Source: Tepidimonas alkaliphilus
GTDB taxonomy: Bacteria; Pseudomonadota; Gammaproteobacteria; Burkholderiales; Burkholderiaceae_C
Length of the DNA stretch: 51,490 bases
Direction: 5' to 3'
Assembly: GCF_007556595.1 (NCBI RefSeq)
Contig: NZ_VJNB01000014.1
Location: forward strand, 1-51,490
Position numbers and translations under genes: made by a program. Of the stretch, positions 1 through 51,490 are shown piece after piece; position 1 is the stretch's first letter; each line of letters starts with the position of its first letter. The notes beneath the pieces are model-generated. The model worked only from the letters and a program-made list of their open reading frames with translations, was not told the origin of the DNA and did not search any database.

Positions 1-555
1 CAAGCCCCCATCCAAGAGAGCCCAAAAGCGCCCAAGACACCCTCCAGCCCGCCGCAGCGCCTGCCCACGCTTATCGGCTGTTACCTTGTTAACGATCCAA
101 ACCCAACTCTGCCTCGATCAGCAGAGCTTTGTATTATGACACGCGTTTGACGCCGAGTCAACTCTTCGCTTTGGCTCGACCTGAACGCCGCCACCGGCAG
201 CAACAACTCCCAGGCCGATGCATCGCCGAAAGAGCCCAAAACTATAACACAAAATTAGCCCGATGCGGCCAGCACGTTCATCGCGGCATGACACTGGCGC
301 GGCTTGCGTCTTTCCAATGAAGGAGAGGTCGAGGAACTGCCACGGCGAAGCGGCGGGCGTCCGTGGCACCACCCCAGATCGGCGCGCCAGGTCGCAAGCG
401 CCGACAATAAAGACCATGACCCACACCAGCCGACGCCACGCGTTGGACGGCGGTGAAGGCTTGAGCGCCTGCAACAACATCCAAGAGAGGCATCAACCGA
501 GCCGCGAAGGCGAGCCGATCCCGCTGTGGCGTCAACCCTTGCTGCCGTCCCGACG
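1..555. other. Long stretch without a recognisable gene
   Basis: No reading frame here gives a protein I recognise. Short open frames exist on both strands; the longest is a minus-strand frame at 118-480 with one hydrophobic stretch, but it has no family signature. Base composition is lower in GC around 110-260 than in the core genes. Next to the decayed phosphatase downstream, this may be degraded sequence, but I cannot identify a parent gene. No convincing terminator or promoter was found. Confidence 0.4.
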
Positions 556-1203
556 ATGAGCCTCGATGAATGGATTGCCCTCTGGTCGTTGGCCTTGGCG
601 GCGACTTTCACGCCTGGGCCCAACACGACGCTGTCCACAGCGTTGGGAGCCCAAGGCGGTTTGCGTCATGCGCTGCCATTTGTCAGCGCGGTTCCGGTGG
701 GATGGGTGTTGTTGCTGGGGCTGTGCAGCGCCGGCGTCGGCGCAGCGGTGCTGGAGGCGCCCGCGCTGCGCGGCGTGATGGTGTGGGGCGGCGCCGGTTA
801 CTTGCTGTGGCTGGCATGGCAGATCGGGCGTTCAGCTTCGCTGCCAGGCTCGACGTCGGACAAGCTGACCATCTCGTTTGGACGGGGGGTGATGCTGCAA
901 TTTCTTAACCCCAAGGCTTGGATGTTGGTGCTGGCGATCGTGGCCGGCTGGATTGGAGGCATGCCGCAGGCCGGCGCGCGTTTTGCACAAGCGTTGCCGG
1001 TGGTGGTGGGATGCACCTTGGGCAGCAATCTTCTTTACGCATGGGTGGGCAGCCGCTTGCAGCCTTGGTTGGAAGGGCCGATCATTGAAGGGCAACCAAG
1101 CGGGCGCCGGCTGCGGCGCTTCAATGCCGTCATGGGGCTTGCGCTGGCCATCTCGGCGCTGTGGATGCTGTTGCGCGCTCAGCCGGCTGCACCGATGGGC
1201 TGA
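556..1203 (+). CDS. LysE/RhtB-family amino acid exporter
   Basis: Predicted inner-membrane exporter of the LysE/RhtB/ArgO superfamily, 215 residues, the usual family length. The N-terminal segment carries the hallmark TPGPNTT motif after the first hydrophobic helix, followed by a GLRHALPF stretch that matches the family's G-x-R-x-G/A loop; the QFLNPKAW motif in the middle is also typical. Five to six hydrophobic helices are visible. The substrate cannot be read from sequence; relatives export lysine, threonine, homoserine or other amino acids. The ATG at 556 is chosen because the protein then begins MSLDEW just before the first helix; a GTG at 526 would add ten residues. No strong ribosome-binding site is seen for either. 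Codon use is less GC-biased than in the core genes, like the phosphatase remnant that follows. Confidence 0.8.
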   Translation: MSLDEWIALWSLALAATFTPGPNTTLSTALGAQGGLRHALPFVSAVPVGWVLLLGLCSAGVGAAVLEAPALRGVMVWGGAGYLLWLAWQIGRSASLPGSTSDKLTISFGRGVMLQFLNPKAWMLVLAIVAGWIGGMPQAGARFAQALPVVVGCTLGSNLLYAWVGSRLQPWLEGPIIEGQPSGRRLRRFNAVMGLALAISALWMLLRAQPAAPMG

Positions 1204-1258
1204 GCGACGTCACCGCAGCGACGGGATGGCGCTTGCGCCGCGCTCAGAATCGCTTGGT

Positions 1259-1829
1259 ATGGGCACGCTGTATTGGGTGCGGCATGCGCAGGCCAGCCTG
1301 GGCGCAGAGGATTACGACCGCCTAAGTTCACTCGGTCAGCGACAGGCGCAGCGCCTGGGCGAGCATTGGCGTGCGTGGGGTATCAAGCTGACCCAGGTGT
1401 GGACAGGCACGTTGCGGCGTCACCGGCAAACGTGGCAGGCGTTGCAGGCGGGCTGGGGGCTTGGGTTGGAACCGTGGCCTTGGCGCGACTTGACGAATAC
1501 GACAGCGCGGCGCTGATTGAAGCCTTGCGCCCGCCCTGCTTGGCCGACCCACGCACCCCTGAAGGCTACCGCGCCGACTTTTGGCTGCTGCGCGATGCCT
1601 TGCGGGGTGGATGGACGGTGTGCTGTCGCCGCGCGGCATGCCCCCTACGATAAGTGGCCACGCAACGTGCTGTCGGTGCTGGACGAAGCGCGCCGTGGCC
1701 CCGACGCTGATGTCCTGATCATCAGCAGCGGCGGGCCGATCGCCACCCTGGTCGGCCACCTGCTGGCGGCGCCGGCGGAGACGACGATCGAGCTGAACCT
1801 GCGGCTGCGCAGCACCGCGACTGGATCAC
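1259..1829 (+). pseudogene. Histidine phosphatase family protein, frameshifted and truncated
   Basis: Remnant of a phosphoglycerate-mutase-like (histidine phosphatase) protein. The catalytic RHxQ/RHG-type motif appears at the start (YWVRHAQAS), and later pieces match the family: DEYDSAAL, WMDGVLSPRGMPP, SSGGPIATLVGHLL and TTIELNLRLRSTA. These pieces lie in successive frames. The first shift is near 1492, where TTGACGAATACGAC would read as the family's L-N-E-Y-D-S with one extra A. The second is in a G run near 1604-1607 and the third in a C run at 1641-1645. The last ~30 residues usual for the family are missing, and the frame runs on into sequence antisense to the creatininase gene. Two of the three indels sit in homopolymers, so sequencing error is possible, but the missing C terminus argues for real decay. 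Confidence 0.75.
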
Positions 1830-2680
1830 GTACGCGTAGGCGCAAGCGGGCCGGGCTGCAGCGTGGAGAGCGGCACCTGCACCGCCTCCAGCAACAGCTG
1901 CGCCAGCGAGCGCGCGGCGGCAGCCAGCACGCGCTCGCCCCAGGCGGCGTCGGCCGCGGCGGCGTCCCCGGCGGCGCCCAGCGGATTGAGGTCCTGCATC
2001 GCCCAGGCGAACTTGGCGCTGCGGCCGTTGCCGAGCAGCGCGTGGTGGCGCGCGCGCGCCTCGGAGCTGGAGGGAAAGGTCTGCAGCGCCGCGCGGCGCA
2101 CGCGCTGCGGCGCCAGCGCCAGCATGACGGCGGTCTCGAGCCGGCCGGCGTGCACGCCGAAGCGCTGCTCGTGCGGCGGCAAGTCGGCGAGCAGATCGTG
2201 GCCATCGGGCTCCACCAACGGCAGCTGCCACCACGGCACGCTCCAGACCAGCAAGCCGTGTTGCGAACGCATCGCGCGCGTGGCCACGTCCAGCAGCCCG
2301 ACGTGGCCGCCGTGGCCGTTGACGATGACGAACTTGCGCACGCCGGCACGGGCCACGCCGGCGGCCACGTCGCGCAACAGCGCCAGTGCCGTCTCCGGCG
2401 TCAGCGTCAGCGTGCCGGGGAAGGCCGCGTGCTCCGGGCTCAGGCCGACCGCCAGCGTCGGCAGCACGAGCAGCGGCGCCTCGGCCGGCAGGTGCGCGGC
2501 GGCGCGCGCCAGCAGCGCCTCGACGATGGCGGTGTCCACATCCAGCGGCAGGTGCGGGCCATGCTGCTCGGTGGCGCCCAGCGGCAGCACCGCCACCGTG
2601 CGCGCCGGATCGAGCGCGGCGAAGTCAGGCCAGGCGAGGTCGGCCCAGCGGCGCAGGCCGGACGAGGCGGCGGACGTCAT
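1826..2680 (-). CDS. Creatininase family protein
   Basis: Metal-dependent amidohydrolase of the creatininase/FAPy-deformylase/MftE superfamily, 284 residues, about the usual length. The metal-binding signature is present near the N terminus (GATEQHGPHLP, with Glu38, His40 and Asp49 as likely ligands) and again at NGHGGHV (His123, His126), followed by HAGRLETA with the family Glu. Members hydrolyse cyclic amides such as creatinine, process mycofactocin or deformylate FAPy derivatives; the substrate here is not predictable. It lies 46 bp downstream of the methyltransferase gene on the same strand, so the two may be co-transcribed. Its 3' end abuts the decayed phosphatase on the other strand. 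GC at third positions is very high, unlike that neighbour. Confidence 0.85.
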   Translation of the reverse strand: MTSAASSGLRRWADLAWPDFAALDPARTVAVLPLGATEQHGPHLPLDVDTAIVEALLARAAAHLPAEAPLLVLPTLAVGLSPEHAAFPGTLTLTPETALALLRDVAAGVARAGVRKFVIVNGHGGHVGLLDVATRAMRSQHGLLVWSVPWWQLPLVEPDGHDLLADLPPHEQRFGVHAGRLETAVMLALAPQRVRRAALQTFPSSSEARARHHALLGNGRSAKFAWAMQDLNPLGAAGDAAAADAAWGERVLAAAARSLAQLLLEAVQVPLSTLQPGPLAPTRT

Positions 2681-2726
2681 GGGCGCATCGTAGCGCAGCC
2701 GCGCGCGCCCGCAACCGGCCCGGTGC

Positions 2727-3983
2727 TCAGCCGCCCGGCGCGGCGTCGTAGATCCAGCGGCGCGACCACGGCAGCTCCTGCGCGCTGCGGCCGGCCGGGC
2801 GGCACAGCACCTGGAAGAGCGCGATCTGGTCGTGCTCGAACGCCCAGGCGCAGCCGGCCAGATAGACGCGCCAGATGCGCCAGATGCGCTCCGGCACCAT
2901 GGCGCGCAGGCGCTCGCGCTTGGCCTCGAAGGTCGCGCTCCAGCACTGCAGCGTGCGCGCGTAGTGGCGGCGCAGGTTCTCGACGTCGAACGGCTCCAAG
3001 CCCCCCTCCTGCATGGTGCGCAGCACGGTGGCGATGTGCGGCAGCTCGCCGTGCGGGAAAACATACTTGTCGATGAAGCGCCCGCCGCCGTAGGGCGTCT
3101 CGCCGTCGCCGGGGTCGGTGGTGGTGATGCCGTGGTTCATCGCCCAGCCGTCCGGCGCCAGCCGCGCGCGGATGATGCGAAAGTAGTCGGCCAGGTGCTT
3201 GAGCCCCACGTGCTCGAACATGCCGACGCTGGTGATGCGGTCGAACGTGCCTTCGACGTCGCGGTAGTCCTGCAGGCGGATCTCGATGCGGTCGCTCAAG
3301 CCCGCGGCGGCGACGCGCTCGCGCGCCAGCTCGTATTGCGCCTGCGACAGCGTGATGCCGACGCAGCGCGCGCCGAAGCGCTGCGCCGCGCGCAGCACCA
3401 GCGCGCCCCAGCCGCAGCCGATGTCCAGCAGCGTCTGCCCGGGCTGCAGGCGGATCTTGGTCAGGATGTGGTCGATCTTCTTGATTTGCGCGCTGGCCAG
3501 GTCCTCGTCGCCGCGCTCGAAGTAGGCGCACGAATACACCATCGCCGGATCGAGCCACTCGGCGTAGAAGGCGTTGGAGACGTCGTAGTGGTACTGGATG
3601 GCCTCGCGATCGAGCTTGCGGCTGTGCGTGAAGCCCTTGACCATGCGCTGCAGCAGCGTTGGCTGCGGCGCCCCTGCGCCGTCTTCGGCGGCGCGGCGCA
3701 CCAGCGTGTGCGCCAGCTCCAGGACGTCGTCGATGTCACCCTCCACATCAAGGCGACCTTCGACATAAGCCTCGCCCAGGCTGTCCAATGTTGGCCTCAG
3801 CAGCGCCGGGATCGCCGCCGCGTCACGCACCGTGATGACGACCCGCGGCTGCTCAAACACCCCCAAATCCCAGCAACGCGTCGGAGCGCCGCCGCCGACG
3901 CCCCAACACAAGCGCAACGGCCAATCCAAGCGCTGCCGCCAGCGCTGCACCCAGCTTTCGATGGCTTGGTCGATCACAGCCAT
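2727..3983 (-). CDS. Cyclopropane-fatty-acyl-phospholipid synthase family methyltransferase
   Basis: SAM-dependent methyltransferase of the CFA synthase family, 418 residues. The sequence has the family signature YHYDVSNAFYAEWLD at about 131-145, the SAM-binding loop LDIGCGWG at 187-193, and GMFEHVG and the GGGRFIDKYVFPHGELP region further on. True CFA synthases transfer a methylene group from SAM to the cis double bond of phospholipid acyl chains at the inner membrane face; homologues with other lipid substrates exist, so I do not assign cfa firmly. The start at 3983 (MAVIDQ) is preferred; an ATG at 3998 adds five residues. The 5' 250 bp use more A/T-ending codons than the rest of the gene. 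Divergent from the DsbD gene, upstream of the creatininase gene. Confidence 0.85.
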   Translation of the reverse strand: MAVIDQAIESWVQRWRQRLDWPLRLCWGVGGGAPTRCWDLGVFEQPRVVITVRDAAAIPALLRPTLDSLGEAYVEGRLDVEGDIDDVLELAHTLVRRAAEDGAGAPQPTLLQRMVKGFTHSRKLDREAIQYHYDVSNAFYAEWLDPAMVYSCAYFERGDEDLASAQIKKIDHILTKIRLQPGQTLLDIGCGWGALVLRAAQRFGARCVGITLSQAQYELARERVAAAGLSDRIEIRLQDYRDVEGTFDRITSVGMFEHVGLKHLADYFRIIRARLAPDGWAMNHGITTTDPGDGETPYGGGRFIDKYVFPHGELPHIATVLRTMQEGGLEPFDVENLRRHYARTLQCWSATFEAKRERLRAMVPERIWRIWRVYLAGCAWAFEHDQIALFQVLCRPAGRSAQELPWSRRWIYDAAPGG

Positions 3984-4138
3984 GCAAACCTCCAACATCC
4001 ACACGATGCGCAAGGGATTGTTGGGCAGCCGCGCGGCGCTGTGAAGCCCGCCTGCGACGATCGCGACCATAGCCCTACGCTATGACAGACGTTATTGGAC
4101 AATGTGAGCCTGACTGAACATCTTCCCCGAGGGCGCCC

Positions 4139-6349
4139 ATGTGGATGGTATGCAGACGCTTCTGGCGGCGCGGCGCCGCCCGTTGTCGGGCTTGGCTGCG
4201 TTTGAGCTGGTGGATTTGGCTGTGGGGACCGCTGCTGGCCAGCGCGCAAAGCGGGCTGACGCTGCCAGGCCGGGGCCACGCAGAGCCCGCTGACCGCGCC
4301 CGCACCGACTACGCGCAAGTGCAGCTGCTGGCGCACGCGCCGCAGGGCGTGGCGGCCGGGCGGCCGCTGTGGCTGGGGCTGCGCATCGAGCACGCCCCGG
4401 AGTGGCACACCTACTGGCACAACCCGGGCGACTCGGGCCTGCCGATCGAGCTGAACTGGACGCTGCCCGACGGCGTGCAGGCCGGCGCGATCCAGTGGCC
4501 GACGCCGCGCAAGTTTCCGCTGGGTGACTTGGCCAACTACGGCTACGACGGCACGGTGCTGCTGCCGGTGCCGGTAACCCTGCCGCCGAGCTGGCAAGGG
4601 GCCAGCCTGCCGGTGCAGCTGCATGCCACCTGGCTGATTTGCCGACGCGAATGCGTGCCGGAGGAGGCCACGCTGCGGCTGGAGCTGCCCGCGGGCGGGC
4701 CGATCGTGCAGCACGCCGCCGAGTTCGAGGCCGCCTGGGCTGCTGCGCCGCGCGCGCTGCCGCAGGCGCGCGCCGAGCTGCGCGTGGACGAGGCCGGCCT
4801 GCATGTGCGCGCCAGCGGCCTGCCGGCGGACTGGCGCGGGCAGGCGCTGGAGTTCTTTCCGGAAACGGCCAACCTGATCGCCCCCGGCGCGCCGTGGACG
4901 CAGGGCTGGGACGGCGACGCCTGGCGCGCGACGCTGCCGTTCAATCCCTACCGCAGCGAGACGGCAGCGCGGCTGGCCTTCGTGCTGGCGCGCGCCGAGG
5001 CCGGCCACGGCCCGGCGGCCGCCGGCGTGCGGCTGGAGGCCGACGTGCAGGGCGCCTGGCCGGCGGTGGCGCTGCCGGACGCGCCGGCGGCAGCCGCCGA
5101 GACCCCAGTGGCGCCGACCGGCGGCACCGGGCCGACGACGCTGGGCCTGACGCTGGCGCTGCTCGGGGCGCTGGCAGGCGGCATGATCCTGAACCTGATG
5201 CCGTGCGTGTTCCCGGTGCTGGCGATCAAGGTGATGGCGTTCCAGGCGCACGGGGCGGATGCGCGCGCGCACCGACTCGGAGGGCTGGCCTACACGGCGG
5301 GGGTGGTGCTGTCGTTCCTGGCGCTGGGCGGGCTGCTGCTGGCGCTGCGCAGCGCCGGCGAGGCGGTGGGCTGGGGCTTTCAGCTGCAAAACCCGTGGGT
5401 GGTGGCGGGACTGACGGTGCTGTTCACCTTCATCGCGCTGAACTTGGCGGGCTTGTTCGAACTCAAGGCCCTGGTTCCGTCGAGGCTGGCTAGCTTGCAG
5501 CTGCGCAACCCGGTGGCCAATGACTTTTTGACAGGCGTGCTGGCCACCGCCGTGGCCTCGCCGTGCACGGCTCCATTCATGGGCGCCTCGTTAGGGCTGG
5601 CCGTGACGCTGCCCGCACCCGCGGCGCTGGCGGTGTTTGCCGCGCTTGGCCTGGGCATGGCGCTGCCCTACTTGGCGCTGAGCGCCTGGCCCGGCCTGGC
5701 GCAAAGGCTGCCGCGCCCCGGGCCGTGGATGGAGACGTTCCGCCAGGCGATGGCGTTCCCAATGCTGGCGGCGGCCATCTGGCTGCTATGGGTGCTCGGC
5801 CAACAAACCGGTATCCACGGTGCAGCCGGGCTGCTGCTGTGGCTGCTGGCGCTGGCTTGGGTGCTGTGGGCGCTGGGGCGACGCGCGTGGGTCTTGAGCG
5901 CGTTGGGGGTGCTGGCGCTGCTGGCGCTGACCTGGACGGTCGGCCCAGCGGTGGGGCGCGAAGCGGACGGCGCCACCCCCACTGCGCAGCACCGATCCGC
6001 CGACGACGCATGGGAGCCTTGGTCGGCGACACGCCAGGCCGAGCTGCTGGCCGCCGGGCGGCCGGTGTTCGTCGATTTCACCGCCGCCTGGTGCGTGACC
6101 TGCCAGGTCAACAAGGCCGCGGTGCTGCGCGACGCGGCGGTGCTGCGCGACGCCGAGGAGGCCGGCATCGCGCTGCTGCGCGCCGACTGGACGCGGCGCG
6201 ACCCGGCCATCACGCAGGAGCTGGCCAAGCTCGGGCGCAGCGGCGTGCCGGTGTACGTGCTGCACGTGCCGGGCCGCTCGCCCCAGGTGCTGACCGAGGT
6301 GCTCAGCGTGGCCGAGGTGCGCGCCGCGTTCCAGGCCGTGCGGCGATAA
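4139..6349 (+). CDS. dsbD: DsbD-family protein-disulfide reductase (thiol:disulfide interchange)
   Basis: Inner-membrane protein that carries electrons from cytoplasmic thioredoxin to periplasmic thiols, 736 residues. Order of parts: basic N terminus and signal peptide to about residue 36; a periplasmic DsbD/ScsB-alpha-like domain with a Cys pair (Cys168/Cys172 in CRREC); a DsbD transmembrane domain from about 335 to 605 with the two core cysteines in MPCVFP (Cys356) and SPCTAP (Cys476); a C-terminal thioredoxin domain with WCVTC (Cys652/Cys655) and a cis-Pro loop GVPVY. All six redox cysteines are present. The broad ScsB-like N-terminal domain is larger than in E. coli DsbD, so some would call it a ScsB/DipZ homologue. 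hemE starts 34 bp downstream, suggesting co-transcription. Codon use is patchy: the first 120 bp and about 5440-6030 have more A/T-ending codons than the flanking parts. Confidence 0.9.
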
Positions 6350-6383
6350 TGCGCCGCGATCCGCACCACCCGAGCGAACCTCC

Positions 6384-7499
6384 ATGTCCTTTGCGACGCT
6401 GACCAACGACACTTTTCTGCGCGCCTGCCTCGGCCAAGCGACCGACTACACCCCGATCTGGCTGATGCGACAGGCTGGCCGCTATCTGCCTGAATACGGC
6501 GCAACGCGTGCGCGCGCCGGCAGCTTCATGGGGCTGGCCAGCAACCCCGACTTCGCCACCGAGGTGACGCTGCAGCCGCTCGAGCGCTACGCGCTGGATG
6601 CGGCGATCCTGTTTTCGGACATCCTGACCGTACCGGACGCGATGGGCCTGGGGCTGCGCTTCGAGGCCGGCGAGGGTCCGAAGTTCGAGCGCACCGTGCG
6701 CAGCGAGGCCGACGTGGCGGCGCTGGCGGTGCCGGACATGGAGCGGCTGCGCTACGTGTTCGATGCGGTGACGTCGATCCGCCGGGCGCTGGCGGGCCGT
6801 GTGCCGCTGATCGGCTTTTCCGGCAGCCCGTGGACGCTGGCCTGCTACATGGTGGAGGGCGGCGGCTCAGACGACTACCGCCACGTCAAGAGCCTGATGT
6901 ACCGTCGCCCGGACTTGATGCACCGGCTGCTGGCGGTCAACGCCGATGCGGTGGCGGCGTATCTGACCGAGCAGATCCGCGCCGGTGCGCAGGCGGTGAT
7001 GGTGTTCGACAGCTGGGGCGGGGTGCTGGCCGACGGCATGTTCCAGCGCTTCAGCCTGGCCTACACGCAGCGCGTGCTGGCGCAGCTGCCGCGCACGCAC
7101 GACGGCGCCACCATCCCGCGCATCGTCTTCACCAAGGGCGGCGCGCCGTGGCTGGCCGAGATGGCGGCGCTGGACTGCGACGTACTGGGCGTGGACTGGA
7201 CGGTGCACCTGGGCCGCGCGCGCGCGCTGGTGGGCGGGCTGCCGGGCGGGCCGGGCAAGGCGCTGCAGGGCAACCTGGACCCGGCGGTGCTGCTGGCCAG
7301 CCCCGAGGCGGTGGCCGAGCAGGCGGTGGCGGTGCTGGAGGCGTTCGGCGCCCCGCACACCGACCCGACCCGCCGCGGGCCGACGCACATCTTCAACCTC
7401 GGCCACGGCATCAGCCAGCACACGCCGCCGGAGCACGTGCAGGCGCTGGTGGAGACGGTGCATGCGCACTCGCGGCGCATGCGCCAGCGCGGTGCGTGA
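6384..7499 (+). CDS. hemE: Uroporphyrinogen decarboxylase
   Basis: Cytoplasmic enzyme of haem synthesis that removes four acetate carboxyls from uroporphyrinogen III to give coproporphyrinogen III. Full length at 371 residues. Clear signatures: [14 protein letters not shown] near residue 26-39 with the substrate-binding arginines, [12 protein letters not shown] with the catalytic Asp, [19 protein letters not shown], and [16 protein letters not shown] near the C terminus with the conserved His. Start by ATG following dsbD by 34 bp; no strong Shine-Dalgarno precedes it. In Burkholderiales hemE is commonly next to priA, as here, with a 259-bp gap that holds DnaA-box-like sequence. Confidence 0.97.
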
Positions 7500-7758
7500 C
7501 GAACAGCCACGGTGCGTCGTCGCCGGCGCGTTGTGCACAGCGATGCACCACCCGGGCGCATCGTCATCCCGCCGCCCTGCAGCAGGACAAACCTCCCGGA
7601 CATCGATACAAATGTTTGATCTACAAGGATTCTAGCGATCGCCGTCTTTTTTGGCAGTCTGATGCAGCCCTTGCGCAGCAAGGGTTTGCACGCGCGATCC
7701 GCAGCCGCTCCACAAAGTTATCCACAAGTTCGCGGGACAACCCGCCGGCTTCCTGACC
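7500..7758. other. hemE-priA intergenic region with AT-rich segment and DnaA boxes
   Basis: A 259-bp gap, long for this compact window. It contains an AT-rich segment at about 7601-7660 with a run of six T at 7647-7652, a TTGTGCACA at 7531-7539 and a perfect TTATCCACA at 7718-7726. It also has a small inverted repeat around CCTTGCGCAGCAAGG near 7669-7683. No open frame with coding character was seen. It may hold the priA promoter and a DnaA-responsive control site. Confidence 0.45.
7718..7726 (+). promoter_or_regulatory. Consensus DnaA box upstream of priA
   Basis: TTATCCACA exactly matches the high-affinity DnaA-binding 9-mer. It lies 32 bp before the priA GTG codon. A second site fitting the relaxed TTRTNCACA pattern (TTGTGCACA) lies at 7531-7539. 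DnaA binding here is an inference; a 9-mer can occur by chance, but this one falls in a rare non-coding gap before a replication-restart gene. Confidence 0.45.
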
Positions 7759-9879
7759 GTGCCCGAGGCCCCCTCCGCTCTGCCCCCCGAGCCGCCCGCC
7801 GCCGGTGACGGCGTGGCGCTGACGGTGGTCGTGCCGATGCCGGCACACGGGGGGTTGGACGCGCGCCTCAGCTACCGCCACCCGCACGCGCTGCCGGCCG
7901 GCACGCTGGTGCGCGTGCCGCTGGGCCGGCGCACGGTGCTCGGCGTGGTGTGGCCCGAGGCGCCGGACGGCGCGGCGCCGGCGCGGGAAGCGCTGCGCCC
8001 GGTGCAGGAAGTGCTGAGCGCGCTGCCGCCGCTGCCGGACGAGTGGTGCGCGCTGGTGGCGTTTGCCGCGCGCTACTACCAGCGCAGCGTCGGCGAGGTG
8101 GCGCTGGCGGCGCTGCCGCCGGCGCTGCGCGCGCTGGACGCCGCGGGGCTGCAGCGGCGGCTGGCGCGCCTGCCCGGCGCGGGCGTCGCCGCCCCGGCGG
8201 CGCCCGCTCCGCCGCTGACGCCCGACCAGCAGGCCGCGGTGCAGGCCATCGCCGCGGCCGACCGGCCAGTGCTGCTGTTCGGCGCCACCGGCAGCGGCAA
8301 GACCGAGGTCTACCTGCAGGCCGCCGCGCAGGTGCTGCAGCGCGACGCGCAGGCGCAGGTGCTGATGCTGGTACCGGAGATCAACCTGACGCCGCAGCTG
8401 GAGGCGCGCGTGCGCGCGCGCTTCGGCGCCGCGGTGGTGACGCTGCACTCCGGCCTGACGCCCGCGCAGCGGCTGCGCCACTGGCTGGCGGCGCACCTCG
8501 GCCAGGCGCGCGTGGTGCTGGGCACGCGCACCGCGGTGTGGGCCAGCCTGCCGCGGCTGCGGCTGATCGTCGTCGATGAGGAGCACGACCCGAGCTACAA
8601 GAGCCAGGAAGGGGCGCGCCACTCGGCGCGCGACCTGGCGGTGGTGCGCGCGCACCGGCTGGCGGCGCACGGCTGCCGCGTGGTGCTCGGCTCGGCCACA
8701 CCGTCGCTGGAGAGCTGGCATGCCGCGCAGCAGGGGCGCTACCGGCTCGTGGAGCTGCCCGACCGTATCGGCGGGGCGGCGCGGCCCGTGCTGCGGCTGC
8801 TGGATCTGCGACAGCAGCCGCGCGGGGCGCTGCTGGCGCCGGCGCTGCTGGAGGCGATCCAGGCGCGCGTGGCGCGCGGCGAGCAGGCGCTGCTGCTGCT
8901 CAACCGCCGCGGCTACGCGCCGGTGCTGGCCTGCGCCGACTGCGGCTGGACGAGCGGCTGCCCGCACTGCAGCGCGCACCTTGTCTTCCACAAGGCCGAG
9001 CGCGCGCTGCGCTGCCACCACTGCGGCCACGCGGCGCCGGTGCCGCGCGCCTGCCCGGAGTGCGGCAACGTCGATCTGGTGCCGCTCGGGCGCGGCACGC
9101 AGCGGCTGGAGGAGCACCTGGAGCAGGCGTTGGCGGACCTGCGCCGCCCCGACGGCACGCCGGTGCGCATCGGGCGGCTCGACGCCGACACCGCGCGCAC
9201 CCCGCAGGCCCTGCAGCAGCGGCTGGCCGAGGTGCACCGCGGGGACGTGGACGTGCTGGTCGGCACCCAGATGGTGGCCAAGGGGCACGACTTTCGCCGC
9301 ATCACGCTGGTGGCGGCGGTCAACCCGGACGGCGCGCTGTTCGCCAGTGACTGGCGCGCGCCGGAGCGGCTGTTCGCGCTGCTGCTGCAGGCCGGCGGCC
9401 GCGCCGGGCGCGACGCGGCGTTCATGGCGGCGCAGGGCAGCCGCGCCGAGCTGTGGGTGCAGACCGCCTACCCGCAGCACCCGCTGTTCGCGGCGCTGGC
9501 GCGGCACGACTACCCGGGCTTTGCCGCGCAGCAACTGGAGGAACGGCGCGCCGCCGGCATGCCGCCGTTTGCGCACCAGGCGCTGCTGCGCGCCGAGGCG
9601 CGCACGCTGGAGGCGGCGCTGGCCTGGCTGCGGCTGGCCGCGGCGCAGGCGGACGGCCTGCCGGGCCGCGCCCACGTGACGCTTTACGCGCCGGTGCCGA
9701 TGACGATGGTGCGGCTGGCCGGCGTGGAGCGCGCGCAGCTGCTGCTGGAGTCGGCGCGCCGCCCGGCGCTGCAGGCCCTGCTGGCGGCCTGGACGCCGCG
9801 GCTGCACGCGCTGCGCGGCGCGTCCGCCGCGCGCGGCCTGCTGCGTTGGGCGATCGACGTCGATCCGCTCGGCTACTGA
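7759..9879 (+). CDS. priA: Primosomal protein N' (replication restart helicase PriA)
   Basis: 3'-5' superfamily 2 helicase that recognises stalled forks and D-loops and reloads the replicative helicase. 706 residues, normal length. N-terminal 3'BD-type domain, then helicase domains with Walker A GATGSGKT at about 175-182, the Walker B/DEEHD box at about 273-277 and GSATPSLESW. The zinc-binding cysteine cluster follows at about 392-437 (CADC, CPHC, CHHC, CPEC) and the C-terminal part has GTQMVAKGHDF and AGRAGRD. The start is a GTG, chosen because upstream in-frame sequence is AT-rich and non-coding. Its stop is 18 bp from the stop of the converging AEC transporter. Confidence 0.96.
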   Translation: MPEAPSALPPEPPAAGDGVALTVVVPMPAHGGLDARLSYRHPHALPAGTLVRVPLGRRTVLGVVWPEAPDGAAPAREALRPVQEVLSALPPLPDEWCALVAFAARYYQRSVGEVALAALPPALRALDAAGLQRRLARLPGAGVAAPAAPAPPLTPDQQAAVQAIAAADRPVLLFGATGSGKTEVYLQAAAQVLQRDAQAQVLMLVPEINLTPQLEARVRARFGAAVVTLHSGLTPAQRLRHWLAAHLGQARVVLGTRTAVWASLPRLRLIVVDEEHDPSYKSQEGARHSARDLAVVRAHRLAAHGCRVVLGSATPSLESWHAAQQGRYRLVELPDRIGGAARPVLRLLDLRQQPRGALLAPALLEAIQARVARGEQALLLLNRRGYAPVLACADCGWTSGCPHCSAHLVFHKAERALRCHHCGHAAPVPRACPECGNVDLVPLGRGTQRLEEHLEQALADLRRPDGTPVRIGRLDADTARTPQALQQRLAEVHRGDVDVLVGTQMVAKGHDFRRITLVAAVNPDGALFASDWRAPERLFALLLQAGGRAGRDAAFMAAQGSRAELWVQTAYPQHPLFAALARHDYPGFAAQQLEERRAAGMPPFAHQALLRAEARTLEAALAWLRLAAAQADGLPGRAHVTLYAPVPMTMVRLAGVERAQLLLESARRPALQALLAAWTPRLHALRGASAARGLLRWAIDVDPLGY

Positions 9880-9897
9880 CGGCGCGGCTGCCGCGCC

Positions 9898-10860
9898 TCA
9901 GCCCGGCCGCACCCATGCGACGACGGCCGCGAACGTCACGAACGCCAGCGCCGTCGAGATCAGGATGATGCGGGCGATGCGGCCGTTGTCGGCGCCCATG
10001 CGCTCGGCCAGCAGCGACACGTTGCTGGCACTGGGCAGCGCGGCGGCCACCACCAGCGCCGTCAGCGTCGGCGCCGTCAACGGCGCGCCGAGCTGCGCCA
10101 ACGCCGCGCCCAGCAGCAGCACCAGCAGCGGGTGCAGCAGCAGCTTGGCCAGCGCCAGCGGCACGTCATCGCGCCACCGCGTGGGGTGGTCGGCCTGCAG
10201 CTGCGAGCGCGCCAGCACCGCGCCGATGGTGAACAGCGCCACCGGGCTGGCGGCATCGGCCAGCAGCGCCACCGTCTTGTCCAGCGGCGCCGGCAGCGCA
10301 AAGCTCCAGGCCGAGGCCAGCGCCCCGGCGCCGATCGCCCACGGCATCGGGTTGCGCAGCACGCCCGCGAGCGCCTGCTTCAGCGCCGCGCGCGCGCCGC
10401 CCTCGCCGGCGTCCAGCCGCGACAGCGCCAGGCACAGCGAGGTCGTCACCACCATGTCCACCACGATGACGACGATGACCGTGCCGACCGCCTGCGGCCC
10501 TAGCAGCGCCGCGATCAGCGGCACGCCCATGAAACCGGTGTTCGGAAACGCCGTCACCAGCGCGCCGAACGCCGCGTCGTTCCAGCCGATGCGCCCGCTG
10601 CGCGTGGCGGCCATCGTCAGCGCCACCAGCAGCAGCCCGGCCAGCAGCCAGGTGCCGGCCACGGCGGCGTCCAGCAGCTGGGCGATCGGCGTGGAGGCGC
10701 TAAAACGATACAGCATCGCCGGCAGCGCGAAGAACAGCACGAAGCCATTGAGGCCGGGGATCGCCGCCAGCGGCAGCCAACCGCGCCGCGTCGCCACGTA
10801 GCCGGCGGCCACCAAGGCGAAAAACGGCAGCGTCACGAGGAGAATGGCGCCCAGCTCCAT
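9898..10860 (-). CDS. AEC-family transporter (auxin efflux carrier-like permease)
   Basis: Inner-membrane permease, 320 residues, about ten hydrophobic segments. The N-terminal block with LLVTLPFFALVAAGY and PGLNGFVLFFALPAMLY, the central NTGFMGVPL motif and the C-terminal ALPSASNVSLLAERMG motif are typical of the AEC family (PF03547). Bacterial members carry organic acids such as malate or malonate; the substrate here is unknown. ATG at 10860, divergent from the Rep helicase gene with 97 bp between. Converges with priA. Confidence 0.9.
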   Translation of the reverse strand: MELGAILLVTLPFFALVAAGYVATRRGWLPLAAIPGLNGFVLFFALPAMLYRFSASTPIAQLLDAAVAGTWLLAGLLLVALTMAATRSGRIGWNDAAFGALVTAFPNTGFMGVPLIAALLGPQAVGTVIVVIVVDMVVTTSLCLALSRLDAGEGGARAALKQALAGVLRNPMPWAIGAGALASAWSFALPAPLDKTVALLADAASPVALFTIGAVLARSQLQADHPTRWRDDVPLALAKLLLHPLLVLLLGAALAQLGAPLTAPTLTALVVAAALPSASNVSLLAERMGADNGRIARIILISTALAFVTFAAVVAWVRPG

Positions 10861-10957
10861 GGGACGGCATCGTAGCCGGCCCAACGAGCGGATGCGGTCG
10901 CGCCTCCGTCGATGGCGCCCCGGTAAGATCGCGGCCCGTCTAGGGAGCTCTCCACTC

Positions 10958-13009
10958 ATGCACGACACGCTCAACCCCGCCCAGCTGGAGGCCGTGCACC
11001 ATCTGCACGGCCCCTCGCTCGTGCTGGCCGGCGCCGGCTCGGGCAAGACGCGCGTCATCACGCACAAGATCGCGCGGCTGATCCAGGCGGGGTTGGCGCC
11101 GGAGCGCATCGCCGCCATCACCTTCACCAACAAGGCCGCCGCCGAGATGCGCGAGCGCGCGCGCACGCTGGTCGGCAAGGCCGCGCAGGGCGTGCTGCTG
11201 TGCACCTTCCACGCGCTGGGCGTGCGCATCCTGCGCGAGGACGGCGCGTCGCTGGGCTTGAAGCCGCAGTTCTCGATCCTGGACACCGACGACATCGTCG
11301 GCCTGCTGAAGGACTGCGGCGGCACCACCGACGCCACCACCGCGCGCCACTGGCAATGGCGCATCAGCCAGTGGAAGGGGGCGGGGCTGACGCCCGAGCA
11401 GGCGCTGGCGCAGGCGCGCGACGAGGCGGAAGCCCAGATCGCGCGGGTGATGGCGCGCTACCACGAGCGGCTGGCGGCCTACCAGGCGGTCGATTTCGAC
11501 GACCTGATCCTGCTGCCGCTCAAGCTCCTGCGCGAGCACGCCGACGTGCGCCAGCGCTGGCAGCAGCGCCTGGGCCACGTGCTGGTGGACGAGTACCAGG
11601 ACACCAGCGCCGTGCAATACGAGCTGCTGAAGCTGCTGGTGGGCCACGGGCAGCGCCCTGACCCGCGCCTGACCTGCGTCGGCGACGACGACCAGTCGAT
11701 CTACGGCTGGCGTGGCGCGACGCTGGACAACTTGAAGCGCCTGCCGCAGGACTTTCCGACGCTCAAGATCATCAAGCTGGAGCAGAACTACCGCTCCACC
11801 AACGCCATCCTGCGCGCCGCCAACGCCGTCATCGGGCCGAACCCCAAGCTGTTCCCGAAGACGCTGTGGAGCGCGCTGGGCGAGGGCGAGCCGGTGCGCG
11901 TGCTGGCCTGCGACCACGAGGAGCACGAGGCCGAGCGCGCCGTGGCGCGCATCCAGGCGCTGCGCGCGCAGGGCGCGGCGTGGCGCGACTGCGCCATCCT
12001 CTACCGCGCCAACCACCAGTCGCGCGCCTTCGAGGTGGCGCTGCGCAAGGCGCAGATCCCCTACCGCGTCTCCGGCGGCACGAGCTTCTTCGACCGCGCC
12101 GAGATCAAGGACCTGTGCGCCTGGCTGCGGCTGCTGGCCAACGAGGACGACGACCCGGCCTTCCTGCGCGCGGTGACGACGCCGCGGCGCGGCATCGGCC
12201 ACCAGACCCTGGCGCAGCTCGGGCAGGTGGCCGCGGGGCTCAAGCTCAGCCTGTTCGAGACGCTGTTTGCGCCGACGCTGCAGGCCACGCTGGCGCCCAA
12301 GGCGCTGGCCGCGCTGCACGAGTTCGGCCGCTTCGTCCACGACCTGCAAGACCGCGCGCGCCATGCAGTGGGGCACGAGGCGGCGCGCGCGGTGCTGATG
12401 GCGTGGCTGGCCGACATCGGCTACGAGCGCCACCTGCACGACCACGCCGACAGCCCCCAGCAGGCCACGCAGCGCTGGGCCAACGTGCTGGACTTCGTGG
12501 ACTGGATGGTGCAGCGCTGCGGCGGCCAGCTCGACGACACCGGCGGCGTGGCGCTGGAGCGCACGCCGCGCCCGCTGCTGGAGGTGGCGCAGACGGTGGC
12601 GCTGATCAGCACGCTGGCCGAGCGCGAGCAGGATCAGGACGCGGTGACGCTCTCGACCCTGCACGCGGCCAAGGGGCTGGAGTGGCCGCACGTGATGCTG
12701 GTCGGCGTCAACGAGGGGCTGCTGCCGTTCAAGCCCGACGCCGACGGCGACGCGGCGCAGCTGGCCGCGCGCATCGAGGAGGAGCGGCGGCTGATGTACG
12801 TCGGCATCACGCGCGCGCAGCGCACGCTAGTGGTCAGCTGGCTCAAGGCCCGCCGCCAGGGGCGCGAGCGCGTGGCCGCGCAGCCCAGCCGCTTCATCGC
12901 CGAGATGCAGCTGGACGCCGCCCCGGCGCAGGACGACCCGCGCGCACGCCTGCGCGCGCTGCGCGAGGAGTTCGCCGCCCGCGCGGCGGCGCGCGATCGC
13001 CTGGCCTGA
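10958..13009 (+). CDS. rep: Rep/UvrD-type ATP-dependent DNA helicase
   Basis: Superfamily 1A 3'-5' helicase, 683 residues, the length of E. coli Rep. All SF1 motifs are visible: Q motif LNPAQLEAV, Walker A AGAGSGKT at about 24-31, TFTNKAAAEMRER, motif II VDEYQDT, motif III GDDDQSIYGWRGA, EQNYRSTNAILRAAN, the motif V region TLHAAKGLEW and motif VI EERRLMYVGITRAQ. The sequence is closer to Rep than UvrD in length and C terminus. Rep removes proteins ahead of the fork and works with PriC-type restart; PriA lies just upstream. ATG with AGGGAG at 10942-10947, ten bases before it. A 70-bp gap separates it from the next gene. Confidence 0.9.
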   Translation: MHDTLNPAQLEAVHHLHGPSLVLAGAGSGKTRVITHKIARLIQAGLAPERIAAITFTNKAAAEMRERARTLVGKAAQGVLLCTFHALGVRILREDGASLGLKPQFSILDTDDIVGLLKDCGGTTDATTARHWQWRISQWKGAGLTPEQALAQARDEAEAQIARVMARYHERLAAYQAVDFDDLILLPLKLLREHADVRQRWQQRLGHVLVDEYQDTSAVQYELLKLLVGHGQRPDPRLTCVGDDDQSIYGWRGATLDNLKRLPQDFPTLKIIKLEQNYRSTNAILRAANAVIGPNPKLFPKTLWSALGEGEPVRVLACDHEEHEAERAVARIQALRAQGAAWRDCAILYRANHQSRAFEVALRKAQIPYRVSGGTSFFDRAEIKDLCAWLRLLANEDDDPAFLRAVTTPRRGIGHQTLAQLGQVAAGLKLSLFETLFAPTLQATLAPKALAALHEFGRFVHDLQDRARHAVGHEAARAVLMAWLADIGYERHLHDHADSPQQATQRWANVLDFVDWMVQRCGGQLDDTGGVALERTPRPLLEVAQTVALISTLAEREQDQDAVTLSTLHAAKGLEWPHVMLVGVNEGLLPFKPDADGDAAQLAARIEEERRLMYVGITRAQRTLVVSWLKARRQGRERVAAQPSRFIAEMQLDAAPAQDDPRARLRALREEFAARAAARDRLA

Positions 13010-13079
13010 AAACACCCGTCCTGGAGCCGAAACGCGGTCGCTATCATCGCCCCGTGTTAGAAGAGGAGCCTCTTGCAGC

Positions 13080-13607
13080 ATGGCGACCTTGGCCCACCCC
13101 CGTCGATGGTCGCGCCGCAGCCTGTTGGGCTGGCTCGCGGCCAGCGCCTTGCTGACGGCACGCGCCTCCACGCTGCCCGCGCCCACGGGCCCTGTGGTGT
13201 TGACGATTCGCGGTCGCATCGAGCGACGCAACCAAGGCTCCCATGCGGCGTTGGATCTGGCCATGCTGGAGGCGCTGCCGCAGCACCATCTGCTGACCCG
13301 CACGCCGTGGGACAGCGAACCGGTCACCTTCAGCGGCCCGCGCCTGCGCGACGTGCTGGATGCCGTGGGCGCGCACGGACAACGCTTGCGCGCCGTGGCG
13401 CTGGACGATTACCGCGTCATCATCCCGCTGGAGGACGCGCAGCGCTACGACGTGATCGTGGCCACGCGCAAAAACGGGGCCCGAATGAGCGTGCGCCAAA
13501 AAGGGCCGCTGTTCATCGTCTATCCATTCGATCACGCGCCCCAGCTGCGCGATCGGCGCTATTACGAGCGCTCGATCTGGCAGCTCAAAGCGCTGGAAGT
13601 GGAATGA
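13080..13607 (+). CDS. Tat-exported pterin-binding-fold protein (COG3915/PruR-like)
   Basis: Small periplasmic protein of 175 residues with a sulfite-oxidase-type molybdopterin-binding fold (COG3915, 'putative pterin-binding protein'), inferred from the family-like core VVLTIRGRIER, FSGPRLRDVLDAVGA, VALDDYRVIIP and GPLFIVYPFD. The N terminus has a twin-arginine motif SRRSLLG followed by a hydrophobic stretch and an Ala-rich cleavage region near residue 30, so Tat export is likely. There is no cysteine in the protein, so it cannot ligate molybdenum as sulfite oxidase does and is not expected to be an enzyme. In Agrobacterium the related PruR binds a pterin in the periplasm and controls the membrane protein DcpA. 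Here the stop overlaps the ATG of the hybrid kinase by four bases (ATGA), which strongly suggests they act together. Possible -10 TATCAT around 13041-13046. Codon use is less GC-biased than rep. Confidence 0.75.
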   Translation: MATLAHPRRWSRRSLLGWLAASALLTARASTLPAPTGPVVLTIRGRIERRNQGSHAALDLAMLEALPQHHLLTRTPWDSEPVTFSGPRLRDVLDAVGAHGQRLRAVALDDYRVIIPLEDAQRYDVIVATRKNGARMSVRQKGPLFIVYPFDHAPQLRDRRYYERSIWQLKALEVE

Positions 13608-15529
13608 CGCCCCCCGCCTGCCCGCCCGCGCCGCCGCCGGCGCGCAGCAACCGGCGCTTTTGGCTATGGCTGGCCCTGACCACCGCGCTGCTGGCCGCCG
13701 GCATGGCGGTGCTGTTGGCGGTGTTCCTGCGCCAAGCGCAAACCGCGGAAGACTCAGTGCAGCTGCAGGCCGACTCGCTAACCGCGTTGGCCTTCTACCA
13801 CGAACGTGAATTTTTGCGCTTGCGGGAAGAAGTGGCCTTGGCGCTGCAAACGCCCACTCCCGATTGGGAGGGCTTGCATCTGCGCCTGGAAATCTGGGCC
13901 AGCCGGGTGGCGCTGCTGCGCGCCAACCCCTCGACGCAGCCGCTGCACCGCGACGCTGACGGAGCGCGCCTACTGCCGCAGCTGGAACAGCTCATGCAGG
14001 CGCTGGATACCGCCGTGGCGCAACAGCGCGTGGACGCGTTGCGCCAGATCCTGCCCGCCATGCAGGCCCTGGGGCCGGACGTGCAGGCCTTGACCGCCCT
14101 GGCCGATGCGCGAGCGGGCGAGCAAGTGCGCGCCAAGCTGCATGAGGTGCGCACCTTGCGGCGCTGGGTGGTGGCGCTGATGGCCGCGCAGGTGGTGGTG
14201 CTGCTGACCGCCGCGATCGCGCTGGCATGGCACCAACAGCGCCAGCTGCTGCACCGCCAACAGCTCGACGCCCTAAACGACGCCTTGCGTCAAGCGCGTG
14301 ACGCCGCGGAGGCGGCCAGCCGCGCCAAGAGCCGTTTTTTGGCCAACATGAGCCATGAGCTGCGCACCCCGTTCAACGGCCTGCTGGGCATGCTGACCAT
14401 GCTGGAAGCCAGCCCGCTCAGCCCCGAGCAGCACGACCAAATCCGCACCGCGCGCGCCTCCGCGGAACATCTGTTGCAGCTGCTCAACGACATTTTGGAT
14501 CTTTCGGCGCTGGATGCCGGTCAAATGCGACTGCGTCTGCAGCCGGTGGATGTGCCCGCGCTGGTGCTTGATGTGCAGCGCTGGGTGCAACCGCAAGCGC
14601 GGGCCAAGGGACTGACGCTGCAACTGGCGATCGATGTTGCCGAAACGCCCCGGGTGCTGGCCGATCCCACGCGCATTCGGCAAATTTTGCTTAATTTGCT
14701 GGGCAACGCCATCAAATTCACCGACCGGGGCAGCATCGAACTCAAGCTGCAAGCGGAGCCGATCGCACCCGAGCGGCTGCGCTGGCGCGCCACGGTGCGC
14801 GACAGCGGCATTGGCATCGACCCCGCCATGCAGTCGCGGCTGTTTCAACGCTTCCAGCAGGCTGACCCGGGCTCGACCCGCCGCTACAGCGGCAGCGGCC
14901 TGGGGCTGGACATCGCCCGCTCGCTGGCGCGTCTGATGGGCGGCGACGTGGTGCTGCGGCACAGCGCGCCAGGGCAGGGGTCGACCTTTGAGGCCACGTG
15001 GGTCACCGACCTCGCCGCGCCACCCGTCAATGGATGGGCCGCAGACGCGCCGCCCCAACAGGCCAGTGAGGCCACCGCGCCGCCGACGCCGTGCGAAGAT
15101 CCGCCTTGCGCCCACGTGCTGGTGGCCGAAGATCACCCTGTCAACCGCAAAGTGGTCGGGCTGATGCTGCAGCGGCTTGGGCACCGCGTGACTTTCGCCG
15201 CCGACGGCGCGCAAGCGCTGGACTTGGCTGCCGAGCAGGACTTTGACCTGATCCTGATGGACGTGCACATGCCGGTGCTGGACGGCCTGGAAGCGACGCG
15301 ACGCATCCGCGCCCTGCCTGGCCCACGCGGGCAAGTGCCGATTGTGGCGTTGACCGCCGATGTGCTCGATGCCGCCCAAACGCAAGCGCGCGCCGCAGGC
15401 ATGAACGATTTTTTGGGCAAACCCGTGCAGCCCGATCAGCTGCAAGCCACCGTGCGCCGATGGCAGCCGCGCCAAGCGGCTACCAGCCCAGCCCCAAATG
15501 CAGCGGCAGATACACCGCCATCCCCGTGA
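13604..15529 (+). CDS. Membrane hybrid sensor histidine kinase/response regulator
   Basis: 641 residues. Membrane helix at about 18-42, a periplasmic region at about 43-185 with no family I recognise, a second helix at about 187-209 and a coiled linker. HisKA has the phospho-acceptor His251 in NMSHELRTPFNGL. HATPase_c has the N box (Asn368 in LLGNAIKF), G1 DSGIGI (400-405) and G2 GSGLGL (430-435). A receiver domain from about 503 has the acidic pocket Glu509/Asp510, phospho-acceptor Asp553 (LMDVHMP), Thr584 and Lys606. All catalytic residues are present. No HPt domain or separate output regulator is seen nearby, so phosphotransfer must go elsewhere. Coupled by a 4-bp overlap to the PruR-like gene, which would be its periplasmic input partner. 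The last 50 bp overlap the 3' end of azlD on the other strand. Confidence 0.9.
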   Translation: MTPPACPPAPPPARSNRRFWLWLALTTALLAAGMAVLLAVFLRQAQTAEDSVQLQADSLTALAFYHEREFLRLREEVALALQTPTPDWEGLHLRLEIWASRVALLRANPSTQPLHRDADGARLLPQLEQLMQALDTAVAQQRVDALRQILPAMQALGPDVQALTALADARAGEQVRAKLHEVRTLRRWVVALMAAQVVVLLTAAIALAWHQQRQLLHRQQLDALNDALRQARDAAEAASRAKSRFLANMSHELRTPFNGLLGMLTMLEASPLSPEQHDQIRTARASAEHLLQLLNDILDLSALDAGQMRLRLQPVDVPALVLDVQRWVQPQARAKGLTLQLAIDVAETPRVLADPTRIRQILLNLLGNAIKFTDRGSIELKLQAEPIAPERLRWRATVRDSGIGIDPAMQSRLFQRFQQADPGSTRRYSGSGLGLDIARSLARLMGGDVVLRHSAPGQGSTFEATWVTDLAAPPVNGWAADAPPQQASEATAPPTPCEDPPCAHVLVAEDHPVNRKVVGLMLQRLGHRVTFAADGAQALDLAAEQDFDLILMDVHMPVLDGLEATRRIRALPGPRGQVPIVALTADVLDAAQTQARAAGMNDFLGKPVQPDQLQATVRRWQPRQAATSPAPNAAADTPPSP

Positions 15530-15815
15530 CGATGGTGCCCAGCACCCCGCCGCGCCAGAAGAACCAGCCGGCGCCGGCCAGCGCCGCGTAAAGCCGCGCA
15601 TCCTGCCAAGTGGCGATCAACGCGCCGTCGCGCATCACGATCTCCGGGCCCACCACCGCCGCCAGCGCCGCAATCGGCGCATACTGCAAGCCGCGCTCGG
15701 CCCAGTGCGGCAGCCGCCAAGGGCGCTCCGATAAAAAGAAAAAGCCGCGCGTGACCACCGTCACCGCCGCCAGCGCCACAAACGTCAGCAGCCGCCAGGG
15801 ATCGAGCTCGCTCAT
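15480..15815 (-). CDS. azlD: AzlD family branched-chain amino acid transport subunit
   Basis: 111-residue small membrane protein of the AzlD family, partner of AzlC in a two-component exporter of branched-chain amino acids in the inner membrane. Four hydrophobic segments; typical features include the early TVVTRGFFFL stretch and the middle LQYAPIAALAAVVGPEI. Starts four bases inside the end of azlC (ATGA overlap), which is the usual azlCD arrangement. Its end overlaps the kinase gene by 50 bp in convergent orientation. Confidence 0.88.
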   Translation of the reverse strand: MSELDPWRLLTFVALAAVTVVTRGFFFLSERPWRLPHWAERGLQYAPIAALAAVVGPEIVMRDGALIATWQDARLYAALAGAGWFFWRGGVLGTIVTGMAVYLPLHLGLGW

Positions 15816-16588
15816 CGGGATGCTCCGTGCGGCGGCAGCGACGCGCCGCGCAGCCAACGCGGTCCGTGCGCCTCGGCGATCAGGCAGACCAGCACCGCCG
15901 CGGCGATCGCCACGATGATGTGCAGCTTCAGCGGCAGCGCCCAGGCTGCCACCGCTGCGCTGGCCGACACCGCCGCCGACAGCGCGCGCAGCCGCGAGGT
16001 GGCCAGCGAACACGCCACGCCCAGCAACGCCAACGTCCCAGCAAAACCGAGCCCCCAAGACACGGGGATGGCGTGGGCCAGCGCCACCCCCAGCAGGCTG
16101 GAGGCGTTCCAGACCACGTAGTTCAGGCCGCAACTGCCGGCCAGATACGCCTCTTGCTCGGTGCGCTCAGCCGGGGTTGCGCCGGGGCGCGTGTAGCGCT
16201 TGGCAAAGAACACATAGGTCAGGTCGCCGGTAAGGTAGCCCACCCACAGCCGCTGTCCCCGCGGCAAATGCGCCAGATAAGGCCGCAGGTGCGCCGAAAA
16301 CACCACAAAGCGCAAGTTGACGCAAAACGCCGCGGCCAGCACCACCCCCAGCGGCGCGCCCGCCACCATCAGCGGCACCGCCGTCAGCTGCGCGCTGCCG
16401 GCATACACCAGCAGCGTCATCAGCGTGGCTTCCAGCGGCGTCAAACCCCCCTGCACCATCGCCACGCCGGTCATCAAACCCCAAGCGGCGATGCCGGTGG
16501 CCGCGCCGGCCAGCTCCCGCACGCCCAGCGCGAACGCGGGATGGCGCCGCAGCCGAGCCGAAAAGACAAACGATGACCCCAATGTCAT
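15812..16588 (-). CDS. azlC: AzlC family branched-chain amino acid exporter subunit
   Basis: 258-residue inner-membrane protein of the AzlC/YgaZ family, the larger subunit of the AzlCD exporter. Recognised by VYAGSAQLTAVPLM, VNLRFVVFSAHLRPYL (the AzlC hallmark NxRxxxxS region) and YLTGDLTYVFF. About seven hydrophobic segments. Lies 37 bp after fmt on the same strand and overlaps azlD by four bases, so def-fmt-azlC-azlD is probably one transcript. No strong ribosome-binding site precedes the ATG at 16588. Codon use is less GC-biased than fmt, which fits a later addition behind def-fmt. Confidence 0.88.
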   Translation of the reverse strand: MTLGSSFVFSARLRRHPAFALGVRELAGAATGIAAWGLMTGVAMVQGGLTPLEATLMTLLVYAGSAQLTAVPLMVAGAPLGVVLAAAFCVNLRFVVFSAHLRPYLAHLPRGQRLWVGYLTGDLTYVFFAKRYTRPGATPAERTEQEAYLAGSCGLNYVVWNASSLLGVALAHAIPVSWGLGFAGTLALLGVACSLATSRLRALSAAVSASAAVAAWALPLKLHIIVAIAAAVLVCLIAEAHGPRWLRGASLPPHGASR

Positions 16589-16625
16589 AAACCGCGGGCT
16601 TCAAGGAAAGCGGCCAGTTGCGGCG

Positions 16626-17615
16626 TCAGGCTGGCGCCGCCAGCGATTGCCCCACGCGCAGCGGCACGCCGCGCAGGAAGGCGTCCACCGGCAGACGCCG
16701 CCCCCCGGCGCGCTGCAGCTCGGTCAGCACCAGCACCCCGTCGCCGGTGGCCACGCGCACGCCGTCGTCCGCGGCGGCCAGCACGGTGCCGGGCGCGGCG
16801 GCCAGCGCCGACGCCGGCTGCGCGTGCGCGCCCCAGACCTTCAGCGGCGCGCCGTCCAGCCACGCCCACGCCCCCGGCGCCGGGTCGAACGCGCGCACGC
16901 GCCGCGCCAGCACCGCGGCCGGCTGGGTAAAGTCCAGCCGCGCTTCGGCCTTGTCGATCTTGGCGGCGTAGGTGACGCCGTCGGCCGGCTGCGGGCGCGC
17001 CGGCAGCGGCCCGTGCTCGGCCTGCGCCAGCGCCTGCACGATCAGGCGCGCGCCCAGCGCCGCCAGCCGGTCGTGCAGCGTGCCGGCGCTGTCCAACGGC
17101 CCGATCGGCACCGCCTCGGCCCGCACGATCGGGCCGGTGTCCAGCCCCTCATCCATCTGCATGAGGGTGATGCCGGTCTCGGCGTCCCCGGCCTCGATGG
17201 CACGCTGGATCGGCGCGGCGCCGCGCCAGCGCGGCAGCAGCGAGGCGTGGATGTTGAGGCAGCCCAGCCGCGGCAGCGCCAGCACCCACGGCGGCAGGAT
17301 CAGCCCGTAGGCGGCCACCACCAGCACGTCTGGACGGGCGGCCTGCAGCGCCGCCTGCGCCGCCGCGGCGTCCTCGGGATAGCGCCCGTCCAGCCGCAGC
17401 CCGCGCGGCTGCGCCAGCGCCCAGCCGTGCGCCTGCGCCAGCTGCTTGACCGGCGACGGCTGCGGCTTCAACCCCCGCCCCGCCGGTCGATCGGGCTGCG
17501 TCAGCACCAGCACCGGGGCCCAGCCGGCCTCGGCGATCGCCTGCAGCGCGGTGGCGGCGAACGCCGGCGTGCCGGCGAAGGCCACGCGCAAGGTGCGCGG
17601 CGTCGGCGCGGTCAA
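16626..17615 (-). CDS. fmt: Methionyl-tRNA formyltransferase
   Basis: Transfers a formyl group from 10-formyltetrahydrofolate to Met-tRNA(fMet) in the cytoplasm. 329 residues, full length. N-terminal formyltransferase domain with FAGTPAFAA, the catalytic region [20 protein letters not shown] (Asn/His) and the signature MDEGLDTG (catalytic Asp); the C-terminal anticodon/tRNA domain starts near residue 205 with [19 protein letters not shown]. The start is a TTG overlapping the def stop by four bases (TTGA), so translation is coupled to def; the next in-frame candidate is a GTG at 17588, after nine codons. Confidence 0.95.
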
Positions 17616-18217
17616 GCCGACGTCTCCGCCGGCGCTGCACGGCGCGACCGCGTCGCGGGCGCGGCGGGCCGGTGAACCTCCCGCTGCGCTTCACGCTGAG
17701 CCTTGAGCAGCTTGGCGCGGATGCGCTCGCGCTTCAGCGGCGAGAGGTATTCGACAAACACCTTGCCCATCAGGTGATCCATCTCGTGCTGGATGCACAC
17801 TGCCAGCAACCCCTCAGCCTCGATCACGCGGCTCGCGCCGTGCTCGTCCAGCGCGCGCACGCGCACCGCCACCGAGCGCTCCACGCCATCGTAGATGCCG
17901 GGCACCGACAGGCAGCCCTCCTCGCCCTTGCGCTTTTCCTCGCTGGCCCACTCGATCTCGGGGTTGATCAGCACCAGCGGCTGGTCGCGGGTGTCGCTGA
18001 CGTCGATGACGACGATGCGCTCGTGAATGTCAACCTGCGTGGCCGCCAACCCGATGCCGTTGGCCGCATACATCGTGGCGAACATGCGCCGCACGATCTT
18101 GCGCACGCGCTCGTCCACTTGCGCCACGGGCCGCGCCACGGTCCGCAGGCGCGGATCGGGGTAACGCAAAATCGGGTAAGGTTCAAGGTTCGAATCAAGT
18201 GGCATCATTGTCGCCAT
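17612..18217 (-). CDS. def: Peptide deformylase
   Basis: Removes the N-terminal formyl group from nascent proteins; metal-dependent. Motif 1 GIGLAATQ, motif 2 EGCLSVPG (metal-ligand Cys) and motif 3 QHEMDHLMG (two His and the catalytic Glu) are all intact. About 201 residues from the ATG at 18217; ATGs at 18208 and 18205 are equally possible. The N terminus before ILRYPDPRL is about ten residues longer than in many homologues, and the C terminus has a basic, Arg/Ala-rich tail. First gene of def-fmt-azlC-azlD, divergent from the LysM gene. Confidence 0.94.
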
Positions 18218-18263
18218 TTTGCCGATTTTTGACCGTCCAAGCCAGCGGCCGTGTCGCGTTGGC

Positions 18264-18293
18264 ATTGTCAGAATCAGGGGCAAGACGGACAAT
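18264..18293. promoter_or_regulatory. Symmetric divergent promoter between def and the LysM gene
   Basis: On the plus strand TTGTCA (18265-18270) and GACAAT (18288-18293) are 17 bp apart, a fair sigma-70 promoter for the LysM gene. On the minus strand TTGTCC (18292-18287) and GACAAT (18269-18264) are also 17 bp apart, facing def. The two halves form the inverted repeat ATTGTC-N18-GACAAT. It could equally be an operator; the 17-bp spacing in both directions favours a bidirectional promoter. Confidence 0.4.
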
Positions 18294-18318
18294 CGGCATG
18301 GGAGGCTTGCCAGACACC

Positions 18319-19536
18319 ATGCATCCATTGCAAAGACGTTGGCCGAGCTGGCCACGGCGCCAGGCCATCCGCGCGTTGGCCCTGACGGCCTGCTGGCCCG
18401 CCCTCGGGTGGGCGCAAACAGCGGGCCGCTACCCTATCACTCCCCAGCAGCGGCGAATCGCCCAACACGTGGCCCAGATGGGCGTGCCCTGGGGCGAGCT
18501 TGCCGCCGACGCACCGGCCCGCTACACCGTGCAGCGCGGCGACACGTTATGGGGGATTGCCGCCCGCTTTTTGCAGCAGCCATGGCGCTGGCCTGAGCTG
18601 TGGGGCATGAATTTGGAGCAAATCCGCAATCCCCACCTGATCTACCCCGGCCAGGTGTTGGTGCTGACGCGCGCGGGCGACCGCGCGCGGCTGGAGTTGG
18701 CCGGCGACGAGCCGCCCCTGGTTAAGCTGTCGCCGCGGGTGCGGGCCGAAGCGTTGGACGAAGCCATTCCCGCACTGCCGCCGCAGGTCATCGAGCCGTT
18801 TTTGGCCGACGTGGCGGTGGTCGATCCGCAGGCGCACGCGCAGGCCCCACGGTTGGTGGCGGGCCCGGAGCAACGCGTGCTGCTGGCCCGCGGAGACCGC
18901 GCTTACGCGCGCGGTCAAACCGGGCAAGGCGCCACGCTAGCCGGCGAGCCGCTGGAGGCAGACCGCGGCGAGCGCCGGCTGCTGGACATTTACCGGCAAG
19001 CCCAACCGCTGCGCGACCCGCAGACGGGCGAGCTGCTCGGCTACGAAGCGCAACGGGTGGGCCAGGCAAGGCTGGTGCGCCCCGAACGGCAGGAGCTCGA
19101 CGCCCAAGGTCGCCCAACGCTGGAGCCGGCCACCGTGGACATCGTGCAAGCGCGCGAAGAAATTCGCCTCGGCGACCGGCTGTTGCCGGCCCGAATGCGA
19201 GAGCGCCAACCTTACATCCCCCACGCGCCCGCCGACGAGGTGGAGGGCCAAGTGGTCAAAGTGCACGGCAATGCGATGCAGATGGCGGGGCAGTTTCAAG
19301 TGGTGGCGCTCAACCGGGGCCGCGAGCACGGGCTGGAAAACGGCCATGTGCTGGCGCTGCTCAAAAATCGCGCTCGCGTCGCCGACCGCACCGACGAAAC
19401 CCGTGCCGAGCTGTTGTTGCCCGGCGAGCGCAACGGCGTGATGATGGTGTTCCGCACCTTCGAGCGCGTGGCCTACGCGCTGGTGCTGCAAGTCACCGAC
19501 GGCGTCAAGGTCGGCGACCGCTTCACCAACCCCTGA
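18319..19536 (+). CDS. Secreted LysM peptidoglycan-binding domain protein
   Basis: 405 residues. N-terminal signal peptide (basic start, hydrophobic segment, cleavage near WAQ at 31-33). A LysM domain spans about 69-117 ([16 protein letters not shown] ... [13 protein letters not shown]), which binds peptidoglycan glycan strands. The rest, about 120-405, has no catalytic motif I recognise; it fits the long LysM proteins encoded beside dprA in Burkholderiales. Expected in the periplasm or envelope. GGGAGG precedes the ATG at 18319 by 13 bases, a long spacing; an in-frame ATG at 18298 is an alternative start. Seven bases separate it from dprA. Codon use is less GC-biased than dprA. Confidence 0.85.
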
Positions 19537-19543
19537 CGGGCCG

Positions 19544-20665
19544 ATGGCACCGCAGGACTGGGAGGACTGGCTGCGCCTGCTGACCACCGACGGCGTCGGC
19601 ACGGCCACGGCGCGGCGGCTGCTGGCGGCCTTCGGCCCGCCGGGGCAGGTGCTGGCGCAGCCGCTGGCCGAACTCGGCCGCGTGGCCGGCGAGGCGGTCG
19701 CCCGGCGCCTGCGCCAGACGCCCCCCGGCTGGGAGGCGCTGCGCGCGCAGACCGCCGCGTGGCTGGCGCAGCCGGGACATCACCTGATCGCGCTGGGCGA
19801 GCCGGCCTACCCGGCGGCCCTGCTGGCCACGCCCGACCCGCCGGTGCTGCTGCACGTGGCGGGCGACCCGGCGGCGCTGGCGGCGCTGCGGGCGCTGGCC
19901 ATCGTCGGCAGCCGCCACGCCACGCCGCAGGGACTGGCCAACGCGCGCGCGTTCGCCGCGGAGCTGGCCGCACGCGGGGTGGCGATCGTGTCGGGGCTGG
20001 CGGCCGGCATCGACGGCGCCGCGCACGAGGGCGCGCTGCAGGCCGGCGGGGTGACGGTCGCGGTGGTCGGCACCGGCGCCGACCGCGTCTATCCGGCGCG
20101 CCACCAGGCGCTGGCGCGCCGCCTCGTCGAAGCCGGCGGGGCTATCGTGAGCGAATACCCGCTCGGCACGCCGCCGCTGGCGGCGAACTTTCCGCGTCGC
20201 AACCGGCTGATTGCCGGGCTGACGCACGGCACGCTGGTGGTGGAGGCGGCGCTGGACTCCGGCTCGCTGATCACGGCGGAGCTGGCCGCGCAGATGGGGC
20301 GCGAGGTGTTCGCGATCCCCGGCTCGATCCATGCGCCGCAGTCGCGCGGCTGCCACGCGCTGATCCGCCAGGGCGCCAAGCTGGTCGAGACGGTGGAGCA
20401 CATCGAGGAGGAGCTGCGCGCCGTCTGGGGCCGGCTGGAGGCCCCTGCACCGCGGCCCGATACGCCCGCCGGCGCCGCGGCGCCGGCGGACGAGGCCGAC
20501 CCGGTGCTGCGCGCGCTCGGGCACGACCCGCTCGACTTCGACGCGCTGCAGGCCCGCTGCGGCTGGGACACGGCGGCGCTGCAGGCGCACCTGCTGGCGC
20601 TGGAGCTGGACGGCGTGGTGGCGCGGCTGCCCGGTGGGCGGCTGCAGCGCGTCGCGCGCGCCTGA
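19544..20665 (+). CDS. dprA: DNA-processing protein DprA (Smf)
   Basis: Binds incoming single-stranded DNA during transformation and loads RecA. 373 residues. N-terminal SAM-like helical region, the Rossmann-like DNA-binding core with AIVGSRHATPQG, VSGLAAGIDGAAHEGAL, GTGADRVYPARH, SEYPLGTPP and FPRRNRLIAGL, and a C-terminal winged-helix (DML1-like) domain from about 315. The usual Burkholderiales follow-on genes (smg, topA) are absent; instead the gene converges on secF, 69 bp away. Probably co-transcribed with the LysM gene. Confidence 0.94.
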   Translation: MAPQDWEDWLRLLTTDGVGTATARRLLAAFGPPGQVLAQPLAELGRVAGEAVARRLRQTPPGWEALRAQTAAWLAQPGHHLIALGEPAYPAALLATPDPPVLLHVAGDPAALAALRALAIVGSRHATPQGLANARAFAAELAARGVAIVSGLAAGIDGAAHEGALQAGGVTVAVVGTGADRVYPARHQALARRLVEAGGAIVSEYPLGTPPLAANFPRRNRLIAGLTHGTLVVEAALDSGSLITAELAAQMGREVFAIPGSIHAPQSRGCHALIRQGAKLVETVEHIEEELRAVWGRLEAPAPRPDTPAGAAAPADEADPVLRALGHDPLDFDALQARCGWDTAALQAHLLALELDGVVARLPGGRLQRVARA

Positions 20666-20706
20666 GGCCGCTGCCCCCGCCGCCGCACGCCCCGGGGGCG
20701 GCCGGG

Positions 20707-20734
20707 CGCGCCGCGCGGCGGTTGCGGCGGCGCG
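20707..20734. terminator. GC-rich hairpin between converging dprA and secF
   Basis: CGCGCCGC at 20707-20714 pairs perfectly with GCGGCGCG at 20727-20734, with a 12-base loop, right at the secF stop. No U tract follows on either strand, so intrinsic termination is uncertain. Confidence 0.25.
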
Positions 20735-21688
20735 TCAGACCACCGCGCCGGCGTTGGGGTCGTTCGGGTCGCCCTTGGCGGCGGCGGCCTTGACGAGATC
20801 CTCGCGCCGCACGCCGAGCCACATCGCCACGCCGGCGGCGACGAACACCGACGAGTAGATGCCGAACAGGATGCCGATGGTCAGCGCCAGCGCGAAGTAG
20901 TGCAGCGTTGGCCCGCCAAAGATCAGCATCGACAGCACCATCGCCTCGGTGGAGCCGTGCGTGATGATGGTGCGGCTCATCGTCGAGGTGATGGCGTAGT
21001 CGATCACCTCGCGCGTCGTCATCTTGCGCTGGCGGCGGAAGGTCTCGCGGATGCGGTCGAAGATGACCACCGACTCGTTGACCGAGTAGCCCAGCACCGC
21101 CAGCACCGCCGCCAGCACCGCCAGCGAAAACTCCCACTGGAAGAACGCGAAGAAGCCGAGGATGATGACGACGTCGTGCAGGTTGGCCACGATGGCCGCC
21201 AGCGCGAACTTCCACTCGAAGCGCACGGCGAGGTAGAGCATGATGCCGCCGATGACGAAGGCCAGCGCCAGCAGGCCGTTTTCCACCAGCTCGCGCCCGA
21301 CCTGCGGGCCGACGTACTCGGTGCGGCGCAGCTCCACCTCGGGCGTGTGCGCGCGCAGCGCCGCCAGCAGCTGCTCGCTCTGCTGGCCCGACGACAGCCC
21401 CTCGCGCAGCGGCAGGCGCAGCAGCACGTCGCGCGCGCTGCCGAAATGCTGCACCGGCACCTCGCCGTAGCCGAGCTGCGCCACCACCGCGCGCACCTGG
21501 CCGAGGTCGGCCGGCTGCGGGTACGACACCTCCACCACCGTGCCGCCGGTGAACTCCACCGACAGGTTCAGCCCCCGCGTGACGAGGAACACCACCGCCA
21601 GCACGAAGGTAACCAGCGACACCAGGTTGAGCGCCAGCATGTGGCGCGTGAACGGGATCGTGCGCTGCTGAAAGCGGAAGAATTCCAT
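20735..21688 (-). CDS. secF: Protein translocase subunit SecF
   Basis: Inner-membrane partner of SecD; uses the proton gradient to help pull preproteins through SecYEG. 317 residues, six membrane segments. TGGTVVEVSYP after the first helix, a short periplasmic domain, then the RND-like block from about 140 with GYSVNESVVIFDRIRET and TSMSRTIIT-like TSTMSRTIITH. Follows secD by 28 bp on the same strand. Confidence 0.96.
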   Translation of the reverse strand: MEFFRFQQRTIPFTRHMLALNLVSLVTFVLAVVFLVTRGLNLSVEFTGGTVVEVSYPQPADLGQVRAVVAQLGYGEVPVQHFGSARDVLLRLPLREGLSSGQQSEQLLAALRAHTPEVELRRTEYVGPQVGRELVENGLLALAFVIGGIMLYLAVRFEWKFALAAIVANLHDVVIILGFFAFFQWEFSLAVLAAVLAVLGYSVNESVVIFDRIRETFRRQRKMTTREVIDYAITSTMSRTIITHGSTEAMVLSMLIFGGPTLHYFALALTIGILFGIYSSVFVAAGVAMWLGVRREDLVKAAAAKGDPNDPNAGAVV

Positions 21689-21716
21689 CGTCGCCTCTCG
21701 TCCTGCGCGCTGCCGC

Positions 21717-23591
21717 TTAAGCGCCCTTGCCGCCGCCGGCCGGCATCGGGATGCCGATGGCGATCGACTTCAGCTTGCGCTGCCGCCCGTACCACAGGTT
21801 GACCAGCCCGCGCGAGAACATCACCGCCGAGAACATGCTGGTCAGGATGCCGATGCAGTGCACCACCGCGAAGCCGCGCACCGGCCCGGAGCCGAACGTC
21901 AGCAGCGCCAGCCCCGCCAGCAGCGAGGTCAGGTTGGAGTCCACGATGGTGCCCCAGGCGTGCTCGTAGCCCTTGTGGATGGCCGTCTGCGGCGCCGAGC
22001 CGTTGCGCAGCTCCTCGCGGATGCGCTCGTTGATCAGCACGTTGGCATCGATCGCCATGCCCAGCGTCAAGGCGATGGCCGCGATGCCGGGCAAGGTGAG
22101 CGTAGCCTGCAGCAGCGACAGGATCGCCACCAGCAAGAGCAGGTTGAACGCCAGCGCCAGGCTCGAAATGAGGCCGAAGAAGGTGTAATACACGCACATG
22201 AAGGCCACCACCGCCACGAAACCCCACACGACGCTGTGGAAGCCCATGCGGATGTTGTCGGCGCCCAGGCTCGGGCCGATCGTGCGCTCCTCGACGATCT
22301 CCATCGGCGCGGCCAGCGCGCCGGCGCGCAGCAGCAGCGCGGTGTCGTTGGCCTCCTGCGTCGTCATGCGGCCGGAGATCTGCACGCGCCCGCCGCCGAT
22401 CTCGGTGCGGATCACCGGCGCAGTCACCACCTCGCCGCGGCCCTTCTCGAACAGCAGGATTGCCATGCGCTTGCCGACGTTGTCGCGCGTGACGTCGCGG
22501 AAGATGCGCGCGCCCTTGCCGTCCAGCGTCAGGTTGACCACCGGCTCCTGCGTCTGGCTGTCGAAGCCCGCCTGCGCGTCGGTGAGGTTGTCGCCGGTCA
22601 GGATCACCTCGCGCTTGACGATCACCGGGCGGCCATTGCGGTCGAGGTAGCGTTCGGAGCCGAACGGCACCGGGGCGTTGGGGTCGCGCTCGGCGGCCAG
22701 CCCCTCGGGGCTTTCGTCCACCATGCGGATCTCCAGCGTGGCCGTGCGGCCGAGGATGTCCTTGGCCTTGGCGGTGTCCTGCACGCCGGGCAGCTGCACG
22801 ACGATGCGGTCCAGCCCCTGCTGCTGGATCACCGGCTCCGCGACGCCCAGCTCGTTGATGCGGTTGTGCAGCGTCAGGATGTTCTGCTTGAGCGCCTGCT
22901 CCTGCAGGCGGCGCGCGGCCTCGGGCCGCAGCGTCAGGGCGAGCACCGTCTCCTCACCGTCGCGGCGCTGCACCAGCTGCACGTCGGGCTGCTCGCGCGC
23001 GATCAGGTCGGCGGCGCGCGCGGCGGTGTCGGCATCGCGCACGCGCACCAGCACCTCGGCGCCTTCGCGGCGCACGCCGCCGTGACGCACGTCGCGCTCG
23101 CGCAGCAGCGTGCGCAGCTCCGCCACCAGCGCGTCCAGCCGCTTGGTGGCCGCCGCAGCCATATCCACCTGCAGCAGGAAGTGCACGCCGCCGCGCAGGT
23201 CCAGGCCCAGGTACATCGGCTGCGCGCCCAATGCCTGCAGCCACGCCGGCGTGCGCGGCAGGAGGTTGAGCGCCACCACGTAGCCGGGGTTGGCGGGGTC
23301 GGGGTTGAGCGCGCGCTCCAGCGCGTCGCGCGCGCGGATCTGCTGCTCGGTGGATTCAAAGCGCGCCTTCAGCGTGCCGCCGTCGAGCTGCAGCGCCTGC
23401 GGCTGCAGCTGCGCCTGGGCCAGCGCCGCCTCCACGCGCGCCAGCAGCGCCTCGTCGAGCCGCTGCGCCGCACGCGCGGCGGAAACCTGCACCGCCGGCG
23501 CCTCGCCGAAGAAGTTCGGCAGCGCGTAAACAGTGGCCAGCAGCAGCGCCACCGCCAGGATGGCGTACTTCCACCAGGCGTAACGGTTCAC
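21717..23591 (-). CDS. secD: Protein translocase subunit SecD
   Basis: Inner-membrane SecDF component, 624 residues. First membrane helix at the N terminus (KYAILAVALLLATVYALP), the LGLDLRGGVHFLLQVD signature (D1 domain), large periplasmic P1 region, then the membrane block with LGMAIDANVLINERIREEL and the C-terminal helices. Begins with GTG overlapping the yajC stop by four bases (GTGA). Confidence 0.97.
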   Translation of the reverse strand: MNRYAWWKYAILAVALLLATVYALPNFFGEAPAVQVSAARAAQRLDEALLARVEAALAQAQLQPQALQLDGGTLKARFESTEQQIRARDALERALNPDPANPGYVVALNLLPRTPAWLQALGAQPMYLGLDLRGGVHFLLQVDMAAAATKRLDALVAELRTLLRERDVRHGGVRREGAEVLVRVRDADTAARAADLIAREQPDVQLVQRRDGEETVLALTLRPEAARRLQEQALKQNILTLHNRINELGVAEPVIQQQGLDRIVVQLPGVQDTAKAKDILGRTATLEIRMVDESPEGLAAERDPNAPVPFGSERYLDRNGRPVIVKREVILTGDNLTDAQAGFDSQTQEPVVNLTLDGKGARIFRDVTRDNVGKRMAILLFEKGRGEVVTAPVIRTEIGGGRVQISGRMTTQEANDTALLLRAGALAAPMEIVEERTIGPSLGADNIRMGFHSVVWGFVAVVAFMCVYYTFFGLISSLALAFNLLLLVAILSLLQATLTLPGIAAIALTLGMAIDANVLINERIREELRNGSAPQTAIHKGYEHAWGTIVDSNLTSLLAGLALLTFGSGPVRGFAVVHCIGILTSMFSAVMFSRGLVNLWYGRQRKLKSIAIGIPMPAGGGKGA

Positions 23592-23908
23592 TTGATCGTG
23601 CCCTTGGGCAGCACCTGCGCCACCGCGGTGCGCTGCAGCTGCACCTCGATGCCGTCGGCCAGCTCAATGGCGATGTAGGGGTCGCCGAGCCTGGTCACCT
23701 TGCCCAGCAGCCCCCCGGCGGTGAGCACCTCATCACCCTTGGCCAGCGCGTCGATCATGGCTTTGTGCTCCTTCTGCCGCTTGAGCTGGGGCCGGATCAT
23801 CACGAACCACAGCACCACGAACATCAGCAACAGCGGCAGCAGACTGACCAGCGCCGAGGGCGCGTCGCCGCCCGCGGCGGCTTGAGCGTAAGCGTTGGAA
23901 ATGAACAC
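23588..23908 (-). CDS. yajC: Preprotein translocase subunit YajC
   Basis: Small Sec accessory protein, 106 residues, one membrane helix (LVSLLPLLLMFVVLWFVMI) followed by IRPQLKRQKEHKAMIDAL and the conserved LAKGDEVLTAGGLLGKV region. Start is GTG at 23908 with GAGG nine bases before it. First gene of yajC-secD-secF. In most proteobacteria this operon is preceded by queA-tgt; here those genes lie about 24 kb away in the opposite orientation and the upstream neighbour is an EamA transporter. Confidence 0.94.
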   Translation of the reverse strand: MFISNAYAQAAAGGDAPSALVSLLPLLLMFVVLWFVMIRPQLKRQKEHKAMIDALAKGDEVLTAGGLLGKVTRLGDPYIAIELADGIEVQLQRTAVAQVLPKGTIK

Positions 23909-24027
23909 GTTGGTTTTCCTCACAAGAGGCCGCGGCGGCCATGAAGTTGCCCGGGGCGCGGCCTGCACAAACTTTCTGCCAGCGTGGCATTGTAGCGGCG
24001 GGGGCAAGGCCAACCTGCCTTCTCGAT

Positions 24028-25038
24028 TCAATCCGGGTGCGCCTGCGCGATCACCGCCTCGGGCCGCGCGCGCACGCCCCACAGCACGCCGGCCACCAGC
24101 AGCGCGATGCCCACGAGCGCCGCCGGCGCCGGCCCCTGGCCGCGCCACAGGTAGGCGTACAGCAGCGCGGCCAGCGTCTCGAACACGATCAGCTGCCCGG
24201 CCAGCGCGGTCGGCAGCCGCTGGCTGGCGGCGTTCCAGCACAGCGTGCCGAGCCACGAGGCCAGCAGCCCGAGCGCGGCCATCAACAGCACGAACGCCTC
24301 GGGCCGCGGCCCGAGCGGCTGCACCGGCCCCGGCCCGCCCCAGGCGCCCCACGCCAGCAGCAGCGCGTAGCCGGCCAGCGCCAGCGGCAGCGTGGCCAAC
24401 CCCTGCGCGGTGGACCAGGCGCGCGCGCTGCGCTGCGGGTGCGCGCGCAGCCAGTCGGCGTTGCGCAGCGGGTACCACGTCCAGCACGCCACCGCGCCGG
24501 CGGCCAGCAGCGCCCCCAGCAGGTAGTCCGCCACGCGCCGCGCCGGGTCGGCGCGCACCGCCTGCAGCTCCACGTGGTTGACCAGCGCGATGCCGGCGAC
24601 GATCAGCACGAGCGCCGGCAACAGCTGGCGCCATGGCAGGCGCCCGTCGCGCGCGGCGTCGCGCCGGTTGGCCACCACGGCGATCACCACCGGCAGCGTG
24701 CCGATGATGACGGTGGACAGCGGCCCGCCGGTGCGCTGGATCGAGCTGGCCAGCAGCAGGTAATACAGCAGGTTGCCGGCCAACGCCAGCTCCAGCGCAT
24801 GCAACCAGTCGGCGCGGCGCAGGTGGCGCAGCTCGTGGCGGTCGATCCACGCCAGCGGCAGGCACAGCAGGCCGAAGGCCAGGTAGCGCCCGACCGTCAG
24901 CAGCGCGGCCGGGTAGTCCGGCAGCATCAGCGGCGCGACGAACACCAGCCCCCACAGCAGCCCGGCGGCCAGCGCCCACGCCACGCCGGCGCCCACGCCC
25001 GCTGCCACCCTACCGTTGTCGCCGTCCGTCCGCCGCAT
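24028..25038 (-). CDS. EamA/DMT-family transporter
   Basis: 336-residue inner-membrane protein of the drug/metabolite transporter superfamily with two EamA repeats and about ten hydrophobic helices. The first repeat begins LAAGLLWGLVFVAPL and the second around the LGALLAAGAVACWTWYPL segment. Substrate unknown; relatives export metabolites or amino acids. ATG at 25038. It stops 119 bp before the yajC start on the same strand. Confidence 0.88.
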   Translation of the reverse strand: MRRTDGDNGRVAAGVGAGVAWALAAGLLWGLVFVAPLMLPDYPAALLTVGRYLAFGLLCLPLAWIDRHELRHLRRADWLHALELALAGNLLYYLLLASSIQRTGGPLSTVIIGTLPVVIAVVANRRDAARDGRLPWRQLLPALVLIVAGIALVNHVELQAVRADPARRVADYLLGALLAAGAVACWTWYPLRNADWLRAHPQRSARAWSTAQGLATLPLALAGYALLLAWGAWGGPGPVQPLGPRPEAFVLLMAALGLLASWLGTLCWNAASQRLPTALAGQLIVFETLAALLYAYLWRGQGPAPAALVGIALLVAGVLWGVRARPEAVIAQAHPD

Positions 25039-25126
25039 GCCGACCCGCCTGTCGTGTCCACGAGGGCCCAAAGTGTAGGGGCGGCACGGGGGCGCCGCCG
25101 CCGGCGGCGTCGGGCACGCGACAGCC

Positions 25127-28100
25127 TCAGGCGGCGCGGGCGGAGGCCGGGGCGTCGTCGGCGCGGCTCTCGCCGGCGCGCCAGCGGCGGCGCAGCTCGT
25201 CCCAGCGCGGGCGCGCGGCCTGCAGGTGGCGCAGCTTGACGTGGCCAAAACCCCGCACCTGCTCGGGCCAGCGCGCGATCGCCAGCGCCAGCGGCAGCCG
25301 CTCGGGCTTGAGGCCGGCCAGCACCTCCTCGATCGCCTGCTCGTACTCGCGGATCAACGCGCGCTCCAGGCGCCGCTCCTCGGTGTGGCCGAACGGGTCG
25401 AGCCAGGTGCCGCGCAGCCGCCGCGCGCGCGCCAGCCAGCGCATCGCCGTCAGCATCCACGGGCCGAACGGGCGCTTGAGCAGCTCGCCGCGCTCGTTGC
25501 GCCGCGCCAGCAGCGGCGGCGCAAGATGAAAAGTCAGGCGCGGCGCGCCGTCGAACTGCTCGCGCAGCCGCTGTAGGAAGACGCCGTCGGTGTAGAGGCG
25601 CGCGACCTCATACTCGTCCTTGATCGCCAGCAGCCGCCCGTATTGCTGCGCCACCGCGCGCGCCAGCTCGCCGCGGCCGCCGCAGGCGCTCTCCGTCTGC
25701 TGCACGCGGCGCACCAGCGCCTCGTAGCGCTGCGCGTACGCGGCATCCTGGTAGCCGGTCAGGTGCTCCACCCAGGTGCGCACGGTCTGCTCCAGCGTCG
25801 GCGTACGGTGCAGCGGCACCACCTGCGCCGGGGTGAGCAGCCGCTGCACCGCGGCCGGGTCGTGCGCGGCGCGCCGGCCCCACTCGAAGGCGGCCTTGTT
25901 GGCGGCCACCGCCACGCCGTTCAGCTCGATCGCGCGCTCGATCGTCTCGCGCCGCAGCGGGATCCAGCCCTTCTGCCACGCGTAGCCGAGCACCATCGGG
26001 TTGACGTAGAGCGTGTCGCCCAGCACCTTCAGCGCCAGCGCCTCGGCATCGAAGGCGCCGACGGCGTCGGCGCCGACCGCCTCGGTGATCACCGCCACGC
26101 AGCGTGCCGACGGATTGCGCCAGTCGGGATCCTGCACGAAGGCCGCCGTCGGCGTGGCCTGCGCGTTGAGCGCCACGCGCGTGCGCCCGGGCAGGGTGCG
26201 CGCCAGCGTCTCGGCGCCGGCGGCCACGATCGGGTCGCAGGCCAGGATGAGGTCGGCGGCGGCGCTTGGCACGCGGGTCGTCAGGATGTCGTCCTGGCGC
26301 GCGCCGATCAGCACATGGCTCCAGGTGGCGCCGCCTTTTTGCGCCAGGCCCGCCGCGTCCTGCGTGACGATGCCCTTGCCCTCCAGATGCGCGGCCACGC
26401 CGAGGATCTGGCCGATGGTGATGACGCCGGTGCCGCCCACCCCCGCCACGACGATGCCCCAGGCGCCGCCGCCCGGCTGCAACGCAGGCAGCGCCGGCTC
26501 GGGCAGCGGCGGCAGGTCCTTGAGGTCGGGGGCGCCCGCGTCACGGCCCGGCTTGCGCGGCTTGACGCCAGCGACGGTGACGAAGCTCGGGCAGAAGCCC
26601 TTGACGCACGAATCGTCCTGGTTGCAGGTGCTCTGGTTGATCGTGCGCTTGCGCCCGAGCGGCGTCTCCAGCGGTTCGACGCTTAAGCAGTTGCTCTGCA
26701 CGCCGCAGTCGCCGCAGCCCTCGCAGATGCGCTCGTTGATGACGACGCGCGCCGCCGCCTCGGCCATCAGGCCGCGCTTGCGGCGGCGGCGCTTCTCGGT
26801 GGCGCAGGTCTGGTCGTAGATGATGGCGGTCACGCCCTCGGTGTCGCGGCACTCGCGCTGCACGCGATCCAATTCGTCGCGGTGCAGCACCGGCACATCA
26901 GGCGGCAGCGTCAGCGTCACGCCGCCCGGCGTGACGTGGCGCACGCCATGGTATTTCGCCGGCTCGTCGGTGACGATGAACAGCTTGCGCACGCCTTCGC
27001 TGCGCAGGCTGTGCACGATCTGCAGCACCGAGTGCCCTTCCGGCCGCTCGCCGACCGGCTGGCCGCCGGTCATCGCCACGGCGTCGTTGTAGAGGATCTT
27101 GTAGGTGATGTTGACGCCGGCGGCGATGGCCTGGCGGATGGCCAGCAGACCGCTGTGGAAGTAGGTGCCGTCGCCGAGGTTGGCAAAGATGTGCTTTTCG
27201 TTCGTGAACGGCTGCTGCCCGATCCATGGCACGCCCTCGCCGCCCATCTGGGTGAAGGCCACCGTCTGGCGGTTCATCCAGATCGCCATATAGTGGCAGC
27301 CGATGCCGGCCATGGCGCGCGAGCCCTCCGGCACGCGGGTGGAGGTGTTGTGCGGGCAGCCCGAGCAGAACCACGGCAGCCGCTGCGCTTCGCCGCCATG
27401 CAGCTGGATCGGCTGCAGCGCGCGCTCGCGCGCCTCGATCCGCGCCAGACGCTGCTGCACGCGCGCGGCCACGTCGCTGCCCTCGGGCAGGATGCCGAGC
27501 CGCATCAGCCGCCGCGCCAGCGCGCGCGCGATGATGGCCGGCGTCAGGTCCGCGTTGGCGCGCAGCAGCGTGTGGGCGCTGGGGTTCGGCACCGACCACT
27601 CGCCGCCGGTGTGGTCGCCCTCGATCTCGTCGAACTTGCCGAGCACGTCCGGGCGCACGTCGGGACGCCAGTTGTAGAGCTCTTCCTTGAGCTGGTACTC
27701 GATGACCTGGCGCTTTTCCTCCACCACCAGGATCTCGCGCAGCCCCTCGGCGAAGGCGCGCGTGATCTGCGCCTCCAGCGGCCAGACCACCGCCACCTTG
27801 TGCACGCGGATGCCGAGCTGCCGGCAGGTGGCCTCGTCCAGCCCCAGGTCGTGCAGCGCCTGGCGCAGGTCGTTGTAGGCCTTGCCGCTGGCGATGAGGC
27901 CGTAGCGGTCGTGGGGCCCCTCGATGACGTTGTGGTTGAGCCGGTTGGCCCGCACGTACGCCAGCGCCGCATACCACTTATAGTCCATCAAGCGCGCCTC
28001 CTGCTCCAGCGGCGCGTCCGGCCAGCGGATGTGCACGCCGCCCGGGGGCATCTCGAAGTCGTCCGGCCGCGCGATGCGCACGCGCTCGGGGTCGATCTCC

Positions 28101-28771
28101 ACCGTAGCGCTGGACTCGACGATCTCCTGGATCGTCTTCATGCCGGTCCACACGCCGGCGTAGCGGCTCATCGCCCAGGCGTGCAGGCCCAGGTCCAGGA
28201 TCTCCTGGACGCTGGCCGGAAAGAACACCGGCAGCCCACAGGCCTTGAAGATGTGGTCGCTCTGGTGCGCGGCGGTGGAGCTCTTGGCCACGTGGTCGTC
28301 GCCGGCCACCGCGATCACGCCGCCCCACGGCGTGGTGCCGGCCAGGTTGGCGTGCTTGAAGACGTCGCTGCAGCGGTCCACCCCCGGCCCCTTGCCATAC
28401 CAAAGGCCAAAGACCCCGTCGTAGCGGGCGCTGCCGGGCGGCGCAAAACCCAGCTGCTGCGTGCCCCAGACGGCGGTGGCGGCCAGCTCCTCGTTGACGC
28501 CGGGCTGGAAAACGATGTGGTGAGCCTTCAGGTGCTCGCGCGCCTTCCACAGCGCCTGGTCGTAGCCGCCCAGCGGCGAGCCGCGGTAGCCGCTGATGAA
28601 GCCGGCGGTGTGCTTGCCGGCCAGGGCGTCGCGCTGCCGTTGCAGCATCGGCAGGCGCACCAGCGCCTGGATGCCGCTCATGAAGGCGCGACCGCGCGGC
28701 AGGGCGTATTTGTCCTCCAGGGTAACGGTGCGCAATGCATGCTGCACCGCTTCGGGCAAGGCCGTGGTCAT
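25127..28771 (-). CDS. Fused indolepyruvate ferredoxin oxidoreductase family protein
   Basis: 1214-residue fused form of the IorA/IorB 2-oxoacid:ferredoxin oxidoreductase, which would oxidatively decarboxylate aryl 2-oxoacids (for example indolepyruvate or phenylpyruvate) to the acyl-CoA using thiamine diphosphate. The N-terminal pyrimidine-binding domain has SGYRGSPLGGYDQAL; the TPP-binding domain includes GIGCHYMAIWMNRQ and NLGDGTYFHSG; a ferredoxin-like cluster region sits near 680-715 (CEGCGDC ... CNQDDSCVKGFCP); the IorB-like gamma domain starts near 769 (VVAGVGGTGVITIGQIL); the remaining C-terminal ~250 residues match the extension (DUF6537 type) common in proteobacterial fused forms. 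ATG at 28771 with GAGGAG nine bases before it. Monocistronic by position. Role in aromatic amino-acid breakdown is inferred. Confidence 0.92.
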   Translation of the reverse strand: MTTALPEAVQHALRTVTLEDKYALPRGRAFMSGIQALVRLPMLQRQRDALAGKHTAGFISGYRGSPLGGYDQALWKAREHLKAHHIVFQPGVNEELAATAVWGTQQLGFAPPGSARYDGVFGLWYGKGPGVDRCSDVFKHANLAGTTPWGGVIAVAGDDHVAKSSTAAHQSDHIFKACGLPVFFPASVQEILDLGLHAWAMSRYAGVWTGMKTIQEIVESSATVEIDPERVRIARPDDFEMPPGGVHIRWPDAPLEQEARLMDYKWYAALAYVRANRLNHNVIEGPHDRYGLIASGKAYNDLRQALHDLGLDEATCRQLGIRVHKVAVVWPLEAQITRAFAEGLREILVVEEKRQVIEYQLKEELYNWRPDVRPDVLGKFDEIEGDHTGGEWSVPNPSAHTLLRANADLTPAIIARALARRLMRLGILPEGSDVAARVQQRLARIEARERALQPIQLHGGEAQRLPWFCSGCPHNTSTRVPEGSRAMAGIGCHYMAIWMNRQTVAFTQMGGEGVPWIGQQPFTNEKHIFANLGDGTYFHSGLLAIRQAIAAGVNITYKILYNDAVAMTGGQPVGERPEGHSVLQIVHSLRSEGVRKLFIVTDEPAKYHGVRHVTPGGVTLTLPPDVPVLHRDELDRVQRECRDTEGVTAIIYDQTCATEKRRRRKRGLMAEAAARVVINERICEGCGDCGVQSNCLSVEPLETPLGRKRTINQSTCNQDDSCVKGFCPSFVTVAGVKPRKPGRDAGAPDLKDLPPLPEPALPALQPGGGAWGIVVAGVGGTGVITIGQILGVAAHLEGKGIVTQDAAGLAQKGGATWSHVLIGARQDDILTTRVPSAAADLILACDPIVAAGAETLARTLPGRTRVALNAQATPTAAFVQDPDWRNPSARCVAVITEAVGADAVGAFDAEALALKVLGDTLYVNPMVLGYAWQKGWIPLRRETIERAIELNGVAVAANKAAFEWGRRAAHDPAAVQRLLTPAQVVPLHRTPTLEQTVRTWVEHLTGYQDAAYAQRYEALVRRVQQTESACGGRGELARAVAQQYGRLLAIKDEYEVARLYTDGVFLQRLREQFDGAPRLTFHLAPPLLARRNERGELLKRPFGPWMLTAMRWLARARRLRGTWLDPFGHTEERRLERALIREYEQAIEEVLAGLKPERLPLALAIARWPEQVRGFGHVKLRHLQAARPRWDELRRRWRAGESRADDAPASARAA

Positions 28772-29102
28772 GGCAGTGGTCTCCTCGGTCAACAACGGGC
28801 CGGTCAGCCCCCACCGGGCGGCGGGCCTGCCCAACGGCCCAAAGTGACCGTGCGCCGGGATCGCCGGCGACGGCACCTGCTTGGCAGCCCGCCCGGGCTT
28901 AGCACGCAGTTTAGGCGCCGCGCGCGCGGCGCGCGAGCCCATAGCCCCAGGCTCGCCGCCTCTTTTCGGGTAAACCCCTAGGGTTTCACTGAAAAATCCG
29001 GGGTTTCGCGCTGTGGCCATGCCCAACGCTGAAGCGGCCTTGGCCCTGCCTGACCGCCCTGAGCGCCGCGGTGCTACAGTGCAAGCCGCCTGTTCGTTGA
29101 CG
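28772..29102. promoter_or_regulatory. Divergent control region with two inverted repeats
   Basis: 331 bp between the oxidoreductase and the GGDEF-EAL gene. An AT-richer core at about 28962-29008 holds AAACCC-CTA-GGGTTT (28972-28986) and, sharing its right arm, TTTCA-C-TGAAA (28984-28994); GGGTTTC occurs again at 29001-29007. These look like operators in a shared promoter region, but I cannot name the regulator. No coding frame is convincing. Confidence 0.4.
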
Positions 29103-32060
29103 ATGAGCGCTGCCCCGACCTCCTCCGATGCCCCCGCCGCCGATCGACTCCGGGCGGCGCTGCGCGCCCTCGTGGCGACGGCAGGCACGGCCGCAGCCTA
29201 TGCTGTGGCCGGCTGGTTGGCGCTGCAGCTGCGCGTGCCGCCGGACTATGCGATCGTGGTGTTTTTTCCGGCTGGCGTGGCCGCTGGCGCGGCCTTGGTG
29301 GTGGGCTGGACGGCGTTGCCCGGAGTCCTGATCGGGTCGCTGGCCGTGCAAGCGATGGCGCACCAAGCCGTGGGCGCCGACTGGCGACACTGGGGCGTGC
29401 TGGCGCCGGCGCTGGGCGCCACCGCCATGGCGGCCTGGTCGGCCTGGGCCGTGCGGCGCTGGGTGGGCTACCCCTCGGCGCTGGATGAGCCCCCGCAGGT
29501 GCTGCGGCTGTTGTTTATCGTGTTGCCGGCTAGCAGTCTGATCAACGCCAGCGTGGCCGTGCCTGCTTTGGTGTGGCACGGCGTCATCGCCCCGGGCGAC
29601 GCCTGGATCCAGTGGACCGCCTGGTGGCTCGGCGATGCGCTGGGCGCGGTGCTGTTGGTGCCGTTGGCGCTGGTGCTGCTCGGCCAGCCGCGCGACGCCT
29701 GGCGCGCCCGGCGCTGGAGCGTCGGCGTGCCGTTGGCGTTGGCGCTCGGGTTGGCGGCGACGGTGGTGCACGTGCTGGCCGCGGCGCAGACCGAGCGTTT
29801 GCGCATGCGGGTGGAGCAAATCGGGCACCAGGCCGCCCAGACGGTGCAGCGGCGGTTGGATGCGCAGCTGGATGCGCTGCAGGCGCTGGGCCAACTGCTG
29901 GCCCGCGACCCGCACCTGGATCCGGTCGAATTTGAGCACGCTGCCGGCGTGTGGCTGCGGCGCTACCCCGGCACCCAAAACTTTGCCTACAACTGGCGGG
30001 TTCGCCATGCAGAGCGGCATCGCTACGAGTGCTGCGAACCCGGCTGGCCGATCATGGCGCGTGATGCCCAGGGACAGCGTTGGCCCGCGCCTGCAGCGGA
30101 GGAATACCTGGTCATCACCCGCGTGGCTCCCGTCGATGGCAACACCACAGCGCTCGGGCTGGACGTCTGGAGCTACGAGCCGCTGCGCCGCGCGGTGCAA
30201 GCGGCGCTGGACAGCGGTCAGCCGCGCGCCACCGAGCCGATCCGCCTGGTGCAGGAACCCGGTCGTCAGCGTGGCGTGGTGATCTACCACGCGGTGCGCG
30301 AGCCCACCGGCGAGCATGATTGGATCGGCGTGGTCTCCAGCGCGCTGCGCTTGGACGACATGCTGCGCACCACGCTGGAGCCGCTGCCGCTGCAAGGGCT
30401 GGCGGCCTGCCTGATCGACTTGGACGCCGCCGAGCGACCGCAGCGCCTGGCCGGCCCCGAAGGCTGCGAAGCCGCCGCGTCTGAAGCGCCGCTGCAGGCG
30501 CGCACGGCGTGGCCGTTGCGCCTGGCGCAGCGCAGCTGGCTGCTGCAGCTGGACGGCACCGCCGCCTTTTGGCGCCAGAGCGCCGCGGACACCCGCCTGC
30601 ACTTGACCGCCAGCCTGGGTTTTTTGGCGGTGGCGCTGTTGGGCGCGTTTGTGCTGGTGACCACCGGGCAGCAGCGCCGCGTGGAACAGCTGGTGCGCGA
30701 GCGCACACTGGAGCTGGCGCACAGCCACGCCCAGCTGCAGCAACTGGCGCACTACGACACCTTGACCGGGCTGGTCAACCGCCAACGTTGGGCGGAGCTG
30801 GCCCGCAGCGTGCTGGACAGCGCGCGCCAGCAGGGCCGGGAGGTGGCGGTGGCGTATTTGGATTTGGACCGTTTCAAGCACGTCAACGACAGCCTTGGAC
30901 ACGCGCAGGGCGACCGGCTGTTGCAAGCGGTGGCCGCGCGGCTGCAAGCCTGCTTGCGCGCGCGCGACGTGCCGGCGCGCTTTGGCGGCGATGAATTTGT
31001 GGTGCTGTTGCCGTGGGTGAAGGGGCGCGAAGCCGCAGCGGTGGTGGCGCGCAAGATCGTGCGCGCGCTGGACACCTCGATTGAGCTGGACGGCGCGCGC
31101 GTGCGCATCGGGGCAAGCCTCGGCGTGGCGCTGTACCCGCACGACGCCACCGACCTCGAGACGCTGCTGCGCCATGCCGACACCGCGATGTACGCCGCCA
31201 AAGCCGCCGGGCGCAACCAGTGGCGCTTCTTTGAGCCGTCGATGCACGCGCAGGTGTCGCGCCGGCTGGCGCTGGAGTCGGCGCTGCGCGAGGCGCTGGC
31301 CGACCCGCCCGCGCACGGCCTGTACCTGGTCTATCAACCCCAAGTGGATGCCTGCGCCGGCCAGTTGGTCGGCGTGGAGGCGTTGCTGCGCTGGCAGCAC
31401 CCGCAATTGGGGGCGTTGACGCCGGCGGAGTTTGTCCGCATGGCCGAAGAGGCAGGCATCATCGAGCCGCTGAGCACCTGGGTGTTGCACGAGGCGCTGG
31501 CGCAGCTGGCGCGCTGGCGCGCGCAGTCGCCGGCCTGGTCGCAGGTTCGCGTGGCGGTGAACGTGTCGGCCCATGAGTTCGCTTCCGATCTGCCGCTGCG
31601 CGTGCAGCAGGCGCTTGACGCCGCCGGGCTGCCCGCCACGGCGCTGGAGCTGGAAATCACCGAAAGCTTGCTGGTGCACGCCAGCCACGAGCTGACGCAG
31701 CGCCTGCAAGCCCTGCAGACCCTGGGCGTGCGCCTCAGCCTGGACGACTTCGGCACCGGCTACTCGAGTCTGGGGTACCTCAAACGCCTGCCGATCGGCA
31801 CGCTCAAGATCGACCGCGGCTTCGTCGAGGGCATCCCGACCGACGCCGACAGCGTGGCGATCGTGCGCGCCACGCTGTCGATGGCGCACGACCTCGGCCT
31901 GACGGTGGTGGCCGAAGGCGTGGAGACGTCGGCGCAGCGCGATTTTCTCTGTCAGCACGGCTGTTGCCGGCACCAGGGGTGGCTGTACGCACCGGCCCTG
32001 TCCGCGTTGCAACTGCCGGCCTGGCTTGAGGGGTGGACATCCCAGGCCAGCCATTCCTAA
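29103..32060 (+). CDS. MASE1-CHASE-GGDEF-EAL membrane c-di-GMP enzyme
   Basis: 985 residues from the ATG at 29103. N-terminal multi-helix MASE1-like sensor (about 10-230; FFPAGVAAGAALVVG is typical), an extracytoplasmic CHASE domain (about 250-480), a membrane helix near 500-520, GGDEF at about 625 (RFGGDEF) with an RxxD inhibitory site five residues upstream (RARD), and an EAL domain from about 739. The EAL keeps VEALLRW, VAVNVSAHEF, LEITESL, DDFGTGYSS, LKIDRGFV and AEGVET, so all metal and catalytic residues are present. Both cyclase and phosphodiesterase activities look possible. The last turn is unusual: LCQHGCCRHQGWLY has three cysteines in place of the usual GCDxxQGYLF. Start alternatives exist upstream (29013). 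Codons are less GC-biased than in the core genes. Confidence 0.9.
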   Translation: MSAAPTSSDAPAADRLRAALRALVATAGTAAAYAVAGWLALQLRVPPDYAIVVFFPAGVAAGAALVVGWTALPGVLIGSLAVQAMAHQAVGADWRHWGVLAPALGATAMAAWSAWAVRRWVGYPSALDEPPQVLRLLFIVLPASSLINASVAVPALVWHGVIAPGDAWIQWTAWWLGDALGAVLLVPLALVLLGQPRDAWRARRWSVGVPLALALGLAATVVHVLAAAQTERLRMRVEQIGHQAAQTVQRRLDAQLDALQALGQLLARDPHLDPVEFEHAAGVWLRRYPGTQNFAYNWRVRHAERHRYECCEPGWPIMARDAQGQRWPAPAAEEYLVITRVAPVDGNTTALGLDVWSYEPLRRAVQAALDSGQPRATEPIRLVQEPGRQRGVVIYHAVREPTGEHDWIGVVSSALRLDDMLRTTLEPLPLQGLAACLIDLDAAERPQRLAGPEGCEAAASEAPLQARTAWPLRLAQRSWLLQLDGTAAFWRQSAADTRLHLTASLGFLAVALLGAFVLVTTGQQRRVEQLVRERTLELAHSHAQLQQLAHYDTLTGLVNRQRWAELARSVLDSARQQGREVAVAYLDLDRFKHVNDSLGHAQGDRLLQAVAARLQACLRARDVPARFGGDEFVVLLPWVKGREAAAVVARKIVRALDTSIELDGARVRIGASLGVALYPHDATDLETLLRHADTAMYAAKAAGRNQWRFFEPSMHAQVSRRLALESALREALADPPAHGLYLVYQPQVDACAGQLVGVEALLRWQHPQLGALTPAEFVRMAEEAGIIEPLSTWVLHEALAQLARWRAQSPAWSQVRVAVNVSAHEFASDLPLRVQQALDAAGLPATALELEITESLLVHASHELTQRLQALQTLGVRLSLDDFGTGYSSLGYLKRLPIGTLKIDRGFVEGIPTDADSVAIVRATLSMAHDLGLTVVAEGVETSAQRDFLCQHGCCRHQGWLYAPALSALQLPAWLEGWTSQASHS

Positions 32061-32074
32061 ACGCGCATTCGACC

Positions 32075-32701
32075 ATGGATCTCAAGCCCCTCATCACGCT
32101 GCTGGCCATCGTCAACCCGCTGGCGATCGTGCCGTTTTTCATCCACTACACCCAGGGCATGGGCGCGCGCCAGCGCCGCCGCACCATCCTGATTTCGGCC
32201 AGCACGGCGTTTGCCGTCATCGCCGCCTGCGCGCTGGCGGGGCTGCAGATCCTGGACTTTTTCGGCATCTCGCTGGCCAGCTTCCAGGTCGGCGGCGGCA
32301 TGCTGCTGCTGATGTCGGCGATGGCGATGCTCAACGCCCAGCCGGCCGAGGCCAAGACGACGCGCGAGGAGGTGGACGATGCCGCCAGCCGCGCCTCGAT
32401 CGCGGTGGTGCCGCTGACGATCCCGCTGCTGACCGGGCCGGCCACCATGTCCACCGTCGTCATCTACGCCGAGCGCGCGCAGACCTTCTGGCAGCACGCG
32501 GCGCTGGTCGGCTACGGCGTGGTGGTGGCGCTGGCCACCGCAGCGTGCTTTGCGCTGGCCGAGCCGATCGCGCGCGTGCTGGGCAAAACCGGCATCAACG
32601 TCATGACGCGCCTGATGGGCCTGATCCTGGCGGCGCTGGCGGTGGAGGTGATGGCCGCGGGCTTGCAGCGGCTGTTTCCGGCGCTGGGGGCGGGGGCCTG
32701 A
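32075..32701 (+). CDS. MarC family membrane protein
   Basis: 208-residue inner-membrane protein of the MarC/YchE/YhgN family (PF01914), six helices. Characteristic pieces are LLAIVNPLAIVPFF at the N terminus, FQVGGGMLLLMSA and VVPLTIPLLTGPATMSTVV. Function is not established for the family; no link to antibiotic resistance should be assumed. Begins 14 bp after the GGDEF-EAL gene. Confidence 0.9.
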   Translation: MDLKPLITLLAIVNPLAIVPFFIHYTQGMGARQRRRTILISASTAFAVIAACALAGLQILDFFGISLASFQVGGGMLLLMSAMAMLNAQPAEAKTTREEVDDAASRASIAVVPLTIPLLTGPATMSTVVIYAERAQTFWQHAALVGYGVVVALATAACFALAEPIARVLGKTGINVMTRLMGLILAALAVEVMAAGLQRLFPALGAGA

Positions 32702-32760
32702 AGCGCCGCCGCCGCGCCAGCGCGCCCACCTTGTCATGCGGTTTCGTTACCATCGCGTGC

Positions 32761-33273
32761 ATGCTGGATGACAACCGCCCCTTGCGCGTGCTGATGATCT
32801 GCATGGGCAACATCTGCCGCAGCCCCACCGCCCACGGGATGCTGCGGCAGCGGCTGCGCCAGCGCGGACTGCAGGGACGCATCCTGGTCGATTCGGCCGG
32901 CACGCACGGCTACCATGTCGGTCAGCCGCCGGATCCGCGCGCCCAGGCGCACGCCCGCGCGCGGGGGCTGGACCTGTCGGATCTGCGCGCGCGGCGCCTG
33001 ACCGTGCAGGACTGCGAGCGGCACGACTGGCTGCTGGTGATGGACGCCGACAACGAAGCGGCAGTGCGGGCGCTGTGCCCGCCATTGCATCAACACAAAA
33101 TCCATCGATTGGCGCGCTTTGCCCGCCGCCACGCGGCGCACGAGGTGCCGGACCCCTACTACGGCGGGCCGGACGGCTTCGAGCTCGTGCTTGACCTGGT
33201 CGAGGACGCCGTGGACGGCTGGCTGGATCACGTGCTGAGCCTGCACCCGCACCTGGACACCCCCGCACAATGA
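32761..33273 (+). CDS. Low molecular weight protein-tyrosine phosphatase
   Basis: 170 residues. The P-loop CMGNICRS gives the C(X)5R catalytic signature (Cys14, Arg20) and the general-acid Asp lies in DPYYGG near the C terminus. Cytoplasmic; in bacteria such enzymes act on tyrosine kinases of polysaccharide export or on arginine phosphate, but no such partner is encoded here. Stop overlaps the CoA-transferase start by four bases (ATGA), 59 bp after marC. Confidence 0.92.
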   Translation: MLDDNRPLRVLMICMGNICRSPTAHGMLRQRLRQRGLQGRILVDSAGTHGYHVGQPPDPRAQAHARARGLDLSDLRARRLTVQDCERHDWLLVMDADNEAAVRALCPPLHQHKIHRLARFARRHAAHEVPDPYYGGPDGFELVLDLVEDAVDGWLDHVLSLHPHLDTPAQ

Positions 33274-34466
33274 CCTCCGACGCCCACCCCTGCCCCCGCC
33301 CCGGCCCGCTGGCCGGCGTGCGCGTGCTGGAGCTCGGCCAGCTGATCGCCGGGCCGTTCGCCGCGCGCGTGCTGGCCGACTTCGGCGCCGACGTGATCAA
33401 GATCGAACCGCCCGGCCAGGGCGACCCGCTGCGCAAGTGGCGCCTGCTGCGCGACGGCACCTCGGTGTGGTGGGAGGTGCAGTCGCGCAACAAGCGCTCG
33501 GTCTGCGCCGACCTGCGCACGTCGGAAGGCCAGGCGCTCGTGCGGCGGCTGGCCGCCGAGGCCGACGTGGTCGTCGAAAACTTCAAGCCCGGCACGCTGG
33601 AAGGCTGGGGCCTGGGCTGGGAGCAGTTGCACGCGCTCAATCCCCGGCTGATCATGCTGCGCGTCTCCGGCTACGGGCAGACCGGCCCCTACGCGCACAA
33701 GCCGGGCTTTGCGATCCTGGGCGAGGCGATGGGCGGCCTGCGCTACCTGACCGGCGAACCCGGGCGGGTGCCGGTGCGCTGCGGCGTCTCGATCGGCGAC
33801 TCGATCGCCGCGCTGCACGGCGTCATCGGCGTGCTGCTGGCGCTGTACCACCGCGACGCCCGCGGCGGCGAAGGCCAGATGGTGGACGTGGCGCTGTATG
33901 AGAGCGTCTTCAACCTGATGGAAAGCCTGCTGCCCGAATACGATGCGTTTGGCGTGGTGCGCCAGCGCAGCGGCAGCGCGCTGCCCGGCATCGCGCCGTC
34001 CAACGCCTACCGCTGCCGCGCCGACGGCGACGAAGCCGAGCCCTATGTGCTGATCGGCGGCAATGGCGACGGCATCTTCCGCCGCCTGATGCAGGCGATC
34101 GGCCGCCCGGACCTGGCCGACGACCCCGAACTTGCGCACAACGACGGGCGCGCGCGCCGCGCCGCCGAGCTCGACGCCGCCATCGAAGCCTGGACGCGCC
34201 AGCGCACCGTGGCCGAGGTGATCGCCGCGCTGGAAGCCGCCGACGTGCCGGTGGGCCGCATCTACACCGCCGCCGACATCGCGCGCGACCCGCACTACGC
34301 CGCGCGCGGCATGGTGGTGCAGACCACCGACCGCGAGGGGCGAGCGCTCAAGGTGCCGGGCATCACGCCCAAGCTCAGCGCCACCCCCGGCACGCTGCGC
34401 ACGCCGGCGCCGCGCCTGGGCGAGCACGGCGATGCGGTGGCGCGCGCCGGCTGGGGCGCGGCCTGA
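33270..34466 (+). CDS. CaiB/BaiF family (class III) CoA transferase
   Basis: 398 residues. The N terminus GVRVLELGQLIAGPF, ADFGADVIKIEPPGQGDPLR, NKRSVCADLR and the catalytic-Asp segment CGVSIGDSIAALHGV are classic for class III CoA transferases, which move CoA between carboxylates through a covalent aspartyl intermediate as interlocked dimers. The substrate cannot be read from sequence. Translationally coupled to the phosphatase gene by a 4-bp overlap, although no functional link is known. Confidence 0.92.
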   Translation: MTSDAHPCPRPGPLAGVRVLELGQLIAGPFAARVLADFGADVIKIEPPGQGDPLRKWRLLRDGTSVWWEVQSRNKRSVCADLRTSEGQALVRRLAAEADVVVENFKPGTLEGWGLGWEQLHALNPRLIMLRVSGYGQTGPYAHKPGFAILGEAMGGLRYLTGEPGRVPVRCGVSIGDSIAALHGVIGVLLALYHRDARGGEGQMVDVALYESVFNLMESLLPEYDAFGVVRQRSGSALPGIAPSNAYRCRADGDEAEPYVLIGGNGDGIFRRLMQAIGRPDLADDPELAHNDGRARRAAELDAAIEAWTRQRTVAEVIAALEAADVPVGRIYTAADIARDPHYAARGMVVQTTDREGRALKVPGITPKLSATPGTLRTPAPRLGEHGDAVARAGWGAA

Positions 34467-34492
34467 ACCACCGCCGCGAGCCCGACATGACC

Positions 34493-34500
34493 AGGGAGGA
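34493..34500 (+). promoter_or_regulatory. Strong ribosome-binding site deciding the pgi start
   Basis: AGGGAGGA lies seven bases before the ATG at 34508 and lies inside the longer frame that could begin at 34487. It therefore supports 34508 as the real start. Confidence 0.6.
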
Positions 34501-34507
34501 TCGACCG

Positions 34508-36142
34508 ATGATCGACACCGCCGCCGCCCCGTGCGCGGCCCCCGTAACCGTGGCCGAAGGCTTCGTGCCGCCGCCGCAGCGCGCCGCCTGGCGCCGGCTG
34601 CAGGCGCTGGCCGCCGCGCCGCAGCCGCACCTGCGGGAGCGGCTGGCCGCGCGCGACGAGGCGCGCACCCGCGCGCTGACGTTGGAGGCCGCCGGGCTGA
34701 CGCTGGACGCCACGCACCAGGCGCTGGGCCTGCCGGAATGGGCGGCGCTGCTGGCGCTGGCTGACGAGTCGCGCGTGGCGCAGCAGGCCGACGCGCTGCG
34801 CCGCGGCGCGCCCGTCAACGCCACCGAAGGCCGCGCCGCGCTGCACGTGGCGCTGCGCGGCAGCCACTGGGCCGACGCCCCATGGGGCAAGACGATCAAC
34901 CGCGCCGTGCGGCAGGAGCTCGATCGCATGCTGGAGGCCGCCGAGCGGCTGCGCGCCGGCGCGTGGCTGGGCGCGGGCGGCGAGCCGATCACCGACGTCG
35001 TCAACCTCGGCATCGGCGGCTCCGACCTCGGCCCGCGCATGGCGGTGCAGGCGCTGGCGGCGCACGCGCACCCGCGGGTGCGCGTGCACTTCGTCTCCAA
35101 CCCCGACGCCTGGGCGCTTTACGACACGCTGCGCCGGCTCGACCCCGCGCGCACGCTGTTCATCGTGCAGAGCAAGTCGTTCACGACGGTGGAGACGCAG
35201 CGCCTGACCGACAGCAGCCGCCGCTGGCTGGCCGATGCCGGCGTAGCCCCCGAGCGGCAGGCCCCGCACTGGATCGCCGTTACCGCGCATCCCGACCGCG
35301 CGGCGGCCTGGGGCGTGCCGCGCGCGCAGACCTTCGTGTTCTGGGACTGGGTCGGCGGACGCTACTCGCTGTGGAGCGCGATCGGCCTGCCGCTGGCGGT
35401 GACGATCGGCCGCGCGGGCTTTGAGCAGCTGCTGGCCGGCGCGCACGCGCTGGATCGCCACGCGTGGGAAGCGCCGCCCGAGCGTAACCTACCGTTGGCG
35501 CTGGCGCTGCTGGGCATCTGGAACCGCAATTTCCGCGGCTGCCCGACGCACCTGCTGGCCATTTACAGCTGGCGCCTGGGCGAATTCGCGCGGCACGTGC
35601 AGCAGCTCGACATGGAGTCCAACGGCAAGCGCGTGCATGTCAACGGCAGCGCAGTGGCGATCGACACCGGCCCGATCGTCTGGGGCGGCCAGGGGCTGGA
35701 CGCGCAGCACGCCTACTTCCAGCTGCTGCACCAGGGCACGCACCGGGTGGCGGTGGACTTCATCGGCGTCTGCGAGGACGACACGCCGCTGCCAACCGTC
35801 GATGCGCACCGGCGACTCGTGCACGCCAACCTGCGCGCGCAGGCGCGGGCGCTCGCGACGGGCCGCAACGCCGAAGCCACCGCCGCCGCGCTGCGCGCCG
35901 AGGGGCTGGAGGAAGCCGAGGTGCGTCGCCTGACACCGCACCGCACCTACCCCGGCAACACGCCGAGCAACCTGCTGTGGCTGCCGCGGCTCGATCCGTT
36001 CCACCTCGGGGCGCTGGTGGCCGCCTACGAGCACAAGGTGTTTTACCAAGCTGCCATCTGGGGCATCCACCCGTTCGACCAGTGGGGCGTGGAGCTGGGC
36101 AAGACGCTGGCGCGGACGATGGACAATAGCGCCTGCCCTTGA
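34508..36142 (+). CDS. pgi: Glucose-6-phosphate isomerase
   Basis: Interconverts glucose 6-phosphate and fructose 6-phosphate in the cytoplasm. 544 residues, the usual bacterial length. Visible signatures: GIGGSDLGPRM, VQSKSFTTVET (phosphate binding), WDWVGGRYSLWSAIGLP, MESNGKRV (catalytic Glu region), HQGTH (catalytic His) and the C-terminal AAYEHKVFYQAAIWGIHPFDQWGV, shown here in parts, with the catalytic Lys in ELGK. ppc follows 31 bp downstream and an RpiR-type regulator after that, forming a central-metabolism group. Confidence 0.96.
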   Translation: MIDTAAAPCAAPVTVAEGFVPPPQRAAWRRLQALAAAPQPHLRERLAARDEARTRALTLEAAGLTLDATHQALGLPEWAALLALADESRVAQQADALRRGAPVNATEGRAALHVALRGSHWADAPWGKTINRAVRQELDRMLEAAERLRAGAWLGAGGEPITDVVNLGIGGSDLGPRMAVQALAAHAHPRVRVHFVSNPDAWALYDTLRRLDPARTLFIVQSKSFTTVETQRLTDSSRRWLADAGVAPERQAPHWIAVTAHPDRAAAWGVPRAQTFVFWDWVGGRYSLWSAIGLPLAVTIGRAGFEQLLAGAHALDRHAWEAPPERNLPLALALLGIWNRNFRGCPTHLLAIYSWRLGEFARHVQQLDMESNGKRVHVNGSAVAIDTGPIVWGGQGLDAQHAYFQLLHQGTHRVAVDFIGVCEDDTPLPTVDAHRRLVHANLRAQARALATGRNAEATAAALRAEGLEEAEVRRLTPHRTYPGNTPSNLLWLPRLDPFHLGALVAAYEHKVFYQAAIWGIHPFDQWGVELGKTLARTMDNSACP

Positions 36143-36173
36143 TGCATCCCTCTTGCGCTGCTGATCGCTGACC

Positions 36174-39002
36174 ATGAACGCTCCCGAGCCTGCCGCCCGC
36201 TCCGGTATCCCGCCGAAAGACCTGCCGCTCGTCGAGGATATCCGGCTGCTCGGGCGCATTCTGGGCGACGTGATCCGCGAGCACGAAGGCGAAGCCACCT
36301 TCGAGCTGATCGAGCGCATCCGCCAGCTGTCGGTGGCCTACCGGCGCCACGCCGACCAGCGCGCCGACCGGGCGCTGAAAACCCTGCTGCAGGGCCTGAG
36401 CGACGCGCAGGCGGTCAGCGTCATCCGCGCTTTCACCTACTTCAGCCACCTGGCCAACCTGGCCGAAGACCGTCACCACGTGCGCCGCCGCGAGGTGCAC
36501 GAGCGCGCCGGCCACGTACAGCCGGGCAGCCTGGCGCACACCTGGAAGCGGCTGCAGCGCCGCGGCGTGGCCAGTGCGCAAGTGGCGCAGGCGCTGCGGG
36601 ACGCCTACCTGTCGCCGGTGCTGACCGCCCACCCCACGGAAGTGCAGCGCAAGAGCATCCGCGACGCCGAAGCGGCGATCGCCGAGCTGCTGCGCGAGCG
36701 CGACGCGATCCGCGCGCAGGCCGCCGCCGCCGGCCAGCGCCGCGGCGACCGCGTGCTGGCGCGCAGCCTGGCGGCCAACGAGGCCGCGCTGCGCGCGCGC
36801 ATCACGCAGCTGTGGCACACGCGGCTGCTGCGCTTCTCGCGTCTGACGGTGGCCGACGAAATCAGCAACGCGCTGGCTTACTTTGAACGCACCTTCGTGC
36901 CCGAAGTGCCCCGCTTGTATAGGGAGCTGGAAGCGGCGCTGGGCGAGCGCGTACCGCCGTTTCTGCGCCTGGGCCAGTGGACCGGCGGCGACCGCGACGG
37001 CAACCCGCACGTCAACGCCGGCACGCTGGAGCTGGCGCTGCAGCGCCAGGCCGACCTGATCCTGCGCCACTACCTGCGCGAGGTGCACGCGCTGGGCGCG
37101 GAGCTGTCGCTGTCGGCGATGCTGCTGCCGCCTCCGCCGGCGTTGCAGGCGCTGGCGGCGGCCTCGCCGGACCGCAACGCGCACCGGGAGGACGAGCCAT
37201 ACCGCCGCGCCCTCATTGGCATCTACGCCCGGCTGGCCGCCACACTGCGCGAGCTCACGGGCGGCGAGGCCGCGCGCCACGCGGTGGCGCCGTCCGATCC
37301 CTACCCGTCGGCGGAGGCGTTCGTTGCGGATCTGCGCGTGCTCGATGAGGCGCTGGTGGCGCAGGGCTGCGCGGCGCTGGCCGAGCCGCGCCTGCGCCCG
37401 CTGCTGCGCGCGGCGGAGGTGTTTGGCTTTCACCTGGCGACGCTGGATCTGCGCCAGAGCAGCGACCAGCACGAGCAGGCGGTGGCCGAGCTGCTGGCCG
37501 CCGCCGGGCTGGAGCCCGACTACCGCGCGCTGCCGGAGGACGCCAAGCGCCGCGCGCTGCTGGCGGCGCTGGCGGACCCGCGCCCGCTGCGCATCCCGGA
37601 GCGGGCCTACTCACCGGTCACCGAGCGGGAGCTGGCGGTGTTCGCCGCCGCGCGGCGCGCGCGCCAGCGCTTCGGCGCCGCCGCCATCCGCCACGCCATC
37701 ATCAGCCACACCGAGGCGGTCAGCGACCTGCTGGAGGTGCTGCTGCTGCAAAAAGAAGTCGGTCTGCTGCGCGGCGCCTGGGGGCAGGACGCGCGCGCCG
37801 AGCTGATCGTCGTGCCGCTGTTCGAGACCATCGAGGACCTGCACCAGGCCGCCGCCATCATGGCCGACTACTACGCCATCCCGGCGGTGGCGCAGCTGGT
37901 CGCGCACGGCGGGCCGCTGGAGTACGGCGAGCAAGACATCATGCTCGGCTACTCCGACAGCAACAAGGACGGCGGCATCGTCACCAGCAACTGGTGCCTG
38001 TATCAGGCCGAAGTGGCGCTGGCGGCGCTGTTCGATCGCCTGGCCGCCACGCTGCCGCGGCCGGTACGCATGCGCCTGTTCCACGGGCGCGGCGGCACGG
38101 TGGGCCGCGGCGGCGGGCCAAGTTACGAAGCGATCCTGGCCCAGCCGGCCGGCACCGTGCGCGGCCAGCTGCGCCTCACTGAGCAGGGCGAGGTGATCGC
38201 CTCCAAATACGGTCACCCGGACATCGGTCGGCGCAATCTGGAGACGCTGGTGGCGGCCACGCTGGAGGCCACGCTGCTGCCGCCGCGCCAGCCGGTGCCG
38301 CGCCGCTACCTGCAGGCCGCCGAGGCGCTGTCGCGCGCCAGCATGGCCGCCTACCGCCAGCTGGTCTATGAGACGCCGGGCTTTGCCGACTACTTCTTCG
38401 CCGCCACGCCGATCCGCGAGATCGCCGAACTGAACATCGGCTCGCGCCCGGCTTCGCGCACCGGCACGCAGCGCATCGAGGATCTGCGCGCCATCCCGTG
38501 GAGCTTCAGCTGGGGCCAGTGCCGCCTGACGCTGCCGGGCTGGTATGGACTGGGCAGCGGCGTCGAGGCGCTGCAACGCGACATGGGCGCGCAGGCGGCG
38601 CTGGCGCTGCTGCGCGAGATGCACCAACGCTGGCCGTTCTTCGCCACGCTGCTGAGCAACATCGACATGGTGCTGGCCAAGAGCGACCTGGCGCTGGGCG
38701 CGCTCTATGCCCAGCTGGTGGAGGATCGAGCGCTGCGCCGGCGCGTCTTCGACGCCATCGAAGCCGAATGGCGGCGCACGCAGGCGGCGCTGGAGGCCAT
38801 CACTGGCCACGCGCAGCGGCTGGCCGCCAACCCCGCGCTGGCGCGCTCGATCGCGCACCGCTTTCCCTACATCGACCCGCTGCACCACCTGCAGGTCGAG
38901 CTGATCCGGCGCTACCGCGCCGGCAACCGCGAGGAAAAGGTCAAGCGCGGCATCCACCTGTCGATCAACGGCATCGCCGCCGGCCTGCGCAACACCGGCT
39001 GA
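36174..39002 (+). CDS. ppc: Phosphoenolpyruvate carboxylase
   Basis: Anaplerotic enzyme making oxaloacetate from PEP and bicarbonate, cytoplasmic homotetramer. 942 residues, normal for the bacterial-type enzyme. Active-site blocks: [12 protein letters not shown] with the catalytic His, [36 protein letters not shown] (catalytic Arg/Gly loop) and the C-terminal [10 protein letters not shown] ending, which is conserved in the family. Reads in the same direction as pgi and the HexR-like gene. Confidence 0.97.
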
Positions 39003-39032
39003 CCCCATCAGCCCCCAAGGAGACCCGTCGCC

Positions 39033-39881
39033 ATGCTCGAACGCATTCAGGCTTGTTTGCCGTCGCTGCCCGCGGCGGAGCAACGTGTGGCGCGCCTTGT
39101 GCTGGAGGATCCGCGCCGCTTCGCGCAGTTGCCGGTGGGGGAGCTGGCGGCCTTGGCCGGCGTCAGCAAGCCCACCGTGCTGCGCTTCTGCCGCAGCTTG
39201 GGCTATGAGGGCTTGACCGACTTCAAGCTGAAGCTGGCCGGCACCGTCAGCGAGGGCGTGCCCTACATCCACCGCAGCGTTGACGAGGGCGATGACGTGC
39301 CCGAAGTCACCGTCAAGGTGATCGACAACACGGTGGCCGCGCTGCTGAAGTTTCGCAACGAACTGGCGCCCTCGGCGCTGCGCCAGGCCGTGGAGGCGCT
39401 GGAGCAAGCCTGGCGCGGACGCCACCGCATCGAGCTGTATGGCGTGGGCAACTCCAGCATCGTGGCGCTGGACGCCCAGCACAAGCTGTTTCGGCTCGGC
39501 GTCAACTGCCGGGCGTTTGCCGACGGGCACCTGCAGGTCATGAGCGCGGCGCTGCTCAAGCCCGGCGACGTGGCGCTGGTGTTTTCCAACTCCGGGCGCA
39601 CGCGCGACCTGATCGATGCCACCGACGTGGCGCGCAAGAACGGCGCCACCACCATCGCCGTCACCCGCACCCGCAGCCCGCTGGCGCTCACCGCCGATAT
39701 CCACCTCGCCGCCGACCATACCGAGCGCTACGATCAAGACATGCCGATGCTGTCGCGCCTGGTGCACCTGGTGCTGGTGGACATTCTGGTCACCAGCTTG
39801 GCGCTGCGCATGGGCGCGGCGCAGGTGCAGCCGCTGCTCAAGGCGGTCAAGACCCAGATCAGCAGCAAGCGCTATGCCTGA
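39033..39881 (+). CDS. hexR: RpiR/HexR family transcriptional regulator
   Basis: 282 residues: an N-terminal HTH_6 domain (about 1-77; LAALAGVSKPTVLRFCRSLGY is the recognition part, given here in one run of 21 minus its first residue: AALAGVSKPTVLRFC) and a C-terminal SIS sugar-isomerase domain (about 125-260; ELYGVGNSSIVALDA and LVFSNSGRTRDLID). HexR proteins sense KDPG and control Entner-Doudoroff, zwf, pgi and gluconeogenic genes, so placement behind pgi and ppc fits. AAGGAG ten bases before the ATG. The stop overlaps proC by eight bases. The symbol is based on similarity and context. Confidence 0.82.
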   Translation: MLERIQACLPSLPAAEQRVARLVLEDPRRFAQLPVGELAALAGVSKPTVLRFCRSLGYEGLTDFKLKLAGTVSEGVPYIHRSVDEGDDVPEVTVKVIDNTVAALLKFRNELAPSALRQAVEALEQAWRGRHRIELYGVGNSSIVALDAQHKLFRLGVNCRAFADGHLQVMSAALLKPGDVALVFSNSGRTRDLIDATDVARKNGATTIAVTRTRSPLALTADIHLAADHTERYDQDMPMLSRLVHLVLVDILVTSLALRMGAAQVQPLLKAVKTQISSKRYA

Positions 39882-40716
39882 GACCCCGCGCCTTTCCCCT
39901 GATACCACGGTCGCCTTCATCGGCGGCGGCAACATGGCCAGCGCGCTGATCGGGGCGCTGCTGCGCGCCGGACACCCAGCCGAGCGGCTGCGCGTCGTTG
40001 ACCCCGGCGAGGAGGCGCGCGCGCGCCTGCGCCGCGACTGGGGCGTGGCCGTGCAGCCGGCGCCGGACGCCGCGCTGGCCGAGGCGCTGCTTGTGGTGTG
40101 GGCGGTCAAGCCACAGCAGTTCCGCGCGGCGGCGCAGGCCGCCGCCGCGTTCGTCGGCGGCGCGCTGCAACTGAGCGTGGCCGCCGGCATCCGCTGCGCC
40201 AGCATCGCCGCCTGGACCGGCGCGGCGCGCATCGTGCGCAGCATGCCCAACACCCCGGCGCTGGTCGGCCGCGGCATGACGGGGCTGTATGCCACCGCGC
40301 AGGCCACGGCGGCCGACCGCGCGCTGGCCGAGGCGGTGCTGGGCCTGACCGGCGCACTGCTATGGGTGGACGACGAGGCGCTGCTGGATGCGGTGACGGC
40401 GTTGTCGGGTTCTGGGCCGGCCTACGTGTTCTACCTGCTGGAGGCGATGCGCGAGGCCGGCGCGGCCATGGGCCTGCCCCCGGCGCAGGCGCTGACGCTG
40501 GCCATCGAGACCTTTGCCGGCGCGGCCGAGCTGGCGCGCCAGGCCGGCGAGCCGCCGGAGGCGCTGCGCGCGCGCGTCACGTCCAAAGGCGGCACCACCG
40601 CCGCGGCGCTGGAGGTGCTGCAAGCGCGCGACGTGCACGGCGCCTTCGCGGCAGCGCTGCAGGCGGCGCAGCGACGCGCCAAGGAGCTGGCGGACGAGTT
40701 TGGCCGCACCGACTGA
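39874..40716 (+). CDS. proC: Pyrroline-5-carboxylate reductase
   Basis: Last step of proline synthesis: NAD(P)H-dependent reduction of pyrroline-5-carboxylate. 280 residues. Rossmann motif FIGGGNMASALIGAL, MPNTPALVGRGMT, and the C-terminal signature ALSGSGPAYVFYLLEAM followed by TSKGGTTAAALEVL. The ATG lies eight bases inside the end of the hexR-like gene, so the two are co-translated. Converges with ubiA, 30 bp apart. Confidence 0.96.
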   Translation: MPETPRLSPDTTVAFIGGGNMASALIGALLRAGHPAERLRVVDPGEEARARLRRDWGVAVQPAPDAALAEALLVVWAVKPQQFRAAAQAAAAFVGGALQLSVAAGIRCASIAAWTGAARIVRSMPNTPALVGRGMTGLYATAQATAADRALAEAVLGLTGALLWVDDEALLDAVTALSGSGPAYVFYLLEAMREAGAAMGLPPAQALTLAIETFAGAAELARQAGEPPEALRARVTSKGGTTAAALEVLQARDVHGAFAAALQAAQRRAKELADEFGRTD

Positions 40717-40746
40717 TGGCTTCGGCGCTGCCCTGCGCGCAGCGGC

Positions 40747-41640
40747 TCAGCCGCCCAGCGCCAGCTGCAGCGCAAGCCCCGCAAACAGCGCCGCCCCCAC
40801 CCAATGGTTGAGGCGAAACGCCGCAAAACACCCCTCGCGCGTGCGGCCGCGGATCAGCCGCGCGTGCCCCAGCACCTGCGCCGCGGCGGCAGCCACGCCG
40901 GCAGCCAACCACGGCCCGCCGGCGTGCGGCCACACCAGCCCGGTCCACAGCGCCAGGTGCAGCACCGAAAACGCCAGCACCGCCGCCACATCCCAACGCC
41001 CGAGCGTGATCGCCGAGGTGCGGATGCCGATGCGCAGGTCGTCGTCACGATCCACCATGGCGTAGGCGGTGTCGTAGGCCAGCACCCAAAACAGGTTGGC
41101 CGCCATCAGCCCCCAAGCCAACACCGGCACCTCGCCGCGCACCGCCGCGAACGCCATCGGGATGCCAAAGCTGAACGCGACGCCCAGCACCGCCTGCGGC
41201 ATGGCAAAGAAGCGTTTGGTGTAGGGGTAAAACACCGCCACCGCCAGCGCCGCGAACGACCACGCCACCGCCGCCGCGTTGGTGGTCAGCACCAACGCAA
41301 AGGCCATGAGCGCCAGCGCTGCGCCGACCGTCAGCGCCTCGCGCGCGCTCAAGCGACCGCTGGTCACCGGGCGCTGCGCGGTGCGTTTGACGTGGCGGTC
41401 GAACTCGCGGTCGGCCACGTCGTTGACGCAGCAGCCGGCGCTGCGCATCAGGATGGTGCCGGCGACGAAGACCAGCAGCAGGTGCCAGCCGGGCCAGCCG
41501 CCAGCGGCCAGCCACAGCGCCGACAGCGTCGGCCACAACAGCAGCAACCAACCCGCCGGGCGATCCCAGCGGATCAAATCCAGATAGAGCGCCCAGCGCG
41601 CGCGCCAGGGCTGCGGCAGCGGCAACCAACCCAGGTTCAT
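40747..41640 (-). CDS. ubiA: 4-hydroxybenzoate polyprenyltransferase
   Basis: Inner-membrane prenyltransferase that attaches the polyprenyl tail to 4-hydroxybenzoate in ubiquinone synthesis. 297 residues, about eight to nine helices. Both aspartate-rich motifs are present: [15 protein letters not shown] and [19 protein letters not shown], together binding Mg-pyrophosphate. ATG at 41640; a TTG at 41652 is an alternative. Lies 13 bp after oxyR on the same strand; recG-oxyR-ubiA is a familiar Burkholderiales order. Confidence 0.95.
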
Positions 41641-41653
41641 GGCGAGCAACAAC

Positions 41654-42616
41654 TCACGTCAAACGGTGGCAGCCCGGCAACTCGCAGGCGTAAATGGCGT
41701 TGCGCAGCGCGGCGATCGCCTCGTAGCGCGTGAAGCTGCGCCGCCACACCAGCACCACGCGGCGCTTGGGCGGCTCGCCAGCCAGCGGGATGTAGCGCAC
41801 ATACGCCTGCACGCCGTCGGCGGCAGCGCCGTGGCCTTCTTCGCCGGGCAGCGCGCCTTTCGGCACCGACAGGCGCGGCACCAGCGTCACACCCATGCCG
41901 GCAGCCACCATGTGCTTGATCGTCTCCAGCGACGAGCCCTCGAAGCTCTTCTGGATCCCCTCGGCATGATCGGAAAAGCGCGCGAACTCCGGGCAGACCT
42001 GCAGCACGTGGTCGCGGAAGCAGTGCCCGTTGCCAAGCAGCAGCATGGTCTCGCGCTTGAGCTCTTCCACCGTGATCTCGGTGCGCTGCGCCAGCGGGTG
42101 GTCGCGCGGCACCACCGCCACAAAGGGCTCGTCATACAACGGCGCCACCGCCAAGTTGGCTTCCGGGAAGGGCTCGGCCAAAATCGCTGCGTCGATCTCG
42201 CCGAGCCGCAATTGCTCCAGCAGCTTGGCGGTGAAGTTCTCTTGCAGGATCAGCGGCATCTGGCGCGCGCGCTCGATCACCTGCCGCACCAGATCCGGCA
42301 GCAGGTACGGCGCGATGGTGTAGATCAGCCCGAGCCGCAGCGGGCCGGCCAGCGGATCCTTGCCGCGCTTGGCGATCTCCTTGATCGCGGCGGCCTGCTC
42401 CAGCACCACCTGCGCCTGGCGCACGATCTCCTCGCCCAGCGGCGTGACCGTCACCTCCGCGGCGCTGCGCTCGAAGATCTTGACCTCCAGCTCCTCCTCC
42501 AGCTTCTTGATCGCCACCGACAGCGTCGGCTGGGACACAAAACAGGCTTCGGCGGCGCGGCCGAAGTGGCGCTCGCGCGCCACGGCGACGATGTATTTCA
42601 ATTCGGTCAGGGTCAT
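41654..42616 (-). CDS. oxyR: LysR-type hydrogen peroxide sensor OxyR
   Basis: 320 residues. N-terminal winged HTH of the LysR family ([20 protein letters not shown], then [17 protein letters not shown]) and a C-terminal substrate-binding-type domain carrying the redox switch Cys199 and Cys208 in [12 protein letters not shown], at the same numbering and spacing as E. coli OxyR. On oxidation by peroxide it forms a disulfide and activates katG/ahpC-type genes; none are in this window. A palindrome CCGATTATCGG (42635-42645) and a fair promoter lie just upstream. Confidence 0.95.
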
Positions 42617-42634
42617 CGGCGGCCTCCGTCAACG

Positions 42635-42666
42635 CCGATTATCGGTTCAAGCTTTCAGATAGTCCA
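42635..42666 (-). promoter_or_regulatory. Putative oxyR promoter with overlapping palindrome
   Basis: On the minus strand TGGACT (42666-42661) and GATAAT (42643-42638) are 17 bp apart, 21 bp before the oxyR ATG. The -10 element lies inside the perfect palindrome CCGAT-T-ATCGG (42635-42645), a possible operator, perhaps for autoregulation. The -35 lies within the recG 3' end. Confidence 0.4.
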
Positions 42667-44800
42667 CGCACGCGCCGAGCCAGCGCTGCACATGCGCCTG
42701 CGCGCGCGCCGGATCCTGCCGCCACAGCTGCGCCGCCCAGCGCCGCGCCCATTCGAGGATCGGCTCATCCTGCTCCAGATCGGCAAAGCGCAGCGTCGGC
42801 ACGCCGGACTGGCGCGCGCCGAGGAATTCGCCGGGGCCGCGGATGGCCAGGTCGCGCCGCGCAATCTCAAAGCCGTCGGTGGTTTCGGCCATCGCGCGCA
42901 GCCGCTCGCGCGCCGCTTCGCTGACGCGCCCGTCCTCCCCGGGGCTGTAGAGCAGCACGCACACCGAGGCCAGCGCGCCGCGGCCGACGCGGCCACGCAA
43001 TTGGTGCAGCTGGCTTAAGCCGAAGCGCTCGGCGTGCTCGATCACCATGAGGGAGGCATTCGGCACATCCACCCCCACCTCGATGACGGTGGTGGCCACC
43101 AGCACCGCCACCTGCCCGGCGGCGAACGCCTCCATCACCGCCTTCTTCTCCGCCGCCGGCAGGCGTGCGTGCAGCAGCCCGACGCGCACCGGCTGGCCGG
43201 CGGCGTCGCGCACGTCCTGCAGCGCGGCGGCGAGCTCGGCATGCGTGGCGGTGGCGGCGCGCAGGTCCAGCGCCTCGCTGTCCTCCACCAGCGGGCAGAC
43301 CCAATAGACCTGCCGCCCCTGCGCCACCTGCGCGCGGATGCGCGCGATCACCTCGGCGCGGCGCGCCTCGGCCACCAGCTTGGTCACCACCGGCGTGCGC
43401 CCGGGCGGCAGCTCGTCCAGCGTCGAGACATCCACGTCGCCGAAGGCGGCCATCGCCAGCGTGCGCGGGATCGGCGTGGCGCTCATCATCAAGAGGTGCG
43501 GCTCCAGCCCCGCGGCCTCGGCCCCGGCCTTGGCGCGCAGCGCCAGCCGCTGCGCCACGCCGAAGCGGTGCTGCTCATCGACGATGGCCAGCCCCAGCCG
43601 CGCGAACGTCACCTGCTGCTGGATCACCGCGTGCGTGCCGACCACGAGCGCCGCCTGCCCGGCCTCGATGGCCTGCAGCGCCGCGCGGCGCGCCGCGCGC
43701 GGCTGCGCGCCGGTCAGCCACGCCACCTGCAGCCCGCGCGGCGCCAGCAGCGGCTGCAGCCACGCCACCAGTTTGCCGAAGTGCTGCTCCGCCAGGATCT
43801 CGGTGGGGGCCATCAGCGCGCACTGCCAGCCGGCGTCGATCGCGTGCGCCGCCGCCAGCGCCGCCACCACCGTCTTGCCGCTGCCGACGTCGCCCTGCAG
43901 CAAACGGTGCATCGGCTGCGCGCGCGCCAGATCCTGCGCGATCTCGGCCGCCACGCGCCGCTGCGCGCCGGTCAGCGCAAACGGCAGCGCCGCCTCCAGC
44001 TGCGCCGGCAGGCCATCCGCCGCGGCGCGCAGCACCGGGGCGCGCAGCTGCGCGCGCGCCTGCCGCGCCTGCCACTGCGCCAGCTGCTGCGCCAGCAGCT
44101 CCTCGGCCTTCAGCCGCAGCCAGGCGGGGTGCGCGCGGTCCTGCAGCACTTGCAGCGGCGTGCCGGCCGGCGGCTGGTGCAGGAAGTGCAGCGCCTCGCG
44201 CAGCGTCCACACCCGCCCAGCCGCACCCGGCAGCTCCGCAAGCGCCTCGGCCGGCACCGTCTCCTCCCAGTTCAGGCGCGGCAGCGCGCGCGCGATCGCC
44301 GCGCGCAGGTAAGCCTGCGGCAGCCCGGCGGTGGTCGGATAGACCGGCGTGAGGCCCTGCGGCAGCGGCGCATCCGCTTTCAACAGGCGCGGGTGCACCA
44401 TCGTCCAGCCAGCCCAGCCGCCGCGCAGCTCGCCGTAGGCGCGCACGCGCGCGCCCGGCGTCAGCATCTGCCGCTGCGCCGGGTAAAAGGTAAAGAAGCG
44501 CAGCGTGACGTGGCCGCCGTCGTCGCTGCTCAACCGCGCCACCAGCTGGCGCCGCGCGCCCGGCTGCACGTCGCAAGCCAGCACCGTGCCTTCCACCAGC
44601 GCCTCGTCGCCGTCGCGCGCCTGCGCCAGGGGCGTCACGCGCGTGAAATCCTCGTAGCGCAACGGCAGGTGCAGCGCCAGATCCTCGGGGCGCACGAGGC
44701 CCAGCCGGCGCAGCGCCTGCTGCGGACCGCGGGCGCGCGCCGACGCCCCTTCGGCGGCGCGGTCGGGCTCGGCGGCAGGAGCAGCGGCGCGGCGCGGCAT
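42647..44800 (-). CDS. recG: ATP-dependent DNA helicase RecG
   Basis: Branch-migration helicase that regresses stalled forks. 717 residues. The N-terminal wedge/OB domain is followed by helicase motifs: Walker A LQGDVGSGKTVVA, APTEILAEQH, VDEQHRFGV, MSATPIPRTLA, ATTVIEVGVDVPNAS and QLRGRVGRG; the C-terminal GFEIARRDLAIRGPGEFLG is the RecG signature. The N terminus has an Ala/Arg-rich stretch before the first conserved block, so the true start may lie slightly inside. 30 bp upstream of oxyR. Confidence 0.95.
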   Translation of the reverse strand: MPRRAAAPAAEPDRAAEGASARARGPQQALRRLGLVRPEDLALHLPLRYEDFTRVTPLAQARDGDEALVEGTVLACDVQPGARRQLVARLSSDDGGHVTLRFFTFYPAQRQMLTPGARVRAYGELRGGWAGWTMVHPRLLKADAPLPQGLTPVYPTTAGLPQAYLRAAIARALPRLNWEETVPAEALAELPGAAGRVWTLREALHFLHQPPAGTPLQVLQDRAHPAWLRLKAEELLAQQLAQWQARQARAQLRAPVLRAAADGLPAQLEAALPFALTGAQRRVAAEIAQDLARAQPMHRLLQGDVGSGKTVVAALAAAHAIDAGWQCALMAPTEILAEQHFGKLVAWLQPLLAPRGLQVAWLTGAQPRAARRAALQAIEAGQAALVVGTHAVIQQQVTFARLGLAIVDEQHRFGVAQRLALRAKAGAEAAGLEPHLLMMSATPIPRTLAMAAFGDVDVSTLDELPPGRTPVVTKLVAEARRAEVIARIRAQVAQGRQVYWVCPLVEDSEALDLRAATATHAELAAALQDVRDAAGQPVRVGLLHARLPAAEKKAVMEAFAAGQVAVLVATTVIEVGVDVPNASLMVIEHAERFGLSQLHQLRGRVGRGALASVCVLLYSPGEDGRVSEAARERLRAMAETTDGFEIARRDLAIRGPGEFLGARQSGVPTLRFADLEQDEPILEWARRWAAQLWRQDPARAQAHVQRWLGACVDYLKA

Positions 44801-44881
44801 GCGGCGATGCTAGCACCGCGCTGGCGCTGTCCAGGGCCTCGCGACAGGCCCGCCGCGCAGCTCTGAACGAGTCGAGGCCGA

Positions 44882-45955
44882 CTAGTCCGCGGTGCGCGCG
44901 GGCTGGCCCGTTGCGTCCCACGCTTCTTCCAGCCGGTCGCGGCCGGCCCGTTTGGCGCGATACAGCGCCGCGTCGGCGCGCGCCAGGCATGCCGTCCACG
45001 GCTCGCCCGCCGTGTGGCGCGCCACGCCGGCGGAAAAGGTCACCGGCGCCTCGCCGGCACGCACGCGCTCGGCCACCGCGGCGCGCAGCCGCTGCAGCAA
45101 GGCACGCACGGCCTGCGGTTCATCGGGCGGCAGCCAGAGCACGAATTCCTCCCCGCCCAAACGATAGAGCCGGTCGGTCTTGCGCAGCACCGCCTGCGCC
45201 ACAGAGGCGAACTGGCGCAGCACCGCGTCGCCGCCATCGTGGCCAAGGCGATCGTTGATGGCCTTGAAGTGATCCAAGTCCACCACCGCCAGCGCCCCCA
45301 CGTCGCCGCCTCGCGCGGCAGCCTGCGCCAGCTCCAGCTCCAGCAGTCGGCGGTTGCCGACGCCCGTGAGCGCATCCAGCAAGCTCAGCGTCTGCCAAAG
45401 CTCGATTTGCCGCTGCGCCTGCTGCGCCACGACATAACCCAGCAAGGCGGTGAGCAGCGCGGTGAAGGCAAAGAACGGCAGCCCCTCGCTGCCGCCCAGC
45501 TCGCTCCAGGAAAAAACCGCGGCCCCCGTCACCGCCAGCAGCGCCAGCAACACCGCCGCTCGCGGCGGCACGAGGAAGAACAGCATCAGCACGCCGGGGT
45601 AGGTCCAGAACAGCGCCGCGAAGCGCGCCGCCAAGCCGATGGCCCACAGCCCGCCGACGATGGCCAGCGCCACCACCCAGGCCGCGCGGCGGGTGTCGCC
45701 GGTGCGCCAGGCATACGCTGCAGCCCCCCCGAGCAGGAGCGACAGCGCCAGGTCGTTGGCCGTGGCCAGCCAGTTGCCCTGCCAGGCGCGGTAGACTGCA
45801 AACGGCAGCAGCCACACCAGGGTCACGCCCACGCCCAGCAGCAACACCCCGGCGCGGTAGTCCGCGCGGACGCGGGCGCGCAGCAGTGCCCACGCCCCCG
45901 AGGGCGCAGCCGTGTCGTCTTGCCGACCAGGCGCTGATGAAGAGGGGGTGCGCAT
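44882..45955 (-). CDS. Membrane diguanylate cyclase (GGDEF)
   Basis: About 357 residues. An N-terminal region with roughly six hydrophobic helices (about 35-185) resembles the unassigned 5-6 TM sensor modules of other cyclases; the GGDEF domain follows with DALTGVGNRR, DLDHFKAINDRLGH and the active-site GGEEF, plus the RxxD inhibitory site five residues upstream (RKTD). Active c-di-GMP synthesis is expected. The ATG at 45955 has AGGAGG only two bases before it; the alternative ATG at 45991 lacks any ribosome-binding site. It sits between recG and queA, 81 bp upstream of recG on the same strand. Confidence 0.85.
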   Translation of the reverse strand: MRTPSSSAPGRQDDTAAPSGAWALLRARVRADYRAGVLLLGVGVTLVWLLPFAVYRAWQGNWLATANDLALSLLLGGAAAYAWRTGDTRRAAWVVALAIVGGLWAIGLAARFAALFWTYPGVLMLFFLVPPRAAVLLALLAVTGAAVFSWSELGGSEGLPFFAFTALLTALLGYVVAQQAQRQIELWQTLSLLDALTGVGNRRLLELELAQAAARGGDVGALAVVDLDHFKAINDRLGHDGGDAVLRQFASVAQAVLRKTDRLYRLGGEEFVLWLPPDEPQAVRALLQRLRAAVAERVRAGEAPVTFSAGVARHTAGEPWTACLARADAALYRAKRAGRDRLEEAWDATGQPARTAD

Positions 45956-46133
45956 CGCCTCCTGTGATTCTGACAAAAATGCTTGGAACATCCAATGGTA
46001 ACGGCCACGTGCGGCCCGCCGATGTCAACACCCGGCACACCACGGGAAAACCCTAGGCCGACAGGGCCGCCGCCCCAATCAGCGACAATGAGAACTTTGA
46101 ACTTGGCACGGGCCTGTCCGGCCCTCAAGCACG

Positions 46134-47240
46134 ATGAACAACGTCCCCCCTTCCCCTGCCGCTACTGGCGCCGCGCGCGTCTGGACCACCAGCGACTTCG
46201 ACTTCCACCTCCCCCCCGAGCTGATCGCCCAGCACCCGGCGCCGCAGCGCAGCGCCGCGCGGCTACTGGATGGGCGCGGCTGGCCGCCAGAGGATCGTAT
46301 CTTCCGCGAGCTGCCGGGGCTGCTGGAGCCGGGCGACCTGCTGGTCTTCAACGACACGCAGGTGATCAAGGCGCGCCTCTATGGCGAGAAGCCCACCGGC
46401 GGGCGGCTGGAGCTGCTGGTGGAACGCGTGCTGGCCGACGGCGAGGTGGTGGCGCACATGAAGGTCAGCAAAAAGCCCGCCCCCGGCACGGTGCTGCGCA
46501 TGGCGCCGCAGGCCGACGGGCAGCCGGCCTTCACCGCCACGCTGCTGGGGCGCTGGCCCGACGCCGACGGGCCGCTGTTTCGCCTGCGCTTCTCCGACGA
46601 CCCGTATGCGCTGATGGAGCGCCACGGCCACGTGCCGCTGCCGCCCTACATCGATCATCCGGACACCGCCGAGGACGAGCAGCGCTACCAGACCATCTTC
46701 GCCAGAAACCCCGGCGCGGTGGCCGCGCCGACTGCGGCGCTGCACTTCGACGCGGCGGTGCTGGCGGCGCTGGAGGCGCGCGGCGTGCGGCGCGCCAGCG
46801 TCACGCTGCACGTGGGGGCCGGCACCTTCCAGCCGGTCAAAGGCGAGGACATCCGTGCCCACCGCATGCACCGTGAGTGGTATCGGATCCCGCCTGAGAC
46901 GCTGGCGGCGCTGGAGCGCACGCGCCGCGCCGGCGGGCGCGTGCTGGCGGTGGGCACCACCACCGTGCGCACGCTGGAGAGCTGGGCGCGCAGCGGCGCC
47001 ACCGAGGGCGACACCGACCTCTTCATCACGCCGGGCTTCGACTTCCGCGTGGTGGACCTGCTGATCACCAACTTCCACCTGCCGCGCAGCACGCTGCTGA
47101 TGCTGGTGTCGGCGTTCGCCGGCTACGAGCACATCATGGCGCTGTATCGCCACGCGATCGAGCGGCGCTACCGCTTCTTCAGCTACGGCGATGCGATGCT
47201 GCTGGCGCGCGCGGGGCCTCGCGGCGCGCCGGTGGCCTGA
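46134..47240 (+). CDS. queA: tRNA preQ1(34) S-adenosylmethionine ribosyltransferase-isomerase
   Basis: Builds epoxyqueuosine on tRNA from preQ1 and the ribosyl part of SAM. 368 residues, usual length. Motifs: [17 protein letters not shown] near the N terminus, [48 protein letters not shown] and [18 protein letters not shown]. Normally followed directly by tgt; here a VapBC pair on the other strand separates them by 0.7 kb. Converges with the VapC gene, seven bases apart. Confidence 0.97.
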
Positions 47241-47247
47241 GGCGGCT

Positions 47248-47637
47248 TCAGGGCGCCGCCGCGCCCGGCTTCGGCACGTAGCGCACGCCGGGCAGGCCGG
47301 CGTAGTCGGCGTCCTGCGTCCACAGCGTGGCGCCGAACTCCTGCGCCATCGCCAGCATGATGGCATCGGCCATCGCCAGCCGATGCCGCTGCGCCACGCG
47401 CGCGGCGGCCACCGCGCGCGCGTCGGTCAGGTCCAGCACGCGGCCCAGCCGCATCACGTCCAGGCAGCGCGCCACCACCTCCTCGGGCACACGGCGCGCC
47501 AGCACACGGTGCACCTCGTACAGCGCGATGCACGGCACCAGCAGGTTGCGGCGGTCCTCGATGGCCGGGGCGAACAGATCGGCCCGGGGGCTGTCGAGCA
47601 GGTACTCCAGCCAGCCGGAGGAATCGACCACGTTCAT
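47248..47637 (-). CDS. vapC: VapC-type PIN-domain toxin
   Basis: 129-residue PIN-domain ribonuclease. The acidic catalytic residues are in place: Asp5 (VVDSS), Glu41 (YEVHR), Asp91 (MADAIML) and Asp109/Asp111 (TQDADY). VapC toxins cut specific RNAs, often tRNA or 23S rRNA; the target here is unknown. The ATG immediately follows the antitoxin stop (TGA-ATG, no gap), so translation is coupled. Its position next to queuosine-tRNA genes is probably coincidental. Confidence 0.9.
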   Translation of the reverse strand: MNVVDSSGWLEYLLDSPRADLFAPAIEDRRNLLVPCIALYEVHRVLARRVPEEVVARCLDVMRLGRVLDLTDARAVAAARVAQRHRLAMADAIMLAMAQEFGATLWTQDADYAGLPGVRYVPKPGAAAP

Positions 47638-47868
47638 TCAGTCGAACTCCCGGTCGGGCTCCTTCGGCGGCTCTAGATCATCGCCGAGGTCGTAACCCTT
47701 GAGCATGCCGCGGTAGGCGCTCATCGGCGTCTCGGGCCGGATCACGAGCTCCTGGCCGCGCAGCTCGAACTGGATGTAGGAGCCGGGCCGGATGCCGAGC
47801 TTGGCGCGCATCGCGGCAGGCAGCGTCACCTGCCCCTTGCTGGACACGACGGCTTCGATGGTTTCCAT
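47638..47868 (-). CDS. vapB: AbrB/MazE-type antitoxin (VapB)
   Basis: 76-residue protein with an N-terminal swapped-hairpin AbrB domain (VSSKGQVTLPAAMRAKLGI) that binds DNA, and an acidic C-terminal tail (KGYDLGDDLEPPKEPDRE) that would cover the toxin active site. Expected to neutralise VapC and repress the operon. Start chosen at 47868 (METIEA) behind a G-rich site; a GTG at 47889 would add seven residues. Confidence 0.88.
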   Translation of the reverse strand: METIEAVVSSKGQVTLPAAMRAKLGIRPGSYIQFELRGQELVIRPETPMSAYRGMLKGYDLGDDLEPPKEPDREFD

Positions 47869-47876
47869 GGCGCCCC

Positions 47877-49125
<1,249 letters not shown>

Positions 49126-49138
49126 GCGCGCCGGCGCC

Positions 49139-50992
49139 TCAGGCTGGGGTGGAAGCGGCAGCTGCCCGCGCCTCGGCGCGCACCTCGGCGGTCAGTTCCG
49201 CCAGCTGCGCCTCGTCCAGCGTCTCGCGCTGCAGCAGCGCCTGCGCGCAGCGCTCCAGCACCGCGCGGTGGCGCTGCAGGATCGCGGTGGTGCGCTCGAA
49301 CGCCTCCATCACGATGCGGCGCACCGCCTCGTCGATGCGCGCCTGCGTCTCGGGGCTGCGCGGGCAGCCGCCGGCGGCCAGCCCCGGCACGTCGAGGAAC
49401 GCCGGGCGCTGCGCCTCGTAGGCGATGTAGCCGAGCGACTCCTCCATGCCGTAGCGCATCACCATGTCGCGCGCGATGTCGGTGACCTTGGCGATGTCGT
49501 CCGCCGCGCCGGTGGACAGGTGCCCGAAGACGAGCTTTTCCGCCGCGCGCCCGCCCAGCAGCACCATGATCTTGCGCTCCAGCTCTTCGCGCGTCATCAG
49601 GTAGCGGTCTTCGGTGGGGCGCTGGATGGTGTAGCCCAGCGCCCCAATGCCGCGCGGGATGATCGAGACCTTGTGCACCGGGTCGCTGCCCGGCAGCGCC
49701 AGCGCCACCAGTGCGTGGCCCATCTCGTGGTAGGCGACGATCTCGCGCTCGCGCGGATTCAGCAAGCGGTTTTTCTTTTCCAGCCCGGCGACGATGCGCT
49801 CGATGGCGGCGGTGAAGTCCTGCAGCGCCACCGCCTCGGCCCCGCGGCGCGTGGCCGCCAGCGCCGCCTCGTTGCACAGGTTGGCCAGGTCCGCCCCGGA
49901 AAAGCCCGGCGTCAGCGCCGCGATCTGCTCCAGATCGACGTCGGCGGCCAGTTTGATCTTGCGCGCGTGCACACGCAGGATTTGCACGCGCCCGGCCTTG
50001 TCGGGCCGATCGACCAGCACCTGGCGGTCGAAGCGGCCGGCGCGCAGCAGCGCCGGGTCCAGGATCTCGGGCCGGTTGGTGGCCGCCAGCAGCACCAGCC
50101 CGGCGCCGCTGTCGAAGCCGTCGAGCTCCACCAGCAGCTGGTTGAGCGTCTGCTCGCGCTCGTCGTGGCCGCCGATGGGGCCGCCGGCGCCGCGCGCGCG
50201 GCCCAGCGCGTCGAGCTCGTCGATGAAGATGATGGCCGGGGCCTTGGCGCGCGCCTGCTCGAACAGGTCGCGCACGCGCGCCGCGCCGACGCCGACGAAC
50301 ATCTCGACGAACTCGCTGCCGCTGATGCTGAAGAACGGCACGCCGGCCTCGCCGGCCACCGCCTTGGCCAGCAGCGTCTTGCCGGTGCCGGGCGGCCCCA
50401 CCAGCAGCACGCCCTTCGGCGCGCGCGCGCCCAGCCGCCCGTAGCCCTGCGGATCCTTCAGGAAGGCGACGATTTCCTGCAGCTCGGCCTTGGCCTCGTC
50501 AACGCCGGCGACGTCGGCGAACGTCACGCCGGTGTCCTTCTCGACGTAGATCTTGGCGCGGCTCTTGCCGATGCTCATGAAGCCGCCCATGCCCTGGCGC
50601 TCCAGCACCTTGCGCACGACAAAGAACCAGAGCGCGAAGAACACCAGCGCCGGCACCACCCACGACAGGATGTCGCGCAGCCAGGTGTTCTCCACCACCC
50701 GGGTGTAAGGCACGTCGTAGCGCGCCAGCCGCTCGGCCAGGTCGGGCTCGACGCGGTTGGCCACGATCACCGTCTTGCCGCCCGGCTCGGGGTTCTTCAG
50801 CCGGCCGGTCAGGGTCGTCTCGCCGACGATCACCTCGGCCACCTTGCCGTCGGCCAGCGCCTGCTCGAAGGCGCTGTACGGCACCGGCTCCACCGTGCGC
50901 GCGGTCTGCCAGAGGTTTTGCAGCCACAGCAGCAACAACAGCGCCAGCATCCAGTAGCCGACGTTCCACGACGTCCTGGCATCGGGCTTCAT
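49139..50992 (-). CDS. ftsH: ATP-dependent zinc metalloprotease FtsH
   Basis: Membrane-anchored AAA+ protease, 617 residues. Membrane helices at about 12-28 and 108-126 flank a periplasmic domain; AAA domain with Walker A GPPGTGKT (199-206), Walker B IIFIDEL (254-260), [23 protein letters not shown], and the zinc site HEMGH (422-426). Degrades misassembled membrane proteins and short-lived regulators. ATG with AAGGAGGAG six bases before it. It is not beside rlmE/folP, where the main Burkholderiales ftsH sits, so it may be a second copy; that cannot be settled from this window. Confidence 0.93.
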
Positions 50993-51049
50993 CGCCTGCT
51001 CCTCCTTGCGCGCCGTGCGGGGGCGCGCCACCCTTCCAAGGTCATTCCC

Positions 51050-51267
51050 GCGGGCCTGCGCCGCCCGCCACCGGCAGCCAGCGTGGCCGGCGGCGGTGTC
51101 AGCCGCATGACGGCTCCCCGAGCCGCCGCAGGCGCGCGCGCAACCGCTCGATCTCCTCCTCCAGATCGACCACCAGCGCGGCCAGCTCCGGGTCGGCGTC
51201 GAAGTGGCGCTGCAGCCACGCCAGCCGCCGCACGCGCCGCAGCGCCGCGGCGTCGAAGCCCTCGCCG
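51050..51267. repeat. 218-bp tandem repeat, copy 1
   Basis: Positions 51050-51272 are identical to 51268-51490, giving a period of 218 bp. Copy 1 lies next to ftsH and contains the last ~50 codons of a CbpM-like frame, its stop, and ~50 bp of downstream sequence. Confidence 0.9.
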
Positions 51268-51326
51268 GCGGGCCTGCGCCGCCCGCCACCGGCAGCCAGC
51301 GTGGCCGGCGGCGGTGTCAGCCGCAT
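51099..51326 (-). CDS. Chimeric short frame across the tandem repeat junction
   Basis: An ATG-started frame of 75 residues created by the duplication: the first ~20 residues ([18 protein letters not shown]) read sequence that lies after the stop in copy 2, then enter the CbpM-like tail [14 protein letters not shown] ... RLGEPSCG in copy 1. It is probably not a native gene; if the repeat is an assembly error this frame does not exist. Confidence 0.3.
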
Positions 51327-51490
51327 GACGGCTCCCCGAGCCGCCGCAGGCGCGCGCGCAACCGCTCGATCTCCTCCTCCAGATCGACCACCAGCGCGGC
51401 CAGCTCCGGGTCGGCGTCGAAGTGGCGCTGCAGCCACGCCAGCCGCCGCACGCGCCGCAGCGCCGCGGCGTCGAAGCCCTCGCCGGCGGG
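51268..51490. repeat. 218-bp tandem repeat, copy 2, reaching the window edge
   Basis: Identical to copy 1 over all 223 bases to the end; the last five bases (GCGGG) already begin what would be a third copy. Such an exact repeat that ends at the sequence end suggests either a real tandem duplication or an assembler looping at a contig end. Confidence 0.9.
51317..51490 (-). CDS. Partial CbpM-like chaperone modulator C terminus
   Basis: The frame is open from the window edge to a TGA at 51317-51319, 57 residues. The segment [20 protein letters not shown] then [16 protein letters not shown] resembles the C-terminal helix pair of CbpM, the MerR-like modulator of the DnaJ-type co-chaperone CbpA. 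The N-terminal part would lie beyond the window, probably behind a cbpA/dnaJ-like gene. The assignment rests on a short stretch and is tentative; any MerR-type coiled tail could look similar. Confidence 0.4.
   Translation of the reverse strand, partial: PAGEGFDAAALRRVRRLAWLQRHFDADPELAALVVDLEEEIERLRARLRRLGEPSCG

Follow-up and report, generated by a model that had tools for sequence, protein, structure and literature searches.

The gene pair at positions 13080–15529 of the window, i.e., of the 51,490-nucleotide stretch of the Tepidimonas alkaliphilus genome analyzed herein, is best read as a PruR-DTB system, in which a periplasmic pterin sensor is coupled to a hybrid histidine kinase. From sequence comparisons, predicted structures, and analogy to relatives, we assign this reading a probability of about 85%. 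Pairs of PruR and a histidine kinase have already been described from many Proteobacteria and named PruR-DTB systems in a 2026 review (PMC13259868); in our literature search, this term occurred in that review only, and no further paper on PruR kinases was found. The class itself is known, and the new elements are its assignment in a Tepidimonas genome, a branch of the class that is devoid of a motif tryptophan, an aspartate at position 109 of PruR, and a lead toward HD-GYP proteins encoded by third genes. The pterin-sensing reading of the pair with a phosphorelay as output is supported as family membership, from which we infer the function. The review passages considered herein present pterin signaling as functionally worked out for PruR-DcpA in one species and give no function for kinase-type pairs (PMC13259868).

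Both genes are located on the forward strand of the window, which is contig C6 of a genome of 2.46 Mb in 33 contigs. Among named contigs, the nearest relatives belong to Tepidimonas. The pruR-like gene (13080–13607) starts with ATG and encodes 175 residues. A Shine-Dalgarno–like GAGGAG is read from the sequence at 13063–13068 of the same strand, 11 nt 5′ of the start codon. The kinase gene (13604–15529) encodes 641 residues and overlaps with pruR by ATGA, as the original prediction had stated. The pair thus has the pruR-first, two-gene order of the PruR-DTB class. Its upstream neighbor is a gene that we take from the sequence to be helicase-like, and downstream, on the opposite strand, membrane-protein genes follow that are presumably of the AzlC/AzlD type. 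dN is lower than dS for both proteins in comparison with the Tepidimonas locus L060 (0.17 and 0.79 for PruR, 0.24 and 0.83 for the kinase), and PruR gives values of 0.25 and 0.59 against the locus of Tepidimonas ignava (L062).

The 175-residue protein is, by sequence and predicted structure, a member of the PruR family. The hallmarks of this family comprise a length of about 170 residues, a secretion signal, the lack of a molybdenum-ligating cysteine, and, in the numbering of Agrobacterium tumefaciens PruR, Trp160 and Tyr104 (PMC13259868). All of them are present herein. A twin-arginine leader, SRRSLLG, is recognized by eye in a Tat-type signal peptide of approximately residues 1 to 29 (13080–13166, + strand, cleavage site likewise by eye), and the protein contains no cysteine. 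The A. tumefaciens numbering is converted to that of the window by a constant offset of seven in an ungapped alignment, which places the pterin-site residues at Tyr111 (13410–13412) and Trp167 (13578–13580), both on the + strand. The sulfite-oxidase–like fold proposed earlier is reflected in a match to PF00174 with 28.6 bits (cut-off 24). A likeness to PruR had also been proposed, and both sequence and model bear it out. Of the four distinct PruR-type sequences found in the PDB by phmmer, the closest is 7RKB, the putative pterin-binding PruR of Klebsiella pneumoniae with neopterin (139.3 bits, residues 28–173), followed by 7KOS (126.1 bits), 7KOM (73 bits), and 7KP2 (60.8 bits). The predicted structure has a pLDDT of 88.6, with values of 58 to 60 for residues 1 to 30. 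Its seven best Foldseek matches are PruR crystal structures with TM-scores of 0.69 to 0.81 normalized to the model and 0.86 to 0.97 normalized to the target; the latter reaches 0.95 to 0.97 for chains of 7KOS, 7KOU, and 7RKB. Similarity to the pterin-binding fold is hence found by sequence and by model alike. In a PruR tree of 142 rows, for which the bootstrap had yet to settle, the window is placed in a seven-row clade (support 100/99) together with five Tepidimonas rows and one metagenome-assembled genome labeled Hydrogenophaga.

The kinase was predicted to be a membrane-bound hybrid kinase with complete catalytic residues, and its domains and key residues are indeed in place. HisKA, the dimerization and phospho-acceptor domain, spans residues 241 to 306 (14324–14521) with the H box SHELRTP starting at residue 250, HATPase_c covers residues 354 to 465 (14663–14998), and the C-terminal receiver (Response_reg) comprises residues 505 to 617 (15116–15454) with the conserved aspartate in LILMDVHMP, all on the + strand and assigned by Pfam. 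The H box, N box, G boxes, and receiver motif are intact in the sequence. No Hpt domain is found among Pfam matches at E-values up to 1, and no PAS domain by Pfam. The best NCBIfam model is TIGR02956 (TorS) with 351 bits, which is below its cut-off of 676.5. DTB kinases are described as most similar to TorS and BaeS (PMC13259868), and the top model together with the HisKA, HATPase_c, and Response_reg domains agrees with this feature at a sub-cut-off level.

The periplasmic domain of the kinase, termed unassigned in the original prediction, is by profile comparison DcpA-type. It comprises approximately residues 43 to 186 (13730–14161, + strand), is flanked by two membrane helices, and is predicted to fold into a four-helix bundle (pLDDT 92.8). 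The domain scores 56.5 bits against a profile of 44 kinase-type partners from the phylum, 4 of which belong to the same family or order as the window, and the best of 1000 residue shuffles reaches 11.8 bits. Against a profile of 23 GGDEF-type partners, a set that does not contain DcpA of A. tumefaciens C58 itself, it scores 31.7 bits, the best of 1000 shuffles being 15.3. The domain is thus homologous to that of pruR-linked proteins including GGDEF-type ones. In a control over 1873 open reading frames, the two profiles named 12 and 15 frames beyond the listed partners, and the top six of each resemble missed, cut, or duplicate partner frames. The best Foldseek match of the sensor model, 4K0D, the periplasmic sensor domain of Adeh_2942, is a weak one (TM-score 0.69 normalized to the target, 22% identity, E-value 0.012). 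A search of the sensor profile against PDB sequences gave no convincing match within the sensor; 4K0D was not among the matches listed, and the top match (E-value 0.0011) corresponds to the coil before HisKA, outside the sensor.

Adjacency of the two genes was surveyed in relatives and is strongly conserved. Among 100 genomes of the family, 43 contain a PruR match and 57 do not, and 25 contain a sensor match at 27 places. Each of the 27 sensor places directly adjoins a PruR match of the same orientation, and the spacing between the two ranges from −6 to 64 nt. Homologous kinases that usually lack the partner, which would speak against the pair, are therefore not what is observed. The reverse count is weaker: at single-sequence sensitivity, a sensor match lies beside 27 of the 42 strongest PruR places. 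With PruR as the query, 62 of 65 related loci, a set not used in the sensor profiles, carry a sensor-bearing kinase immediately downstream. Of the remaining three, L100 shows the start of a kinase and then the contig end, L064 reaches the contig end 234 bases past pruR, and L079 has its kinase at a distance of about 1.2 kb. In a sample of the phylum, a PruR match occurs in 108 of 397 genomes. By hand count, the 80 loci inspected are part of 142 matching places, namely the 83 strongest minus the window's own, G038, and one place of G427, the latter scoring the same as G429. A sensor-bearing partner is present in 78 of these 80 loci, a score that is partly self-dependent since 67 of the 80 partners also supplied the rows of the two profiles. 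By motif, with Pfam run on eight kinases, 43 partners are kinase-type, 23 GGDEF-type, and 12 mixed or unclear. The other two loci lack a partner in the span searched; L255 has one farther off. The two partner types agree with the two configurations of the review, PruR-DcpA and PruR-DTB.

One departure of the window from its class concerns the WX7E motif, which is attributed to the periplasmic domain of the vast majority of PruR-DTB members (PMC13259868). At the aligned place, residues 61 to 69 (13784–13810, + strand), the window carries Ala61 instead of the tryptophan and retains Glu69, i.e., Ala61-X7-Glu69. Because the review ties the motif to the vast majority and not to all members, Ala61 is treated as a departure within the class. 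A literal WX7E string at residue 88 was rejected, as the alignment places the motif at residue 61 and the string is hence at a nonhomologous place. In an alignment of 144 partners, which omits eight (L064, L070, L079, L100, L122, L192, L255, and L261), the tryptophan column is occupied by Trp in 108 rows and the glutamate column by Glu in 121; five of the 36 Trp-less rows (L128, L225, L230, L265, and L266) look badly aligned at the motif. Glu69, Arg94, Ser100, and Arg101 of the window sensor are retained in this alignment. Within the Burkholderiales set, Trp is found in 30 of 61 pairs. Mapped onto the 142-row PruR tree, the Trp label requires 6 changes compared with 31.5 for shuffled labels; hence, the Trp state follows lineages. 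The Trp-less Burkholderiales lineages comprise Tepidimonas, Limnohabitans, Tepidicella, and relatives, and their kinases are mostly devoid of a C-terminal Hpt-like motif: By a loose motif, it is present in 26 of 30 Burkholderiales kinases with Trp and in 2 of 30 without. An Hpt domain is assigned by Pfam to the kinases of L085 and L190, whereas those of the window, L112, and L119 give no such match. As L112 has the Trp but no Pfam Hpt, the association of the two traits is not a strict one.

Two positions of PruR vary with the Trp state in the 61 Burkholderiales pairs. Position 90 is Arg in 30 of 31 Trp-less pairs and Ser or Ala in 29 of 30 Trp-bearing ones, and position 108 (Leu or Ile) also stands out. 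A coupling between sensor and receptor was considered and rejected in favor of shared descent, the two states forming nearly separate clades; it was dropped because the Trp-bearing plasmid pairs L125, L126, L127, and L130 also have Leu there. A further departure is found in PruR itself. Asp109 (13404–13406, + strand) is aligned with Asn102 of A. tumefaciens PruR and is present in the window copy only, the other 71 of 72 aligned sequences having Asn. Asp at this position is given for groups C and D of the review (PMC13259868). With its sensor assigned and with two natural motif departures, the Tepidimonas pair is a practical object for studying the residues that pass a signal from PruR to the kinase.

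Compared with the PruR-DTB systems of the review (PMC13259868), the window shares the putative two-gene operon, the cysteine-less, presumably periplasmic PruR, the DcpA-type domain, the TorS-like kinase, and the receiver, but it differs in the Ala at the Trp position of the motif. Unlike the Ruegeria pomeroyi example described there, its kinase has no PAS match, and its periplasmic domain is predicted to be about 144 residues long, whereas about 190 are given in the review (PMC13259868). Its receptor family is also that of PruR-DcpA of A. tumefaciens (7KOS is Atu3496), and its periplasmic domain has homologs in GGDEF-type partners. In contrast, the cytoplasmic part of the window kinase is HisKA–HATPase–REC, whereas DcpA is a diguanylate cyclase and phosphodiesterase.

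A mechanism can be outlined from these relationships. PruR would be exported to the periplasm via the Tat pathway, as indicated by its leader. As in its solved relatives, it would hold a small pterin in a truncated sulfite-oxidase–type pocket without the molybdenum-ligating cysteine. In A. tumefaciens, the contact of PruR with the periplasmic domain of DcpA is reported to depend on the pterin (PMC13259868); by analogy, binding or reduction of the pterin would alter the seating of PruR on the four-helix bundle of the kinase. The second membrane helix would relay this change to HisKA and HATPase and thereby set the phosphorylation state of the kinase's own receiver. Lacking both an Hpt domain and a linked response regulator, the kinase would pass the phosphate to a separate Hpt protein or act through its own receiver. 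Four Hpt matches are found in the genome, one of them in a stand-alone frame of 139 residues (C23:183278–183508) without a link to the pair.

Other readings of the pair differ in what PruR does and in what it binds. An enzymatic role as a small molybdopterin-dependent member of the sulfite oxidase family, which is how related records are annotated, is highly improbable. Such a function would fit the PF00174 match and the annotation of plasmid relatives as molybdopterin-dependent oxidoreductases, but it is dismissed on the absence of cysteine, the size, and the fold ranking: Sulfite oxidase family chains in the fold search have at least 261 residues, and sulfite oxidases and dehydrogenases occupy Foldseek ranks 8 to 35, all below the PruR crystals, with TM-scores of 0.51 to 0.60 normalized to the model and 0.22 to 0.29 normalized to the target. 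In addition, the genome encodes a separate PF00174 protein on contig C32 (161 bits). Binding of something else than a small pterin, e.g., of a folate product or some other redox-active heterocycle for which the neopterin of the crystals is a stand-in, is distinctly unlikely given that the protein matches PruR in fold, pocket residues, and family. In its favor, the ligand in vivo is called unclear, and neopterin is bound in opposite orientations (PMC13259868); moreover, the window copy carries Asp at the Asn102 position. It is also unlikely, if somewhat less so, that PruR is a constitutive structural partner and the bundle senses another signal, with loss of the Trp marking a changed or lost pterin-controlled contact. 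The Trp is missing in 36 of the 144 aligned partners including the window, this state is clustered on the tree, and 28 of 30 Trp-less Burkholderiales kinases lack the loose Hpt-like motif compared with 4 of 30 with Trp. Against this, PruR retains both pterin-site residues (Trp and Tyr), the sensor retains Glu69, Arg94, Ser100, and Arg101, and the two genes stay linked. A related proposal, which we put forward as speculative and rather doubtful, is that the Trp-less Burkholderiales kinases are held by PruR through a changed contact, with an altered ligand preference (Asp109 in the window) or opposite signaling logic, and pass the phosphate to an unlinked Hpt protein.

Within the PruR-DTB reading, the output may vary. 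Some PruR-kinase phosphorelays elsewhere may, to judge from gene order, end in c-di-GMP via an HD-GYP c-di-GMP phosphodiesterase. Two Agrobacterium plasmids have the order pruR, kinase, and HD-domain phosphohydrolase (REC and HD by Pfam in L125 only), and by motif a REC-HD-GYP protein is the third gene in 3 of the 80 phylum loci (L190, L194, and L195). These orders suggest the breakdown of c-di-GMP, whose pool is under the direct control of DcpA, as the end point of some phosphorelays. That the kinase of the window likewise acts on an HD-GYP response regulator is possible, if doubtful. A REC-HD-GYP protein 41% identical to that of L125 is encoded in its genome (C12:64086–65051), but this gene adjoins another hybrid kinase. 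In the vicinity of the pair, no Hpt, response regulator, HD-GYP, or pterin gene is seen, and HD-GYP genes were likewise absent from the 65 related loci in a motif scan, which yielded a single, doubtful GGDEF string. HD-GYP genes are also not the sole neighbors, as the third genes of L189, L214, L223, and L237 encode receiver proteins by motif and that of Paracoccus is annotated as a response regulator transcription factor. The two c-di-GMP enzymes noted elsewhere in the window are both present, with a MASE1-CHASE-GGDEF-EAL frame at 28974–32057 (+ strand) and a GGDEF frame at about 44885–46024 (− strand).

A supply of reduced pterin in the genome is plausible from gene content. The motif TGX3RXG marks pteridine reductases, and on contig C28, a short-chain dehydrogenase/reductase (SDR) with this motif is encoded beside folB, which makes such a supply plausible even though the protein stays below the NCBIfam cut-offs. 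Its best model is PRK09134 (224.6 bits, cut-off 281), followed by pteridine reductase (110.8 bits, cut-off 288), and FolM reaches 80 bits (cut-off 249). Ten pteridine-reductase–type matches are found in the genome, none above its cut-off. In a plasmid of Sulfitobacter, the region upstream of the pruR-kinase pair contains folE2 and a gene for an SDR with TGX3RXG.

The order pruR, hybrid kinase and HD-GYP response regulator is found on two Agrobacterium plasmids, at positions 1824-5600 of locus L125 (where the third product is assigned REC and HD domains by Pfam) and 3917-7775 of locus L126. The same three genes follow each other, as judged by motif, in L190, L194 and L195 from the phylum-wide survey. 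This order possibly represents a route from pterin sensing via phosphorelay to c-di-GMP breakdown. The one HD-GYP passage found in the review on PruR systems (PMC13259868) is general in content.

The genome of the window itself encodes a REC-HD-GYP protein on contig C12, which is 41% identical to the product of the Agrobacterium third gene. It adjoins a hybrid kinase with a putative MHYT-type membrane part, as judged by eye from the sequence; the two together lie at 1060-5482 of locus L270, on the minus strand. The two c-di-GMP enzymes originally predicted elsewhere in the window are indeed present, namely a MASE1-CHASE-GGDEF-EAL frame (28974-32057, plus strand) and a GGDEF frame (about 44885-46024, minus strand); no connection of either to the pruR–kinase pair was seen.

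PruR-like matches occur on many plasmids (650 of 72,556 PLSDB records), 400 of these 650 being predicted as conjugative. In the one E. coli plasmid read (NZ_MT180431.1), VirB2/VirB3-type transfer genes lie near the pruR-like and hybrid kinase genes (L128, 3962-6135). On the Sulfitobacter sp. W027 plasmid NZ_CP083567.1 (L129, 685-5727), folE2 and an SDR gene whose product bears TGX3RXG are located upstream of the pruR–kinase pair, with one further gene intervening, and this neighborhood links pterin synthesis genes to pterin sensing genes.

Unlike in the other complete loci of the related set, pruR and its kinase are separated by ~1.2 kb in Tepidicella baoligensis (L079), possibly by an insertion.
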